Positions 1 to 64,000 of a DNA stretch of 64,000 nt are shown one piece after another (the stretch's first letter is position 1; each line of letters starts with the position of its first letter). Source of the DNA: Qipengyuania intermedia (lineage in GTDB: Bacteria > Pseudomonadota > Alphaproteobacteria > Sphingomonadales > Sphingomonadaceae); the NCBI RefSeq assembly GCF_019711615.1, contig NZ_JAIGNS010000001.1, positions 744,001-808,000 on the forward strand, written 5' to 3'. The translations under genes and the position numbers were made by a program. Below the pieces are notes generated by a model that did no database searches, was not told the DNA's origin, and saw nothing but the letters and a program-made list of their open reading frames with translations.

Positions 1-1
1 C

Positions 2-1144
2 ATCCGCGAGCTGTTCGCCAAATACGACATCGAAGGCGCGGAAGAAGCGCTCGATGCGATGGAGGCCCAGCTCACCGAATACGGAGAGTGGACCACCGCC
101 ACCGTGGTCCCTGCCGCGCGCACCGATCCGCGCCTGCCGGAAGAACTCTATGCCCTGCGCCTGCGCGAGGTCGGGATCGAGATGGACCCGCGCGAAGCGA
201 TGAGCCAGGCACGGCGCGGCTATTACGAAATACGCGCCCAGATGGAAGCGCTCGCCCCGCAGATCGCCGCGAAATACGGCTGGGAAGATACCGACATGGC
301 GTCCGTCATGGCCGGCCTCAAGGCAATGACTATTCCCAATGACGAGATCGAGGATTTCTACCGCGATGTGAACGCGAAGCTGGAAGCACAGATCCGCGCG
401 AACGATATCGTCTCGCTGCCCGATTACGAGATGAATATGCGCGTTGCGAGCCAGGCGGAAAGCGCGGCCCAGCCCGCCCCGCACATGCGCCCGCCGCGCC
501 TGATCGGGAATACCGGGGAACAGGGCACTTTCGTCCTTACCGTCGGCAATCCGACTGCAAGCGCGGAAGATGCCTATGACGATTTCAACTTCCCCGCCGC
601 TAGCTGGACGCTCAGCGCCCACGAAGCGCGCCCGGGTCACGAAATGCAGTTCGCCGCACTCGTTGCGCAGGGCGTCAGCCTTGCCCGCATGCTCTACGCC
701 TTCAACAGCGTGAACGTCGAAGGCTGGGCGCTTTATGCCGAAGCGGAAATGATGCCGCACGAACCGATCGAGGGGCAGTTTATCGCGCAGCAGTTCCGCC
801 TGTTGCGCGCGGCGCGCGCCTTCCTCGATCCGGCGCTCAACCTCGGCCTGATGTCGCGCGCAGAGGCAGAGCGGATCTTGCGCGAAGAAGCGCTGTTCTC
901 GCCCGGCATGACCAAGCAGGAACTCGATCGCTACCAGTTCCGCATGCCCGGTCAGGCAGGGTCGTACTATTACGGATATCGCAAGCTGATCGACCTGCGC
1001 GTGGAAACCGAGCTGGCGCTGGGTGCGGCCTTCAACGAGAGGGCTTTCAACGACTTCCTGCTCAGCCAGGGCATCATTCCGCTGGACCTGATCGCCAAGG
1101 CAGTGCGCGAGGAATTCATCCCCTCGCAGATGGCCGGAGGCTAA
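2..1144 (+). CDS. DUF885 family protein, 3' part (5' end outside window)
   Basis: The reading frame is open from the first complete codon at base 2, so the visible 380 residues are the C-terminal part of a longer protein. A Met at 59 is only an internal candidate start. The diagnostic feature is an HEARPGH motif followed by a Glu-containing helix (NVEGWALYAE), the HExxPGH arrangement of DUF885. This family is regarded as metallopeptidase-like from its His/Glu motif, but its substrate is not established. The tail keeps the typical SYYYGYRKL segment. The gene ends convergently toward the ZntB-like gene, with a repeat-like element between them. Family assignment is confident; enzymatic function is inferred. 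Confidence 0.88.
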   Translation: MRELFAKYDIEGAEEALDAMEAQLTEYGEWTTATVVPAARTDPRLPEELYALRLREVGIEMDPREAMSQARRGYYEIRAQMEALAPQIAAKYGWEDTDMASVMAGLKAMTIPNDEIEDFYRDVNAKLEAQIRANDIVSLPDYEMNMRVASQAESAAQPAPHMRPPRLIGNTGEQGTFVLTVGNPTASAEDAYDDFNFPAASWTLSAHEARPGHEMQFAALVAQGVSLARMLYAFNSVNVEGWALYAEAEMMPHEPIEGQFIAQQFRLLRAARAFLDPALNLGLMSRAEAERILREEALFSPGMTKQELDRYQFRMPGQAGSYYYGYRKLIDLRVETELALGAAFNERAFNDFLLSQGIIPLDLIAKAVREEFIPSQMAGG

Positions 1145-1154
1145 GGAGTGCTAA

Positions 1155-1292
1155 GCCGCGTTTCTGCGCAGGCGATAGACGGGCGAAAATGTGGGAGCGA
1201 CACGACCCGGAGCGCAGCGTGCAAATGCACGTGAGCACCGGAAGCGGGGCGATCCTGCATTTGCAGCCGCCTGAAGGCGCGCAGAAAGCGGC
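1155..1292. repeat. MITE/REP-like element with imperfect terminal inverted repeats
   Basis: The gap between two convergent genes is bounded by inverted ends: GCCGCGTTTCTGCGC at 1155-1169 and GCGCAGAAAGCGGC at 1279-1292, which match apart from one bulged base. Inside are two short palindromes, CGTGCAAATGCACG (1218-1231) and CTGCATTTGCAG (1255-1266). The right end abuts the stop codon of the minus-strand gene. No transposase is present and I saw no second copy in this window. It could be a non-autonomous repeat or an elaborate bidirectional terminator region. Confidence 0.4.
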
Positions 1293-2294
1293 CTAGAGCC
1301 AACGCAGGCGCCTGAAGACGACGATCAGTGCGATAAACAGGAACAGGCACAGGGCGACCACAACCCAGAATGCGTCGGGATCGTCCATGCCGGGCATCCC
1401 GCCGACATTGATGCCGAGCAGGCCGGTGAGGAAGCCCAGCGGCAGGAAGATGCCCGCCACGATGGTGAGCATGTAGGTCGCATGCTCGCTGCTGGCGAGG
1501 CTGCGGGCGCGCAGTTCGTCCTGCAGGACCAGGGCGCTTTCCTTGCTGATGTCGATATCGTCGAGATAGCGGCGCAGGCGCGCGATGGATTCGGCGATTT
1601 CGCGCCGGTCGTGCTCTTCGAACCAGTACGGAGCCTCGCGGCTGATCTGCTCCAGCGCCTCGTGCTGCGGGGCCATATGGCGTTTCAGGCCCAGGCAATT
1701 GCGGCGGATCGTCGAGATGCGGCTGAGCATGGCTTCGGCATGTTCTTCCGGATCGTCGTCTTCCAACTCGTCGAGGACGTAATTCATGTCGACAATCGAC
1801 TGGCTCATGCGGGCGATCATCAGTTCGGCCAGCAGGGTAATGGTTGCGCCTGCGTCCGGTGGGCCGACCCCGCGATCAAGCTGCGCCATGACCTCGCGCG
1901 GCGTCTGGAGCGGGTGGCGGCGCAGGGTGATGAGGCGGCGGCCGTCGCACCACAGCTGCATCGAGATCATGTCTTCGGGCTGAGCGCCGGGATTGAAGTT
2001 GATCCCGCGCAGCGTGCCGACCAGCGTTTCGCCCTCCCTGAAAGCGCGCGGACGGGTCTGGTCGCTGGTGAGCAGTTCGGCCGTGGGTTCGGGAACGCCA
2101 AGCTGCTCCTGCAGCCATTGCTGCACGCCCGGACGGTTGCGGCAGATATGAAGCCATAGGACCTCTCCGGGCGCGGCCGGTTGCCAGGTCATGGCCTCTT
2201 CCCACTCGATCGGGCGTGCCCCGCCCTGCCCGTCGAGAACGCGCCCGAACAGGAGGGCGCTATTGGTCATTACGTCGTCGGTCGCTTCGCTCAT
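1293..2294 (-). CDS. CorA/ZntB-family divalent cation transporter
   Basis: The 333-residue protein has the CorA layout: a large soluble N-terminal funnel domain, a long charged helix, then two C-terminal membrane segments. The loop after the first segment reads GINVGGMPG, the GxN pore signature in the form typical of ZntB rather than magnesium CorA (GMN). ZntB proteins transport zinc across the inner membrane as pentamers; direction and metal here are inferred. I place the start at ATG 2294, preceded by GAGGG at suitable spacing, rather than the TTG 18 bases upstream. The gene is divergent from ispG with about 70 bases between starts, which must hold both promoters. Confidence 0.88.
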
Positions 2295-2364
2295 GTGGCC
2301 CTCATGCCGCAAGACGCGCTGCCTGTCATTGCCCCTTCATCGAAGCATCTCTATATCGCCTTCC

Positions 2365-3504
2365 ATGTCTTCCGTACGCCCTTGGCGCGATATCGAGCGC
2401 CGCAAGTCCCGCCAGATCATGGTCGGTAACGTCGCCGTCGGCGGCGATGCCCCGATTACGGTCCAGACCATGACCAACACCCCGACAGAGGATGTGGCCG
2501 CGACGATCGACCAGATCCGCCGCTGCGAGGACGTGGGCGCGGACATCATCCGCGTGTCCTGCCCGACCGAGGAATCGACGGCGAATTTCGACAAGATCAC
2601 GCGCGCAGCAAACGTGCCGATCGTCGCGGATATTCACTTTCACTACAAACGCGCACTCGAAGCGGCGGACAAGGGCGCGGCCTGCCTGCGCATCAATCCG
2701 GGCAATATCGGCAGCAGCGAACGCGTCGCCGAAGTCGTCCGTGCGGCCAAGGCCAATGGCTGCGCCATCCGGATCGGTGTGAACGCAGGCAGCCTCAAAA
2801 AGGACCTGCTCGAGAAATACGGTGAGCCCTGCCCCGAAGCGCTGATCGAAAGCGCGCTCGACCATATCAAGCTGCTGCAGGACCACGACTTCCACGAATA
2901 CAAGGTCGCGGTGAAGGCCAGCGACGTGTTCCTTGCGGTTGCCGCCTATCACGGGCTGGCAGAGGCCGTGGACTGCCCGCTCCACCTCGGCATTACCGAG
3001 GCAGGCGGCCTGATCGGCGGGACGGTCAAATCCTCCATCGGTATCGGCAGCCTGCTGTGGGCCGGGATCGGCGACACCATCCGCGTTTCGCTGTCGGCAG
3101 AGCCGGAGCAAGAAGTGAAAGTCGGCTTCGAGATGCTGAAAGCGCTCGGCCTGCGCACGCGCGGCGTTCGCGTCGTCTCCTGCCCCAGCTGCTCGCGCCA
3201 AGGTTTCGACGTCATCCGCACGGTCGAAACGCTGGAAAAGCGGCTCGAACACATCAAGACGCCGATGAGCCTTTCGGTCCTCGGCTGCGTGGTCAATGGC
3301 CCCGGCGAAGCGCGCGAGACCGATATCGGCCTCACTGGCGGCGGTTCGGGTAAGCACATGGTCTACCTTTCGGGCGTGAAAAATCACCATATCGAAAGCG
3401 AGGACATGCTCGACCACATAGTCCGGCTCGTCGAGGAAAAGGCCGCCAAGATCGAGGCTGGCGAGGCCGAAGCCTTCGACCCGCACAAGGTCGCTGCCGA
3501 GTGA
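2365..3504 (+). CDS. ispG: 4-hydroxy-3-methylbut-2-enyl-diphosphate synthase
   Basis: IspG (GcpE) performs the penultimate step of the MEP isoprenoid pathway, converting MEcPP to HMBPP with a [4Fe-4S] cluster. The 379-residue product shows the TIM-barrel N-terminus ([19 protein letters not shown]) and the C-terminal cluster domain with SCPSC near residue 273 and [11 protein letters not shown] near 308, which carry the three Cys and the Glu ligand. The chosen ATG at 2365 gives the standard N-terminus (MSSVRPW); the frame stays open 174 bases upstream without family similarity. Its stop overlaps the GTG of the next gene by 4 nt, so it probably heads a five-gene forward run. Confidence 0.97.
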
Positions 3505-3992
3505 TCCGCACCGGCCTTGCCGTCACCGCTTCACTGGCTCTTTCGGCCTGCGCGACGGCATCGGCTGAAACGGCACTGGACCATCCCGAAGCGCGTTCCT
3601 TCGCAGTAACGCAGGACCCTTCGGCGCAAGTCGATGCGGCGCTTGCGAGGGCTGCGGCAAACGACGCCCGCGTCCTCCTGGTGATGGGCGCGAACTGGTG
3701 TCACGACAGCCGAGCTTTGGCCGGATGGCTCGAGACGCCGCGTTTCAAGGACCTGATCGCCAAGGAATACGAACTCGTTTTCGTCAACGTCGGGATGCCG
3801 CAGACTGGCGACGGCCATAATCTCGAGATTGCGCAGCGCTTCGGCCTCGATGAATTGCCGGGCACGCCCAACGTGCTGGTGATCGATGGGTCCGGCAGCC
3901 TGATCAATACAGAGACCGCAACCAGCTGGCGCAATGCCGCCAGCCGTAGCGAAGATGAAATCTACGACGAGCTCGCCCGCCTCGCCAGCTGA
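3501..3992 (+). CDS. Thioredoxin-fold lipoprotein
   Basis: A 163-residue exported protein. The N-terminus is a signal peptide ending in a lipobox (LSACA, Cys near residue 17), so the mature protein is probably membrane-anchored in the periplasm. The body resembles a thioredoxin fold ([15 protein letters not shown] ... [12 protein letters not shown] with the cis-Pro segment). The active-site position reads WCHDS: the first Cys is present, but the second resolving Cys of WCxxC is a Ser. It therefore cannot act as a normal dithiol oxidoreductase on its own. Start GTG at 3501 overlaps the ispG stop (GTGA), suggesting translational coupling. The role is unknown. Confidence 0.82.
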
Positions 3993-4014
3993 CGAATTGC
4001 AAAGGAATACGCCG

Positions 4015-5433
4015 ATGACCCTTGAAACCGATTATCTGGTCGTCGGCGCTGGCGCTACCGCGCTCTCCTTCGTCGACACTCTGCTGGCGCAGGATCCCGA
4101 GTGCGATGTCTTCATGGTCGACAAGCATTCATCGCCCGGCGGTCACTGGAACGACGCCTATTCCTTCGTCGCCCTGCACCAGCCGAGTGCGCTCTACGGG
4201 GTCGAGGGTGTCCCGCTGGGCACTGACCGGATCGATGAAAGCGGGCCCAACAAGGGATTTTTCGAACAGGCGAGCGGTCCCGAAGTGGTCGCCTATTTCC
4301 AGTCGGTCATGCGCGATCACCTGCTGCCGACCGGGCGCGTACGCTATTATCCCAATTGCGAATACATTGGCGATCACCGCTTCCGGAATGTGCTGTCCGG
4401 GGAAGAGACCGGCGTGACGGTCAAGCGCAAGCTGGTCGACACCACCTATTTCGCCACCTCGGTGCCCACCACGCACACGCGCAAGTTCGAGGTGAGCGGC
4501 GGCGTGCGGGTCGAAGTGCCCGGCAAGCTGCCAGAGCTGTGGCGCGACCCCGCAAGTGTCCCGGAGCATTTCGTCATCCTGGGCGCGGGAAAAACCGCGA
4601 TGGATGCTGGCGTCTGGCTGCTTGAGGCGGGCATTGCACCCGATCGCATCACCTGGGTGAAGCCGCGCGAAAGCTGGCTGATCAACCGCACGATCACCCA
4701 GCCCGGCGAACAGTTTTTCGAAAGCACGGTGGGCGGCCAGATCAAGCTGATGAAGGCGGCTGCGACGGCCGAAAGCGTGCCCGCGCTCTTCCACCAGCTG
4801 GAAAGGGACGGGGCCATGCTGCGCATCGACACCGATGTCGAGCCGGAGATGTTCCACTACGCCACGATCTCGGAAGGCGAGGTCGAGCGGCTGCGCACGA
4901 TCAAGAATGTGGTGCGCAAGGGTCGTGTCCAGCAGATCCAACCTGGCAGGATGGTGCTGGCCGAGGGCGATGAGCGGGTCCCAGAAAATACGCTCTTCAT
5001 CGACTGCACGGCTTCGGCCGTCAGCCCCAAGCCAGTCCACCCGCAATGGGAAGAAGGCAAGATCACGCTCCAGCTGCTTCATGTCCCGCTCGTCACGCTT
5101 AATGCGGCAGTTTCGGCTTTCATCGAGGCCAATTTCGAAACCGACGAGGAAAAGAACGCGCTGTGCAAGCCGGTCAGCTTCGTCGATGATATCGATGGCT
5201 ATGCCGGAACCCTGCTCGGCACGGGCATGAATCGCTTCCTTTGGGCGAGCAATCCGAAGGTCTCCGCCTTCCTGTCCCAATCGCGGCTCGATCCGGGCGC
5301 ACCGACCGTGCGCTGGCTAAAGCAAAACGCTCCCGAACGCCTCGCAGTCGCTGCCGAGATGCCCGCTGCGACAATGGCCGCCGTCCCCAATCTGCAAAAG
5401 CTCGTGGCGCAGGCCGAGGCGAAGCGCGGGTAG
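4015..5433 (+). CDS. NAD(P)/FAD-dependent oxidoreductase, monooxygenase-like
   Basis: The 472-residue protein begins with a dinucleotide-binding motif (DYLVVGAGATALSF) and carries a second Rossmann-type motif near residue 190 (HFVILGAGKTAMDAG). This two-motif plan is that of flavin-containing monooxygenase and related oxidoreductases, with FAD bound N-terminally and NAD(P) centrally. A SSPGGHWNDAYSF segment follows the first domain, as in FMO/BVMO-like enzymes. The substrate cannot be told. ATG 4015 is chosen because an AAAGGA ribosome site sits just upstream; the frame extends further up without a better start. The stop TAG is in the same frame as, and directly followed by, the deacetylase-family gene. 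Confidence 0.85.
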   Translation: MTLETDYLVVGAGATALSFVDTLLAQDPECDVFMVDKHSSPGGHWNDAYSFVALHQPSALYGVEGVPLGTDRIDESGPNKGFFEQASGPEVVAYFQSVMRDHLLPTGRVRYYPNCEYIGDHRFRNVLSGEETGVTVKRKLVDTTYFATSVPTTHTRKFEVSGGVRVEVPGKLPELWRDPASVPEHFVILGAGKTAMDAGVWLLEAGIAPDRITWVKPRESWLINRTITQPGEQFFESTVGGQIKLMKAAATAESVPALFHQLERDGAMLRIDTDVEPEMFHYATISEGEVERLRTIKNVVRKGRVQQIQPGRMVLAEGDERVPENTLFIDCTASAVSPKPVHPQWEEGKITLQLLHVPLVTLNAAVSAFIEANFETDEEKNALCKPVSFVDDIDGYAGTLLGTGMNRFLWASNPKVSAFLSQSRLDPGAPTVRWLKQNAPERLAVAAEMPAATMAAVPNLQKLVAQAEAKRG

Positions 5434-5469
5434 ATCGCCATCCTCCACGTCGTTCACCACGCAGACTAC

Positions 5470-6390
5470 ATGGCCCCCGCGCCCACGCGCGGCACTTTCC
5501 GCTTCGACAAATATATGGCGGTCATGGAGGCGCTGCGCCAAAGCGGCTATCCTCTGGTCGAACACGCGCCGCCGCCAATGCCGCGCCGCTGGCTGGAAGC
5601 GATCCACTGCCCCGATTACGTCGAGGAAGTCTTCACCGCCACCGTGCCGCAGGTGAAGGAACGCCGCATCGGCTTTCCGGTCACGCCGCATATTTCCCAG
5701 CGCGTGCAGCACACCAATGGCGGCACATGGCTCGCCGCCCAACTGGCGAAGAAGCATGGGTATGCGGCGAACTCGGCTGCGGGAAGCCACCACGCGCTTT
5801 ACGACACCGGGGCGGGCTATTGCGTGTTCAACGACCTTGCCGTGGCCGCAAACCGGTTGATCGCGGAAGGCGATGCAGAGCGCGTGCTGGTCATCGACCT
5901 GGACGTACATCAGGGTGACGGCACCGCAAGCCTCACCGCCCTGCGCGACGACATCTTCACCCTCTCGGTCCATGCGGAAAAGAATTTCCCAGTGCGCAAG
6001 GCCCGCTCCAACCTCGATGTGCCGCTGGCTGACGGCATGGACGACGACGGTTTCCTCGAAGCACTCGACAGGCATTTGCCGCGCGTCTTCGAAAGCTTCG
6101 CTCCTGACATTGTGCTCTACCAGGCAGGCGTGGACGTGCACGATGACGACCGGCTCGGTCGGCTGGCGCTAAGCGACACGGGGATCGAACGGCGCGACCG
6201 CTTCGTGGTCGAGCAGGCACGGCAACGCGGCCTGCCGATCGCCAGCGCGTTGGGTGGCGGGTACGGCAAGGATCCGCGCGAGGTGGGACAGCGTCACGCC
6301 CGCTCGATGATCACCTGCGCCGACACCAATGCGCGCTTCGAACGTTCATTTCCCGTAAGCCTCGGCTGTGGTATGGATGGAGCAGGATGA
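5470..6390 (+). CDS. Histone deacetylase-family (acetylpolyamine amidohydrolase-like) protein
   Basis: A zinc-dependent deacetylase-fold enzyme of the arginase/deacetylase superfamily; bacterial members deacetylate small amides or proteins. Visible motifs are the His pair (GSHHALYDTGAGYCVFND), the zinc site (LVIDLDVHQGDGT), the second acidic site (YQAGVDVHDDDRLG) and the C-terminal ALGGGYGKD loop. The first in-frame ATG is 5470, but codons from 5434 to 5469, directly after the upstream TAG, encode IAILHVVHHADY. This is the expected N-terminal strand of the family, yet contains no ATG, GTG or TTG. The real start may be a non-standard ATC (5434 or 5440), or the annotated start truncates the fold. 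The stop overlaps the next gene by 4 nt. Confidence 0.88.
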   Translation: MAPAPTRGTFRFDKYMAVMEALRQSGYPLVEHAPPPMPRRWLEAIHCPDYVEEVFTATVPQVKERRIGFPVTPHISQRVQHTNGGTWLAAQLAKKHGYAANSAAGSHHALYDTGAGYCVFNDLAVAANRLIAEGDAERVLVIDLDVHQGDGTASLTALRDDIFTLSVHAEKNFPVRKARSNLDVPLADGMDDDGFLEALDRHLPRVFESFAPDIVLYQAGVDVHDDDRLGRLALSDTGIERRDRFVVEQARQRGLPIASALGGGYGKDPREVGQRHARSMITCADTNARFERSFPVSLGCGMDGAG

Positions 6391-7094
6391 AACGTCGCGA
6401 TCTTCTCAAGGGCACTCTTGCCGCAGGCGCCGCAGCGGCGTTGCCGGCACGCGTGTTTGCAGAGGTCAATCCGACCGCCTCGCGCGACCGCCAGCTGATC
6501 GCCATTGCGCGCGACCAATTGGACCGTGTCGGCGCAGGCATCTGGAAGAAGGATATCGTCGGCATTGCCGATTTCGGTCTCCATTCTGCCAACCAGCGCT
6601 TCCATTTCGTCGATCTCGACAACGAACGCGTCGAAAGCTTTTTCGTGACGCACGGCACCGGGTCCGACAGCGAACACGACGGCTGGCTCAAGCGGTATTC
6701 GAATATCGAGGGGAGCGAGGCGACCAGTCGCGGCGCCTACATGACGCGCAGTTGGTATCGCGGGCGCTACGGCACCTCGATCAGGCTCGACGGGCTCGAT
6801 CCGACCAATTCCAACGCCCTGCCGCGCGCCATCGTCATGCATCCGGCCGAATATGCGCGCCCGGAACACATCGCCCGCTGGGGCAGGCTCGGCCGGTCCA
6901 ACGGCTGCTTCGCTCTCGGGCCGGACCAGTTTGCCAAGGTCCTGCTGAGCCTGAGCGGCGGGCGCCTGCTTTATGCGGAAAGCCTCGGCATCCAGGCCGA
7001 CGGCAGCCGCCGCACCCCGCCGATTGCACAGACCGACCTGATCCGCAGGCCGGGTGGCGGCACATTCGAACGCACTAACCCCGGCCTGTTCTGA
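6387..7094 (+). CDS. Murein L,D-transpeptidase catalytic-domain protein (YkuD_2-like), Tat-type leader
   Basis: This 235-residue protein starts with MKRRDLLKGTLAAG, a twin-arginine-type signal ending near PARVFA. The body matches the L,D-transpeptidase catalytic domain variant (YkuD_2): VMHPAEYARPEHIARWGRLG then SNGCFAL, with Cys174 as the predicted nucleophile. Such enzymes act on peptidoglycan cross-links in the periplasm using a Cys acyl-enzyme. It begins in an ATGA overlap with the deacetylase gene and ends 6 bases from a convergent, different-type L,D-transpeptidase gene. Confidence 0.85.
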   Translation: MKRRDLLKGTLAAGAAAALPARVFAEVNPTASRDRQLIAIARDQLDRVGAGIWKKDIVGIADFGLHSANQRFHFVDLDNERVESFFVTHGTGSDSEHDGWLKRYSNIEGSEATSRGAYMTRSWYRGRYGTSIRLDGLDPTNSNALPRAIVMHPAEYARPEHIARWGRLGRSNGCFALGPDQFAKVLLSLSGGRLLYAESLGIQADGSRRTPPIAQTDLIRRPGGGTFERTNPGLF

Positions 7095-7100
7095 TCCTTT

Positions 7101-8507
7101 TTAGCTGATCTGCATATCGTCGATGATCTCGACGGCTTCTTCACTCGTCTTGCGCGCACGATCCGACTGGCGCGGCGCATCCAGCGCTGCCAACACGGGC
7201 GCGTCGCGGTCGTAAAGGTCCTTGAAGGTCTTCAGGTTGCCGTCGACGTCCGTCGCCATCGTGAAGTAGGTGATGTAGACCGGCCACTGCTTCTTCATGG
7301 CGTAGCGCGTGTATTCCCCGCTGCCGGTGATTTCCGACACTTCCTCGATAATCGCGGGAAATTCGTCCTTCGAACTCGCATTGCCCAGCAGGGACATGGT
7401 CATGGCCAGCTCGCGCGCGCCCTGTACGCGGATGCAGCCGTGGCTGAGCGCGCGATTCTCATTCGCGAAGAGGTGACGGCTCGGCGTGTCGTGGAGGAAG
7501 ATCGCGTGCTCGTTCGGCATGTCGAGCTTCATCAGGCCGAGCGCGTTCTGCGGGCCCGGCTGCTGTACTACGGTCACCCAGCCATTGGCGCCCTTGGTCG
7601 CCTTGTAACCCGCGCTGCGGGCCCAGCCGGGATTGTTGAGGACCTTCGCACCAAGGCCTTCGCCCTTCACGATCGACTGCGGCACGGTCCAGGTCGGGTT
7701 GTAGATCACCGCTTCGACCATTTCGGCCAGCTGCGGCGTCGCGGTGCGGCCCGGCTTGCCGACCACGGTGCGATAGCTCTTGATGATGCGCCCGTTGACC
7801 GTCAGGCGGAGCATGAATTCAGGCACGTTGGTGACGAGATACTGCTTGCCCAGGTCCTGCGGCAACCAGCGCCAGCGATCCATGTTCGCCCGGATCAGTT
7901 TGATGCGGGACGCGTCGGTTTCCGAGGCGAGTTCATCGCGCAGGCGCGCATAGTCGGGATGCACGGGGTTGAGACCGTCGAGGGTTCCGGCGATGTCGCC
8001 GCCCGCAAGCGCGTCTTCCAAAAGCTTCCACGTTGGCATGCGGTCGGCGTCGGGATCGACGACGAACCACTGGCGGCGCGATTCCATCGGCGTGCGTCCG
8101 TCGCGCAGGTCTTCGACCAGCCAGACGAAGATTTCGCTGGCCAGCGCATTCACTTCTGCACCGGGACCCTTCGCGGTGAGCAACGCGCTCAGTTCGTCGG
8201 CGCGGTAATCGCCCGGGTTGAGGCCTTCGGCTGCGACATTGGGGATATAGGAGAGCAGGGTTTCGACCTGCTCCAGCGTCCATTCGCCTTCGAGCGAGGG
8301 CACTTCCTGCACCACCTCGCCGCTCTGCATGCGGATGTCGCCGAAGGCTTCCTCGACGCTCTGTGCATTTGCGGGCTCGTTCTGCGTGGCCGGCTGCGTA
8401 CGTTCGGCAGGCAGCAGGCTTTCGGGCGCACTGTTTTGCGCCTGCGCAGCGCCGGCAAGAAGAAGCGCGCTGCTCGCGCCAGTCAGAAGAAGAGTACGAA
8501 GTGTCAT
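7101..8507 (-). CDS. L,D-transpeptidase, YcbB/LdtD-like long form
   Basis: A 468-residue exported protein with an Ala/Leu-rich signal peptide (to AAQAQ). The middle segment (LDGLNPVHPDYARLRDEL) and the mature domain (YNPTWTVPQSIV, then HGTPSRH-like HDTPSRHLF) resemble YcbB-type enzymes. The catalytic motif SHGCIRVQGA contains Cys358. L,D-transpeptidases form 3-3 cross-links in peptidoglycan or attach proteins to it, in the periplasm. It is convergent with another L,D-transpeptidase gene and divergent from the EamA gene; the roughly 100-140 bases between those starts hold the promoters. Family call is strong; physiological reaction is inferred. Confidence 0.9.
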   Translation of the reverse strand: MTLRTLLLTGASSALLLAGAAQAQNSAPESLLPAERTQPATQNEPANAQSVEEAFGDIRMQSGEVVQEVPSLEGEWTLEQVETLLSYIPNVAAEGLNPGDYRADELSALLTAKGPGAEVNALASEIFVWLVEDLRDGRTPMESRRQWFVVDPDADRMPTWKLLEDALAGGDIAGTLDGLNPVHPDYARLRDELASETDASRIKLIRANMDRWRWLPQDLGKQYLVTNVPEFMLRLTVNGRIIKSYRTVVGKPGRTATPQLAEMVEAVIYNPTWTVPQSIVKGEGLGAKVLNNPGWARSAGYKATKGANGWVTVVQQPGPQNALGLMKLDMPNEHAIFLHDTPSRHLFANENRALSHGCIRVQGARELAMTMSLLGNASSKDEFPAIIEEVSEITGSGEYTRYAMKKQWPVYITYFTMATDVDGNLKTFKDLYDRDAPVLAALDAPRQSDRARKTSEEAVEIIDDMQIS

Positions 8508-8648
8508 TCAGCCCACCATTTGGCGATTGCAGTCACGCGCTGCATCCGCCGTGTTTCTAGCAAATGTTTGCATCCTTATCCACGCCATCTGCTTGCCTTA
8601 TGCTGAACCATGATGACGTGCAGGCTGCAGGCGCATATGCGTGGCAGC

Positions 8649-9539
8649 ATGACCCGGCACCACGCCCTCCTGCCCATCCTGGTAGCCATGCTGGCCGTCG
8701 CCAGCCTCTCCCTGATGGACGCCTTCATGAAGAGCGCGGCGCTGGCGCTGGGCGCGCTTACGGCGGCATGGCTGCGCTCGACCCTCGCAACCGCCATTGC
8801 GTTGCCGCTGTGGCTCGGCCGGGGCGGCAAGCGGCCACGGCCGGAGGTCATGAGCCTGCATATCCGCCGCGGCGTCATCTCGACCTTCATGGCGCTGACG
8901 TTCTTCTATTCGCTGACCAAGCTGCCGATTGCAGAGGCCATTGCCATCAGCTTCATCGCGCCCCTCATCGCGCTCTACCTCGCCCGCCTTCTCCTCGGCG
9001 AGGTCATCCGCAAGTCGGCAATCGTCGCCTCGATCGTCGGCTTTGCAGGTACGCTGGTGATCGTCGGAGGCAAGGTGGGCCGCAACGATTTCGATAGCGA
9101 TGCAGCGCTGGGGCTGGCGGCAATCCTCGTGTCCGCCCTGCTCTACGCCTACAATTTCATCCTGATCCGGCGGCAATCGCAAATGGCCGGGCCCACCGAA
9201 ATAGCGGTCTTCCACTCGGGAGTGTCGGTAGTCCTGTTGGGTCTGACGATGCCTTTCGCCTTCAACCTGCCCGCTGCAGAAATATGGTTCGACCTCGCGA
9301 TGGCCGCGGTGCTTACCGTGGCAGGAGCCATGGGGATCGCGTGGGCCTATGCCCGCGAAGAGGCGCAGACGCTCGTGCCGCTGGAATATTCGGGCTTCCT
9401 GTGGGCCTCGCTCTTCGGCTGGCTCTTCTTCCAGGAAAAGGTGACGGCGACGACCCTGTTGGGCACGGCGATTATCGTGGGTGCCTGCCTGATCGCTGTG
9501 CGGCGCAAGCCCAAGCAGCCGACGCAGGCAGCGCTTTAG
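8649..9539 (+). CDS. EamA/DMT-superfamily transporter
   Basis: A roughly 296-residue polytopic inner-membrane protein with about ten hydrophobic segments arranged as two EamA repeats (first ends near VIVGGKV; second ends IIVGACLIAVRR). Drug/metabolite transporters of this type export amino acids, nucleotides or other small metabolites; the substrate here is not predictable. The frame has four clustered in-frame Met codons (8610, 8613, 8637, 8649), none with a strong ribosome site. I favour 8649 because the first membrane helix begins immediately after it; 8610 adds 13 residues. The 3' end overlaps the end of a small minus-strand gene by 4 bases. Confidence 0.88.
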   Translation: MTRHHALLPILVAMLAVASLSLMDAFMKSAALALGALTAAWLRSTLATAIALPLWLGRGGKRPRPEVMSLHIRRGVISTFMALTFFYSLTKLPIAEAIAISFIAPLIALYLARLLLGEVIRKSAIVASIVGFAGTLVIVGGKVGRNDFDSDAALGLAAILVSALLYAYNFILIRRQSQMAGPTEIAVFHSGVSVVLLGLTMPFAFNLPAAEIWFDLAMAAVLTVAGAMGIAWAYAREEAQTLVPLEYSGFLWASLFGWLFFQEKVTATTLLGTAIIVGACLIAVRRKPKQPTQAAL

Positions 9540-9703
9540 CGGGTAGCGACGATCGTGGCTTCGGCCTGTTCGCCGGCCTGAGCTTCGGTGCCTGCAAAAG
9601 TGAAGGCAGCAGTGAAACATCCGGCGACGCCGAGAGCTGCGGCCATGACGGCCAGCTTGACTGTGCGGCGGGACGCGGTCGGCGCCTGGTTGAGGGTTTT
9701 CAT
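9536..9703 (-). CDS. Small exported peptide, 55 residues, unrecognised
   Basis: A short frame in the gap between the transporter and aconitase. It reads MKTLNQAPTASRRTVKLAVM, then a hydrophobic Ala/Gly-rich stretch with one Cys, then a short polar tail ending in ATIVATR. The arrangement looks like a signal peptide or single membrane anchor with about 20 mature residues. GGAG lies 6 bases before the ATG at 9703, a good ribosome site; a second in-frame ATG lies 12 bases upstream. The stop codon overlaps the stop region of the EamA gene in convergent orientation. Function unknown; coding is supported by ribosome site, codon use and signal-like sequence only. Confidence 0.6.
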   Translation of the reverse strand: MKTLNQAPTASRRTVKLAVMAAALGVAGCFTAAFTFAGTEAQAGEQAEATIVATR

Positions 9704-9931
9704 TTCGAACTCCATATCGGGCGTCGCGCTCTTAGGTTGGTGCTGAGCAGCGACTTTGCCCTAATTTTGCCTTAATAAGCCCTGAAGCGCCGTTTTTGTT
9801 CCCCATCAGACGTTTTGCCGAGGCTCTGGGCCTTGATTTTTTGCGGTGTTCGGCGCAGGTGCGCGGCACATTGTGCCCGTCCGTCCATTGGTCGGGAAAG
9901 GCCCATTTCTAACACAAGGAAGAATGCCCGC

Positions 9932-12607
<2,676 letters not shown>

Positions 12608-12617
12608 GCCGGCTTTC

Positions 12618-12658
12618 GCAGGGGCACGGATAGGAGACTGCTCGCTCCGTGCCCCTGC
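12618..12658 (+). promoter_or_regulatory. Perfect 13-bp hairpin enclosing the start of the 2OG oxygenase gene
   Basis: The arms GCAGGGGCACGGA (12618-12630) and TCCGTGCCCCTGC (12646-12658) are exact reverse complements separated by 15 bases. The loop contains the AGGAGA ribosome site, and the GTG start codon (12649-12651) lies inside the right arm. There is no T-run after it, so it is not a standard terminator. The layout suggests start-codon sequestration or a 3' stabiliser of the acnA transcript; both are inference. Confidence 0.6.
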
Positions 12659-13365
12659 TGACCCCCCTCTTCCGGCTCTTCCGGACCAAGCAACCGGACC
12701 CCAAGGCCGATCCCGCGACCCTTGCAGCGATCGGCGAAAATGTCCGCGCGCGCCTGTCGCTCGATCCCCGGGCAGTCGCGAAGGGCGGCGACAAGGCGGA
12801 TCTCTTTCTGGTCCCGGGTTTCCTGACCGCGCAGGAATGCGCACGGCTGATCGCGACCATCGAAAGCCGCATCCAGCCATCGAAGCTCTTCTCCGATCGC
12901 AAGACCATGGGCGCACGGACGAGCTCGACCCATTTCTTTTCCAATGAAGCGCCAGAGACCATCGAGCTCGGGCGCAAGATCGACGAGGTGCTCGGCATAG
13001 ATCGCGCCCATGCGGAGACGATCCAGGGCCAGCGCTATCATGTGGGCGAGCAGTATTTGCATCACCGCGACTATTTCCGCGAAGAACGGCCGCACTGGCA
13101 GGACGAACGGCGCCGCGGCGGGCAGCGCAGCTGGACCGCGATGGTCTATCTCAACCGCGTCGAAGCGGGCGGGGAGACCGAATTCCCCGAACTGGACCTG
13201 CTGGTCACACCGGAACCGGGTCTATTGATTGCGTGGGACAATATGACCCGCAAGGGTCGCCCCAATCGCAATACGCGGCATGCCGCCCTGCCGGTCGAGG
13301 CAGGTGAGAAATACGTGATTACCCAGTGGTACCGGCAGGAAGAGTGGAGCCGCAGCTACCGCTGA
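12649..13365 (+). CDS. 2OG-Fe(II) oxygenase, prolyl 4-hydroxylase-type
   Basis: The 238-residue protein has the C-terminal double-stranded beta-helix of Fe(II)/2-oxoglutarate dioxygenases. The iron triad is His139-x-Asp141 (YLHHRDYF) and His211 (NTRHAALPV), and the 2-oxoglutarate-binding basic residue is expected in EKYVITQWYR. The region LFLVPGFLTAQECARLI matches the start of the prolyl 4-hydroxylase alpha-subunit-like domain. There is no signal peptide, so it is probably cytosolic; the hydroxylated substrate is unknown. The only plausible start is GTG 12649, with TAGGAGA 10 bases upstream, inside a perfect hairpin. It lies 41 bases after acnA and is convergent with the surface-protein gene. 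Confidence 0.9.
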   Translation: MPLLTPLFRLFRTKQPDPKADPATLAAIGENVRARLSLDPRAVAKGGDKADLFLVPGFLTAQECARLIATIESRIQPSKLFSDRKTMGARTSSTHFFSNEAPETIELGRKIDEVLGIDRAHAETIQGQRYHVGEQYLHHRDYFREERPHWQDERRRGGQRSWTAMVYLNRVEAGGETEFPELDLLVTPEPGLLIAWDNMTRKGRPNRNTRHAALPVEAGEKYVITQWYRQEEWSRSYR

Positions 13366-13397
13366 AGGCAGGGCCGCCCCTGATTTCGCGACTTTCG

Positions 13398-14468
13398 CTA
13401 GACCTTGGCGCCCTTCGCGCCTTTCCGCTCTCGTAATCGCCGGCGGCCGAAGATGGCCGCAGCCCCCAGACCGAACAGCACCATCATCGGCGGAGCCGGA
13501 ACTTCCGTGCCGCTGCTCGTGCTCGACGGAGGCGGGGGAGGAGGTGGCGGAGGTGGCGGCGGAGGAGGAGGCGGCGGCGGGGGCGGAGGAGGCCCACCGG
13601 TCGTCGTGCCGCCCGAGGAACCAGTCGACGTCGAAGTACTCGAACTCGACGAGGTGCTCGAACTGGAGGACGAGCTCGTGCTCGAACTCAGATCGCCACT
13701 CGTCGAGCTGGACGTGGAACTCGACACATCGCCCGAAGTCGAACTGGACGTGGACGTCGAGCTCGAAACGTCGCCGGACGTCGAACTGGATGTCGAGGTC
13801 GAACTGGAGACATCGCCCGAGGTAGAGCTGGAACTGGACGTCGAGGTCGAGCTCGAAACGTCGCCCGATGTCGAACTGGAGGTCGATACATCGCCGGTCG
13901 AAGTGACCGAACCGGTCGAACTGCTCGTCGAACTTCCGCCCGTGCTGGTGCTGGACGTCGTCGTGATGTTGATGGGCGGCAGGTCGCCGCCGGTCGTCGT
14001 GGTCGAATTGACGATCACGGTTCCACCGCTCGACCCGCCACCGAAGAAGCCGCCGAAAAAGCCGCCACCGAAGCCGCCGCCATATCCCCCGCCGTAACCG
14101 CCGCTCGGGATCGAACGCGATCCGCCGCCTGCAACTGGCGCAGCTTGCGGCAAGGGAGGAACGGGAACCGGAGCCATGACCACGCGCCGGACAGGCGGGC
14201 ACACATTCTCGGGATCGGCAACCGCCGCTTCGGGCGAATCAAAGGGGACACATTCGATCACGCGCTGCGGGATGACGCGCGCGGCACGGACCGGCGGCTT
14301 TGGCGTAGCCCGCTTGATCGGCATGGCCTTGATCTGCTTGACCGCCTTGCTCTTGTAGCTGGGAGAATCGGTAATCGGCCGCTCGGCGACATGGACTGCG
14401 CCGCCCGCAACCAGGGCACCGCCCGCGGCGGTGGCCGACAGTTTCGCAAGCGCTCCTTTAACCGACAT
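13398..14468 (-). CDS. Pro/Ser/Thr-rich surface protein with PEP-CTERM-like C-terminus
   Basis: A 356-residue low-complexity protein. After an Ala/Gly-rich hydrophobic N-terminus comes a basic segment, then a Gly/Phe-rich tract (residues about 120-145). A Ser/Thr tract built from imperfect SSSTSGDVSSSTST units follows, then 22 consecutive prolines. The C-terminus is VPAPPMMVLFGLGAAAIFG followed by RRR and a short basic tail. That short Pro motif, single hydrophobic helix and Arg cluster resemble a PEP-CTERM sorting tail, although the motif reads PAPP, not PEP. The tail predicts cell-envelope retention or surface display; function is unknown. The gene is isolated, convergent with the oxygenase gene and downstream of ruvB on the same strand. 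Confidence 0.75.
   Translation of the reverse strand: MSVKGALAKLSATAAGGALVAGGAVHVAERPITDSPSYKSKAVKQIKAMPIKRATPKPPVRAARVIPQRVIECVPFDSPEAAVADPENVCPPVRRVVMAPVPVPPLPQAAPVAGGGSRSIPSGGYGGGYGGGFGGGFFGGFFGGGSSGGTVIVNSTTTTGGDLPPINITTTSSTSTGGSSTSSSTGSVTSTGDVSTSSSTSGDVSSSTSTSSSSSTSGDVSSSTSTSSSTSGDVSSSTSTSSSTSGDVSSSTSSSTSGDLSSSTSSSSSSSTSSSSSTSTSTGSSGGTTTGGPPPPPPPPPPPPPPPPPPPPPPSSTSSGTEVPAPPMMVLFGLGAAAIFGRRRLRERKGAKGAKV
13527..13592 (-). repeat. Codon run encoding 22 consecutive prolines
   Basis: On the plus strand this is an unbroken purine-rich run of GGN-type triplets; on the coding strand it reads as 22 CCN codons. It separates the Ser/Thr repeat tract from the C-terminal anchor-like helix. Such runs are prone to slippage and also demand EF-P during translation (general knowledge). 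Confidence 0.85.
13610..13935 (-). repeat. Imperfect tandem repeats encoding the Ser/Thr/Gly/Asp tract
   Basis: The DNA is a chain of related short units (for example GTCGAACTGGACGT and CTCGAAACGTCGCC variants on the plus strand) that encode repeated SGDVSSSTSTSS-type peptides. Units vary in length and order, as expected from slippage or unequal recombination. The tract is internal to the surface-protein gene. Confidence 0.7.
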
Positions 14469-14663
14469 GTTCGCACTTCCTGTTGCGCGGGTTGATCCCG
14501 CATCGATCGGAAACGCGCACCATGCGAATCCCCCGATCTTCGAATTTACACTCTGCTGTTACCTCTACAAAACTAAATTTTCCGCAATTTAGCGAGGGCT
14601 GCCAGCGCCGTGTCCCGCTTTGGAACTGAATTTCGCCGGTCTCTTACAGCGCGATTCACCCTA

Positions 14664-15689
14664 TCAATCAAACATATCCGACTGGCCGGCGGGTCCCGGC
14701 GGCGTCATGCCGAGGTGGGACCAGCCGCCATCGTTGAGCATGCGGCCCCGCGCTGTCCGGGCAATCAGGCCGAGCTGGATGAGATAGGGTTCGATCACCT
14801 CCTCGACCGTGTCGCGTGGTTCGCTGAGACCAGCCGCCAGCGTCTCGACGCCCACGGGACCACCCTTGTAGGTGGTAGCGATCATGGTGAGATAGCGCCT
14901 GTCCATCGCATCGAGGCCGAGACTGTCCACTTCGAGCCGCGTCAGCGCTTCGTCGGCCACCCTGGTCGTGACCACGGCCTCGTCCAGCACGCTGGCGAAG
15001 TCGCGCACGCGGCGCATCAGGCGGCCTGCGACACGCGGCGTCCCGCGGGAACGGCGGGCGATCTCGCGTGCACCGCCCTCGTCGATGCCCATGCCGAGCA
15101 GCCCTGCCCCGCGGGTGACGACCTTGAGCAGCTCGTCCTCGGTGTAGAAATTGAGGCGTACCGGGATGCCGAAACGGTCGCGCAAGGGCGTGGTCAGCAG
15201 GCCCTGACGCGTCGTCGCGCCGACCAGCGTGAAGGGCGGCAGGTCGATCCGCACGCTGCGCGCCGACGGCCCCTCGCCGATGATGATGTCGAGTGCGCGG
15301 TCCTCCATCGCGGGATAGAGCACTTCCTCGACCACCGGATTGAGCCGGTGGATCTCGTCGATGAAGAGCACGTCGTTCGGCTCGAGATTGGTGAGCAGCG
15401 CGGCGAGGTCACCGGCCTTAGCGATCACCGGGCCGCTGGTGGCACGGAAACCAACGCCCAGTTCCTTCGAGACAATCTGCGCCAGCGTGGTCTTACCGAG
15501 GCCCGGCGGGCCGAAGAACAACACATGGTCCATCGCCTCGGCGCGGTTCTTGGCCGCCTCGATAAACACCCGCAAATTCTCGCGCGCCGCCTTCTGCCCG
15601 ACGAATTCGGCAAGCGATTTCGGCCGCAGCGCCGCATCAGGGTCTTCCGGCTGCCGGTCGGGCGAATGGAGGGGTACGGGTTCGGTCAT
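14664..15689 (-). CDS. ruvB: Holliday junction branch migration DNA helicase RuvB
   Basis: RuvB is the hexameric AAA+ motor that, with RuvA, drives Holliday junction branch migration. The 341-residue product has Walker [10 protein letters not shown] (residues 60-68), Walker [10 protein letters not shown], the sensor-type motif [18 protein letters not shown], and a C-terminal winged-helix domain ending [12 protein letters not shown] 15689 ([10 protein letters not shown]) is preceded by GAAGG. It overlaps the preceding small membrane gene by 4 nt (ATGA), so it is translated as the last gene of the ruvA operon. An open extension upstream lacks family similarity. Confidence 0.97.
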
Positions 15690-16033
15690 GCCTTCGCAAA
15701 TCTCTTCACTATTAGGACAAAACCTACAAACGCCCATTGGATTATAGGAATGAAAATCAACCCGAGAGCCGACGTACTGCTCGCTGACACGAACGCCATA
15801 TTGTATGTCGCATAGATCCCAAAAGAGAGAAGTGGGACCAATGTCAGAAACCAGACACGTGAGGTCAGGCCCAGATAGGCAACATAACCGACCGGCGAAA
15901 TTACAAGTGACAGAAAAATCAACGTGAATGGGCTGATGAGCGAAATACCGGCCGCCATCTTGTCCATCACGTAAAGCAGAAAAATTCCATACGCCCCCGC
16001 TGCAATCACCCCGATTTTTGGAAGCAAGTTCAA
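15686..16033 (-). CDS. Small four-helix membrane protein in the ruv operon, unrecognised
   Basis: A 115-residue hydrophobic protein with about four membrane segments (for example [15 protein letters not shown] and [20 protein letters not shown]) and a short basic tail. I recognise no family. Its coding sequence is visibly more AT-rich than its neighbours. It starts with TTG at 16033, overlapping the dsrE stop by 4 nt, and its stop overlaps the ruvB start by 4 nt. It is therefore fully integrated into the operon despite its divergent composition. Base composition suggests recent acquisition; the tight overlaps suggest it is nevertheless expressed. Confidence 0.72.
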
Positions 16034-16560
16034 AACGGGTTCACCGTGTAGCCGCGCTGTTGCAGCAGGGCGTGGGCGGTCATGGCGGATAGCGCCATTT
16101 CGACGCCCGGCAGCAGGTCGTCCTGTGTCACCCCATAGGCCGCCGCGCTCTGGCCGCAGACGATGAAGCGCACGCCCTCGCCGAGCATCACCTGCACCAT
16201 GTCGGCAGAGGTGTTGTCGGGCTTTGCCAGCAAGTCGTTCACCGCCTTGCCATGGACGACCACGGCAATGCGGATGTTTTCTTCAGGTACGCCATGCGCG
16301 ACGTGCATGTTGATGAAGCGCGCGGCGCTTTCGAAACCGCGATTGCGTGCGCCCTCGTCAGCAGGCTTGGCGACATCGAAGGCAATCGAGAATTCGGTAT
16401 CGCCGGGGACTTCGCCGATCCCCTCGACCGGCGCGTGCGGTCCGAATTGCGCGAACACGGGACCGGTTTTGAATGCGCTCATATCCTGCGCCGAAGCGGT
16501 CGTCGCCAGCAGGGCTGCCACCGCGCTCATCGCCATCACTTTCAATGCCATCATTTTCAT
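16030..16560 (-). CDS. Exported DsrE-family protein
   Basis: A 176-residue protein with a signal peptide ([18 protein letters not shown], cleaved near SAQD). The mature domain contains [29 protein letters not shown] and [15 protein letters not shown] with a central Cys. This is the DsrE-like alpha/beta fold, whose members bind or transfer sulfur through a conserved Cys; the role of exported members is not established. The ATG at 16560 overlaps the ruvA stop (ATGA), and the stop overlaps the next start (TTGA). Its placement between ruvA and ruvB is unusual in general, though small insertions in ruv operons occur. Confidence 0.82.
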
Positions 16561-17162
16561 CCCGCCGCCCTCTTCAATGCGACGCGAATGAGGTCGCCCT
16601 CGCTCGCGCCTTCGCCCAGCTCGCCTTGTGCCAGAGCCACCGCCCGAGCGGCAATCGCCGGTTTGAAGCCGAGGTTTTCCAGCGCGCTCACCGCATCCGC
16701 GCTCGCACCGCCGACCGGGGCCGCTGTAGCCGCTCCGCCAACGACACCGCCGCCCGGAAGCGCGCCCGCCTTGTCCTTCAGTTCGTTGACGATGCGCCCG
16801 GCCAGTTTCGGCCCTACGCCCTGCGCCCGCGCGATCGTGGCGGCATCGCCATTGGAGCACGCCTGCTGCACCTCGCCGGTCGACAACGCCGACAGGATCG
16901 CAAGGCCGACCTTGCTCCCCACGCCCTGCACCTGCGTGAGCAGGCGGAACCAGTCGCGCTCCGCAGCCTCTGCAAAGCCGAGCAGGCGCATGTCGTTTTC
17001 CGACACCTGGAGATCGGTGTAGACAGTGCAGGCCTCGCCCGTCTCGCCCAACTGGCTGAGTGTGCGAGCCGAGCAATGGACGAGATATCCGACGCCCGAA
17101 ACATCGATCACCGCCCAGTCGGAACCGGTTTCGTCGAGCAGGCCTTTAAGCTTTGCAATCAT
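16557..17162 (-). CDS. ruvA: Holliday junction branch migration protein RuvA
   Basis: RuvA is the tetrameric junction-binding partner of RuvB. The 201-residue product starts MIAKLKGLLDE, with the OB-fold N-terminal domain. Two helix-hairpin-helix segments follow (LLTQVQGVGSKVGLAIL and ARAQGVGPKLAGRIV), then a Gly/Ala linker and the RuvB-binding C-terminal domain (ALENLGFKPAIAARAV). ATG 17162 gives the canonical N-terminus; the frame is open upstream without similarity. It heads the operon ruvA-dsrE-membrane protein-ruvB and is divergent from aroC by about 78 bases. No ruvC is visible in the window. Confidence 0.96.
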   Translation of the reverse strand: MIAKLKGLLDETGSDWAVIDVSGVGYLVHCSARTLSQLGETGEACTVYTDLQVSENDMRLLGFAEAAERDWFRLLTQVQGVGSKVGLAILSALSTGEVQQACSNGDAATIARAQGVGPKLAGRIVNELKDKAGALPGGGVVGGAATAAPVGGASADAVSALENLGFKPAIAARAVALAQGELGEGASEGDLIRVALKRAAG

Positions 17163-17240
17163 GGTTTGTTCTTGCGCCACAAGAATGGCTTGGTCCAGCC
17201 CTAGTGGACTTGGCCCCACAGTTGAGACAGGAAGGCGGGC

Positions 17241-18308
17241 ATGAGCTGGAACACTTTCGGACGCGTGCTGCGCTTCACAACCTGGGGGGAAAGCCATGGC
17301 CCTGCCATCGGCGCAGTCGTCGACGGGTGCCCTCCGGGGATCGAGCTGAGCGAGAGCGATATCCAGCCCTTCCTCGATGCAAGGAAGCCGGGCCAGAACA
17401 AGTTCACCACCCAGCGCAAGGAACCGGACGAGGTCCGCATCCTGTCGGGCGTGTTCGAGGGCAAGACGACGGGCACTTCGCTCTCGCTGCTGATCGAGAA
17501 CAAGGACCAGCGGTCGAAAGATTATTCGGAAATCGCCAATACCTATCGCCCCGGCCATGCCGACTATGCCTATGACGCGAAATACGGTTTTCGCGATTAT
17601 CGCGGCGGCGGGCGCAGCTCTGCGCGCGAGACGGCGATGCGCGTTGCGGCGGGCGCGGTGGCGAGGAAAGCCATGCCGGAGGTCGCAATACTCGCTTATG
17701 TCGCGGAGATCGGCGGCGACCGGATCGACCCCGCCAATTTCGACCGCGAGGAAATCGCCCGCAATCCCTTCTGGTGCCCCGACGCACAGGCGGCCGAGCG
17801 CTGGGAAGCGCTGGTCGACGAAGCGCGCAAAGCAGGCTCTTCGCTCGGCGCGGTGGTCGAATGCGTGGCGACGGGCGTACCCGCAGGATGGGGCGCGCCG
17901 GTCTATGCCAAGCTCGACAGCGACCTGGCGGCAGGCATGATGAGTATCAACGCGGTCAAGGGCGTGGAGATCGGCGACGGCTTCGATGCCGCCCGCCTGA
18001 CCGGCGAACAGAACGCCGATGCCATGTCACCGGGCGAAAACGGCCCGGAGTTCGCGGCCAATCATGCCGGCGGGATCGCTGGCGGTATCTCTACAGGCCA
18101 GCCGGTGGTCTGCCGCGTGGCCTTCAAGCCGACCAGTTCGATCCTCACCCCCGTTGCCAGCATCGACCGTCAGGGCGAGGCGACCGAGGTGCGCACCAAG
18201 GGGCGGCACGATCCCTGTGTCGGTATCCGGGGTACGCCGGTCGTCGAGGCGATGATGGCGCTGGTGCTGGCCGATCACAAACTGCTGCACCGCGCGCAAT
18301 GCGGCTGA
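17241..18308 (+). CDS. aroC: Chorismate synthase
   Basis: AroC converts 5-enolpyruvylshikimate-3-phosphate to chorismate, the last shikimate-pathway step, using reduced FMN. The 355-residue sequence shows the family signatures [18 protein letters not shown] (near residue 16), [21 protein letters not shown] (split across about residues 100-120), [10 protein letters not shown] and the C-terminal RGRHDPC-type segment ([10 protein letters not shown]). The ATG lies 10 bases after a GAAGG-like site. A 28-base gap separates it from the downstream heme-membrane protein gene, which could be co-transcribed. Confidence 0.97.
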
Positions 18309-18336
18309 GCCGCTCGGCGGAACTTACCAAAGCATC

Positions 18337-18921
18337 ATGAAAGCAATCGCCAATTCGCGCCCACTTCTGTGGCTGCTACTCGCCTTGCCGGGGCTCTGGA
18401 TGGTGGGGCGGTGGGTTCTGACACCCGACAGCTATGGCTATGGCCATGCGATCGGCGATAGCGGCGACTGGGCGGCGTGGCTGTTGCTGGTGACTTTGGC
18501 GGTAACGCCGATACGGCTCGCGTTCCGCAAGCGGAAATGGGCGGTCTGGCTGATGCGCAAGCGGCGCGATCTGGGTGTCGCAAGCTTCGCCTATGCCGCG
18601 TTTCACACGGGCATATACCTCGGCAAGAAGGTCGATCCGGCCGTTATCCTGTCCGAAGCGGGAGAGCCTTACTTGCTTGCCGGATGGGCGGCGCTGGCCC
18701 TGTTCGTACCGCTCGCCGCGACATCGAACGATATCGCGACGAGGGCACTCAAGCGGTCATGGAAGACCTTGCACCGCCTCGTCTATCCGGCGGCAATCCT
18801 GGTCTTCTTGCACTGGGTCCTGTCCGCCTTCGATCCGACCACCGCGTGGATCCACGTCGGTATTCTGGTCGCGATCGAGGGGATCAGGATCGTTCTGCAA
18901 ATGCGTCAGAGAGTGACGTAA
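18337..18921 (+). CDS. Ferric reductase-like / MsrQ-type heme membrane protein
   Basis: A 194-residue integral membrane protein with about six helices. It has the ferric-reductase-like transmembrane pattern with likely heme-ligand histidines in AAFHTGIYLG and in KTLHRLVYPAAILVFLHWVL. MsrQ proteins are quinone-linked heme subunits that feed electrons to the periplasmic methionine sulfoxide reductase MsrP. No msrP is next to it here, so the partner is unknown and the MsrQ name is only a best match. It follows aroC closely and overlaps the end of the convergent HhH lipoprotein gene by 16 bases. Confidence 0.8.
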   Translation: MKAIANSRPLLWLLLALPGLWMVGRWVLTPDSYGYGHAIGDSGDWAAWLLLVTLAVTPIRLAFRKRKWAVWLMRKRRDLGVASFAYAAFHTGIYLGKKVDPAVILSEAGEPYLLAGWAALALFVPLAATSNDIATRALKRSWKTLHRLVYPAAILVFLHWVLSAFDPTTAWIHVGILVAIEGIRIVLQMRQRVT

Positions 18922-19409
18922 TTGCGGAAACGGGCGACTTCCGCCTCGTCGACATACTTGCCGATTTCGCGGTTGAATTCGCCCATGTCCTCGTAGGGAC
19001 GGTATTCTTCGAATTCGTGAACCATCTTGTCAGTCATGCCGGGGATCAGGCGGATCTGCTCCTCGGTGGCTTCGTTGAGGTTGACCGGGACAAACACGGT
19101 TTCCAGCACGGCGGCTGCTTCCTCGGCCGACAGCGTTTCGAGGAGCTTCGCGTTGAACGCCGTCACGTCGGCATAGGGCTGGCCTGCGACGATGGCGGCA
19201 GCGAGTTCGTCGGACACGCCATCGATTCCGGCAAGCTGCTCGGCAGTCGCGGTGCTGGCGTCGAGGACGCCGGCGGTTTCGGCTTCCGCTTCGACGGTGT
19301 CGGTGGCCGCAGTCTCGTCGGCAGCAGGTGCGCTTTCTTCGGCGTCCGAGCAGGCGGCAAGAGCAAGGGTGCTGGCGGTGAAGGCAGCGGCGATAGCAAA
19401 CTTACGCAT
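18906..19409 (-). CDS. Helix-hairpin-helix lipoprotein, ComEA-like
   Basis: A 167-residue protein with a lipoprotein signal (LALAACSDAEE, Cys about residue 20) and an acidic Ala/Glu linker. Two helix-hairpin-helix-like segments follow: ASTATAEQLAGIDGVSDELAAAIV, and VNLNEATEEQIRLIPGMTDKMV, which matches the ComEA pattern. ComEA-type domains bind DNA in the periplasm during uptake, but exported HhH lipoproteins also occur outside competence operons. No other competence gene is nearby. The start is upstream of a 254-base gap shared with the ahpC promoter. Confidence 0.8.
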   Translation of the reverse strand: MRKFAIAAAFTASTLALAACSDAEESAPAADETAATDTVEAEAETAGVLDASTATAEQLAGIDGVSDELAAAIVAGQPYADVTAFNAKLLETLSAEEAAAVLETVFVPVNLNEATEEQIRLIPGMTDKMVHEFEEYRPYEDMGEFNREIGKYVDEAEVARFRNYVTL

Positions 19410-19561
19410 TTCGAATCCTCTTATTGCGAAGAATTCGCATTATCATACAAGCGCTGCCAGCGAAGCGATTTCTCAAATTTTTCTGAGCACAACGGCCTCT
19501 GTTGCAGAAAATGCATGATAATTGCGCCTATGTTGCGCTTTAAGAAAGTTCCATCGAGTTG

Positions 19562-19576
19562 ATCGATTATTCCGAT
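19562..19576 (+). promoter_or_regulatory. Candidate OxyR-like operator upstream of ahpC
   Basis: ATCGATTATTCCGAT lies 88 bases before the ahpC start and matches the ATAG-T---A-CTAT half-site of the OxyR consensus at most fixed positions. A weaker related block follows after 7 bases. A closely related 15-mer lies upstream of katG. This is pattern matching only. Confidence 0.3.
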
Positions 19577-19663
19577 GCTCGCAATCGCAACATATCGCTT
19601 TTGTGCATCGCAGCACCCCCTATCTGGAGCCCACGAGATTCACCCCGAATAACGGAGAAAACC

Positions 19664-20230
19664 ATGGGTATCATCGGAAGCGAAATCAAACCGTTCAACG
19701 CCACCGCCTTCCAGGCCGGCAAGGACTTTTTCGAAGTCACCGACGAAGACGTGAAGGGCAAGTGGTCCGTCTTCTTTTTCTATCCGGCCGACTTCACCTT
19801 CGTCTGCCCGACCGAACTGGAAGACCTCGGCGAGCAGTACGCCATGCTCCAGAAGATGGACGTCGAAGTCTATGCCGTGTCGACCGACACGCACTTCAGC
19901 CACAAGGCATGGCACGACACCTCGGACAAGATCGGCAAGCTGCAGTTCCCGTTCCTGGGCGACCAGAACCACGTCCTTGCGCGCAACTTCGACGTGCTGC
20001 GTGAAGGCGTCGGCCTCGCCGATCGTGCGACCTTCGTGGTCGATCCCGACGGCGTGATTCAGATCATGGAACAGACCTGCGAAGGCGTAGGCCGCAATGC
20101 CAACGAACTGGCCCGCAAGATCAAGGCTGCCCAGTACGTTCGTGCGAACCCCGGCCAGGTCTGCCCGGCCGCCTGGGAAGAAGGCAGCGAAACGCTGGCT
20201 CCCTCGCTCGACCTCGTCGGCAAGATCTAA
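19664..20230 (+). CDS. ahpC: Alkyl hydroperoxide reductase subunit C (peroxiredoxin)
   Basis: AhpC is a typical 2-Cys peroxiredoxin that reduces H2O2 and organic peroxides in the cytosol and is recycled by AhpF. The 188-residue protein has the peroxidatic Cys48 in [13 protein letters not shown] and the resolving Cys167 in [11 protein letters not shown] 19664 follows CGGAGAAAA, an excellent ribosome site; the open upstream extension is noncoding. It is followed by a strong hairpin with T-run and then ahpF, and katG lies beyond, forming a peroxide-defence block likely under OxyR. Confidence 0.97.
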
Positions 20231-20301
20231 GCATCAAGTACAGGCGGTGCGCCTTTCCCCGGCGCGCCGCCCAAGAGCCCGAGCGAGCCTCGGGTCGCTG
20301 G

Positions 20302-20344
20302 AAGGTCCGGGGCATTTGCCTCCCCCCCCCGCCCCGGACCTTTT
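20302..20344 (+). terminator. Strong hairpin with C9 loop between ahpC and ahpF
   Basis: The arms AAGGTCCGGGGC (20302-20313) and GCCCCGGACCTT (20331-20342) are perfectly complementary over 12 bp, and a T-run completes the right side. The 17-base loop contains nine consecutive C residues (20322-20330). It fits an intrinsic terminator or attenuator that would lower ahpF expression relative to ahpC. Confidence 0.75.
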
Positions 20345-20374
20345 CCATCCCCCAATCCCATCCGGAGACCGCGC

Positions 20375-21964
20375 ATGCTCGACACCGCAATGAAGCAACA
20401 GCTTTCGACCTATCTCGCCAATTTGCGCGAGCCGATCGAACTCGTCGCCTCGCTGGCTGACGACGCGAAGAGCACGCAGACCCGCGAACTGCTGGAAGAG
20501 ATTGCCGCGCTGCACGATCTGGTCACCGCCAGTTTCGACGGCACCGACGATCGCAAGCCCAGCTTCATCATCCGCCGCGCCAGAGATGCGGAAAAGTGGG
20601 TGCGTTTCGCAGGCCTTCCGATGGGGCATGAATTCACCTCGCTCGTCCTCGCCCTGCTGTGGGCCGGCGGGCATCCGCCCAAGGTCGATGCCGACCTGAT
20701 CGAACAGGTTCGCGGCATCGAGGGCGATTTCCATTTCGAGATGTATTTCTCGCTGAGCTGCCACAACTGCCCCGACGTGGTGCAGGCGCTGACGCTGATG
20801 GCGCTCGAGAACCCGCGCATTACCGCGACGCTGATCGAGGGCGGAACTTACCAGGACGAAGTCGACGCGCGCGACATCATGGCCGTCCCCGCGACCTTCC
20901 TGAATGGCGAGCCCTTTTACAACGGCAAGATGGAACTGGCCGAAATCCTTGCCAGGATCGACACCGGCGCCGATGCCAAGGCCGCAGAGAAGCTCAATGC
21001 CAAGGACCCGTTCGAAGTCCTCGTCGTCGGCGGCGGACCGGCTGGCGCGGCGACTGCCATCTACACCGCCCGCAAAGGTTTCCGTACCGGCATCGCGGCC
21101 GAACGCTTTGGCGGGCAGCTGCACGACACGCTGGGCATCGAGAACCTGCCGGGCACGGCTTATACGGAAGGCCCGAAGCTTGCCGGAGAGCTTGAGCGTC
21201 ATGTCGGTGAATACGACATCGACCTCATGAACCTTGCCAAGGCGGTGAAGCTCGTCCCTGCCAAGCAGGAGGGCGGTCTCCACACGGTCGAACTGGGCAA
21301 TGGAGCCAGCCTCAAGGCGCGCAGCCTGATCCTGGCGACGGGTGCGCGCTGGCGTAATCTCGGCGTTCCGGGCGAGGCGGAATATCGCAACAAGGGCGTG
21401 GCCTACTGCCCGCACTGCGACGGCCCCCTGTTCAAGGGCAAGCGCATCGCCGTGATCGGCGGCGGCAATTCGGGCGTCGAGGCGGCAATCGATCTTGCCA
21501 AGATCGTCGGCCATGTCACGCTGATCGAATATGACGAGAAATTGCGCGCCGACGAAGTGTTGCAGGCCAAGCTTCGCAGCATGGACAATGTCGAAATCGT
21601 TACCAGCGGCCAGACGACCGAGATTACCGGCAAGGACGGCAAGGTTGACGGCCTGGTGCTCAAGGACCGCAAGAGCGGTGACGAGCGCCGCATCGAACTG
21701 GAAGGCGTGTTCGTCCAGATCGGCCTCGTGCCGAATACGGAATGGCTCAAGGACAGCGGCCTTGCGCTGACCAGGTTCGGTGAAATCGAAACCGACGAGG
21801 AAGGGCGCACCAACCTGCCCGGCATCTTTGGCGCGGGCGACGTGACCGACGTGCCCTACAAGCAGATCGTGGTCGCAATGGGCGAAGGCTCGAAGGCAGG
21901 CCTATCGGCTTTCGATTACCTCATCCGGACCGAGGCAGTGGACGAGATCGCGCAAGCCGCCTGA
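20375..21964 (+). CDS. ahpF: Alkyl hydroperoxide reductase subunit F
   Basis: AhpF is the NADH-dependent flavoprotein disulfide reductase that recycles AhpC. The 529-residue product has the N-terminal tandem thioredoxin-fold domain with its redox motif SCHNCPDV (near residue 128). A FAD-binding motif ([19 protein letters not shown]), the catalytic CPHC (near residue 345, [12 protein letters not shown]), an NAD-binding motif ([14 protein letters not shown]) and the C-terminal GAGDVTD segment follow. All redox cysteines are present. ATG 20375 has GGAGA at good spacing. It is followed by a terminator at 21992-22023. Confidence 0.97.
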
Positions 21965-21991
21965 TTTTTGCTCTCGATCAAAACGACAAAG

Positions 21992-22023
21992 CGCCGCCAT
22001 TCCAACCGGATGGCGGCGTTTTT
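21992..22023 (+). terminator. Intrinsic terminator after ahpF
   Basis: CGCCGCCAT (21992-22000) pairs with ATGGCGGCG (22010-22018) across a 9-base loop, followed directly by five T residues. The position 28 bases after the ahpF stop fits a Rho-independent terminator. Confidence 0.88.
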
Positions 22024-22081
22024 CGTATGCGCGCCACGCTTCGTCGCTCAATCGCTTGCGGCAATCAATTTGAACCGTTTA

Positions 22082-22096
22082 ATCGATTGGACGAAT
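22082..22096 (+). promoter_or_regulatory. Candidate OxyR-like operator upstream of katG
   Basis: ATCGATTGGACGAAT lies 71 bases before the katG start and shares the first seven bases, the central C and the final AT with the 15-mer upstream of ahpC. It matches the OxyR half-site at most fixed positions. Shared regulation of katG and ahpC is expected biologically, but the site is only a candidate. Confidence 0.3.
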
Positions 22097-22166
22097 AACC
22101 GGACGAGGTTCATCGTCATCCGGTTCTCGGACGGGAGACCGAGTCTTTTTACAGGAGAGAGTATTC

Positions 22167-24383
22167 ATGGACGCCAAAACCGGAGATATCAGCGGTTGTC
22201 CCTTCCACGGCGATGCCGGAACAAGGGCTTTGTTCGGCCGCCGCAACCGTGACTGGTGGCCCGATCAGCTCGATCTGGAAATCCTTACCGAAGGTGGCCG
22301 TGCGGCCGACCCGATGGGCGAGGACTTCGATTATTGCGAAGCCTTCAACGCGCTCGATTACAACGCGCTCAAGCAGGACCTTACCGACCTGATGACCGAC
22401 AGCCAGGACTGGTGGCCGGCGGACTATGGTCATTATGGCCCCTTCTTCATCCGCATGGCATGGCACGCAGCCGGCACCTATCGCACGGGCGATGGTCGCG
22501 GCGGCGGCGGCAGCGGCCAGCAGCGTTTCGCCCCGCTCAACAGCTGGCCCGATAACGGCAACCTCGACAAGGCGCGCCGCCTCCTGTGGCCGATCAAGCA
22601 GAAATACGGCAAGCACATCAGCTGGGCCGACCTTTTCATCCTTACCGGTAACGTCGCCATCGAAAGCATGGGCGGTCCCGTGTTCGGCTTCGGCGGCGGC
22701 CGCAAGGACGTGTTCGATCCGGAAACCGTCTACTGGGGCACGGAAGAAAAGTGGGTCGATACGGGCGCCGAAACCCGCATCCAGCCGGATGAGGGCATGG
22801 CGCTCGAAAATCCGCTCGCCGCGATCCAGATGGGCCTCATCTACGTCAATCCCGAAGGTCCGGGCGGCAATCCGCACGATGCCGAGGGCATGGCCCGCGA
22901 CATGCGTGAAACCTTCGCCCGCATGGCCATGAACGACGAGGAAACCGTCGCCCTTACCGCCGGCGGTCACGCCTTCGGCAAGGCCCACGGCGCGAAGCCT
23001 GCGGACACTTTCGGCAGCGCTCCGGAAGGCGAAACCCTGCACCGCATGGGCTTCGGCTGGCTGACCGACCCCGATGAAATCGGCAAGGGTCACATCACGA
23101 CGTCGGGCATCGAAGGCGCGTGGACGCCGAATCCGACCCAGTGGGGCGGCGACTATTTCCGCCTGCTGTTCAAATACGACTACGAGCTCGTCCAGAGCCC
23201 GGCAGGCGCGAACCAGTGGCAGCCGATCAATCCCGATCCGGAAGACATGGCACCCGACGCCAGGGACCCGAACAAGAAGGTCCCGACCATGATGACCACC
23301 GCCGACATGGCGCTGAAACGCGACCCGGAATATCGCAAGATCTCCGAACGCTTCCGCGACGACCAAGCGGCCCTCGACGATGCTTTCGCCCGCGCATGGT
23401 TCAAGTTGTGCCACCGCGACATGGGGCCCAAAGTCCGCTACCTCGGCCCCGAAGTGCCGAGCGAAGACCTGATCTGGCAGGACCCCGTGCCCGCCGGAAC
23501 GCAGGTGTCCGACAGCGACGTTTCGTCCTTCAAGTCGAAGGTGCTGGACAGCGGCCTTTCCGTTTCGGAACTGGTGAAGGCAGCGTGGGCCTCGGCCTCG
23601 ACCTACCGCAACTCCGACCATCGCGGCGGCGCCAACGGTGCGCACATCCGCTTCGATGAAATCAAGAACTGGGCGGTCAACGATCCCGAAGAACTGGGCA
23701 AGGTCCTTGCCAAGCTCGACGAGATCCGCGGCTCGATCTCGATGGCCGACGCCATCGTCATCGCCGGTTCGGCTGCGGTCGAAAAGGCTGCGAAGGATGC
23801 GGGCTTCGATATCTCCGTTCCGGTCACCACCGGCCGCGGCGATGCGAAGCGCGAAGACTTCGATGCCGAGAGCTGGGAACCGCTGGAGCCGTTCGCCGAC
23901 GGTTTCCGCAACTACCTCAAGACCAAGGCTTCGGTGAAGACCGAGGACATGCTGGTCGACCGTGCCCACCTCCTGGGCCTGTCGATCCCCGAAATGACCG
24001 CGCTGGTCGGCGGGCTTCGCGTGCTGGGTGCTGTAAGCAAGCACGCCAAGCACGGGAACAGCATCGGCGTCCTTACCGAAACCCCCGGCAAGCTCGACAA
24101 CAGCTGGTTCGTGAACCTGCTGGGCATGGGCGTGATCTGGGAAGAGGTCGACGACAGTGGCGACGAGGAATTCGTCGGCACCTGCCGCAAGACCGGCAAG
24201 GAACTGTGGCGCGCAACGCGTACCGACCTTGTCTTCGGCTCCAACTCGCGCCTGCGCGCGGTAGCGGAAGTCTATGCCGAGAACGGCAATGAGGAGAAGT
24301 TCGTGAACGACTTCGTCAAGGCCTGGACCAAGGTCATGGATGCAGACCGTTTCGACCTCACCTACGCCAAGTACCACAAGTAA
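22167..24383 (+). CDS. katG: Catalase-peroxidase
   Basis: KatG is a bifunctional heme catalase and broad-specificity peroxidase acting on H2O2. The 738-residue protein has the distal triad Arg96-Trp99-His100 ([14 protein letters not shown]), the Tyr of the Met-Tyr-Trp adduct in GLIYVNPEG, and the proximal His in [12 protein letters not shown]. The second, non-heme-binding peroxidase repeat makes up the C-terminal half, as in all KatG. CAGGAGAG upstream of ATG 22167 is a strong ribosome site. It stands as its own unit between two terminators and completes the peroxide block with ahpC and ahpF. Confidence 0.98.
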
Positions 24384-24415
24384 AAAACAGAACTGAGCCC
24401 CTGGGCCGCAGAAGG

Positions 24416-24445
24416 AGCCCCCGGCAGAAATGCCGGGGGCTTTTT
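24416..24445 (+). terminator. Intrinsic terminator after katG
   Basis: AGCCCCCGGCA (24416-24426) and TGCCGGGGGCT (24431-24441) form a perfect 11-bp stem with a GAAA tetraloop, followed by T residues. It is one of the clearest terminators in the window. Confidence 0.93.
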
Positions 24446-24485
24446 CTTCTCTTTACTCGGCTCGCACGAAGGCTAGGCAATTCCG

Positions 24486-24710
24486 ATGAACACCCAATTC
24501 ACGAAGCGCGCGCGCTTGTTCGCTGGTCTTATCTCGGTCGCCGCGTTGGCTTACGGAGAGGCGAGCGGGTTCTACGCCTACTTCTTCCTCGACGTCGCGC
24601 AATTCGGCTACGGGCCGGTCCTCGCCAACATACTCGGGCTTGCCGTGGTCTTCATGATTTTCGGCCTGATCCTGCTCGGACTGCGACGCTTGCTCAGCGC
24701 TCGCGCCTGA
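24486..24710 (+). CDS. Small two-helix membrane protein, unrecognised
   Basis: A 74-residue protein with two hydrophobic stretches (LFAGLISVAALAYGEASGFY and NILGLAVVFMIFGLILLGL) joined by a short loop and ending in a basic RRLL tail. I recognise no family. It follows the katG terminator and its end overlaps the end of the convergent Smr gene by 17 bases. Hydrophobic pattern and codon use support coding; function is unknown. Confidence 0.62.
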   Translation: MNTQFTKRARLFAGLISVAALAYGEASGFYAYFFLDVAQFGYGPVLANILGLAVVFMIFGLILLGLRRLLSARA

Positions 24711-25242
24711 GGACGATGTAGAGCGCGCCGTCGCCGCCATGGCGCTGATGCGCGCGGCGTACGGCCGCAATGGCCGAATGGTGGCTGGAGGCTGCCAGCC
24801 AGTCCAGCACCTTGGCCCGGATGGCCCCGCGCCTGTGCCCGCGATCCGCCGGATCAACCGGGCGCGGCTTGCCGGTGATCAGCAGGATCGTGCGCGCGCC
24901 CATGGAACGGGCCTGCGCCACACCGCTGATCAGGCGGTTGTAGGCCGCGTCGAGCCCGTGGTCGTGAAGGTCCAGCGTGAAGTCCGGCTGGATCGCGCCC
25001 GATTTGAGCCTGCGGTCCCAATGGGAATCGAGAGAATTGGCGGATTTGGTGGGAGCGGCAACGGGCCGGGGTGCTGACGAGGGCGCGGGCTTTCGGGGCG
25101 ATGGTTTGGGGACTGTCACCTTCGGTGCCATCGGGACAGCAACCTTCCGGACCGGAGCGCGCGGGTGAAGCGGTTCGACCGTCGCGGCGACCTTTTCCCA
25201 GGCTTCCGCTTCTTGCGCGCTGAGGCCGCGCGGCGCGCTCAT
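24694..25242 (-). CDS. Smr/MutS2 C-terminal-domain protein
   Basis: A 182-residue protein with a Pro/Ala/Lys-rich linker (about residues 30-70) and a C-terminal Smr domain. Its key motifs are LDLHDHGLDAAYNRL, the RTILLITGK strand and the end HGGDGALYIVLRRER. Stand-alone Smr domains are DNA- or RNA-nicking nucleases in characterised cases; the substrate here is unknown. ATG 25242 overlaps the mltA stop by 4 nt (ATGA), so it is co-translated with mltA, an arrangement I recall from other alphaproteobacteria beside a Tim44-like gene. Confidence 0.92.
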   Translation of the reverse strand: MSAPRGLSAQEAEAWEKVAATVEPLHPRAPVRKVAVPMAPKVTVPKPSPRKPAPSSAPRPVAAPTKSANSLDSHWDRRLKSGAIQPDFTLDLHDHGLDAAYNRLISGVAQARSMGARTILLITGKPRPVDPADRGHRRGAIRAKVLDWLAASSHHSAIAAVRRAHQRHGGDGALYIVLRRER

Positions 25243-26423
25243 CGCTTCAGGCGGGCGAGCGTGCCCTTGGGCAGGAAGATGTAAGCCGTTCCGCTGCTGC
25301 TCATGCCGCCGGCGATTTCGCGGGCCTGCGCGCCATTGCCCCAGAACGTGTCGAAGCGGTTGGCGCCCTTGATGGCCCCGCCGGTATCCTGCGCAACCCA
25401 GAGCCCGTCCGCCACATCGCTTTCCATGTCGAGCCAGACCGGTGCGCCATAGGGTACGAACTTGGGATCGACCGCGATGCTGTCGCGCCCGTAGACCGGC
25501 ACTTCGAGCGAGCCGAGCGGACCGTCGGTGTCCAGTTCACGGAAGAAGATCCAGCTCTTGTTGAGGTTCATGATCTCGTCCGCCCGGTCCGGATTGTCCC
25601 GCAGCCAGCCCATCAGTCCCTGCATCGAGGTCGGATACTGCGTCCCGTCGCCGATCAAGCCCTGCTCACGCATAGGCCTGCCGATGGCGACATATTCGCG
25701 GCCGTTTTGCCCCGCATAGCCGATGCGCATCACGCTGCCGTCGGGCTGGCGCAGCAGGCCGCTACCCTGGATCTGGAGAAAGAAGAACTCGATCGGGTCG
25801 GCGGCCCAGGCGATGGTCGGGACCTTGCCGTCCAGCGCGCCCTTCACGATTTCCGACCGCTCGTAATAGCGCACGAACTCGCCGTCTTCATTGTAGCGGC
25901 CAAGCGGCGGGCGGCCGGTGCGCTCGCTCTCGGCGATTTCGGCAGGCCAGCCGCGCTCGAGGTCGGACGGGAGGGCGTAGACCGGCACGTCGTAGCCGGG
26001 CGTCTTTGTCCGGCTGCCGAGGATTTCTGGCTCGAAATAGCCCGTGGCGAAGGCCTCGCCTTCGCCCACGATCGCGGTTTCGAACTGGCTGGTGAAGAAG
26101 AGCGCCGGATCGCTCGACCAATTGCTCGCCGCAAGGCACGGCCCCTGCCAGTCGAGCCGGGTGGTCAGGCCGCTCGTATCGTCGCGGAAAAGTATCTTGT
26201 CGCAAGAGCGCCTGAACGCTGCCAGCGCGCCTTCCGCATCCGCCTGCAGGAACGGGAAGCTCTCGATGGGCGGGCCGGGGCGAACACCTGCCGATGCGGC
26301 ATTGTCTGCAATTTCGGCGGGCGGCTGTTCGACAGCGCCCGTGTCCATCGGCGGACGCGCTTCGGGCACGACGGCGCAGGCGGTAAGCAGCGAAGCCGCC
26401 GCGAGTGTGAGCGCGCTTCGCAT
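25239..26423 (-). CDS. mltA: Membrane-bound lytic murein transglycosylase A
   Basis: MltA cleaves peptidoglycan glycan strands with formation of 1,6-anhydro-muramyl ends. The 394-residue protein has a lipoprotein signal (LAAASLLTACAVV). The MltA domain follows with GYFEPEILGSRTKTPGYDVP, QIQGSGLLRQPDGS, and the C-terminal 3D domain with the catalytic Asp region (VAQDTGGAIKGANRFD, then WGNGAQA). It is probably anchored in the outer membrane facing the periplasm. It sits between the Tim44-like gene and smr in one minus-strand unit. Confidence 0.94.
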   Translation of the reverse strand: MRSALTLAAASLLTACAVVPEARPPMDTGAVEQPPAEIADNAASAGVRPGPPIESFPFLQADAEGALAAFRRSCDKILFRDDTSGLTTRLDWQGPCLAASNWSSDPALFFTSQFETAIVGEGEAFATGYFEPEILGSRTKTPGYDVPVYALPSDLERGWPAEIAESERTGRPPLGRYNEDGEFVRYYERSEIVKGALDGKVPTIAWAADPIEFFFLQIQGSGLLRQPDGSVMRIGYAGQNGREYVAIGRPMREQGLIGDGTQYPTSMQGLMGWLRDNPDRADEIMNLNKSWIFFRELDTDGPLGSLEVPVYGRDSIAVDPKFVPYGAPVWLDMESDVADGLWVAQDTGGAIKGANRFDTFWGNGAQAREIAGGMSSSGTAYIFLPKGTLARLKR

Positions 26424-26449
26424 GGAGCCTACTCCTGTAAGGATGAAGA

Positions 26450-27121
26450 TTAGTCCTGGTCGGTTTCGTCGAGGACCCAGTTCGGGTCCATCGAGTCGAC
26501 CGAGCGGCTGAACGTCCAGATGTCGCGGCTTTCGACGGCATCGTCGAGCGAACCGGCGACAACGGTGCCGTCCTTGTCGCGCGTGACCGCGGCGATATCG
26601 GCCACGAAACGCACTGCGATACGCGCGGTGCGGCCATCCATTTCGGCAGAATGGACCGTGGCATCCTCGATCCGGATAAGGCGGTTGTCGAGCGTTTCGC
26701 CCGCAGCTTCGCGCGCATCGATCGCGCCTGCGAAGCTGGCGTAGACATCTTCGTCCGTAAGGTCGCGCAGCGTGTCCTTGTCGCCTGCCCAGAAAGCCTC
26801 GAGGATCATGGCATAAGCTGCCTTGGCACCTTCGAGGAAGGACAGCAGGTCGAACCGCGAATCGGCATTGGCGATGGAGCGGATCGCGCTTTCATTGGCA
26901 TTCGTCGCATTATCGACGCTGCGCAGGGTCACCGCAGGGCGCGCAGGCGCTGCCGCATCCGGCGTCGTGCCGGTGACGGCAGGCGGCGATTTCTGTTCGC
27001 GCGGGCCGTAGCTGCGACGGATCGGATCCTCCTCATGCTCGGACCGCTGGCCCAGCACCGAATAGAGGCGCAGGCCGAGAAATGCGGCAATGGCTGCTAG
27101 GATGACGATCTCGGTGATCAC
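26450..27121 (-). CDS. Tim44/TimA-like domain membrane protein
   Basis: A protein of about 223 residues with one N-terminal membrane helix (ITEIVILAAIAAFLGLRLYSVLG), a charged Pro-rich linker, and a C-terminal Tim44-like domain (FDLLSFLEGAKAAYAMILEAFWAGDKDTLRDLTDEDVY region, about residues 90-223). In mitochondria this fold couples the translocon to Hsp70; bacterial members are membrane-anchored and may bind envelope partners. I choose GTG 27121 because it puts the membrane helix at the N-terminus as in relatives; an ATG at 27169 would add 16 residues. It is divergent from secB, the export chaperone. Confidence 0.85.
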   Translation of the reverse strand: MITEIVILAAIAAFLGLRLYSVLGQRSEHEEDPIRRSYGPREQKSPPAVTGTTPDAAAPARPAVTLRSVDNATNANESAIRSIANADSRFDLLSFLEGAKAAYAMILEAFWAGDKDTLRDLTDEDVYASFAGAIDAREAAGETLDNRLIRIEDATVHSAEMDGRTARIAVRFVADIAAVTRDKDGTVVAGSLDDAVESRDIWTFSRSVDSMDPNWVLDETDQD

Positions 27122-27390
27122 AGGCGGAATTCCGTTCGTTTCGATTCTGGCACTTAGCGAAAGAACCATGCCTTTCGGTACGGTCCCCTTAGTGCCCTAG
27201 ATAGGGATCAATTACAAACGCACAATGGGCGCTCCGGGGTCCGTTCGGCGTCCTTTTCCTTCGGCCAGCCGGGGCCACTCGCACATTGCCCCGAACCGTG
27301 GGGGGTGCTAGGCGCGCGCCCTGACCGGTCGGGGCCGCAATACGACCCGCCCCGCCCACTCATACGGAAATACGAAAGAAAGTTTGCCCG

Positions 27391-27921
27391 ATGGCCGATG
27401 AAAACGACGTTCTGACCGATCTCAATGCGGATCCCGCTGCTGGTGCCAACGGTGCCGACAATCGCCCTACGGTCGGCGTACTGAACCAGTATGTGAAGGA
27501 CCTGTCGGTCGAGAACCCGAACGCGCCGGCATCCTACCAGTGGCAGGACCAGCCGCGCGTCGACGTGCAGCTCAACATCGCCTCGAACAAGGTGACGGAC
27601 GAGATCAGCGAAGTCGAACTGAAGATCACGGTGCGCGCCGACACCGACCAGGGCGCGCAGTACATCGTCGAGCTCGCCTATTGCGGCCTTGTCGGCATTC
27701 GCAACGTACCCGAAGAGCATGCCCACGCATTCCTCTTCGCAGAAGCGCCGCGCCTGCTGTTCCCCTTCGCCCGCGCCATCATCTCCGATGCCGTGCGTGA
27801 TCTCGGCTATGCGCCGATGATGCTGGAGCCGATGGATTTCGCCGGGCTTTACCAGCAGCAGCTGCAGGCACGCGCTGCCCAGCAGGGCGAAGGCGCCCCG
27901 GCTCCCACCGGGAACGCCTGA
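27391..27921 (+). CDS. secB: Protein-export chaperone SecB
   Basis: SecB keeps preproteins unfolded and hands them to SecA. The 176-residue protein shows the conserved core: LNQYVKDLSVENPNAP, EVELKITVRAD, YCGLVGIRNVPEE and FPFARAIISDAVRDLGY, with LEPMDFAGLY near the end. Acidic N-terminus and a Gln/Ala-rich C-terminal tail are typical of alphaproteobacterial SecB. It starts a plus-strand group followed 29 bases later by murJ. The divergent Tim44-like gene shares the roughly 220-270 base upstream region, in which I see no other gene. Confidence 0.96.
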   Translation: MADENDVLTDLNADPAAGANGADNRPTVGVLNQYVKDLSVENPNAPASYQWQDQPRVDVQLNIASNKVTDEISEVELKITVRADTDQGAQYIVELAYCGLVGIRNVPEEHAHAFLFAEAPRLLFPFARAIISDAVRDLGYAPMMLEPMDFAGLYQQQLQARAAQQGEGAPAPTGNA

Positions 27922-27950
27922 GGCTTCGGGACCGGGACGGAGGCTCCACG

Positions 27951-29522
27951 ATGAGCCTGCTGAAAAACGTCGGCACGATCGGCTCGCTCACCATGGTGAG
28001 CCGCATCGCCGGCATGGCCCGCGAAATGATCTTCAGCCGCGTGCTGGGGGCGAATGCGGTCACCGACGCCTGGCTCCAGGCCTTCATCATTCCCAACGTC
28101 TTCCGCCGGCTGTTTGCGGAAGGCGCGTTTTCCGCCGCCTTCGTGCCGATGTTCTCCAAACGGTTGAACGGCGAAGGCGGGCTGGAGGATGCGCGCAGTT
28201 TCTCGGCCGATGTGCTGAGCGTGTTCCTGCCGGTCCTCATCGCGCTGTGCATCGTTTTCGAACTGGCGATGCCGGGCGTCATCTGGATCCTGGCGGACAA
28301 GCCGGTCGATCCCGGCCAGTTCGACCTGTCGGTCGATTTCGCCCGGATCATGTTTCCCTACATCCTGCTGGTAAGCCTCGTGACACTGTTCACCGGCATG
28401 CTGAATTCCGTGTCGCGCTTTGCGCCGGGTGCCAGTTTCCCGATCATCCTCAACCTGGTGCTGATCGCCGCGCTGCTGACGGGGGAATATTTCGTCAACG
28501 CCACCGGTGCCAGCATCGAACAGGTCGCCTATGGCGTGGCCTGGGCGGTAACCCTTGGCGGCGTCATGCAGCTGGGCTGGCTCTATTACTGGACGAGGGT
28601 CGAAGGGTTCAGGCCGAAGCTGCTGTGGCCGCGAATCACTCCGGAAGTGAAGCGGCTGTCGATCATTGCCCTGCCGGCGGCCATCGGCGGCGGCGCCTAC
28701 CAGATCAACACGCTCGTCCAGCTCTACTTCCTGAACCAGCTCGAATCCGGTTCGGTCAGCTACATGAATTACGCGGACCGCCTCAACCAGCTGCCGCTCG
28801 GCATTATCGGCATCGCCCTGTCGACCGCGATCCTTCCCACGCTGTCCAAATTCGTCGGCAGCAAGAACAAGGAAGGTGCGGACCGCATCCAATCCGACGC
28901 GATCGAACTGTCGATGCTGCTCACGATTCCTGCCGCCGTGGCCCTGGCGATCTGCGCGACGCCTTTCGTCACGATGATTTTCCAGGGCGGGCGCTTCAGC
29001 GTCGAGGACGCGGCGATTGCGGGCGACGTCCTTGCCGTGCTCGTGCTGGGCCTGCCCGCCTATGTCATGGTCAAGGTGCTGGTGCCAAATTTCTATGCGC
29101 GCTCGGACACCAAGACGCCGGTCTATGCGGCGTTCATTTCACTGGCCGTGTTCGTCGCCTTCAACATCGCCTTCCTCCAGCGGTTCGGTGTCGAGGGCGT
29201 GGCGCTAGCGAGCGTGATCGGGGCCTGGATCAACGTCGCCTTTCTCTACGTGATCCTCCTCAAACGAGGCTATTACACGGTCCCTCTCGCCCTGGTCGGA
29301 CGCATTGCCCGCCAGCTCATCGCCGCAGCCGCAATGGGCGCTGCCTTGTGGTTCGCCCGCGATTTGCTTACCGGCTGGTACTCGGCCGGCTTTTTCGCCC
29401 GGCTTGCCGCGCTTCTCGGGCTCGTCCTGTGCTCGGGCATCGTCTATTTCGGCGTCGCCTTTGCGGTCGGCGCCATCGACCGGCAGCGCATCGCTGCCCT
29501 GACCAAGAAGAAAGCTCCGTAA
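27951..29522 (+). CDS. murJ: Lipid II flippase MurJ (MviN)
   Basis: MurJ flips the peptidoglycan precursor lipid II across the inner membrane. The 523-residue protein has about fourteen membrane helices. Family hallmarks are the N-terminal SRIAGMAREMIFSRVLGA, FRRLFAEGAFSAAFVPMF and LPLGIIGIALSTAILPTLS. It lies between secB and trpS, with only 6 bases before trpS, so the three genes are probably co-transcribed. Confidence 0.97.
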   Translation: MSLLKNVGTIGSLTMVSRIAGMAREMIFSRVLGANAVTDAWLQAFIIPNVFRRLFAEGAFSAAFVPMFSKRLNGEGGLEDARSFSADVLSVFLPVLIALCIVFELAMPGVIWILADKPVDPGQFDLSVDFARIMFPYILLVSLVTLFTGMLNSVSRFAPGASFPIILNLVLIAALLTGEYFVNATGASIEQVAYGVAWAVTLGGVMQLGWLYYWTRVEGFRPKLLWPRITPEVKRLSIIALPAAIGGGAYQINTLVQLYFLNQLESGSVSYMNYADRLNQLPLGIIGIALSTAILPTLSKFVGSKNKEGADRIQSDAIELSMLLTIPAAVALAICATPFVTMIFQGGRFSVEDAAIAGDVLAVLVLGLPAYVMVKVLVPNFYARSDTKTPVYAAFISLAVFVAFNIAFLQRFGVEGVALASVIGAWINVAFLYVILLKRGYYTVPLALVGRIARQLIAAAAMGAALWFARDLLTGWYSAGFFARLAALLGLVLCSGIVYFGVAFAVGAIDRQRIAALTKKKAP

Positions 29523-29528
29523 ATCATC

Positions 29529-30545
29529 ATGCGTGTTGTTTCCGGCATCCAGCCCACCGGCAATCTCCATCTCGGCAATTACCTGGGGGCGATCCGCAAC
29601 TGGGTGCGGATGCAGGATAACCTCGGCGAAGGAGAACAGTGCCTGTTCTTCCTTGCGGACCTGCATGCCATTTCGATGCCGCATGAGCCGACGGAACTGC
29701 GTCGCGCCACGCTCGAAATGGCGGCGGCGCTGGTCGCCTGCGGGATCGATCCTTCGCGCTCGGTGCTGTTCAACCAGGCCCAGGTCCACGCGCACGCCGA
29801 ATTGCAATGGCTGCTCAACGGCACCGCCCGCATGGGCTGGCTGAACCGGATGACGCAGTTCAAGGACAAGAGCGGCAAGAACCGCGAAGGTGCCAGCGTT
29901 GCGCTGTTCACCTATCCCGTGCTGCAGGCCGCCGACGTGCTGCTCTACCAAGCGACCCATGTGCCTGTTGGCGAGGACCAGAAGCAGCACCTGGAACTGG
30001 CGCGCGATATTGCCCAGAAGTTCAACAACGACTTCGCGACCGAGGACGCGCCGGTCTTCACCCTGCCCGAACCGATCAGCCCGCCCCAGGCGGCGCGCAT
30101 CATGAGCCTGCGCGACGGGTCGAAGAAGATGAGCAAGTCAGATCCGTCGGAAATGAGCCGCATCGAACTGGCCGACGATCCCGACACGGTGATGAAGAAG
30201 ATCAAGAAGGCCAAGACCGATCCCGAACCCCTGCCGAGCGAGGCAAAGGGGCTGGAGGACCGGCCCGAGGCGCTCAACCTCGTGACGATATACGCCGCGC
30301 TTACCGACAAGAGCGTCGAAGACGTGCTGGCGGATTTCGGCGGCGAAGGCTTCGGCAAGTTCAAGCCTGCCTTGGGCGAAGTGCTGGTCGAAACACTGCG
30401 CCCGATCTCGGAACGCTTCACCGGCCTTCTCGAAGATCGCGAGGCACTGGACGCGATCCTTGCCCGCGGTGCCGCCCAGGCGCGCCAGATCGCGGTGCCA
30501 ACGCTCGATGCGACTTACAAGGCGCTGGGCCTCGTTCGGGGATAG
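29529..30545 (+). CDS. trpS: Tryptophan--tRNA ligase
   Basis: A class I aminoacyl-tRNA synthetase that charges tRNA-Trp. The 338-residue protein starts [20 protein letters not shown], which includes the HIGH-type signature (TGNLHLGN). It carries [15 protein letters not shown]-type core segments, [17 protein letters not shown], and the KMSKS loop ([11 protein letters not shown] near residue 200). Length and motifs are complete. It closely follows murJ and is convergent with the YbjQ-family gene, 1 base apart. Confidence 0.97.
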
Positions 30546-30546
30546 G

Positions 30547-30894
30547 TCAGATCTTCACCGCGGTGCCGCTGGCGGACACCATCAGCATCGAGCCGGTATC
30601 GCCGATCACCTCGTAGTCGAGATCGACACCCACCACCGCATTGCCGCCGCGGGTGGCGCATTCGGCCTGCAGTTCCTCGATCGCCTGGTTGCGCGCGTCC
30701 GCAAGGATGCGCTCGTAGCTGCCGGAGCGGCCACCCACGATGTCGCGAATATTGGCGAAGAGGTCGCGGAACAGGTTCGCGCCGACGATCACTTCGCCGG
30801 TCACGATGCCAAGGTAATCCTGGATCGGCTTGCCTTCGATCGTCGGCGTGGTCGTGACGATCACACCGCGTGCGTCTTTCCAGGGTCCGGGCAT
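30547..30894 (-). CDS. YbjQ/UPF0145 family protein
   Basis: A protein of 115 residues with the YbjQ (UPF0145) signature: [47 protein letters not shown] and [13 protein letters not shown]. The fold is a small alpha/beta pentamer in solved members, sometimes called heavy-metal-binding domain, with no established activity. ATG 30894 is chosen because AGGAGGA lies 7 bases before it, the strongest ribosome site in this region. The longer frame from 30930 and a GTG at 30864 (MIVTTT) are alternatives. Confidence 0.88.
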
Positions 30895-30952
30895 CGCAAA
30901 ATCCTCCTGTCTCGATAAGTGTGTTATCAAGATAGGACGCTTTCGGGCGCGA

Positions 30953-31189
30953 TCAACCCATGCCGAGCGCGGCCTTGTAAGTGTCGAGGATGGTTTCCTG
31001 TTCGCTGCGCTCGTCCGGCTTCATTTTCCGCAGGCGGATGATCTGGCGCATGATCTTGGTATCGTAACCCACGGCCTTGGCTTCCGCGTAAACGTCGCGA
31101 ATGTCGTCGGCGATGCCCTTCTTCTCTTCTTCAAGGCGCTCGATGCGCTCGATGAGAAGGCGCAGGCGGTCGTCGGTGGCTTCGGCCAT
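30953..31189 (-). CDS. GapR family (DUF2312) nucleoid-associated protein
   Basis: A 78-residue, mostly helical protein: [22 protein letters not shown] as the first coiled-coil helix, then [27 protein letters not shown] with the basic DNA-contacting surface. This is DUF2312, whose characterised member GapR of Caulobacter binds overtwisted AT-rich DNA and supports replication with topoisomerases. The full family length is present. It is probably transcribed with, or next to, the DUF1244 gene upstream on the same strand. Confidence 0.93.
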
Positions 31190-31271
31190 TGGGTATCAGC
31201 TCCAGTGTCTTGAGAATCGGTTGGCTGCTGCGGATAGCCACCTCCTGCGCCGGGGTGAAGGTGCCGACTCG

Positions 31272-31586
31272 CTACTCCACGCGATTTTTCGCAACGCTCG
31301 CCTCCATCCGCGCCAGCTGCTCTTCGGTGGCGGGCGTCTGGTGAGCGGCTTTCCATTCGTCCATCGGCATGCCGTGGATCAGCTCGCGCGCGGCTGCCTT
31401 GTCGCCTTCGAAGCCAGCGTCGCGGATCCAGTCGGCGAGGCAATTGCGACAGAAGCCGGATAGCCCCATCAGGTCGATATTCTGCGCATCGTGGCGATGG
31501 CGCAGGTGGCGGACCAGCCGCCGGAAAGCGGCTGCCGCTACGTCATCGGGGAGTGCGTCGAGCGCGTCGGGTGCATTCGTAACCAT
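31272..31586 (-). CDS. DUF1244 domain protein
   Basis: A 104-residue protein with the compact DUF1244 core: AFRRLVRHLRHRHDAQNIDL, MGLSGFCRNCLADWI (with a CRNC pair) and GMPMDEWKAAHQTPA. The domain is common in alpha- and gammaproteobacteria and has no assigned function; the Cys pair and histidines could bind metal. ATG 31586 has AAGGA about 7 bases upstream, and extra upstream codons in the frame lack similarity. Divergent from pyk, with 46 bases between starts. Confidence 0.9.
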   Translation of the reverse strand: MVTNAPDALDALPDDVAAAAFRRLVRHLRHRHDAQNIDLMGLSGFCRNCLADWIRDAGFEGDKAAARELIHGMPMDEWKAAHQTPATEEQLARMEASVAKNRVE

Positions 31587-31632
31587 GTCATCGTCCTTGA
31601 ATTGTCGCACCGCCCTGCCATAGCGATACCTC

Positions 31633-33117
31633 ATGGCAAAGCCCCTCAAAGAGCGCGACGGCGCACCCAAGCTCGATCCGCGTGGCCGCAAGGTCAAGAT
31701 TCTTGCGACCGTCGGCCCGGCGAGCCGGTCACCGGAAATGCTGGCCCGCCTGTTCCGCGCCGGGGTCGACGCCTTCCGCGTCAACATGAGCCATGGCGAG
31801 CATGACACCCATGCCGAAACGATCAAGGCGATCCGCGCGATGGAGAAGGAGTTCCATCGCCCCATCGCAATCCTCGCCGACCTGCAAGGCCCCAAGCTGC
31901 GAGTCGGCAAGTTCAAGAACGGTGAGGCGGTCATCCGCCACTCGGGGCATTTCACGCTCGATCGCAATCCCGAGCCGGGCGATCATACGCGTGTGGAATT
32001 GCCGCATCCCGAACTCTTCGGCCTGCTGGAAAAGGGCCAGCGCCTGCTGATCAACGACGGCAAGATCCGGCTCAAGGTCATCCGCGCGGAAGAGAACGAG
32101 ATCCTGTGTTCGGCAGAAGTCGGTGGCGTGATCTCGGACCGCAAGGGCGTCAACGTGCCCGATGCCGAAGTGCCCATTCCGGCGCTTACCGAAAAGGACC
32201 GGCGCGACCTCGCTTTCGCGGTCCAGCAGGGCGTCGACTGGATCGGCCTCTCCTTCGTCCAGCGTCCCGAAGACCTTGCCGAAGCGCGCAAGCTGATGGG
32301 CGGGTACGGTGCGCTGTGCGCCAAGATCGAAAAGCCGATGGCGGTCAGGCGCCTCGACGAGATTATCGAACTGTCCGATGGCATCATGGTCGCCCGCGGC
32401 GATCTTGGCGTGGAGCTCGAACCGCAGGAGGTCCCGCCGCTCCAAAAGCAGATCGTCAACAAGACGCGCACCGCCGGCAAGCCGGTCATCGTGGCGACGC
32501 AGATGCTGGAAAGCATGATTGAAAGCCCTGCTCCGACCCGCGCCGAAGTGTCGGACGTGGCGAACGCGGTCTATGACGGCGCGGACGCGGTAATGCTGTC
32601 GGCGGAAACGGCGGCAGGCGAATGGCCCGAAGAGGCCGTCACGATCATGCACCGCATCGCCCGGCAGGTCGAAAGCGATGAAGCCTATCTGCCGCGCGTG
32701 CGCTTCCTCGATACGCCGCCCGACCGCACCACTGCCGATGCGCTGGCGCATGCCTGCATGACCGTGGCCGACACGGTCGCCATTTCCGCGATCACCGTTT
32801 TCACCGGGTCCGGCAGCACTGCCCGCCGCGTCGCGCGCGAGCGGCCGAGCGTGCCGATGATGGTCCTGACGCCGAGCATGAAGACGGCGCGCCGCCTGGC
32901 CCTCCTATGGGGCGCCCATGCCGTCGCCACCAAGGATATCGGCAGCTTCGAAGAGATGATCGCCAAGGGCAAGCGCATGGCTCTGCGCCACCGCTTTGCC
33001 GCTGCGGGCAACAAGCTCATCGCTCTCGCCGGTGTGCCCTTCGGTACTCCCGGGTCGACCAACCTCATGCACGTGGTGACGATCGCCGGTGACGAGCTGG
33101 ACAAGCACGAAAACTAG
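31633..33117 (+). CDS. pyk: Pyruvate kinase
   Basis: Pyruvate kinase makes pyruvate and ATP from phosphoenolpyruvate, the last step of lower glycolysis or Entner-Doudoroff catabolism. The 494-residue protein contains KILATVGPASRSPEML, RVNMSHGEH, the active-site CAKIEKPMAVRRLDEII (catalytic Lys), ARGDLGVELEPQEVP, and TQMLESMIESPAPTRAEVSD. The C-terminal allosteric domain is complete (ITVFTGSGSTARRVARERP). Its last 4 bases overlap the end of the convergent gltX. Confidence 0.97.
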   Translation: MAKPLKERDGAPKLDPRGRKVKILATVGPASRSPEMLARLFRAGVDAFRVNMSHGEHDTHAETIKAIRAMEKEFHRPIAILADLQGPKLRVGKFKNGEAVIRHSGHFTLDRNPEPGDHTRVELPHPELFGLLEKGQRLLINDGKIRLKVIRAEENEILCSAEVGGVISDRKGVNVPDAEVPIPALTEKDRRDLAFAVQQGVDWIGLSFVQRPEDLAEARKLMGGYGALCAKIEKPMAVRRLDEIIELSDGIMVARGDLGVELEPQEVPPLQKQIVNKTRTAGKPVIVATQMLESMIESPAPTRAEVSDVANAVYDGADAVMLSAETAAGEWPEEAVTIMHRIARQVESDEAYLPRVRFLDTPPDRTTADALAHACMTVADTVAISAITVFTGSGSTARRVARERPSVPMMVLTPSMKTARRLALLWGAHAVATKDIGSFEEMIAKGKRMALRHRFAAAGNKLIALAGVPFGTPGSTNLMHVVTIAGDELDKHEN

Positions 33118-34460
33118 GTCGAGGCGCGCACCAGTCGCGCCTTTGCCTCTTCTTCGCCGATCAGCGGGAGCAGCTCTCCCATGTCGGGGCCGTGATCCAT
33201 GCCGGTGAGAGCCTGGCGCAGCGGCAGGAATAGCGGCTTGCCCTTCCGCCCGCTCGCTTCCTTCAGCGCACCGGTGAGGGACCGCCAGGGATCATCGCCC
33301 CACTCCAGCAAGTCGGCGGCCTGCGCCAGGAAAGCCCGGTCTTCATCCGAGAACCCCGGTTGCTCGATCGGCCCGGTCACCAGCTTCCACCAGTCCCCGG
33401 CCTCACCCACATGGGCAAGGTTCGGGCGCACAGCATGCCAGCCAGCCTCGTCCATGCCTTCGGGAAGGCGGTGCTGGACCGCCTCATAATCCATCTGGTG
33501 CACGATCGCCGCATTGAGACGGTCGAGTTCGGTATCGTCGAACTTCGCGGGCGCACGGCCAAATGTCGACAGGTCGAACGAGTCGACCAGAACTTGCCGG
33601 TCGGCGATCGGCTCGACAGGTTGCGAGGTGCCAAGCCGCGCCAGCAGGGCGACGATCGCTTCGGGCTCGATATCGCGTTCGCGGAAGCTGTCGCAGCCGA
33701 GCGAGCCGAGCCGTTTCGACAGCTTGCCTTCCTTGCCGACGAGCAGGGCCTCATGTGCGAAGGCGGGAATTTTTGCTGCAGGATATTGTGCAGCAATAAG
33801 TGCGGTAAACATCTGAATTTGAACGGCTGTATTGCTGACATGGTCCTCGCCGCGCAGCACCTGTGTCACACCCATGTCGAGATCGTCGACCGCACTCGGG
33901 AGCATATAGAGCCAGCTTCCGTCCGCCCTGCGGGTGACCGGATCTGACAGCTGCGCGGGATCGAATTTCTGCGGTCCGCGTACGCCGTCGTCCCACGTGA
34001 TCGGCTCGTCATGATCAAGCTTGAAGCGCCAGTGCGGGGCGATGCCTTCGGCCTCTTTTGCGGCGCGGTCGGCATCGCTCAGCTGAAGTGCGCCACGGTC
34101 GTAGATCGGGGGCAAGCCGCGACCCAGCTGGATCTTGCGCTTGAGCTCGAGTTCCTGGGCGGTCTCGTAGGCCGGGTAGATGCGCCCCGCAGCAACCAGC
34201 GCATCGAAAGCCGACTGGTAGAGCGCGAGCCGTTCCGACTGCCGCTCTTCGCCGTCGGCCTCAAGGCCGAGCCATGCGAGATCGGCCCGGATTGCCTCAA
34301 CATATTCCTCGCGGCTGCGCGCCGCATCGGTATCGTCGATCCGCAGCATGAAGCGGCCACCCGCCTTGCGGGCAAGCATCCAGTTGTGCAGCGCCGTGCG
34401 GATGTTTCCGACATGCAGGGTCCCGGTCGGCGACGGGGCGAAACGCGTGATAGTGGTCAT
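33114..34460 (-). CDS. gltX: Glutamate--tRNA ligase
   Basis: A class I synthetase that charges tRNA-Glu. The 448-residue protein has the HIGH-type motif in FAPSPTGTLHVGNIRTAL, the editing-free catalytic core (LRGEDHVSNTAVQIQMF) and KLSKR (EGKLSKRLGS). Alphaproteobacteria often carry two GltX paralogues; the short length fits the second type, but I cannot assign tRNA specificity. A stretch of about 70 bases around 33770-33840 is unusually AT-rich and encodes a slightly expanded loop (TALIAAQYPAAKIPAFAHEA). The gene is convergent with pyk. Confidence 0.95.
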   Translation of the reverse strand: MTTITRFAPSPTGTLHVGNIRTALHNWMLARKAGGRFMLRIDDTDAARSREEYVEAIRADLAWLGLEADGEERQSERLALYQSAFDALVAAGRIYPAYETAQELELKRKIQLGRGLPPIYDRGALQLSDADRAAKEAEGIAPHWRFKLDHDEPITWDDGVRGPQKFDPAQLSDPVTRRADGSWLYMLPSAVDDLDMGVTQVLRGEDHVSNTAVQIQMFTALIAAQYPAAKIPAFAHEALLVGKEGKLSKRLGSLGCDSFRERDIEPEAIVALLARLGTSQPVEPIADRQVLVDSFDLSTFGRAPAKFDDTELDRLNAAIVHQMDYEAVQHRLPEGMDEAGWHAVRPNLAHVGEAGDWWKLVTGPIEQPGFSDEDRAFLAQAADLLEWGDDPWRSLTGALKEASGRKGKPLFLPLRQALTGMDHGPDMGELLPLIGEEEAKARLVRAST

Positions 34461-34539
34461 GACACGCGCCGATAGCGCAGCCTTTCTCCTAATGCGAGAG
34501 AACTAAGGGCTGGCGATGCAACGGCGGGGGCGGCGCTTG

Positions 34540-36882
34540 CTAGGCCGCTTGCCCTCCCCGGCGTTTCAGGGCCGCCTTGCGCGCCTGCCGGTAATCGATG
34601 ACGGCTTTCTCCACCGGCGCTTCTGCCGCGTGTTCCGGCTCGATGGTTACGGAAGAGATGTTCTCGGCCGGCAAGGGCTTGCTGATCAGGAAGCCTTGCG
34701 CTTCCTTCACGCCGAGCTTGCGCAGCAGGTCCAGCTGCTTGCGGTCTTCGACCCCTTCGGCTGTGGTTTCCATATCCATCGCTTCGGCCAGCCGCGTGAT
34801 CGTCGACACGATAGCCTGGCTGCCGATGTCGGAATTGAGATCGCGCACGAAGGCCCGGTCGATCTTGATGCGGTCGAAGGGAAAACGGCGCAGGTAGGCG
34901 AGCGAGGAATAGCCGGTTCCGAAATCATCGAGCGCGATCTTGAGGCCCATTTCGCGCAGACGCAGGAGTGTTTCGCGATTGGCGTCGCTCTGGTCCATCA
35001 GGACGTGTTCGGTGATTTCCAGCTCGACGCGATGTGCCGGATAGTCGGATTCGCGCAGCGCCTGGGCCAGCGTGGCGACGAGCTTGGGATCGGACACCTG
35101 CGTCGTGGAAAGGTTGATCGCGACGCGAAAATCCCCCGCCCAATCGGCCGTTTCCGCAAGCGCCGTGCGGATCACCCAGTCCCCGATCGGCATTATGAGC
35201 CCGGTTTCCTCGGCAATGGAGAGGAATTCGCTTGGCAGCAGCACGCCGCGCTCGGGATGGTACCAGCGCAGCAGCGCCTCGTATCCGGTGGCCTGCCCGG
35301 TCTCCAGCTCGATGATCGGCTGGAAATGCAGGCGGAGCTGGTCGCGGGCAAGCGCTTCGCCGAGATCTACTTCGAGCGAGCGCCTTTCGCGCGCCTGTTC
35401 GTCCAGCGCGCGTTCAAAGATCGCCAGATTGTCGCGCCCTTTGTTCTTCGCCGCGTAAAGCGCAAGATCGGCGCGGCGCATCAGTTCTTCCGCATCGCAA
35501 TCGCCGTCATGGCACCGCGCCACGCCGACACTGGTCGACACACGATAGGTCTGGCCATCGATCTCGTACGGGGCGCGGATCACCGACAGGAAGCGATGGG
35601 CCCGCTCGATGAGAAGCCCGTCCCCGGCACGCGTTTCGATGAGAACTGCGAATTCGTCGCCGCCGAGCCGCGCCACGGTATCTTCGTCCCTGACTTCGCA
35701 GGCCAGCCGCTCTGCAACTTCGCGCAGTAGCCGGTCGCCGACGAGGTGTCCGCGAGTGTCGTTGATCGCCTTGAAATCGTCGAGGTCGAGATAAAAGAGT
35801 GCGACATTGGCCCCGCTCGAGCGGTTATCGCCCAGCAATTCGCGCAGGCGTTCGTTGAAGAGGTAGCGGTTCGCGAGATTGGTCAGGTTGTCGTAATGCG
35901 CCATCAGGGTGACGCGCTGCTCGATAAGCCGAGCTGCGGTCACGTCCCGGGCAACGCCGCTCAGGCTGCCGTCGCTGCGCGGACGGGCGGACAATTGCCA
36001 GTATCTCAGATCTCCGCCGACCGGTGCGGCAACCTCGACGTCGCGGAATGCGCTGTTGCTGGCGATATGGCACGCCACCAGGTCGCGCCCTTCGCCGGGA
36101 TCGAACAGGTCGAGTAGCGGCGTGCCTTCCAGATCCTCTACCGACCGGTCGCACGCCTTGGCGAAGCGCTCGCTCACCTCGCCCAGCCTGCCCTTGCCGT
36201 CCGCGCTCCACAGCCAGTCGGTCGAATGCTCTTCATAGTCGTTGAGGAGCATGGCGACCGTATCGCCGGCCTCCCGTCGTTCGACATCTGCATGGACGGC
36301 GTTCCGGAAAGCGGCGTCCATCCGGCCAACTGCGGTCCACAGGGCGAAGGAATAGATAAGCAGCACGAGGGCGACCGGTAGGGCGGGCGCGCCCACGCTG
36401 AGCCATCCGGCCACGATCAGCGCGCCCAGCAAGAGAGCTATGTGGGCATATCCCGCGACCGGTACGGCGCGATGGATGAGCAGGACGCCCACGAGCATGG
36501 CAGTGCCGACGACAGCCAGGAGGGCGATCTCCAGCCCCTTGGCGATGGTTGCGAATAATACGAAGCCGGTGGCCCAGGCGAGGCTGGTTACGATCATCCA
36601 GGCGACGACCCGGCGGTAATCGCGGGCGAGCACCTGTCCGTCCGTCTCTTCGGGATCCAGCGTCGCGATGAAATAAGCCCGGACCGTGAACAGCACGGCA
36701 GTCACGATGGCCCAGCCTAGCAGCGGCACCCGCAAGGGCGCCTCGTCAAAGCCGACGATCAGGACTGCGGTGGAGGCAAGCGCCGATACGGTCGCCAGCG
36801 TATTGCCCGCGATGACAGCACGCAGCCTGCGCGCAAGAAGCAGCCGGCGCACCTCATCGCTGTTCGCGGTCGGTCTTTCCAT
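34540..36882 (-). CDS. Membrane PAS-GGDEF-EAL protein (cyclic di-GMP turnover)
   Basis: A 780-residue signalling protein. Residues about 20-200 hold six hydrophobic helices. A PAS-like sensor domain follows (about 215-325, DWLWSADGKGRLGEVSERF). The GGDEF domain (about 330-500) has an intact RLGGDEFAVL, and the EAL domain (about 515-775) has intact GYEALLRWYHP and DDFGTGYSSLAYLRRFPFD. Both diguanylate cyclase and phosphodiesterase motifs look complete, so either or both activities are possible. It ends 79 bases before the gltX start on the same strand. Because a LapG-type adhesin protease is encoded in the same window, a link through c-di-GMP is conceivable but unproven. Confidence 0.93.
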   Translation of the reverse strand: MERPTANSDEVRRLLLARRLRAVIAGNTLATVSALASTAVLIVGFDEAPLRVPLLGWAIVTAVLFTVRAYFIATLDPEETDGQVLARDYRRVVAWMIVTSLAWATGFVLFATIAKGLEIALLAVVGTAMLVGVLLIHRAVPVAGYAHIALLLGALIVAGWLSVGAPALPVALVLLIYSFALWTAVGRMDAAFRNAVHADVERREAGDTVAMLLNDYEEHSTDWLWSADGKGRLGEVSERFAKACDRSVEDLEGTPLLDLFDPGEGRDLVACHIASNSAFRDVEVAAPVGGDLRYWQLSARPRSDGSLSGVARDVTAARLIEQRVTLMAHYDNLTNLANRYLFNERLRELLGDNRSSGANVALFYLDLDDFKAINDTRGHLVGDRLLREVAERLACEVRDEDTVARLGGDEFAVLIETRAGDGLLIERAHRFLSVIRAPYEIDGQTYRVSTSVGVARCHDGDCDAEELMRRADLALYAAKNKGRDNLAIFERALDEQARERRSLEVDLGEALARDQLRLHFQPIIELETGQATGYEALLRWYHPERGVLLPSEFLSIAEETGLIMPIGDWVIRTALAETADWAGDFRVAINLSTTQVSDPKLVATLAQALRESDYPAHRVELEITEHVLMDQSDANRETLLRLREMGLKIALDDFGTGYSSLAYLRRFPFDRIKIDRAFVRDLNSDIGSQAIVSTITRLAEAMDMETTAEGVEDRKQLDLLRKLGVKEAQGFLISKPLPAENISSVTIEPEHAAEAPVEKAVIDYRQARKAALKRRGGQAA

Positions 36883-36985
36883 ACGGCCCCCGGTTATCGC
36901 GCACTAACGCGCGTATCCCCCTGCATTGTAACCGAAACCGGGAAGAAATGTATAGCGGCAACACGCTCGCTTCGGCCGATCCACG

Positions 36986-37016
36986 AAAAAGCCCCGCCGG
37001 ATCGCTCCGGCGGGGC
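36986..37016 (-). terminator. Intrinsic terminator after rpoC
   Basis: On the minus strand GCCCCGCCGGA and TCCGGCGGGGC (plus coordinates 37006-37016 and 36991-37001) form an 11-bp stem with a 4-base loop, followed by five T residues. It ends the rpoBC transcript 28 bases after the rpoC stop. Confidence 0.93.
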
Positions 37017-37044
37017 CAATTCTGGTCAGGTCCGAAAGACCGGC

Positions 37045-41373
<4,329 letters not shown>

Positions 41374-41434
41374 GACTTAATTTCCCAAGGGGTATTTCTA
41401 ATTGGGCGGAAAGCGGAGGGGAGCCGGGGCTCCC

Positions 41435-45616
<4,182 letters not shown>

Positions 45617-46157
45617 AAAGGAGCTCGTGCCTCTTTTCGTGTGCCTGCAACCCCGCGCGGACAGGGTTGCCAATAGATGTCTCATGCGCGTGAGAGCCCA
45701 ATCGCGAGACGCAAAAAGGCCGCAGAAAAAGCACACCCGGTCGGGCGGCGGCTGCAGCTCTTAGAGAACGTCGCGATATGGAAACGCCGCTTCCATCCTG
45801 GTTCCGATCCCCGCGCATGAATCGGACTCGCTCGAAGCGTGCGGTCGGGGGAGCATGTAGGAAGCGCGCAAGGGAAAGTCAAACGCCTGTTCGAAGGCGG
45901 CGGAAGCACCTTGGCGAAGAGGCTTTCCTACTGACGCGCCGGTGGGCCAGACAAGCCCCGCACCTGTAGTCGACCATCCCTCTTCTCAAACCCCCAAGCC
46001 CTCCCCCGCCAAACGCCATTGATGAATGTGTCAACCAAGCCAGATCGACCCAAGGCCCAGAAAAACAGCCAATTCCGGGGTTTTTCAAAGGCGACACGGT
46101 GTCGCCTTCGTCACCCGGGCAGGCCCTCAAACGTTGTCTATTATCGTTTTTCGATAT
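45617..46157. other. Divergent intergenic region between rpoB and the DUF2975 cassette
   Basis: No convincing gene here. It contains, on the minus strand, the long rpoB leader. This includes a hairpin with perfect 7-bp arms (GCAACCC / GGGTTGC, plus coordinates 45647-45653 and 45664-45670) just before the rpoB start, and T-rich patches around 45715-45740. A perfect palindrome GGCGACACGGTGTCGCC lies at 46090-46106, and the DNA becomes AT-rich from about 46137. Short frames in all six directions look like chance. Confidence 0.6.
45854..45882 (-). promoter_or_regulatory. Candidate rpoB promoter
   Basis: On the minus strand TTGACT (45882-45877) is followed after 16-17 bases by CTACATG (45860-45854). 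This resembles the alphaproteobacterial housekeeping pattern CTTGAC-N17-CTATAT. It would give a leader of roughly 230 bases before rpoB. Prediction by eye only. Confidence 0.4.
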
Positions 46158-46201
46158 TATCGATTGACAATAAATGCGACTCGCCTTATTGATTATCGAT
46201 A
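46158..46201 (+). promoter_or_regulatory. Promoter with inverted-repeat operator for the DUF2975/HTH cassette
   Basis: TTGACA (46164-46169) and TATTGA (46187-46192) are separated by 17 bases and form a good promoter. The left arm TATCGATTGACAATAA (46158-46173) and right arm TTATTGATTATCGATA (46186-46201) are inverted copies matching at 13 of 16 positions, and they cover the -35 and -10 elements respectively. This is the expected layout of an autorepressor operator; the likely ligand is the HTH protein encoded third in the cassette. Confidence 0.6.
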
Positions 46202-46224
46202 TTGAAGATCAAGGAGTTCGATAA

Positions 46225-46353
46225 ATGACGCGTTTCACCAATCACCTCGCCGCAGTGTCCGCCGCTATCGTGATCACGGTCCTTTCGCTGCAGGCAGTCA
46301 CCGCCGTTCCGCTCGCCGAAACGACCGTACTGGTCGCACCGGCCATTGCCTGA
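46225..46353 (+). CDS. Small hydrophobic peptide, 42 residues, first gene of the DUF2975 cassette
   Basis: A short frame starting MTRFTNHLAAVSAAIVITVL and ending VLVAPAIA. It has one hydrophobic segment, resembling a signal peptide with a short Ala/Val/Thr-rich tail. AAGGAG lies 8 bases before ATG 46225, an excellent ribosome site. The gene lies 24 bases after the operator and 21 bases before the DUF2975 gene. I recognise no family. It may be a membrane-active or secreted peptide, or mainly a leader for the downstream genes. Confidence 0.62.
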   Translation: MTRFTNHLAAVSAAIVITVLSLQAVTAVPLAETTVLVAPAIA

Positions 46354-46374
46354 CCCCTGCTTTAGGAGACAGCC

Positions 46375-46911
46375 ATGACCCAGACGCTTCCCAATGACGG
46401 CCTGCTCAAGGCGGCGCGCATCGTCGCCCTGATCTTTCAATGTATTCTCGGCGTGGCGTTCGTTGCCCTGCTGATCGCGATCCCGATAGTCCTGATGAGC
46501 CAGGCCCATATCGTCGACGAGATGCTGCCGACCGCCACCGTGGCCGCGGGAACGGTGGCCGCCACGATCGCGACCGTCCTCTTCCTTGGCGCGAGCGTGG
46601 TCGCCATCGGATTTGTCTTCCTGCGCATACTTCGCCGCATCATCGGCTCGGTCGGGGAAGGCGATCCCTTCATCCTCGAAAACGCCGACCGCCTGCGCAC
46701 GATGGGCTGGCTGGCCGTCTCGATCGAATTGCTCAAGCTTCCCGCCAGCGCCCTCGCCGTATTCATCGCGCAGCAGGTGAAGCAGGACACCTTCACCGTC
46801 GATGTCGAGCTTTCGATTACCGGCCTCCTGATTGCGCTGGTGCTCTTTATCCTCGCCCGCGTATTCCGCCACGGCGCCGCGATGCGCGAAGATCTCGAAG
46901 GGACCGTGTGA
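46375..46911 (+). CDS. DUF2975 membrane protein
   Basis: A 178-residue protein with four membrane segments (LIFQCILGVAFVALLIAIPI; VAATIATVLFLGASVVAIGF; TMGWLAVSIELLKLPASALA; ITGLLIALVLFILARVF) and the FVFLRILRRIIGSVGEGDPF segment typical of DUF2975. DUF2975 genes often sit directly upstream of a small YozG-type Cro/CI regulator, as here. The function is unknown; the pairing suggests a membrane sensor or effector controlled with the regulator. It is followed within 30 bases by the HTH gene, and their reading frames may overlap (TGATG) if the earlier HTH start is used. Confidence 0.9.
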   Translation: MTQTLPNDGLLKAARIVALIFQCILGVAFVALLIAIPIVLMSQAHIVDEMLPTATVAAGTVAATIATVLFLGASVVAIGFVFLRILRRIIGSVGEGDPFILENADRLRTMGWLAVSIELLKLPASALAVFIAQQVKQDTFTVDVELSITGLLIALVLFILARVFRHGAAMREDLEGTV

Positions 46912-46940
46912 TGCCAGCCGAAGACGAAGGAGCCACCATC

Positions 46941-47138
46941 ATGGTCAAACTCGACGACCTCCTGCACGAACGCCGCATGACGCTCACCGAACTGGCCGAA
47001 CGCGTCGGCCTGACCCTCGCCAACCTCTCGATTCTCAAGACCGGCAAGGCCAAGGCAATCCGTTTCTCGACGCTGGCGGCCATTTGCCGGGAACTGGATT
47101 GCCAGCCGGGAGACCTGCTTTCCTACGAGAATGCTTGA
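46941..47138 (+). CDS. Small Cro/CI-type HTH regulator (YozG-like)
   Basis: A 65-residue, single-domain DNA-binding protein: MVKLDDLLHERRMTLTELAE, then VGLTLANLSILKTGKAKAIR as the HTH with its recognition helix, then TLAAICRELDCQPGDLL. This is the compact XRE form that lacks a ligand-binding domain. ATG 46941 has AAGGAG 8 bases upstream; an in-frame ATG at 46911 overlaps the DUF2975 stop and would add ten residues. It probably represses the promoter at 46158-46201. A terminator follows directly, closing the cassette. Confidence 0.92.
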   Translation: MVKLDDLLHERRMTLTELAERVGLTLANLSILKTGKAKAIRFSTLAAICRELDCQPGDLLSYENA

Positions 47139-47158
47139 CTCAGCCCCCGAAATCCTTA

Positions 47159-47188
47159 GAGGCCCGCCGCGAAGGCGGGTCTCTTTGT
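47159..47188 (+). terminator. Intrinsic terminator closing the DUF2975/HTH cassette
   Basis: GAGGCCCGCC (47159-47168) pairs with GGCGGGTCTC (47174-47183), with one G-T pair and a five-base loop, followed by a T-rich stretch. It separates the cassette from the rplJ leader. Confidence 0.8.
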
Positions 47189-47189
47189 A

Positions 47190-47416
47190 TTCGCCCTCAT
47201 CCGTCCGAGACAGTTGGTGACCGGGATTTGCCGGTCTTAATTTCCAGCCTAGACGGGGAAAAGAGATTTTCCGGCAGGCTTGATGCCCGCCGTTTCGCGC
47301 CAGATGGCGCACTCCTTCCCCCATCAACGGACTCGCCCGTGTTGTTTCGACAGCATGGACAAACGTAGCCGATCCCGGCGGAGCCATCCGGCGGGGTCAT
47401 AGTGAAGGAGTATGGC
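47190..47416 (+). promoter_or_regulatory. rplJ leader region (probable ribosomal-protein autoregulatory leader)
   Basis: A noncoding stretch of about 230 bases before rplJ, following a terminator, so it must hold the rplJL promoter. It can fold into several hairpins; one near the end pairs GATCCCGGCGG with CCGGCGGGGTC around 47370-47398. In other bacteria the L10 leader binds the L10-L12 complex to repress translation. I cannot confirm the kink-turn by eye. Confidence 0.45.
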
Positions 47417-47932
47417 ATGGATCGTTCGCAGAAAGCCGATGCGGTCGCCCAGCTCAACGAAGTCTTCAACCAGGCTGGCGTGGTCGTCGTGACCCGCAAC
47501 CTGGGCCTTACGGTCGCACAGTCGACCGAATTGCGTACGAAGATGCGTGAAGCCGGTGCGTCCTACCAGGTTGCGAAGAACCGTCTCGCCAAGCTCGCTC
47601 TCGACGGTACCGATTACACCGGTATCGCCGACCACCTGACCGGCCCGACCGCCCTCGCTTACAGCGAAGACCCGGTTGCAGCTGCCAAGGTGGCAGTGGA
47701 TTTCGCCAAGACGAACGACAAGCTCGAAATCGTCGGTGGTTCCATGGGAGCGGTTGCGCTCGACGAAGCCGGGGTCAAGGCACTCGCCTCGATGCCGAGC
47801 CTCGACGAACTGCGTGGCACGATCGTGGGCCTCCTCAACGCGCCGGCAACCAAGGTTGTCCGCACGGTCAAGGAACCCGTTTCGATGCTCGCACGCGTCT
47901 TCGGTGCCTATGGCGCCAAGGAAGCGGCGTAA
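47417..47932 (+). CDS. rplJ: 50S ribosomal protein L10
   Basis: L10 (uL10) is the base of the ribosomal stalk and binds L7/L12 dimers. The 171-residue protein begins [17 protein letters not shown] and has the family core [32 protein letters not shown] and [25 protein letters not shown] 47417 follows AAGGAG by 6 bases. It precedes rplL by 78 bases. In this genome the rplJL pair is separated from, and divergent to, rpoBC. Confidence 0.97.
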
Positions 47933-48010
47933 GAGACCTCTCGCAAACGCGACTTATTCATCGGGGCAAACCAATCATCCGCCCCGGCCTATTTATTGGA
48001 GTGAAACATC

Positions 48011-48388
48011 ATGGCTGATATCGCCAAGCTTGTTGAAGAACTGTCGAAGCTGACTGTCATGGAAGCCGCTGAGCTTGCCAAGGCACTTGAAGAAGAGTGG
48101 GGCGTTAGCGCCGCTGCTGCTGTTGCTGTTGCTGGCCCCGCCGGCGGCGGCGCAGGCGAAGCTGCTGCTGAAGAAAAGGACGAATTCGACGTCGTCCTCA
48201 CCGGCGACGGTGGCAAGAAGATCCAGGTCATCAAGGAAGTCCGCGCCATCACCGGTCTCGGCCTCACCGAAGCCAAGGCTCTTGTCGAAGGCGCTCCCAA
48301 GGCGCTCAAGGAAGGCGTCAACAAGGCTGAAGCCGAAGAAATCAAGGGCAAGATCGAAGCAGCCGGCGGTACCGTCGAGCTCAAGTAA
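48011..48388 (+). CDS. rplL: 50S ribosomal protein L7/L12
   Basis: L7/L12 is the multi-copy stalk protein that recruits translational GTPases. The 125-residue protein has the N-terminal dimerisation domain ([20 protein letters not shown]), the Ala/Gly-rich hinge, and the C-terminal domain ([36 protein letters not shown]). Length and motifs are standard. It ends the unit, with a terminator 45 bases downstream. Confidence 0.98.
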
Positions 48389-48432
48389 GCTTTTCGCTTA
48401 CGCTTCGGTCTCTCACCCGAGAGATCACGAGA

Positions 48433-48461
48433 GGGCGGTACCGCAAGGTGCCGCCCTTTTT
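48433..48461 (+). terminator. Intrinsic terminator after rplL
   Basis: GGGCGGTACC (48433-48442) and GGTGCCGCCC (48447-48456) form a 10-bp stem with one G-T pair and a GCAA loop, followed by five T residues. Confidence 0.92.
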
Positions 48462-48559
48462 CGTCCCATGCACAAGTGCCGCTGACGAACGGAGGGCGAA
48501 ATTTTACTTAAGTCTCAGTTTGGCTTAGAAAGTCTGCGCCTTTCCGGGAGAGACGAGAC

Positions 48560-48961
48560 ATGACCGTTCTTACATCCGCGGTAGCAATACTGGCTATGGG
48601 ACTTAGCACGCCATCAATGGCCTATTCGGAGCAGGTCGAGACGATCGCGCTTGCCACGGCCTCCTTCCAGACGTGCGAGCAGCTGGGCTTCTCCGTCGAC
48701 CGGAAGGGTATCTCGGACTGGATCGAATCTGCGCAGGAAAGCGCCATTGCTGCAGGATTGGACGAGACCGAAGTTCAATCCAGTCTGAAGTCCAGGATCG
48801 ATTTTGAATGGCAAAGAGCGCTGGACCGTCATGCCCGCGACAAGCTTATGCAGCACTCGCCGGAGAATGTATGGCGCAACAACCGCTATTGGCAGTCGCG
48901 TTGCGAGAAGCTGGCTGACGATCCGGCAAGTTCCAGATATTTCTCGCAACCTGAAACCTGA
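48560..48961 (+). CDS. Secreted hypothetical protein
   Basis: A 133-residue protein with a signal peptide (TVLTSAVAILAMGLSTPSMA, cleavage near SMA-YSEQ). The mature part is mostly helical and charged, with two cysteines (QTCEQLGF and SRCEKLAD) that could form a disulfide. GGGAGA precedes ATG 48560. I recognise no family. Its DNA is somewhat more AT-rich than the ribosomal genes before it. Confidence 0.68.
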   Translation: MTVLTSAVAILAMGLSTPSMAYSEQVETIALATASFQTCEQLGFSVDRKGISDWIESAQESAIAAGLDETEVQSSLKSRIDFEWQRALDRHARDKLMQHSPENVWRNNRYWQSRCEKLADDPASSRYFSQPET

Positions 48962-49053
48962 TCTGCGTCTAGGCGGAGCCCGCGGTAGCCACCTTCCAAA
49001 GTGCGTAAAACAAGCATCGTCATTGGCCGCTCCGCACCTGATTCATGACCTTC

Positions 49054-49596
49054 TTACATGCGGTAATTCAGCCGTAGCCCCATCATGTCGATGCCGGGGT
49101 TCTGTTCGGAATTGAACAGGCGCGCATTGCTGATGTGAACCCAGCTAGCCTCGATCGACCACCGCGGGTCGAGGTCCACACCGATCGCAATTTCCGGTTC
49201 GAACAGGACGCGGCTGCCGAGATCGGTGCGCATTTCGGTTGCGGGATCGACGCGAAGCTCGGGCGCATCGTGGATCACCAGCCCGACCCCCGGGCGCAGG
49301 TAGACCTTGCCGAGCTCCGCTTTCCAGCTCACGCCCACGCCTGCGAAATTCGTATCGCCGTCGGAGTTGACCGAGCCGAAGACGTAGGGCTGCGGCCCGC
49401 CAAGGCCCTCCAGCCCGGCGATCGGGTCGAAGCGGTACCCCAATTGCAGGTCGGCTCCGCCCTCGCCCGTATCGAAGGTGAAAGGCGTATCGACGCCGTG
49501 CGCATAGCCGCCGCCATAGATCTCGTCCGCCTGGGCGGTGGCAGGAAGGCCGAGGGCGAGGGTTGCAGCCAGCATCGCCGGTAGTCGAATGCGCAT
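49054..49596 (-). CDS. Lipid A 3-O-deacylase, PagL-like acyloxyacyl hydrolase
   Basis: A 180-residue outer-membrane beta-barrel-type protein with a signal peptide (AATLALGLPATAQA). The C-terminal block SWVHISNARLFNSEQNPGID followed by MMGLRLNYRM carries the PagL His-Ser pair and Asn-Pro-Gly turn, and ends in an aromatic-rich barrel strand. PagL removes the 3-O-linked acyl chain of lipid A at the outer membrane. Several alternating hydrophobic strands (YVFGSVNSDGDTNFAGVGVSW) fit the barrel. It is divergent from the LapG-like gene. Confidence 0.85.
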   Translation of the reverse strand: MRIRLPAMLAATLALGLPATAQADEIYGGGYAHGVDTPFTFDTGEGGADLQLGYRFDPIAGLEGLGGPQPYVFGSVNSDGDTNFAGVGVSWKAELGKVYLRPGVGLVIHDAPELRVDPATEMRTDLGSRVLFEPEIAIGVDLDPRWSIEASWVHISNARLFNSEQNPGIDMMGLRLNYRM

Positions 49597-49667
49597 TGCA
49601 GGTCCTTGATCGTCTGGAATGGCAGGAAGCTAATCGCGCCATACTTTCCGCTGGCTGAAGCGAGAAA

Positions 49668-49699
49668 GGTTTGCGCGGCGTTAACCAGACCGCGAAACC
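49668..49699. promoter_or_regulatory. Inverted repeat upstream of the LapG-like gene
   Basis: GGTTTGCGCGG (49668-49678) and CCGCGAAACC (49690-49699) are inverted copies with one bulged base, separated by 11 bases. The site lies 34 bases before the LapG start, between divergent genes, and could be an operator. No known consensus is matched. Confidence 0.3.
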
Positions 49700-49732
49700 T
49701 CGTCTTGACGGCAACGCTTTAGCTGGGAGGGC

Positions 49733-50728
49733 ATGGTCGATGCGCCCAACCTGCCCCGCCGTTCACGATCCGGCATAACCCTCGCCCTCGCTGGCGCCGG
49801 GTTCGCGGCAATATTGGCGACGCCAGTGCAAGCAGCAAGCCCTCAGATCCTCCTCGCCGCCGCTCCCGGCATCGCGGGTGCTGCCGATTGCGATGCGGTT
49901 CAGCCTGCCGCTGCCGCACGATCGGGTGCGACACTATCGCGGCAGAGCAAGACCACAGCCATTCTCGGTCAGGCAAGCGCCCTCGACGCCATTCGCGCAC
50001 AGCAGGAAAACCGGGAAGACCATCCGTTGTTTGCAGGCTCTCCGGCCCAGCCGCTCGAACCGGCTGCCGGCCCCGCACCTGCGAGACAGGCTGGCTGCGG
50101 CGTCGCGAGCCCCTTCGCAGCGCGCGCCGTGTTCGATCCAGTCCAGCCGTTGTCTTTCATGCCCCGCCCTACAGCCCAGCCGCCGATGGCAGCTGCTCCG
50201 GCAGTGGGTGGCGCAGAGGACCGCATCCTTGGCAGCAAGTTGGTACCAGTCGGGTCGACAAGCTTCGACAGCGCTTTCGCCAGGGTCAGCCGCGCACGCA
50301 CGAACCTCGGCCCGACGCTCGCCGCTATCGGCGCGCCGCGTGTCGACCAGAAGGCGCTGGTCGCCTCGGTCAACCGCTGGGTCAATCGCAGCATTGCCCA
50401 TGCCGAAGACCGCGAGCTGTTCGGCCGCGCCGACTATTGGGCCGATGCGGGAACCACACTGCGCCTCGGCAAGGGCGATTGCGAGGATTTCGCGCTTCTC
50501 AAGATGGAATTGCTCGCTGCTGCAGGCATCTCGCGGGAAGACATGATCCTGACGCTGGCGCGCGACCTCATTCGCCGCCGCGATCACGCCGTCTTGCTGG
50601 TAAAGACCGACGAGGGCTATCTCATGCTCGACAATGTCGGTGATGCACCGCTCGATGCCCGTGCCGACCACGGCTATCGCCCGGTCATGAGCCTCGGCGC
50701 CAGGCAGAGCTGGCTCCACGGATATTGA
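49733..50728 (+). CDS. Transglutaminase-like cysteine protease, LapG-type (BTLCP family)
   Basis: A 331-residue exported protein. After a signal or anchor segment (ITLALAGAGFAAILATPVQA) and a long low-complexity Pro/Ala linker comes the bacterial transglutaminase-like Cys peptidase domain (about residues 180-320). The triad is Cys250 (GDCEDFALLK), His285 (RDHAVLLVKT) and Asp300 (YLMLDNVGDA). LapG cleaves the N-terminus of LapA-type adhesins in the periplasm to release them, under control of the c-di-GMP receptor LapD (known in Pseudomonas). It is convergent with the secretion operon of a giant adhesin, which strongly suggests the adhesin is its substrate. No lapD is seen in the window. GGGAGGG precedes the ATG. 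Confidence 0.88.
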   Translation: MVDAPNLPRRSRSGITLALAGAGFAAILATPVQAASPQILLAAAPGIAGAADCDAVQPAAAARSGATLSRQSKTTAILGQASALDAIRAQQENREDHPLFAGSPAQPLEPAAGPAPARQAGCGVASPFAARAVFDPVQPLSFMPRPTAQPPMAAAPAVGGAEDRILGSKLVPVGSTSFDSAFARVSRARTNLGPTLAAIGAPRVDQKALVASVNRWVNRSIAHAEDRELFGRADYWADAGTTLRLGKGDCEDFALLKMELLAAAGISREDMILTLARDLIRRRDHAVLLVKTDEGYLMLDNVGDAPLDARADHGYRPVMSLGARQSWLHGY

Positions 50729-50746
50729 GATCGTGGCTGAGCGCGC

Positions 50747-52012
50747 TCAGCGCTCGGTCATGGCCCTGTCGAAAGCGCGGTTCACCGGCTTGAACAGATA
50801 GGACAAGACGCTCCGGCGTGCCGTCAGGATTTCGACATCGCAGATCATGCCAGGCACGATCGGCAGGCGGACGCCGCCTTTCTCGATGAATGCCCGGTCG
50901 GTTTCGATGACGACTGCATAATAGGCCTCGCGCTCGACCTCGTCGAAAATGCTGTCCGCGCTCACCTGCGCAACGCGCCCCTTGATCCCGCCGTAGATCG
51001 AGAAGTCATAGGCGGTGACCTTGACGTTTGCATTGTCGCCCACCTTGACGAATGCTCGGTCGCTCGGTGAAATACGGGCCTCAATCAGCAGCCTGTCGCC
51101 CACGGGGACGATCTGCATGATCTGTTCGCCTGCACCCACGAAGCCCCCTTGCGTGGTGACCTGAAGATCGTTGACGATCCCGTCCGACGGCGCGCGCAAT
51201 TCGTTGCGGTCGCGCCGCGCTGAGGCACCGCGGATACTCTCTTCATTGACCGCGATACGCGTGGTGACTTCGCTGCGTTCGGCCAGTGCCTGCTGGCGGA
51301 AATCGGCCCGTGCCTGGCTGAGATCGGCCTGCGCCTGGCTGATTGCAGCCGAAGCTCTGCCCGCTGCCTGTCTTGCGGCTGCAAGCCTGCCCTGCAGATC
51401 GACGACCTCGCGCTGGGCTGTCAGCAGGTCGGTCTGCGGAACGATGTTCTGCGCTGCAAGCGGGCGCAGCATCTCGACCTGCTCGCGCGCCAGGCGAAGG
51501 CTGCTCTCGAGGCTTTGCGCGGTTGCCTGCGCTTCCGACAGGTCGCGGCGCCGCTGTTCGACCGCCGATGCGAGCGAACTCTCGCGGGCACGCGCCGTCG
51601 CCCGCCGCGCCTGCGCCAGTCGCGCTTCTTCCGCGCACGCCGTGCCCGGTTCGCACCCGATCTGGCCACCGGAAGCCTCGGAATCGAGCCGCTGTGCGCG
51701 TGCGGCCAGTCGTTCGTTTTCGGTCTGGAGCTCGCCGAGCGCGGCAGACGACTGCGTATCGTCGAGCCGCACGAGCAGGTCGCCCTTCTTCACGCTCTGC
51801 CCGTTGCGAACGAGGATTTCCGCCACCACTGCGGGTTCCGCCGGCTGGACGAGTTGCGCCTTGCTGGAAGGGATGACCTTTCCCGTACCCCGCGTGATCT
51901 GGTCGACCTGTGCAAAGGCCGCCCATGCAAACAGCAGCGCGATACCCACGGCTGCAATAACGATCAGGCGCTGTGCGGCGGGCATGGTGCGCCAGCTTGC
52001 TCCCAACTTCAT
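50747..52012 (-). CDS. Type I secretion membrane fusion protein, HlyD family
   Basis: A 421-residue adaptor linking an inner-membrane ABC exporter to TolC. One N-terminal membrane helix (LIVIAAVGIALLFAWAAFAQ) is followed by a lipoyl-like half (SKAQLVQPAEPAVVAEILVRNGQSVKKGDLLVRL region), a long coiled-coil (about residues 85-270), and a beta-barrel end with GAGEQIMQIVPVGDRLLIEARI. This matches LapC-type fusion proteins. ATG 52012 overlaps the SleB stop by 4 nt, and it is the last gene of the adhesin operon. Confidence 0.93.
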   Translation of the reverse strand: MKLGASWRTMPAAQRLIVIAAVGIALLFAWAAFAQVDQITRGTGKVIPSSKAQLVQPAEPAVVAEILVRNGQSVKKGDLLVRLDDTQSSAALGELQTENERLAARAQRLDSEASGGQIGCEPGTACAEEARLAQARRATARARESSLASAVEQRRRDLSEAQATAQSLESSLRLAREQVEMLRPLAAQNIVPQTDLLTAQREVVDLQGRLAAARQAAGRASAAISQAQADLSQARADFRQQALAERSEVTTRIAVNEESIRGASARRDRNELRAPSDGIVNDLQVTTQGGFVGAGEQIMQIVPVGDRLLIEARISPSDRAFVKVGDNANVKVTAYDFSIYGGIKGRVAQVSADSIFDEVEREAYYAVVIETDRAFIEKGGVRLPIVPGMICDVEILTARRSVLSYLFKPVNRAFDRAMTER

Positions 52013-53025
52013 GGCATGGTCCCGTTCGGCATGTCTGGCTGCGCAACAGCCTCACCCTGCTCGGTAAGCGTCGAGCGGTATCCCGCGCTCGCAGAAACCG
52101 GGTCGGGAATGGAGAGACGCCAGGTCTTGGTTGTATCGATGCGGCCACCGACATCGGCTGCGGCATGGCGGTCCTTGACGTCGGGCGCTACGGTCAGCCC
52201 CGGCGTAAACGTCTCTTCCATGACAACCTGTTCTTCAGCCTGCGCCGCGAGACGGAACCGCTCGAAATCGACCTGCGGGAGGTATTCGCTGCCGCCCCAG
52301 CCGCGGTAAAAGCTGGCGGCCCGGCCGGGCGAACCCGGGAAGCGGTAGAAGATATGCCGCCCGATCTGGGTGATCTTGCCGAGCGTGTATGCCCATTTCG
52401 GGACCACATAATCGGCGTGGTAATGCGTCGCGGTACCGACATCGGCAACGACATGCCCTGCGAGCGCGTCGCGAGCGATTGCCTTGGCTTGCTTCCACAG
52501 GTTCGCCTGCGGCGTACGGGTCAAGGCGCCATCGCAGGTGAAGCTGAACTGGCAGACCGGGCGGTTGTAGCCCTGGTAGACGACGCCGCAGACCGTGTTG
52601 GGATAGGCTGGATGCCGCACCCGGTTCAAAACGACCTGCGCTACTGCGCGCTGGCCCTTCTCCGGCTCGAGTGCAGCCTCGTAATAGACGGCTTGCGCAA
52701 GACACTGGTTGGCCGTCTTGTACGACGCCGAACTCATCGGAATGCCGGCAAAGCGGCCGGCGGTTTCCAGTCGCGCCTTCATCATCGGGATGGCGAGATT
52801 GCGACTCTGGGCATCGACGATCTGGGCTGCGCCCAATTCCTCGATCTCGACCGCCCCGGTAGTCATCTCGGCGATATCCCGCTGGAGCGACGGGGCGAGC
52901 TTCGCCATCGCCTGTGCCGAATTGGCGGGCGCGAGCAGGGACGAGGTGCCGACGAGCAGGCTGGCCAGCGCCAGGAATGCGAGAGCGCCGAAACGGCGCG
53001 CCTTGGTGACAGTAGCAGCAGTCAT
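52009..53025 (-). CDS. SleB/CwlJ-type cell wall hydrolase within the secretion operon
   Basis: A 338-residue exported protein (signal peptide to SAQA). The hydrolase domain (about residues 105-215) shows the Hydrolase_2/SleB pattern: QCLAQAVYYEAALEPEKGQR with the catalytic Glu, VAQVVLNRVRHPAYPNTVCG, VYQGYNRPVCQFSFTCDG and ATHYHADYV. SleB-type enzymes act on peptidoglycan; in proteobacteria they are often generic wall hydrolases. Here the gene overlaps the ABC exporter gene upstream and the HlyD gene downstream by 4 nt each. This suggests it serves assembly or passage of the secretion machine or adhesin through the wall; that role is inference. Confidence 0.92.
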   Translation of the reverse strand: MTAATVTKARRFGALAFLALASLLVGTSSLLAPANSAQAMAKLAPSLQRDIAEMTTGAVEIEELGAAQIVDAQSRNLAIPMMKARLETAGRFAGIPMSSASYKTANQCLAQAVYYEAALEPEKGQRAVAQVVLNRVRHPAYPNTVCGVVYQGYNRPVCQFSFTCDGALTRTPQANLWKQAKAIARDALAGHVVADVGTATHYHADYVVPKWAYTLGKITQIGRHIFYRFPGSPGRAASFYRGWGGSEYLPQVDFERFRLAAQAEEQVVMEETFTPGLTVAPDVKDRHAAADVGGRIDTTKTWRLSIPDPVSASAGYRSTLTEQGEAVAQPDMPNGTMP

Positions 53026-55166
53026 GATGCCGCTCCCTTAGCTGCACCCGCTTTCGCGAGGACCTCAGCAACGGGGCCGTCCGCTGCCACGCGGCCACGG
53101 TCGAGCACGATCAGGCGGTCGCAGATCGAGAAGAGCGCCGGACGATGGGTTGCGATGACGAGCGTCTGTTTCTTATCGAGCGAATTGCCGAGACGGTCGA
53201 CGAACATCTTCTCGGTATCGCTGTCCATCGCGCCGGTCGGTTCGTCCAGGAACAACAACTCGCGCGGGGCGACCATGGCGCGGGTGAGCGCGAGGAAACT
53301 ACGCTGGCCGCCGGAAAGCTGGCGACCATCTTCGCCCACCGCACGATCGAAACCGCCGCTGTCGCGGGACAGGAAGAAGTCCGCCCCGGTGGCGCGCATC
53401 GCAGCTTGCAAGTCCTCTTCCGAGATACCCATGCGGCCCAGCGTCAGATTGTCGCGGACGGAGCCCGAGAAAAGCGCGGCGTCCTGGCCGACGAAACCAA
53501 GCGCATCCCGCAACTGCTGGGGGCGGTACTGATGCACGTCGATACCGTTCACGAGCATGGCGCCGCCGGTGGGCCGGTATAGTCCGCACAGCAGGCGGCC
53601 GAGCGTGGATTTGCCCGATGCAACCCGCCCGACCAGCGCCACGCGCTCACCCGGTTCGATCGTCAGGTTGAGACCGGAGAGCGCGGGCTGCGCATTCTCG
53701 TCATAGGCGAACTCGGCATTGTGGAATTCGATGCGCGGGTTGCGAATAGCTGCGGGGGCTACGCTGGCGCCCAGGCGGCGCTCGTCCTCGCCCTCGAACA
53801 GGCGCTCGATACTGCCGAGCGTTTCCTGGGCCTGCCGTCCCCGTGTCAGTAGGAAGGCGATTTGCCCGGCGGGCGCCAGCGAGCGCGAAGCCAGCATCAC
53901 GATAGCGATGATAGCGCCCATGGTGATTTGTCCGGAAGCGAACAGGTAATAGCCGCCGATGATCAGCGACACGGTCGAAATCTGCTGGAAGACCTGGGCA
54001 AGGCCCACAGCCAGAGAGTTGATCGACCGCAGGCGCAATTGGGAATGTCCGCCGATTTCGGCCAACTGGTGCCAGCGGGACAGCATCCCGCCCTCGCCGC
54101 CCATCGCCTTCAGCGTTTCAGCGCCGGTCAGGGATTCTACCAGCAGGGTCTGCTGCAATCCGTAATCGGCCTGCGCATCCTGCGAGGCTTCGACCACTTT
54201 CTTCTGGAGTATGTAGCCGGCGATCATCATGGCGAAGATGATCGTCAGCGGGACCAGCGCGAGCCAGCCGGCGATGATTGCGATGACCCCGACGAAAACC
54301 AGCAGGAAGGCAACGTCGACGACGAGCACGACCGACGTCGATGCGAAGAAATCGCGCACCACGGCATATTCCGCCACGCGTGCCGCAAGCGATCCGGTAT
54401 GTCCCTTGCGCTCCGACAGCGGAACGGCGAGCAGGCGCGAGAAAATCTTCTGGCTGAGCTTGAGGTCCAGACGCTGCGCAATCTCGTCGACGATAGAGGT
54501 GCGCGCGCGGCGCAGGGCAAATTCGAGTGCGAAGGCCAGGACCACCCCGGTGCCCAGTACCCAGAGCGTTTCCTGCGCCTGGTTCGGGATGACACGGTCG
54601 TAGACGTTCATCGTGAAAATCGGCAACGCGACCGCGAGCAGGTTGATCAGCAGCGAGGCAAGCAACACCGGCATGAACGACCTGCGTTCGCGGCGCAGTT
54701 CGCCCCAGAACCAATGCTGGCGGGCCTTGGCATGCCAAGGCGCTTCGTCGGTGCGCATCTTGTCCGGATCGCCATGGATCGGGATCAGCGTACCGGAAAA
54801 AGCGTCTGCGATGCCGTCGCGTGCTTCCCAGATTTCGCTACCTGACTCGGGGCGCCAGACGAGCAATTCGTCGCCCTGCGTGTCGAGCAGCAGGACGTAT
54901 TGCCGCTCGCCCAGCGCGACGATGGCAGGCAGGTCCTTCGCCGTCGAAGGCAGCTTGCGCCGCTTCTCGATATCGTAATTCAGCCCTGCAAGTTCGAGCG
55001 CGGCAGGAGCCTGGTGGAGGGGAAGCAGACCGTCACGGTTGCGCGGTAGCTGCGCCAACAGGTCGCGTGCGAAGGGAAGCCCGTAACGACGGGACCCTTC
55101 TGCAACGCACTCGACGAGCGGATCAAGGACCCGCCCGTCGATCTGTTCTGAAACCGTTTGTTCCAT
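53022..55166 (-). CDS. Type I secretion ABC transporter, LapB-like with degenerate peptidase domain
   Basis: A 714-residue exporter. The N-terminal region (about 1-130) resembles a C39-like domain without the catalytic Cys. The membrane domain (about 150-420) has six helices. The ATPase has Walker A GRVASGKST (about 508), LSGGQRSFLAL and Walker B ELLFLDEPTGAMD, then IATHRPALFSICDRL. This is the LapB/RTX exporter type, which secretes large adhesins without cutting a leader. ATG 55166 is chosen; a GTG 9 bases upstream is an alternative. The stop overlaps the SleB gene (ATGA) and the gene starts 22 bases after TolC. Confidence 0.93.
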   Translation of the reverse strand: MEQTVSEQIDGRVLDPLVECVAEGSRRYGLPFARDLLAQLPRNRDGLLPLHQAPAALELAGLNYDIEKRRKLPSTAKDLPAIVALGERQYVLLLDTQGDELLVWRPESGSEIWEARDGIADAFSGTLIPIHGDPDKMRTDEAPWHAKARQHWFWGELRRERRSFMPVLLASLLINLLAVALPIFTMNVYDRVIPNQAQETLWVLGTGVVLAFALEFALRRARTSIVDEIAQRLDLKLSQKIFSRLLAVPLSERKGHTGSLAARVAEYAVVRDFFASTSVVLVVDVAFLLVFVGVIAIIAGWLALVPLTIIFAMMIAGYILQKKVVEASQDAQADYGLQQTLLVESLTGAETLKAMGGEGGMLSRWHQLAEIGGHSQLRLRSINSLAVGLAQVFQQISTVSLIIGGYYLFASGQITMGAIIAIVMLASRSLAPAGQIAFLLTRGRQAQETLGSIERLFEGEDERRLGASVAPAAIRNPRIEFHNAEFAYDENAQPALSGLNLTIEPGERVALVGRVASGKSTLGRLLCGLYRPTGGAMLVNGIDVHQYRPQQLRDALGFVGQDAALFSGSVRDNLTLGRMGISEEDLQAAMRATGADFFLSRDSGGFDRAVGEDGRQLSGGQRSFLALTRAMVAPRELLFLDEPTGAMDSDTEKMFVDRLGNSLDKKQTLVIATHRPALFSICDRLIVLDRGRVAADGPVAEVLAKAGAAKGAAS

Positions 55167-55188
55167 GGCCTCCACGAGCCTTAGCGTG

Positions 55189-56592
55189 TCAATCTCCGTC
55201 GACGCGCCTTTGCAGCTCGGCCTCTACCGGCGGGCCATAATCGAACCGCTGGCGTTCCTGCTCCATCGCACCGGCACCCGGTGCAATGCTCAGCGCATCT
55301 AGGAACTGGTTTGTAGCAGCTAACGTCTGGTACTGCGCAAACAATTGCGAGAAGCGTGCCGTTTCGAGACGTACCTGGGTGTTAAACCTAGTATTCTGCG
55401 CATCCAGCACATCGAGCAGCGAGCGGCGGCCGATGTTGAACTGGCTGCGATACGACAGCAGCAGGTCGTCGCTCACCTGGCTCTGGCGCGCGAGTTGTTC
55501 GGTCACGCGGCGCTGGGTGTAAAGCTGCTGCCAAGCGAGGCGAACGTCTTCTTCCGCTTCGCGCTGGCGGTCATGCAGGGCGTAGCGGGCAAGGCTTGCC
55601 TGCCGAACGTTTTCCTGCAGCTTGGCACGGTTGATCCCGCCGTCGAACACATCCCAGCGCAGCACGACGCGGGCCTGGATGTCGTTCGTTTCGCCGCGGA
55701 AACCGTCGATATCTTCACCGACACGGCCACGCGCTTCGAGGCCGATCGTGGGCCACAGGTCGCCTTCCGCGGAATCGACGAGGGCGTTCGCGGCATCAAC
55801 ATCGGCCTGCGCTTCACGCACCAGCGGGTTGTTGATCCGCGCAAGTCCGATTGCGCTCGGCAAGTCCGGCGGCATCGCGCTGGCAAGGTTCGGCGGCAGG
55901 GTTGCCGCCGATACGTCGAGCCCCGTGAGACGACGCAGCGAGATATAGGCGTTCTCGAGTTCGAGCCCCGCTTCCTCGCTACGGACCAGCGCCGATTGCA
56001 GGCGCTCTTCCGCCTGTTGCTGGTCGGCAATCGAGATCGAGCCTTCATCGACGCCGCGCGACAGGTCCGTCACGAGCGACTGGTGAAACGCCGCATTGTC
56101 ACGCGCGGCAGCGACAACGCGCTGCTGCAGCAGGACGTCAAGGTACTGGCGGGCGATCTGCAAGGCGATGAACTCGGAGCGTTCGAGCACGCGCAGCGAG
56201 GCGCCATCGACGCGCGCCGCCTGCCGCAGAAGTTCGCCGCGGCGACGACCGAAGTCGAAAACGGTCCATTCTCCGGTGATCCCGGCCTCGAGCGGATAGA
56301 GCTCTTCGTCAGCAATACCCAGCGTGCGGCGGGTATTGTTCTCCAGGCGGCGGATACCCGCGCTGGCTTCGATGTTCACGCGCGGCAAGTACAGACCTTG
56401 CGCCTGGCGGCGTTCGAACTCGATCGCCTCCTTGTTGTACTGCGCCTGCAGGATCTGCGGGTTCGACTGCATCGCAATCGTGATCGCCTCCTGCATGGTG
56501 ACGGCTTCGGTCACAGCATCCTGCGCCATGGCTGCCGGAGCTGCGCCTGCAAGCAGGAGCGCTGCGGTCATTGCTAGGGTTGTCGTACGCAT
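55189..56592 (-). CDS. TolC-family outer membrane protein
   Basis: A 467-residue outer-membrane channel of type I secretion. A signal peptide (ALLLAGAAPAAMAQ) precedes two homologous halves of long helices and barrel strands: QEAITIAMQSNPQILQAQYN at the start and YRSQFNIGRRSLLDVLDAQN near the C-terminus, the classic TolC motif of LapE/AprF types. AGGGGGG precedes ATG 56592. Gene order adhesin, OmpA, TolC, ABC, SleB, HlyD gives a complete exporter. Confidence 0.94.
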   Translation of the reverse strand: MRTTTLAMTAALLLAGAAPAAMAQDAVTEAVTMQEAITIAMQSNPQILQAQYNKEAIEFERRQAQGLYLPRVNIEASAGIRRLENNTRRTLGIADEELYPLEAGITGEWTVFDFGRRRGELLRQAARVDGASLRVLERSEFIALQIARQYLDVLLQQRVVAAARDNAAFHQSLVTDLSRGVDEGSISIADQQQAEERLQSALVRSEEAGLELENAYISLRRLTGLDVSAATLPPNLASAMPPDLPSAIGLARINNPLVREAQADVDAANALVDSAEGDLWPTIGLEARGRVGEDIDGFRGETNDIQARVVLRWDVFDGGINRAKLQENVRQASLARYALHDRQREAEEDVRLAWQQLYTQRRVTEQLARQSQVSDDLLLSYRSQFNIGRRSLLDVLDAQNTRFNTQVRLETARFSQLFAQYQTLAATNQFLDALSIAPGAGAMEQERQRFDYGPPVEAELQRRVDGD

Positions 56593-56607
56593 TATTCGTC
56601 CCCCCTC

Positions 56608-57318
56608 TTATTCGCTGACCTGGATTTCGACGCGGCGGTTCTGCAACTCGCGCACGCCATCGGCAGTCGGCACACGCGGCGATTCCTCGCCCTGTGCCTG
56701 GGTCGTGATGCTGGAAGCCGGGATACCGCGGCTCGCCATCAAATTCGCCACCGCTTCGGCGCGGCGCTGCGAAAGGCCTTCGTTGTAGGCATTGCTACCG
56801 GCGCGATCGGTATGGCCGATCACGGTGAAGCTGTTCCAGTCGCAGGCGGGTGCATTCTCGACGACGTACTGGACCGTCTCGACCGCATCCTGCTGCGGCG
56901 TGGCGGAATCGAATTCGAAGAAGATCAGCCCCGGCGCGTCGCGGTTGCACACTTCCGGCGCCGGCTGCGGCGTCGGTAGCGGTGCCGGTTCGACGCGCGG
57001 GCGCGGGGCACGCTGCATCATGTCGTAGGCGAGTGCGCAACGCGAGAGGCTTACCTCGTCTCGCGTGCTGGACTTGAGATAGCCGAGAGCGATGCCGCAC
57101 TGGGCCTTGGTTTCGCTGGCCCAGATGTAGCGCGGGTCGTTGGCGGCCACGACTGAAGCGTCGTTCGTCATCGCCAAACCTGCGTCGTAGCGCCGCTGTA
57201 CTTCGGAGCGGAGCTCGTCCATGCCGAGCGCCATCAGGTCATCCTGCGCGAAAGCCGCGGAGGGCGTCAGCCCTACCGCAGCTCCTGCCAGCGTGAATAC
57301 CGCTGTTATTTTCTTCAT
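56608..57318 (-). CDS. OmpA-family peptidoglycan-binding protein
   Basis: A 236-residue exported protein with a signal peptide (AVFTLAGAAVGLTPSAAFA). A helical segment with three cysteines and a short Pro-rich linker (RPRVEPAPLPTPQPAPEV) follow. The C-terminal OmpA domain (about 140-236) has IFFEFDSATPQQDAVETVQY, VIGHTDRAGSNAYNEGLSQR and LQNRRVEIQV, which bind peptidoglycan. ATG 57318 is preferred because it starts the signal peptide. It lies 34 bases after the adhesin stop and 15 before tolC, so it is part of the operon. It could tether the secretion channel or adhesin to the wall. Confidence 0.9.
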   Translation of the reverse strand: MKKITAVFTLAGAAVGLTPSAAFAQDDLMALGMDELRSEVQRRYDAGLAMTNDASVVAANDPRYIWASETKAQCGIALGYLKSSTRDEVSLSRCALAYDMMQRAPRPRVEPAPLPTPQPAPEVCNRDAPGLIFFEFDSATPQQDAVETVQYVVENAPACDWNSFTVIGHTDRAGSNAYNEGLSQRRAEAVANLMASRGIPASSITTQAQGEESPRVPTADGVRELQNRRVEIQVSE

Positions 57319-57352
57319 TGCAAGTTCCCCTGTTGCAGAGTTTCCTGAGTAA

Positions 57353-60300
57353 TCATGCTGCCGTCCCTGCAAGGGCGGCATCGTCAAGCTGGTCGACGGT
57401 CAGGCCGTTTGCCAGCGATTGAGCGAGGCCCGGCTGGACCATCGTATCGAGCAGGCCTTCGGTCGGTACGGTCGAGTGCCATCCGTCGTTTGCCGCCCCG
57501 CTGTCGCCTGCAAAATGCGTCACGAGTGCATCGACGCTGGCTTCGGCGGTGAGGTCGGAAATCGCCTCACCGATGGCGGCCTTGGCGTCGAACGCCGCAA
57601 TCGCACCATCAGGCAGCGGAGCTTCCATGAGCAGCAGTGCCTCCATCGAAGCTGCGGCATCGCCTGCGGCCATATCCAGACCATCGAAAGCATCGTTCGA
57701 TGCAAATGCACCGACTACCGGAGCGTCATAGGCGGCATAGTCGATGCCCATCTCCGGAGCGTCAAAACCGAACACCGGAGTGCTGTTTCCAACCAGGGAG
57801 CCATCCCCGAGGATATTGGTCTCGAACGGAGCGATCTGGGCCGAGGCGAGATCGAAATCGGCCTCCTGGATGAACTCCTGCGTGAAGCCGTTCTCGTCAC
57901 CGGACAGCTTCAGCGCGCCGTCCATTTCCATGAAGGAATAGCTCGTGGTCGAACCGTCCCCCTGGCTGTCGGGCGAGAACGCGTCGGTTCCCCCGGTATC
58001 GCCAATCATGAAGGCGGACGCTGCTGCTGCGATCATGGTCGTTTCCATGGTGCGGGCGCTGCTGGTCGTCGTCGTGGTGGTAGAAGCAGACACCGACGGA
58101 TTCACCAGCAGGTGCTGCGTCGCAGTCTCGTCGCCATCGCTGTCGCGAACGGTGACACCGAAATCAAGCGTCAGAGTTTCGGAGTTCGTGACCGTACGGA
58201 TCACACCGATATCCGTGATCTTGATCACGTCGTTGTCATCATGGCCGGCGAACGATTGGGTTGCACCGTTAGTGCCGCCTGCATCGCCGGTCGCCCGGTT
58301 GAAGGCGAGGCCAGTCCCTGTGACACCCTCTGTCGAAGGCACAAGCTGCGCACCCGTAATGACATAGTCATTACTTGTTTCACCGCCCAGCAGGTAGTCG
58401 TTTGCTTCGATGACAACGAAGCCGTCATTGCTGTCGAGCGGCGAGCTTAGGGTATACCCGTCAGGAAGCGTGTCACCCTGGCGGAAGATGTCCGCATTAT
58501 CGACGACGATTGCCCTTGTCGTCAGAGTTACCGAGGGATCGTTCGGATCGGCAAGCTGGAGGACGACAATGAAATCCGTCGAGTTGCCCACAAGGTCCAA
58601 GCGCAGCGTCAGGCCAGTGGCAAAGGCTGTCGGAGCCTGATCGAGCCCATCTTGCGGAGCGCCGCCGCCATTGTCGAATGTGCCCGGATTATCGGTAAAG
58701 AACTGCAGGTTCAGGACCTCGCCACCCTGACCCTGGATCGTGTCGCCCGACACGCCATTCGCCGCACCAGAGATCGTCACATAGTCGAGATCACCGGAGA
58801 AGAGGTCTCCGTTGTTGAATACCGTGTCGTTCGGCGTCGTGCCGTTAAGGCTGTCGGCATTGGAAACGCCGACGAAGCGGACGTAAACCGGATCCGTGGC
58901 ACCCAGCTGCAGGACTGTGTACTCGGCTTGAGAAGCAGGCCCGGTCAGGTTGTAATCGAATTGGCCTACGGCATCGCTCGTCTGGCTGATCGAATAGGAC
59001 TCGATCGGCGCATCCAGCGTCACGACATACTCGCCGAGATCCTTATCGAAGGTGATCGTGCCCGATCCCTGCGACAGCGGATTGGTATCCGAATTGGGAT
59101 TGGCGTCGTAGTCGAAGTCGAAATCGAAGACCGCGGAGTTCTCGTCCTCGCTGGTCCAGCTGACGGCCACGTTGGAAATCGCGATACCGCCAACTGCACC
59201 AGTCAGCGACACCGCTAGATCGGAAGTGAGAGCCGAATAGACACCGCCTGCCGGATTCTGGTCGGCACCGATGGCATATTCGAACGAGCCAGTGCTGGAA
59301 GTCGTCCCGCTAAGGGTCACGTCGGTCGGTGCCGAAAGGATGACCGGAGTGTCATCATCGACGAAGATGACGAGATCGCCGATTGCGTCGACAGTGTCGC
59401 CGTCCGCATCGGTCGCCTGCACCAGCGGACCGAAGTCGATACCGATATCGTCCTCGAAATTATTCTGCGGATGATCCAGCGGACCGAAGAGGTCGAACTG
59501 CCAGTCGCCGTTCGTCGCAAGGAAGAAAGTGAATACCGGCGAACCGTCCGCCGTCGCTGTAATCGAATTGCCGTTCACGAGGAATGCCAACGGATCTCCG
59601 CCCGAGGAGAGATTGAGACTGGTGAGGTATGCCTGCGCCGCGGCGACGTCGAAGCCATAGGTCAGCGGGGCATCGGCACCTGCATTGAACAGGCCCGCTG
59701 CGCTGCCGCTGGCCGTGTCCGTATAGGTGCCTGCGCCATTATCGGCATCAGACGGACCGCCTTCGATGCCGTTCGGCAACGCGTCTTCGTCGACGACGCC
59801 GCTTATGAGCACCGCATTCGCCGTCGGCGTATCGTCGTCGACATTGATCGTCAGCGTGCCATCGGCCGTGTCGAGATCGCCATCGGTCACGCGGTAGTTG
59901 AGCGTGAAGCTGAGGTCGTTCTCGTCACCTCCCGCTGCATGAAGCACGTTGGCATTTTGCGTGACCGTATATGCTCCGGTTGTCGGAACCAACGTCACCG
60001 TAACAACCGTCACCCACGATCCACCCTGGTCCTGCTGGACAAGGATATCGTCGCCGCTTTCTACATACCGGAAGTCTGCCGGTGCACCCGTCGTGAGGAA
60101 GGCGATCGAGCCGCCGTCGTTGCCGAAACTGTGTGACAGGGTTCCGCTGGTGCGGGCAGTGTCGGGATCCACGTCGCCCGTGCCGCCCGGATTGCCGCCG
60201 GTCTGCGTATCGTCATCCAACTGGACGGGCTGATTGGTACCGGTCGATGGATTATCGTCGACGAAACGCAAGTCCGAACCGATCTGGATCGTAGCAGTGT

Positions 60301-63300
60301 CGGTATCGCCGTCGCCGTCAGTCCCGGTCGCCGTCAGAGTGATCAAGTTATCCGATGCCAGGAAAACCGGTTCGTTCGCGTTCAGCGGGTTCGGGTGAAC
60401 CACTGCACGGATCTGGTCGAGCGTCACCGTACCGTCGGCATCGACGGTCAGGGTGAACACCTGATCGCCGGTCGCGGCATCGGTAGCGTCGGTGCCTTCG
60501 CGGCCAACGACCACGCCGCCTTCCACGAAGAGGAACACGCTGTTGCCACTCGCCGTATCGACCAGGCCGCTATCGGCGCCGCTGGCCGAGATGCCGAGGG
60601 CGTAGCTTTCGCCGCCACCAACGGAGCCCGGGCCGTCGGCACCGAAATCGAAGGTGAAGACGTCGCCGAATTCCGCACTGGCATCGGTTCCCAGGAAGCT
60701 CTCATCGACCGAGAGAAGCGGGATTGCGCCGGTCACCGTCACGTCGGGACCATGGTCTGCGAAGCGGATATTGCCGCCAAGGTCGAGCGTTACGGTCTCG
60801 CTTGCCTTGTCGCCGTCGCGATCTTCGATAGTGGCGGTGCCGCGCAGCGTCACGAGGCCCGAGCCAAGGATTTCGAACTGGGTGTCGTAATCATTGGGCG
60901 AGCCCGGTAGATCGTGATCGATCTCCGCGTACTGCGTCAGGGTCACGATGCCTGTGTCTTCCGCCACCTCGATGGTGAAGACGAGCGAGCCATTGGCGCG
61001 GCCTTCGACCACATCGCCGTTCATAGCTATAGTCACTGCGACGCCGTCGCTGGTCAGGCCCGACGGGTTGCCAGAGACGAGCAGGTCATAGGACCAGTCA
61101 ACCGAACCTGCGCCATCTGCGCCGTAATCGGAACTGGCGATCGAGAAAGCATCACCAAAATCGGCGCTGGAGCTGTCCACGCCTTCGCCACCGATAGTAT
61201 CGGCATCGAAAGTTGTCAGCAGGACGGTGTCGTTATCGACGACACCCGCATCGATGCTCGGGCCGTCGTCGCGGAAGCTGAAAGCCCCGCCGATATTGGC
61301 TGTGGCATCGATGGTGTCGCCGTCGCCGTCGGTCACTGTCGCGGTCAGGGTGACAAGATCGTCAGCAAGGCCGCCGGTGGTATCGTCGGGATCGGTGTCG
61401 TCTGTATGCACGACAGCACGAAGCTGGGTCAGAGTGACGGTGCCATCGCTGGCTACCGTTATCGTGAAGACGAGGTCATCGCTCGTGACGCTGCGGCCTT
61501 CGATCGTGGCGCCGTTCATCGACACTTCGACCGCTTCGCCTGTGGCAGTGTCCACCAGGCTGGTGGTGGAGCCGGTCAGGCCGAGGACGTAGCCGCCGAC
61601 GCTGCCCGGGCCGTCCGCATTGTAGTCGGGCGTGAACAGGCCGGAGAAGTCGGCATCGGCCGGAACGCCGAGATCGGTTTCATCGACCTCGATCGAATCC
61701 GCAAGCGGTGCGGCGGCCTCGAGAGTTGGACGGTCATCGGATACTCGGACCAGTACGCTGCCGGTAGCAGTATCGCCGTCGATATCGGTGGCGATTACAT
61801 CAACCGAACCAAGCAGGCTGTTGTCATCAATCAGCGGGTTCGGGTGGCCAAGATAGTTGTCCTCCAGCGTCGCCGTGACCGTCGCGTCATTGCCCGAAAT
61901 GCTGAGTTCAAGCGTGATGACAAGGCGGCCTCCATCGGAGCCGGTGATGGTCGTGTCATCGACGCGAACCCATGTAAGGCCGCCGAGCAGGCCCGACGTA
62001 TCCCCGAAAACGAAGCTCGCGAACGGGTCGGAACCTTCGGTGAAGTTCAAGGTAAAGCTGTCGAAGTCATCGCCCGCGGGTGTGCTTCCGTCGGCGAGGT
62101 TCTGGTCGTCTACCGTGACCGAACCCGGATCGGGATCCGCAGGGCCGGTGCCATCTTCGATCCGGATCGGCTGGCTGGCCGTGTCGACATCGCCATCGCC
62201 GTCCGTCAGCGTATAGGTGAAGTCGGCGACGATCGGCCCGCCCGTCTGGTCGAGGCTATCGGTCGGGTTGAACGTCCAGTTGCCGTCCATGTCGATAGTA
62301 TAGGTGCCATTCGCATTGGTCAGCGTTGCCACATTGCCGTCCTGCGGGACGGCAACGGTGTCCGAACCGACCGTAATCGCGGTAACGGTTGCGCTGTCAG
62401 CACCTTCCGTATCGGCGACCCCGTCGGTCATGACATTGCCGCCGATATCAGCTGCATCTTCGGCGACCGTGATCAGTGCCTGGTCGGTTGCAGTCGGGAC
62501 ATCGTCGACGATGCTGACCCGGATTTCACCGGTGCCGATGACGTTATTGTCCTGGTCAACGACCTGGTAAGTGAAGGTCTCGAAACCGGTAACGACAGTG
62601 GCATTGACGGTATTTTCGCCATTGTCGCCGCCCTGGTCGGGCGTAAGGGTGTCGCCATCGACCGGCGCGGTGAGCGTATAGGTATACTCGCCAGTCACCG
62701 GATCGAGGGTCAGCGTGCCGTAGCTTCCGGTGGCGCTCGAGGTCAGCGAATAGGTGAGCGTCCCGCTCGCACCGGTAACGGTGATCTGGCCGTTCGCGTC
62801 GATTTCGCTGTCCGAACCTGCGTCGCTTCCGATGCCGTCCAGTCCTGCTTCGAATACCAGCGCATCGTTGTCGGAAACATTGCCCGAAACGTTGTTGATC
62901 GTGATGACCAGCTGCGCCTCGGAGATATCGCCGTCGGCATCGATGATCTGATACGTGAAGGTATCGGTCGTATTGGCGTTGGTCGAATTGGCGAAGCTGT
63001 CGTAGGTGTAGTCGCCATTGGCCTGCACGGTCAGCGTGCCGAGCGAAGAGGTAACCGTGAACGGGCCGGTCGTATCGCTGTCGCCCGAGCCGTCGCTGGT
63101 TACGCCGACAATGCCTGCGAGGCCATCGGCACCTGCCACGTCGACACCGAAGCCGTCGTCGTCGGTGAGGATATTGCCATTCGTGCTGGCACCTTCCGAT
63201 ACGGAATTGGCATTGTCCTCGGCGACGGGGATGTCATCGACGATGGAGATGACGATCTGGCCCGGGGTTGCGTCGCTGTCGCCGGTGGCGTCGGTGACGC

Positions 63301-64000
63301 TCATGGTGATCGTGTCGCTCAGGGGGTTCACCTCGCCCTGGCCCGTGTGGGTCAGCGCTGCAGAGAGCGTGTATGTGTACTGGTAGGTGAAGTTGCCACC
63401 GCCATTGTCGACGATGCCCGTGATCTCGATCACGCCCTTGGTCGTCGTCAGCGTGTCGCCGATGGCCGGATCGGTCAGCGTGTTGCCGTTGTCCGCTTCC
63501 AGCGTGAAGGTGACGTCTTCACCATTGGTCACGAGATCGAAGCTGCCTGCAGCCGTCTCGCTGTTCGCACCGTGCTGGACGCCGTCTGCAAGACCGTCTT
63601 CAAAGACCGTCAGCGCATCGCCGGTGATGTCGGGAGCGTTGGGATCCTGGTTCAGCGTGATGACCAGCTCTGCCAGGTCCGTATCGCCGTCGGCGTCGGT
63701 GATCTGGTAGGTGAAGGTATCGCTCGTGACGCCCGAGGGGATCGAGGCGGTCGTCAGCGTATAGGTATAGCTGCCGTCCGGATTGATCGTCAGGTCGCCA
63801 TAGGCGCTCGAGACCGTCACTGCGCCGCCAACTGCCGTCAGCGCGCCTGCATCGCCCTCTTCGCCGGTGCGCACACCGGTAACCTCGATACCCGACGTGC
63901 CATCGGTATCGGCGCCAAGCTCGTCGGGATTGTCGCCCACGCCTGCGCCGTCATAGACATTGCCGGTCGTGAAGTTGCCGAGACCCTCGACGACGCTGTT
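57353..64000 (-). CDS. Giant type I secreted adhesin, C-terminal 2215 residues (N-terminus outside window)
   Basis: An open frame that runs off the right end; no stop occurs up to base 64000. It consists of Asp/Gly/Thr-rich immunoglobulin- and cadherin-like modules marked by recurring DADGD or DGDGD and DDxPT boundaries. Five or so VCBS-type modules come first, then three DUF5801-like modules (repeat feature), then further modules and a unique C-terminal part from about 58085 down. There I see no GGxGxDxxx calcium nonapeptides, which most RTX proteins carry. No cysteines are visible, as usual for surface adhesins. The C-terminus (about 120 Ala/Asp-rich residues ending LAGTAA) should hold the secretion signal. 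It heads the export operon and is the likely LapG substrate. Confidence 0.93.
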   Translation of the reverse strand, partial: NSVVEGLGNFTTGNVYDGAGVGDNPDELGADTDGTSGIEVTGVRTGEEGDAGALTAVGGAVTVSSAYGDLTINPDGSYTYTLTTASIPSGVTSDTFTYQITDADGDTDLAELVITLNQDPNAPDITGDALTVFEDGLADGVQHGANSETAAGSFDLVTNGEDVTFTLEADNGNTLTDPAIGDTLTTTKGVIEITGIVDNGGGNFTYQYTYTLSAALTHTGQGEVNPLSDTITMSVTDATGDSDATPGQIVISIVDDIPVAEDNANSVSEGASTNGNILTDDDGFGVDVAGADGLAGIVGVTSDGSGDSDTTGPFTVTSSLGTLTVQANGDYTYDSFANSTNANTTDTFTYQIIDADGDISEAQLVITINNVSGNVSDNDALVFEAGLDGIGSDAGSDSEIDANGQITVTGASGTLTYSLTSSATGSYGTLTLDPVTGEYTYTLTAPVDGDTLTPDQGGDNGENTVNATVVTGFETFTYQVVDQDNNVIGTGEIRVSIVDDVPTATDQALITVAEDAADIGGNVMTDGVADTEGADSATVTAITVGSDTVAVPQDGNVATLTNANGTYTIDMDGNWTFNPTDSLDQTGGPIVADFTYTLTDGDGDVDTASQPIRIEDGTGPADPDPGSVTVDDQNLADGSTPAGDDFDSFTLNFTEGSDPFASFVFGDTSGLLGGLTWVRVDDTTITGSDGGRLVITLELSISGNDATVTATLEDNYLGHPNPLIDDNSLLGSVDVIATDIDGDTATGSVLVRVSDDRPTLEAAAPLADSIEVDETDLGVPADADFSGLFTPDYNADGPGSVGGYVLGLTGSTTSLVDTATGEAVEVSMNGATIEGRSVTSDDLVFTITVASDGTVTLTQLRAVVHTDDTDPDDTTGGLADDLVTLTATVTDGDGDTIDATANIGGAFSFRDDGPSIDAGVVDNDTVLLTTFDADTIGGEGVDSSSADFGDAFSIASSDYGADGAGSVDWSYDLLVSGNPSGLTSDGVAVTIAMNGDVVEGRANGSLVFTIEVAEDTGIVTLTQYAEIDHDLPGSPNDYDTQFEILGSGLVTLRGTATIEDRDGDKASETVTLDLGGNIRFADHGPDVTVTGAIPLLSVDESFLGTDASAEFGDVFTFDFGADGPGSVGGGESYALGISASGADSGLVDTASGNSVFLFVEGGVVVGREGTDATDAATGDQVFTLTVDADGTVTLDQIRAVVHPNPLNANEPVFLASDNLITLTATGTDGDGDTDTATIQIGSDLRFVDDNPSTGTNQPVQLDDDTQTGGNPGGTGDVDPDTARTSGTLSHSFGNDGGSIAFLTTGAPADFRYVESGDDILVQQDQGGSWVTVVTVTLVPTTGAYTVTQNANVLHAAGGDENDLSFTLNYRVTDGDLDTADGTLTINVDDDTPTANAVLISGVVDEDALPNGIEGGPSDADNGAGTYTDTASGSAAGLFNAGADAPLTYGFDVAAAQAYLTSLNLSSGGDPLAFLVNGNSITATADGSPVFTFFLATNGDWQFDLFGPLDHPQNNFEDDIGIDFGPLVQATDADGDTVDAIGDLVIFVDDDTPVILSAPTDVTLSGTTSSTGSFEYAIGADQNPAGGVYSALTSDLAVSLTGAVGGIAISNVAVSWTSEDENSAVFDFDFDYDANPNSDTNPLSQGSGTITFDKDLGEYVVTLDAPIESYSISQTSDAVGQFDYNLTGPASQAEYTVLQLGATDPVYVRFVGVSNADSLNGTTPNDTVFNNGDLFSGDLDYVTISGAANGVSGDTIQGQGGEVLNLQFFTDNPGTFDNGGGAPQDGLDQAPTAFATGLTLRLDLVGNSTDFIVVLQLADPNDPSVTLTTRAIVVDNADIFRQGDTLPDGYTLSSPLDSNDGFVVIEANDYLLGGETSNDYVITGAQLVPSTEGVTGTGLAFNRATGDAGGTNGATQSFAGHDDNDVIKITDIGVIRTVTNSETLTLDFGVTVRDSDGDETATQHLLVNPSVSASTTTTTTSSARTMETTMIAAAASAFMIGDTGGTDAFSPDSQGDGSTTSYSFMEMDGALKLSGDENGFTQEFIQEADFDLASAQIAPFETNILGDGSLVGNSTPVFGFDAPEMGIDYAAYDAPVVGAFASNDAFDGLDMAAGDAAASMEALLLMEAPLPDGAIAAFDAKAAIGEAISDLTAEASVDALVTHFAGDSGAANDGWHSTVPTEGLLDTMVQPGLAQSLANGLTVDQLDDAALAGTAA
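60250..61740 (-). repeat. Three DUF5801-like (T1SS-143) repeat modules in the adhesin
   Basis: Three successive units of about 155-170 residues each. Each opens near a DDxPT/DHGPDV boundary, contains a SVDET/SVDES or equivalent, a YxADGPGSVGG-type (unit 2: YGADGAGSVDWSY) loop and a VTLTQ/VTLDQ strand, and closes with DGDGD (or DRDGD) plus a RF-DD turn. Divergence among units is substantial, so they are old duplications, not recent amplification. Confidence 0.75.

Follow-up and report, generated by a model that had tools for sequence, protein, structure and literature searches.

In phage T4, the genes e, soc, 49 and I-TevI carry the start codon and/or the Shine-Dalgarno (SD) sequence in an mRNA helix on longer read-through transcripts, where binding of 30S subunits is reduced and release is predicted for transcripts without the 5' strand of the helix (PMC3014915, excerpts). 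For gene e two late promoters give a shorter mRNA, and the long transcripts are silent while the short ones are translated, again according to excerpts of PMC3014915. In galE-galT of E. coli, when the next gene fails to start, Rho terminates transcription and the mRNA is trimmed back to a hairpin, leaving a stable upstream mRNA; this hairpin lies inside galT, the mRNA ends about 130 nt past the galE stop and the start is unburied (PMC9239205, excerpts). A structure over the second start is also described for unfolding-coupled pairs such as phage f1 VII/IX, rpmI-rplT and the ATP synthase pair of Rex et al., in which the ribosome on the upstream gene disrupts the stem or masks it (PMC12548453, excerpts). 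Finally, the acnB apo-aconitase site of E. coli is a stem-loop that follows directly on an aconitase reading frame (PMC4150767, in part).

The junction between acnA and an oxygenase gene in the 64-kb window (the whole stretch of Qipengyuania DNA that we analysed) can be compared with each of them. Like the T4 genes it has its start in a helix on what would be a longer read-through transcript, release is predicted for mRNA without the 5' strand of the stem, and the logic of gene e is the one that we propose below, but no promoter like the two late ones was seen here and, instead of phage timing, a chromosomal metabolic gene pair is concerned. With the unfolding-coupled pairs, among them the ATP synthase pair (reportedly atpHA), it shares the structure over the second start but not its position, as the stem here lies 10 nt beyond the stop. 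In contrast to galE-galT, one hairpin would serve both functions, start control and mRNA 3' end. The site resembles that of acnB in following an aconitase gene directly; here, however, the aconitase is of the AcnA type, the start of another gene lies inside the stem and binding is hypothetical. Literature searches, including those for Qipengyuania with aconitase, returned no account of an acnA-oxygenase hairpin and no direct match for the IS10 fold-back, which is a further precedent. The locus looks like a new instance of start-hiding, a known kind of control, and not like a new type of mechanism.

The upstream gene acnA (9932..12607, plus strand) encodes an aconitate hydratase (TIGR01341 with 1355 bits at a cut-off of 945; PF00330 and PF00694) and ends with a TAA at 12605-12607; its reading frame is open from 9815 and the start at 9932 was assigned by our purpose-written gene finder. 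After a gap of 41 nt follows the gene for a 2-oxoglutarate/Fe(II) oxygenase of the prolyl-4-hydroxylase type with 238 aa (12649..13365, plus strand; PF13640 with 54.3 bits at a cut-off of 27), for which an NCBIfam search gave no match and whose PDB relatives 5iax, 3itq and 5hv0 (E 1.7e-25) carry annotations as prolyl 4-hydroxylases or procollagen-proline dioxygenase. Among named loci, those of Q. nanhaisediminis and Q. aquimaris come closest, with 93% and 91% protein identity, respectively. From a TAG at 12631 to the conserved region of the protein, the GTG start at 12649..12651 is the sole in-frame ATG, GTG or TTG; in the alignment, many relatives start with GTG or ATG at the equivalent residue. 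On the minus strand, the convergent gene at 13398-14468 encodes a product rich in Ser/Thr/Gly/Pro repeats with a C-terminus that is first hydrophobic and then basic; it has no Pfam match and a weak NCBIfam match far below the cut-off.

Direct reading of the plus strand confirmed the exact 13-bp inverted repeat described in the first-pass annotation. The left arm GCAGGGGCACGGA (12618..12630) starts 10 nt past the acnA stop and is followed by the 15-nt loop TAGGAGACTGCTCGC (12631..12645), which contains the SD-like AGGAG at 12632-12636, 12 nt ahead of the GTG, and by the right arm TCCGTGCCCCTGC (12646..12658), which holds the GTG and the codons after it. An intrinsic terminator was rejected, as the sequence 3' of the hairpin (TGACCCCCCT) lacks a U-tract and no terminator-like site was found in 12300-13500. 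The observation is right and the hairpin is non-random. Among perfect stems with loops of up to 20 nt, it is the longest one in the window; first-order Markov versions of the window (40 copies) yielded a mean of 0.175 for 12-bp stems and not a single one of 13 bp. When the 70 nt upstream were dinucleotide-shuffled 20,000 times, a stem of at least 11 bp over the start arose four times and one of at least 12 bp never, in agreement with the low chance of an unselected origin that had been assumed at first.

The RNA hairpin has a predicted energy of -30.9 kcal/mol. Opening the start region of the oxygenase is calculated to cost 22.3 kcal/mol, which ranks 8th among 424 starts from 464 kb of the own genome (mean 10.1, median 9.5 and 95th percentile 17.3 kcal/mol), and the start codon is predicted to be paired with a probability of 1.00. 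With the start codon in the stem and the SD in the loop, the model thus predicts the stable start pairing of a start-occluding intercistronic hairpin, and it should prevent initiation at the GTG, so that the block proposed in the first-pass annotation is backed by computation. The SD itself is good by our own scoring, a grade that it shares with 130 of the 376 starts sampled from 400 kb. For an mRNA without the left arm, beginning at +18, the opening cost drops to 7–8 kcal/mol (8.4, 8.1, 6.9 and 7.1 kcal/mol in the four genomes carrying the element) and thus below the background median. We lean slightly towards the view that the hairpin is a translational insulator within the acnA-oxygenase mRNA, its most likely role in the light of these models being to hold the oxygenase start shut on mRNA reading through from acnA.

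Such a stem might also be closed by default and opened by the ribosomes completing acnA, making oxygenase synthesis follow acnA translation, as was suggested at first. Structure over the second start of several coupled pairs (PMC12548453, excerpts) and the short distance between both genes would fit this. The whole stem, however, is located beyond the acnA stop, and opening still costs 22.2 kcal/mol when the mRNA is covered to +10, the start becoming open only with cover to about +18. From footprint distances, a ribosome with the acnA stop in its A site presumably reaches about 12617, adjoining the stem. Because the stem begins only after 10 nt and the cost persists with cover to +10, opening by acnA ribosomes is unsupported. 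Moreover, structure just past a stop goes with less coupling according to the review, in which the shift of a stop codon upstream of the hairpin in phage f1 is also described to abolish coupling (PMC12548453, excerpts). We therefore regard a coupling switch of this kind as improbable.

A sensor, in which temperature, a metabolite or a protein like apo-aconitase opens or clamps the hairpin, appears quite improbable to us. Temperature, one of the triggers initially considered, is unsupported because the GTG stays paired in the model with a probability above 0.99 from 10 up to 75 °C; an RNA thermometer was rejected, as the predicted stem is too stable and does not melt in the physiological range. 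Opening via a known ligand RNA did not find support either, because no Rfam 15 family matches the window at the gathering score, which also led us to discard a known riboswitch or RNA family. The loop UAGGAGACUGCUCGC lacks CAGUGN, the loop motif of iron-responsive elements, although bacterial aconitase sites may not need it, and the presence of the element in only 4 of 60 genomes of the genus counts against a sensor as well. On the other side, apo-AcnB of E. coli binds a stem-loop directly behind the acnB reading frame (PMC4150767, in part), and the oxygenase belongs to a family using Fe(II) and 2-oxoglutarate. The position of the hairpin, the link of both products to iron and 2-oxoglutarate and the acnB precedent suggest by analogy, as a long shot, an aconitase operator: under iron scarcity apo-AcnA would bind the stem-loop, stabilise the acnA mRNA and clamp the oxygenase start shut. 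If this were true, the iron state of a TCA enzyme would directly gate an iron-dependent hydroxylase encoded on the same mRNA.

The 41-nt element is present in four of the 60 genus genomes, the own genome (G000), G030, G028 and G032, with the stem at an identical position from +10 to +50 past the acnA stop. In a family-wide search with the junction DNA across 397 genomes, G000, G028 and G032 alone span the hairpin among the matches listed, the remaining ones listed covering the conserved acnA 3' end; G030 is absent from these matches and seemingly was not in the drawn set. Among the four genomes only one of 26 arm sites is variable (left arm 1/13, right arm 0/13), compared with 89 of 234 third codon positions in the oxygenase gene, 194 of 566 in acnA and three of the ten bases ahead of the stem. 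With one variable site in 15, the loop is about as invariant as the arms, so that part of this invariance could be due to constraint on the ribosome site alone. The sole change in the stem is an A to G facing the U of the GUG start in G028 and G032, which converts an A-U into a G-U pair and thereby preserves the RNA pair while the DNA palindrome is lost.

In the alignment of these four sequences, three of which are distinct, 12 of 13 pairs are invariant and one shows the change from A-U to G-U. For the covariation check proposed at first this amounts to one half-compensatory change, because the exact arms are confined to four close species out of 60 searched. No two-sided compensatory change occurs across the four genomes, for which reason covariation is not proven, and in a shuffle control on the four-sequence alignment the pairing is not distinguishable from shared ancestry. 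The same A-to-G change bears on the idea that the repeat acts as DNA, either as a repressor operator or as a copy of a dispersed palindromic repeat: although the perfect DNA inverted repeat is found in two of the four element-bearing species, the other two disrupt the palindrome and spare the RNA stem, and a 91-bp query has a single place in the own genome. We consider a DNA element extremely improbable, and a dispersed repeat was discarded at the sensitivity of this search.

The acnA end was searched in the 60 genus genomes, of which 59 matched; downstream DNA was taken for 58 (all but G006 and G077) and the acnA stop was placed in 53 (all of these but G081, G001, G010, G003 and G072). Among the 53 genomes, some show acnA followed by a rhodanese-like gene and then the oxygenase gene, and others have the oxygenase gene directly after acnA; the rhodanese-like identity is based on Pfam PF00581 for G075 and on a purpose-made sequence motif for the other genomes. 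In several genomes without a detected oxygenase motif, acnA is followed by hairpins with T runs behind them. G008 (L073; 11 and 20 bp) and G068 (L074; 10 and 17 bp) have two perfect hairpins in tandem downstream of acnA, the second of them with AAAA and TTTT at its base like a bidirectional terminator.

We could show that closed start regions are associated with the direct arrangement of acnA and the oxygenase gene. The comparison covers 15 direct and 14 rhodanese-type genomes and omits G073 and G004 (direct, with the start unresolved) as well as the genomes in which no oxygenase motif was found. The mean opening cost is 19.3 kcal/mol in the direct genomes, 11 of 15 being above the 95th percentile of the background (17.3 kcal/mol) and four below, whereas the oxygenase starts of the rhodanese-type genomes have a mean of 12.5 kcal/mol and none of the 14 exceeds this percentile (Mann-Whitney p 1.6e-4, a statistic that ignores relatedness). 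Measured against shuffled upstream sequence, the mean z is 1.88 for the direct and 0.25 for the rhodanese-type genomes (p 0.0018), with G028 and G032 being only modestly above the shuffles (z of 1.7 and 1.2). The best oxygenase tree requires six changes between both arrangements, two of them forced by well-supported branches, and a test of independent pairs on this tree has no power, as only two pairs are usable. Direct genomes other than those of the four-genome clade mostly have a start codon that is itself predicted to be unpaired, and the structures vary by group; therefore, it is closure of the start region that recurs and not the 13-bp hairpin. Judged by the refuting condition of the first-pass annotation, a lack of conserved arms, the arms do not occur widely (4 of 60 genomes), but the closed start region is found again among the relatives. 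Within one genus, an intervening gene with an open start on the one hand and a direct neighbour with a closed start on the other represent a natural experiment on the resetting of start accessibility upon a change of gene order.

These data also allow weighing whether the repeat arose by chance and has no selective value. Its restriction to one clade (4/60), the few substitutions among four close species and the absence of two-sided covariation would agree with chance, but 12 bp were reached in none of the 20,000 shuffles, the stem was retained with one pair-keeping change and comparable closure of the start region is present in 11 of the 15 direct genomes, which makes a chance origin very improbable.

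A role of the hairpin chiefly as the 3' end of the acnA mRNA, where it would stop 3'-to-5' exonucleases once Rho termination or an endonuclease has produced that end, is possible but rather unlikely in our opinion, and the same holds for the overlap with the oxygenase start being a side effect of the tight gap, which is part of this explanation. It is favoured by the beginning of the hairpin only 10 nt past the acnA stop and by G061 and G083, in which no oxygenase motif was found and hairpins with a T run follow acnA at a comparable distance (+23 to +48 and +22 to +49, respectively). Additionally, 11 of the 14 rhodanese-type genomes have a 7–8-bp stem at +25 to +49 past the acnA stop, which is GGCGGCG/CGCCGCC (7 bp; e.g. 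L039, L047, L058) in ten of them and an 8-bp stem in G013. However, these stems are short and sit inside the beginning of the rhodanese-like gene, where they may have no role of their own; they fit a 3'-end role and plain coding constraint equally well. The galE 3' hairpin of E. coli is a precedent, and a puf intercistronic stem-loop is named in the reference list of the same source (PMC9239205, excerpts). A protector alone, on the other hand, need not bury a start codon. Protection of the 3' end and blocking of the start can both hold, because a failed start of the next gene can trigger Rho termination and trimming, as in galE-galT.

For the translational insulator that we prefer, the following course is conceivable. 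On transcripts that continue past acnA into the oxygenase gene, the GTG would be held in the 13-bp stem, where 30S subunits would be unable to initiate. A ribosome finishing acnA would halt short of the stem and leave it closed, and with the GTG held and the stem unopened the acnA message would therefore yield very little oxygenase. Being free of ribosomes past the acnA stop, this message may be shortened by Rho and then trimmed back to the hairpin, resulting in a stable acnA mRNA. Good translation of the oxygenase would be expected only from mRNA without the left arm, derived from a start site of its own or from processing within about 12618-12631, because the SD would then be exposed. Transcriptional read-through, repression in the cell, the Rho and trimming step and the shorter mRNA are inferred. 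As no sigma-70-like promoter was found in 12300-13500 by a scan that covers the sigma-70 type only, the short oxygenase mRNA is a prediction. Synonymous conservation at the acnA 3' end was considered as a sign of a promoter and dropped, because codon sameness in the last 15-codon windows (0.84–0.85) is no higher than in other conserved parts (0.83–0.86). If the insulator model is true, a gene can ride on a housekeeping transcript without being made, with a translational insulator taking the place of a terminator.

Stems of at least 8 bp with the right arm over a start were also surveyed in 864 kb of the own genome, using starts from the purpose-written gene finder. From 784 starts 668 fall into three classes, the remainder being co-directional with gaps above 120 nt. 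In the class of co-directional genes with a gap of 15–120 nt such a stem was detected at 8 of 212 starts compared to 0.8 in shuffles, the acnA-oxygenase hairpin itself being one of the eight, and the excess was also seen for stems of at least 9 bp (6 vs 0.3) and at least 11 bp (3 vs 0.0). Co-directional starts with a gap below 15 nt (1/209 vs 0.9) and starts without a co-directional upstream gene (0/247 vs 1.3) gave the other two values. The excess comes from one 400-kb sample and the window, while a second 400-kb sample showed 1 of 93 starts against 0.6; the corresponding numbers are 2/108 against 0.5 for G016 and 1/67 against 0.0 for E. coli K-12. The excess in short co-directional gaps in one part of the genome hints at a repeated use of start-burying hairpins.

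A second start-burying hairpin is located at G000:C1:598714-598752 (L202:18714-18752), after a Peptidase_S9 gene and before a gene for 173 aa without a Pfam match, and consists of a stem of 12 bp, whose right arm has the ATG at its end, and a loop with GGAG at its edge. It is kept in the four genomes that carry the acnA-oxygenase hairpin, and 14 of the 16 orthologs of the 173-aa gene among the 60 genomes have a hairpin at the corresponding place. In nine of these 14 it is followed by a T run containing a TTG start and appears terminator-like, whereas this T run is absent in the four-genome clade and in G075. At C1:354105-354131 (L190:14105-14131), a 10-bp perfect stem between co-directional genes nearly abuts an ATG; a hairpin against the ATG of this start (C1:354133) was found in six of eight relatives examined, with an altered sequence in those less closely related; in G036 and G082 it is weaker or absent. 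The region C1:549534-549567 (L200:9534-9567) shows a perfect stem of 11 bp whose right arm includes the ATG. For this start (C1:549559) six of the eight genomes searched were aligned, G020 and G033 being left out; the stem is full in G030 and G032, has one mismatch in G028 and was not seen in G082, G036 and G083. Within the window, a 12-bp perfect stem with a C-rich 17-nt loop is present at 20302-20342 between two co-directional genes, its right arm ending in TT followed by TTCC.
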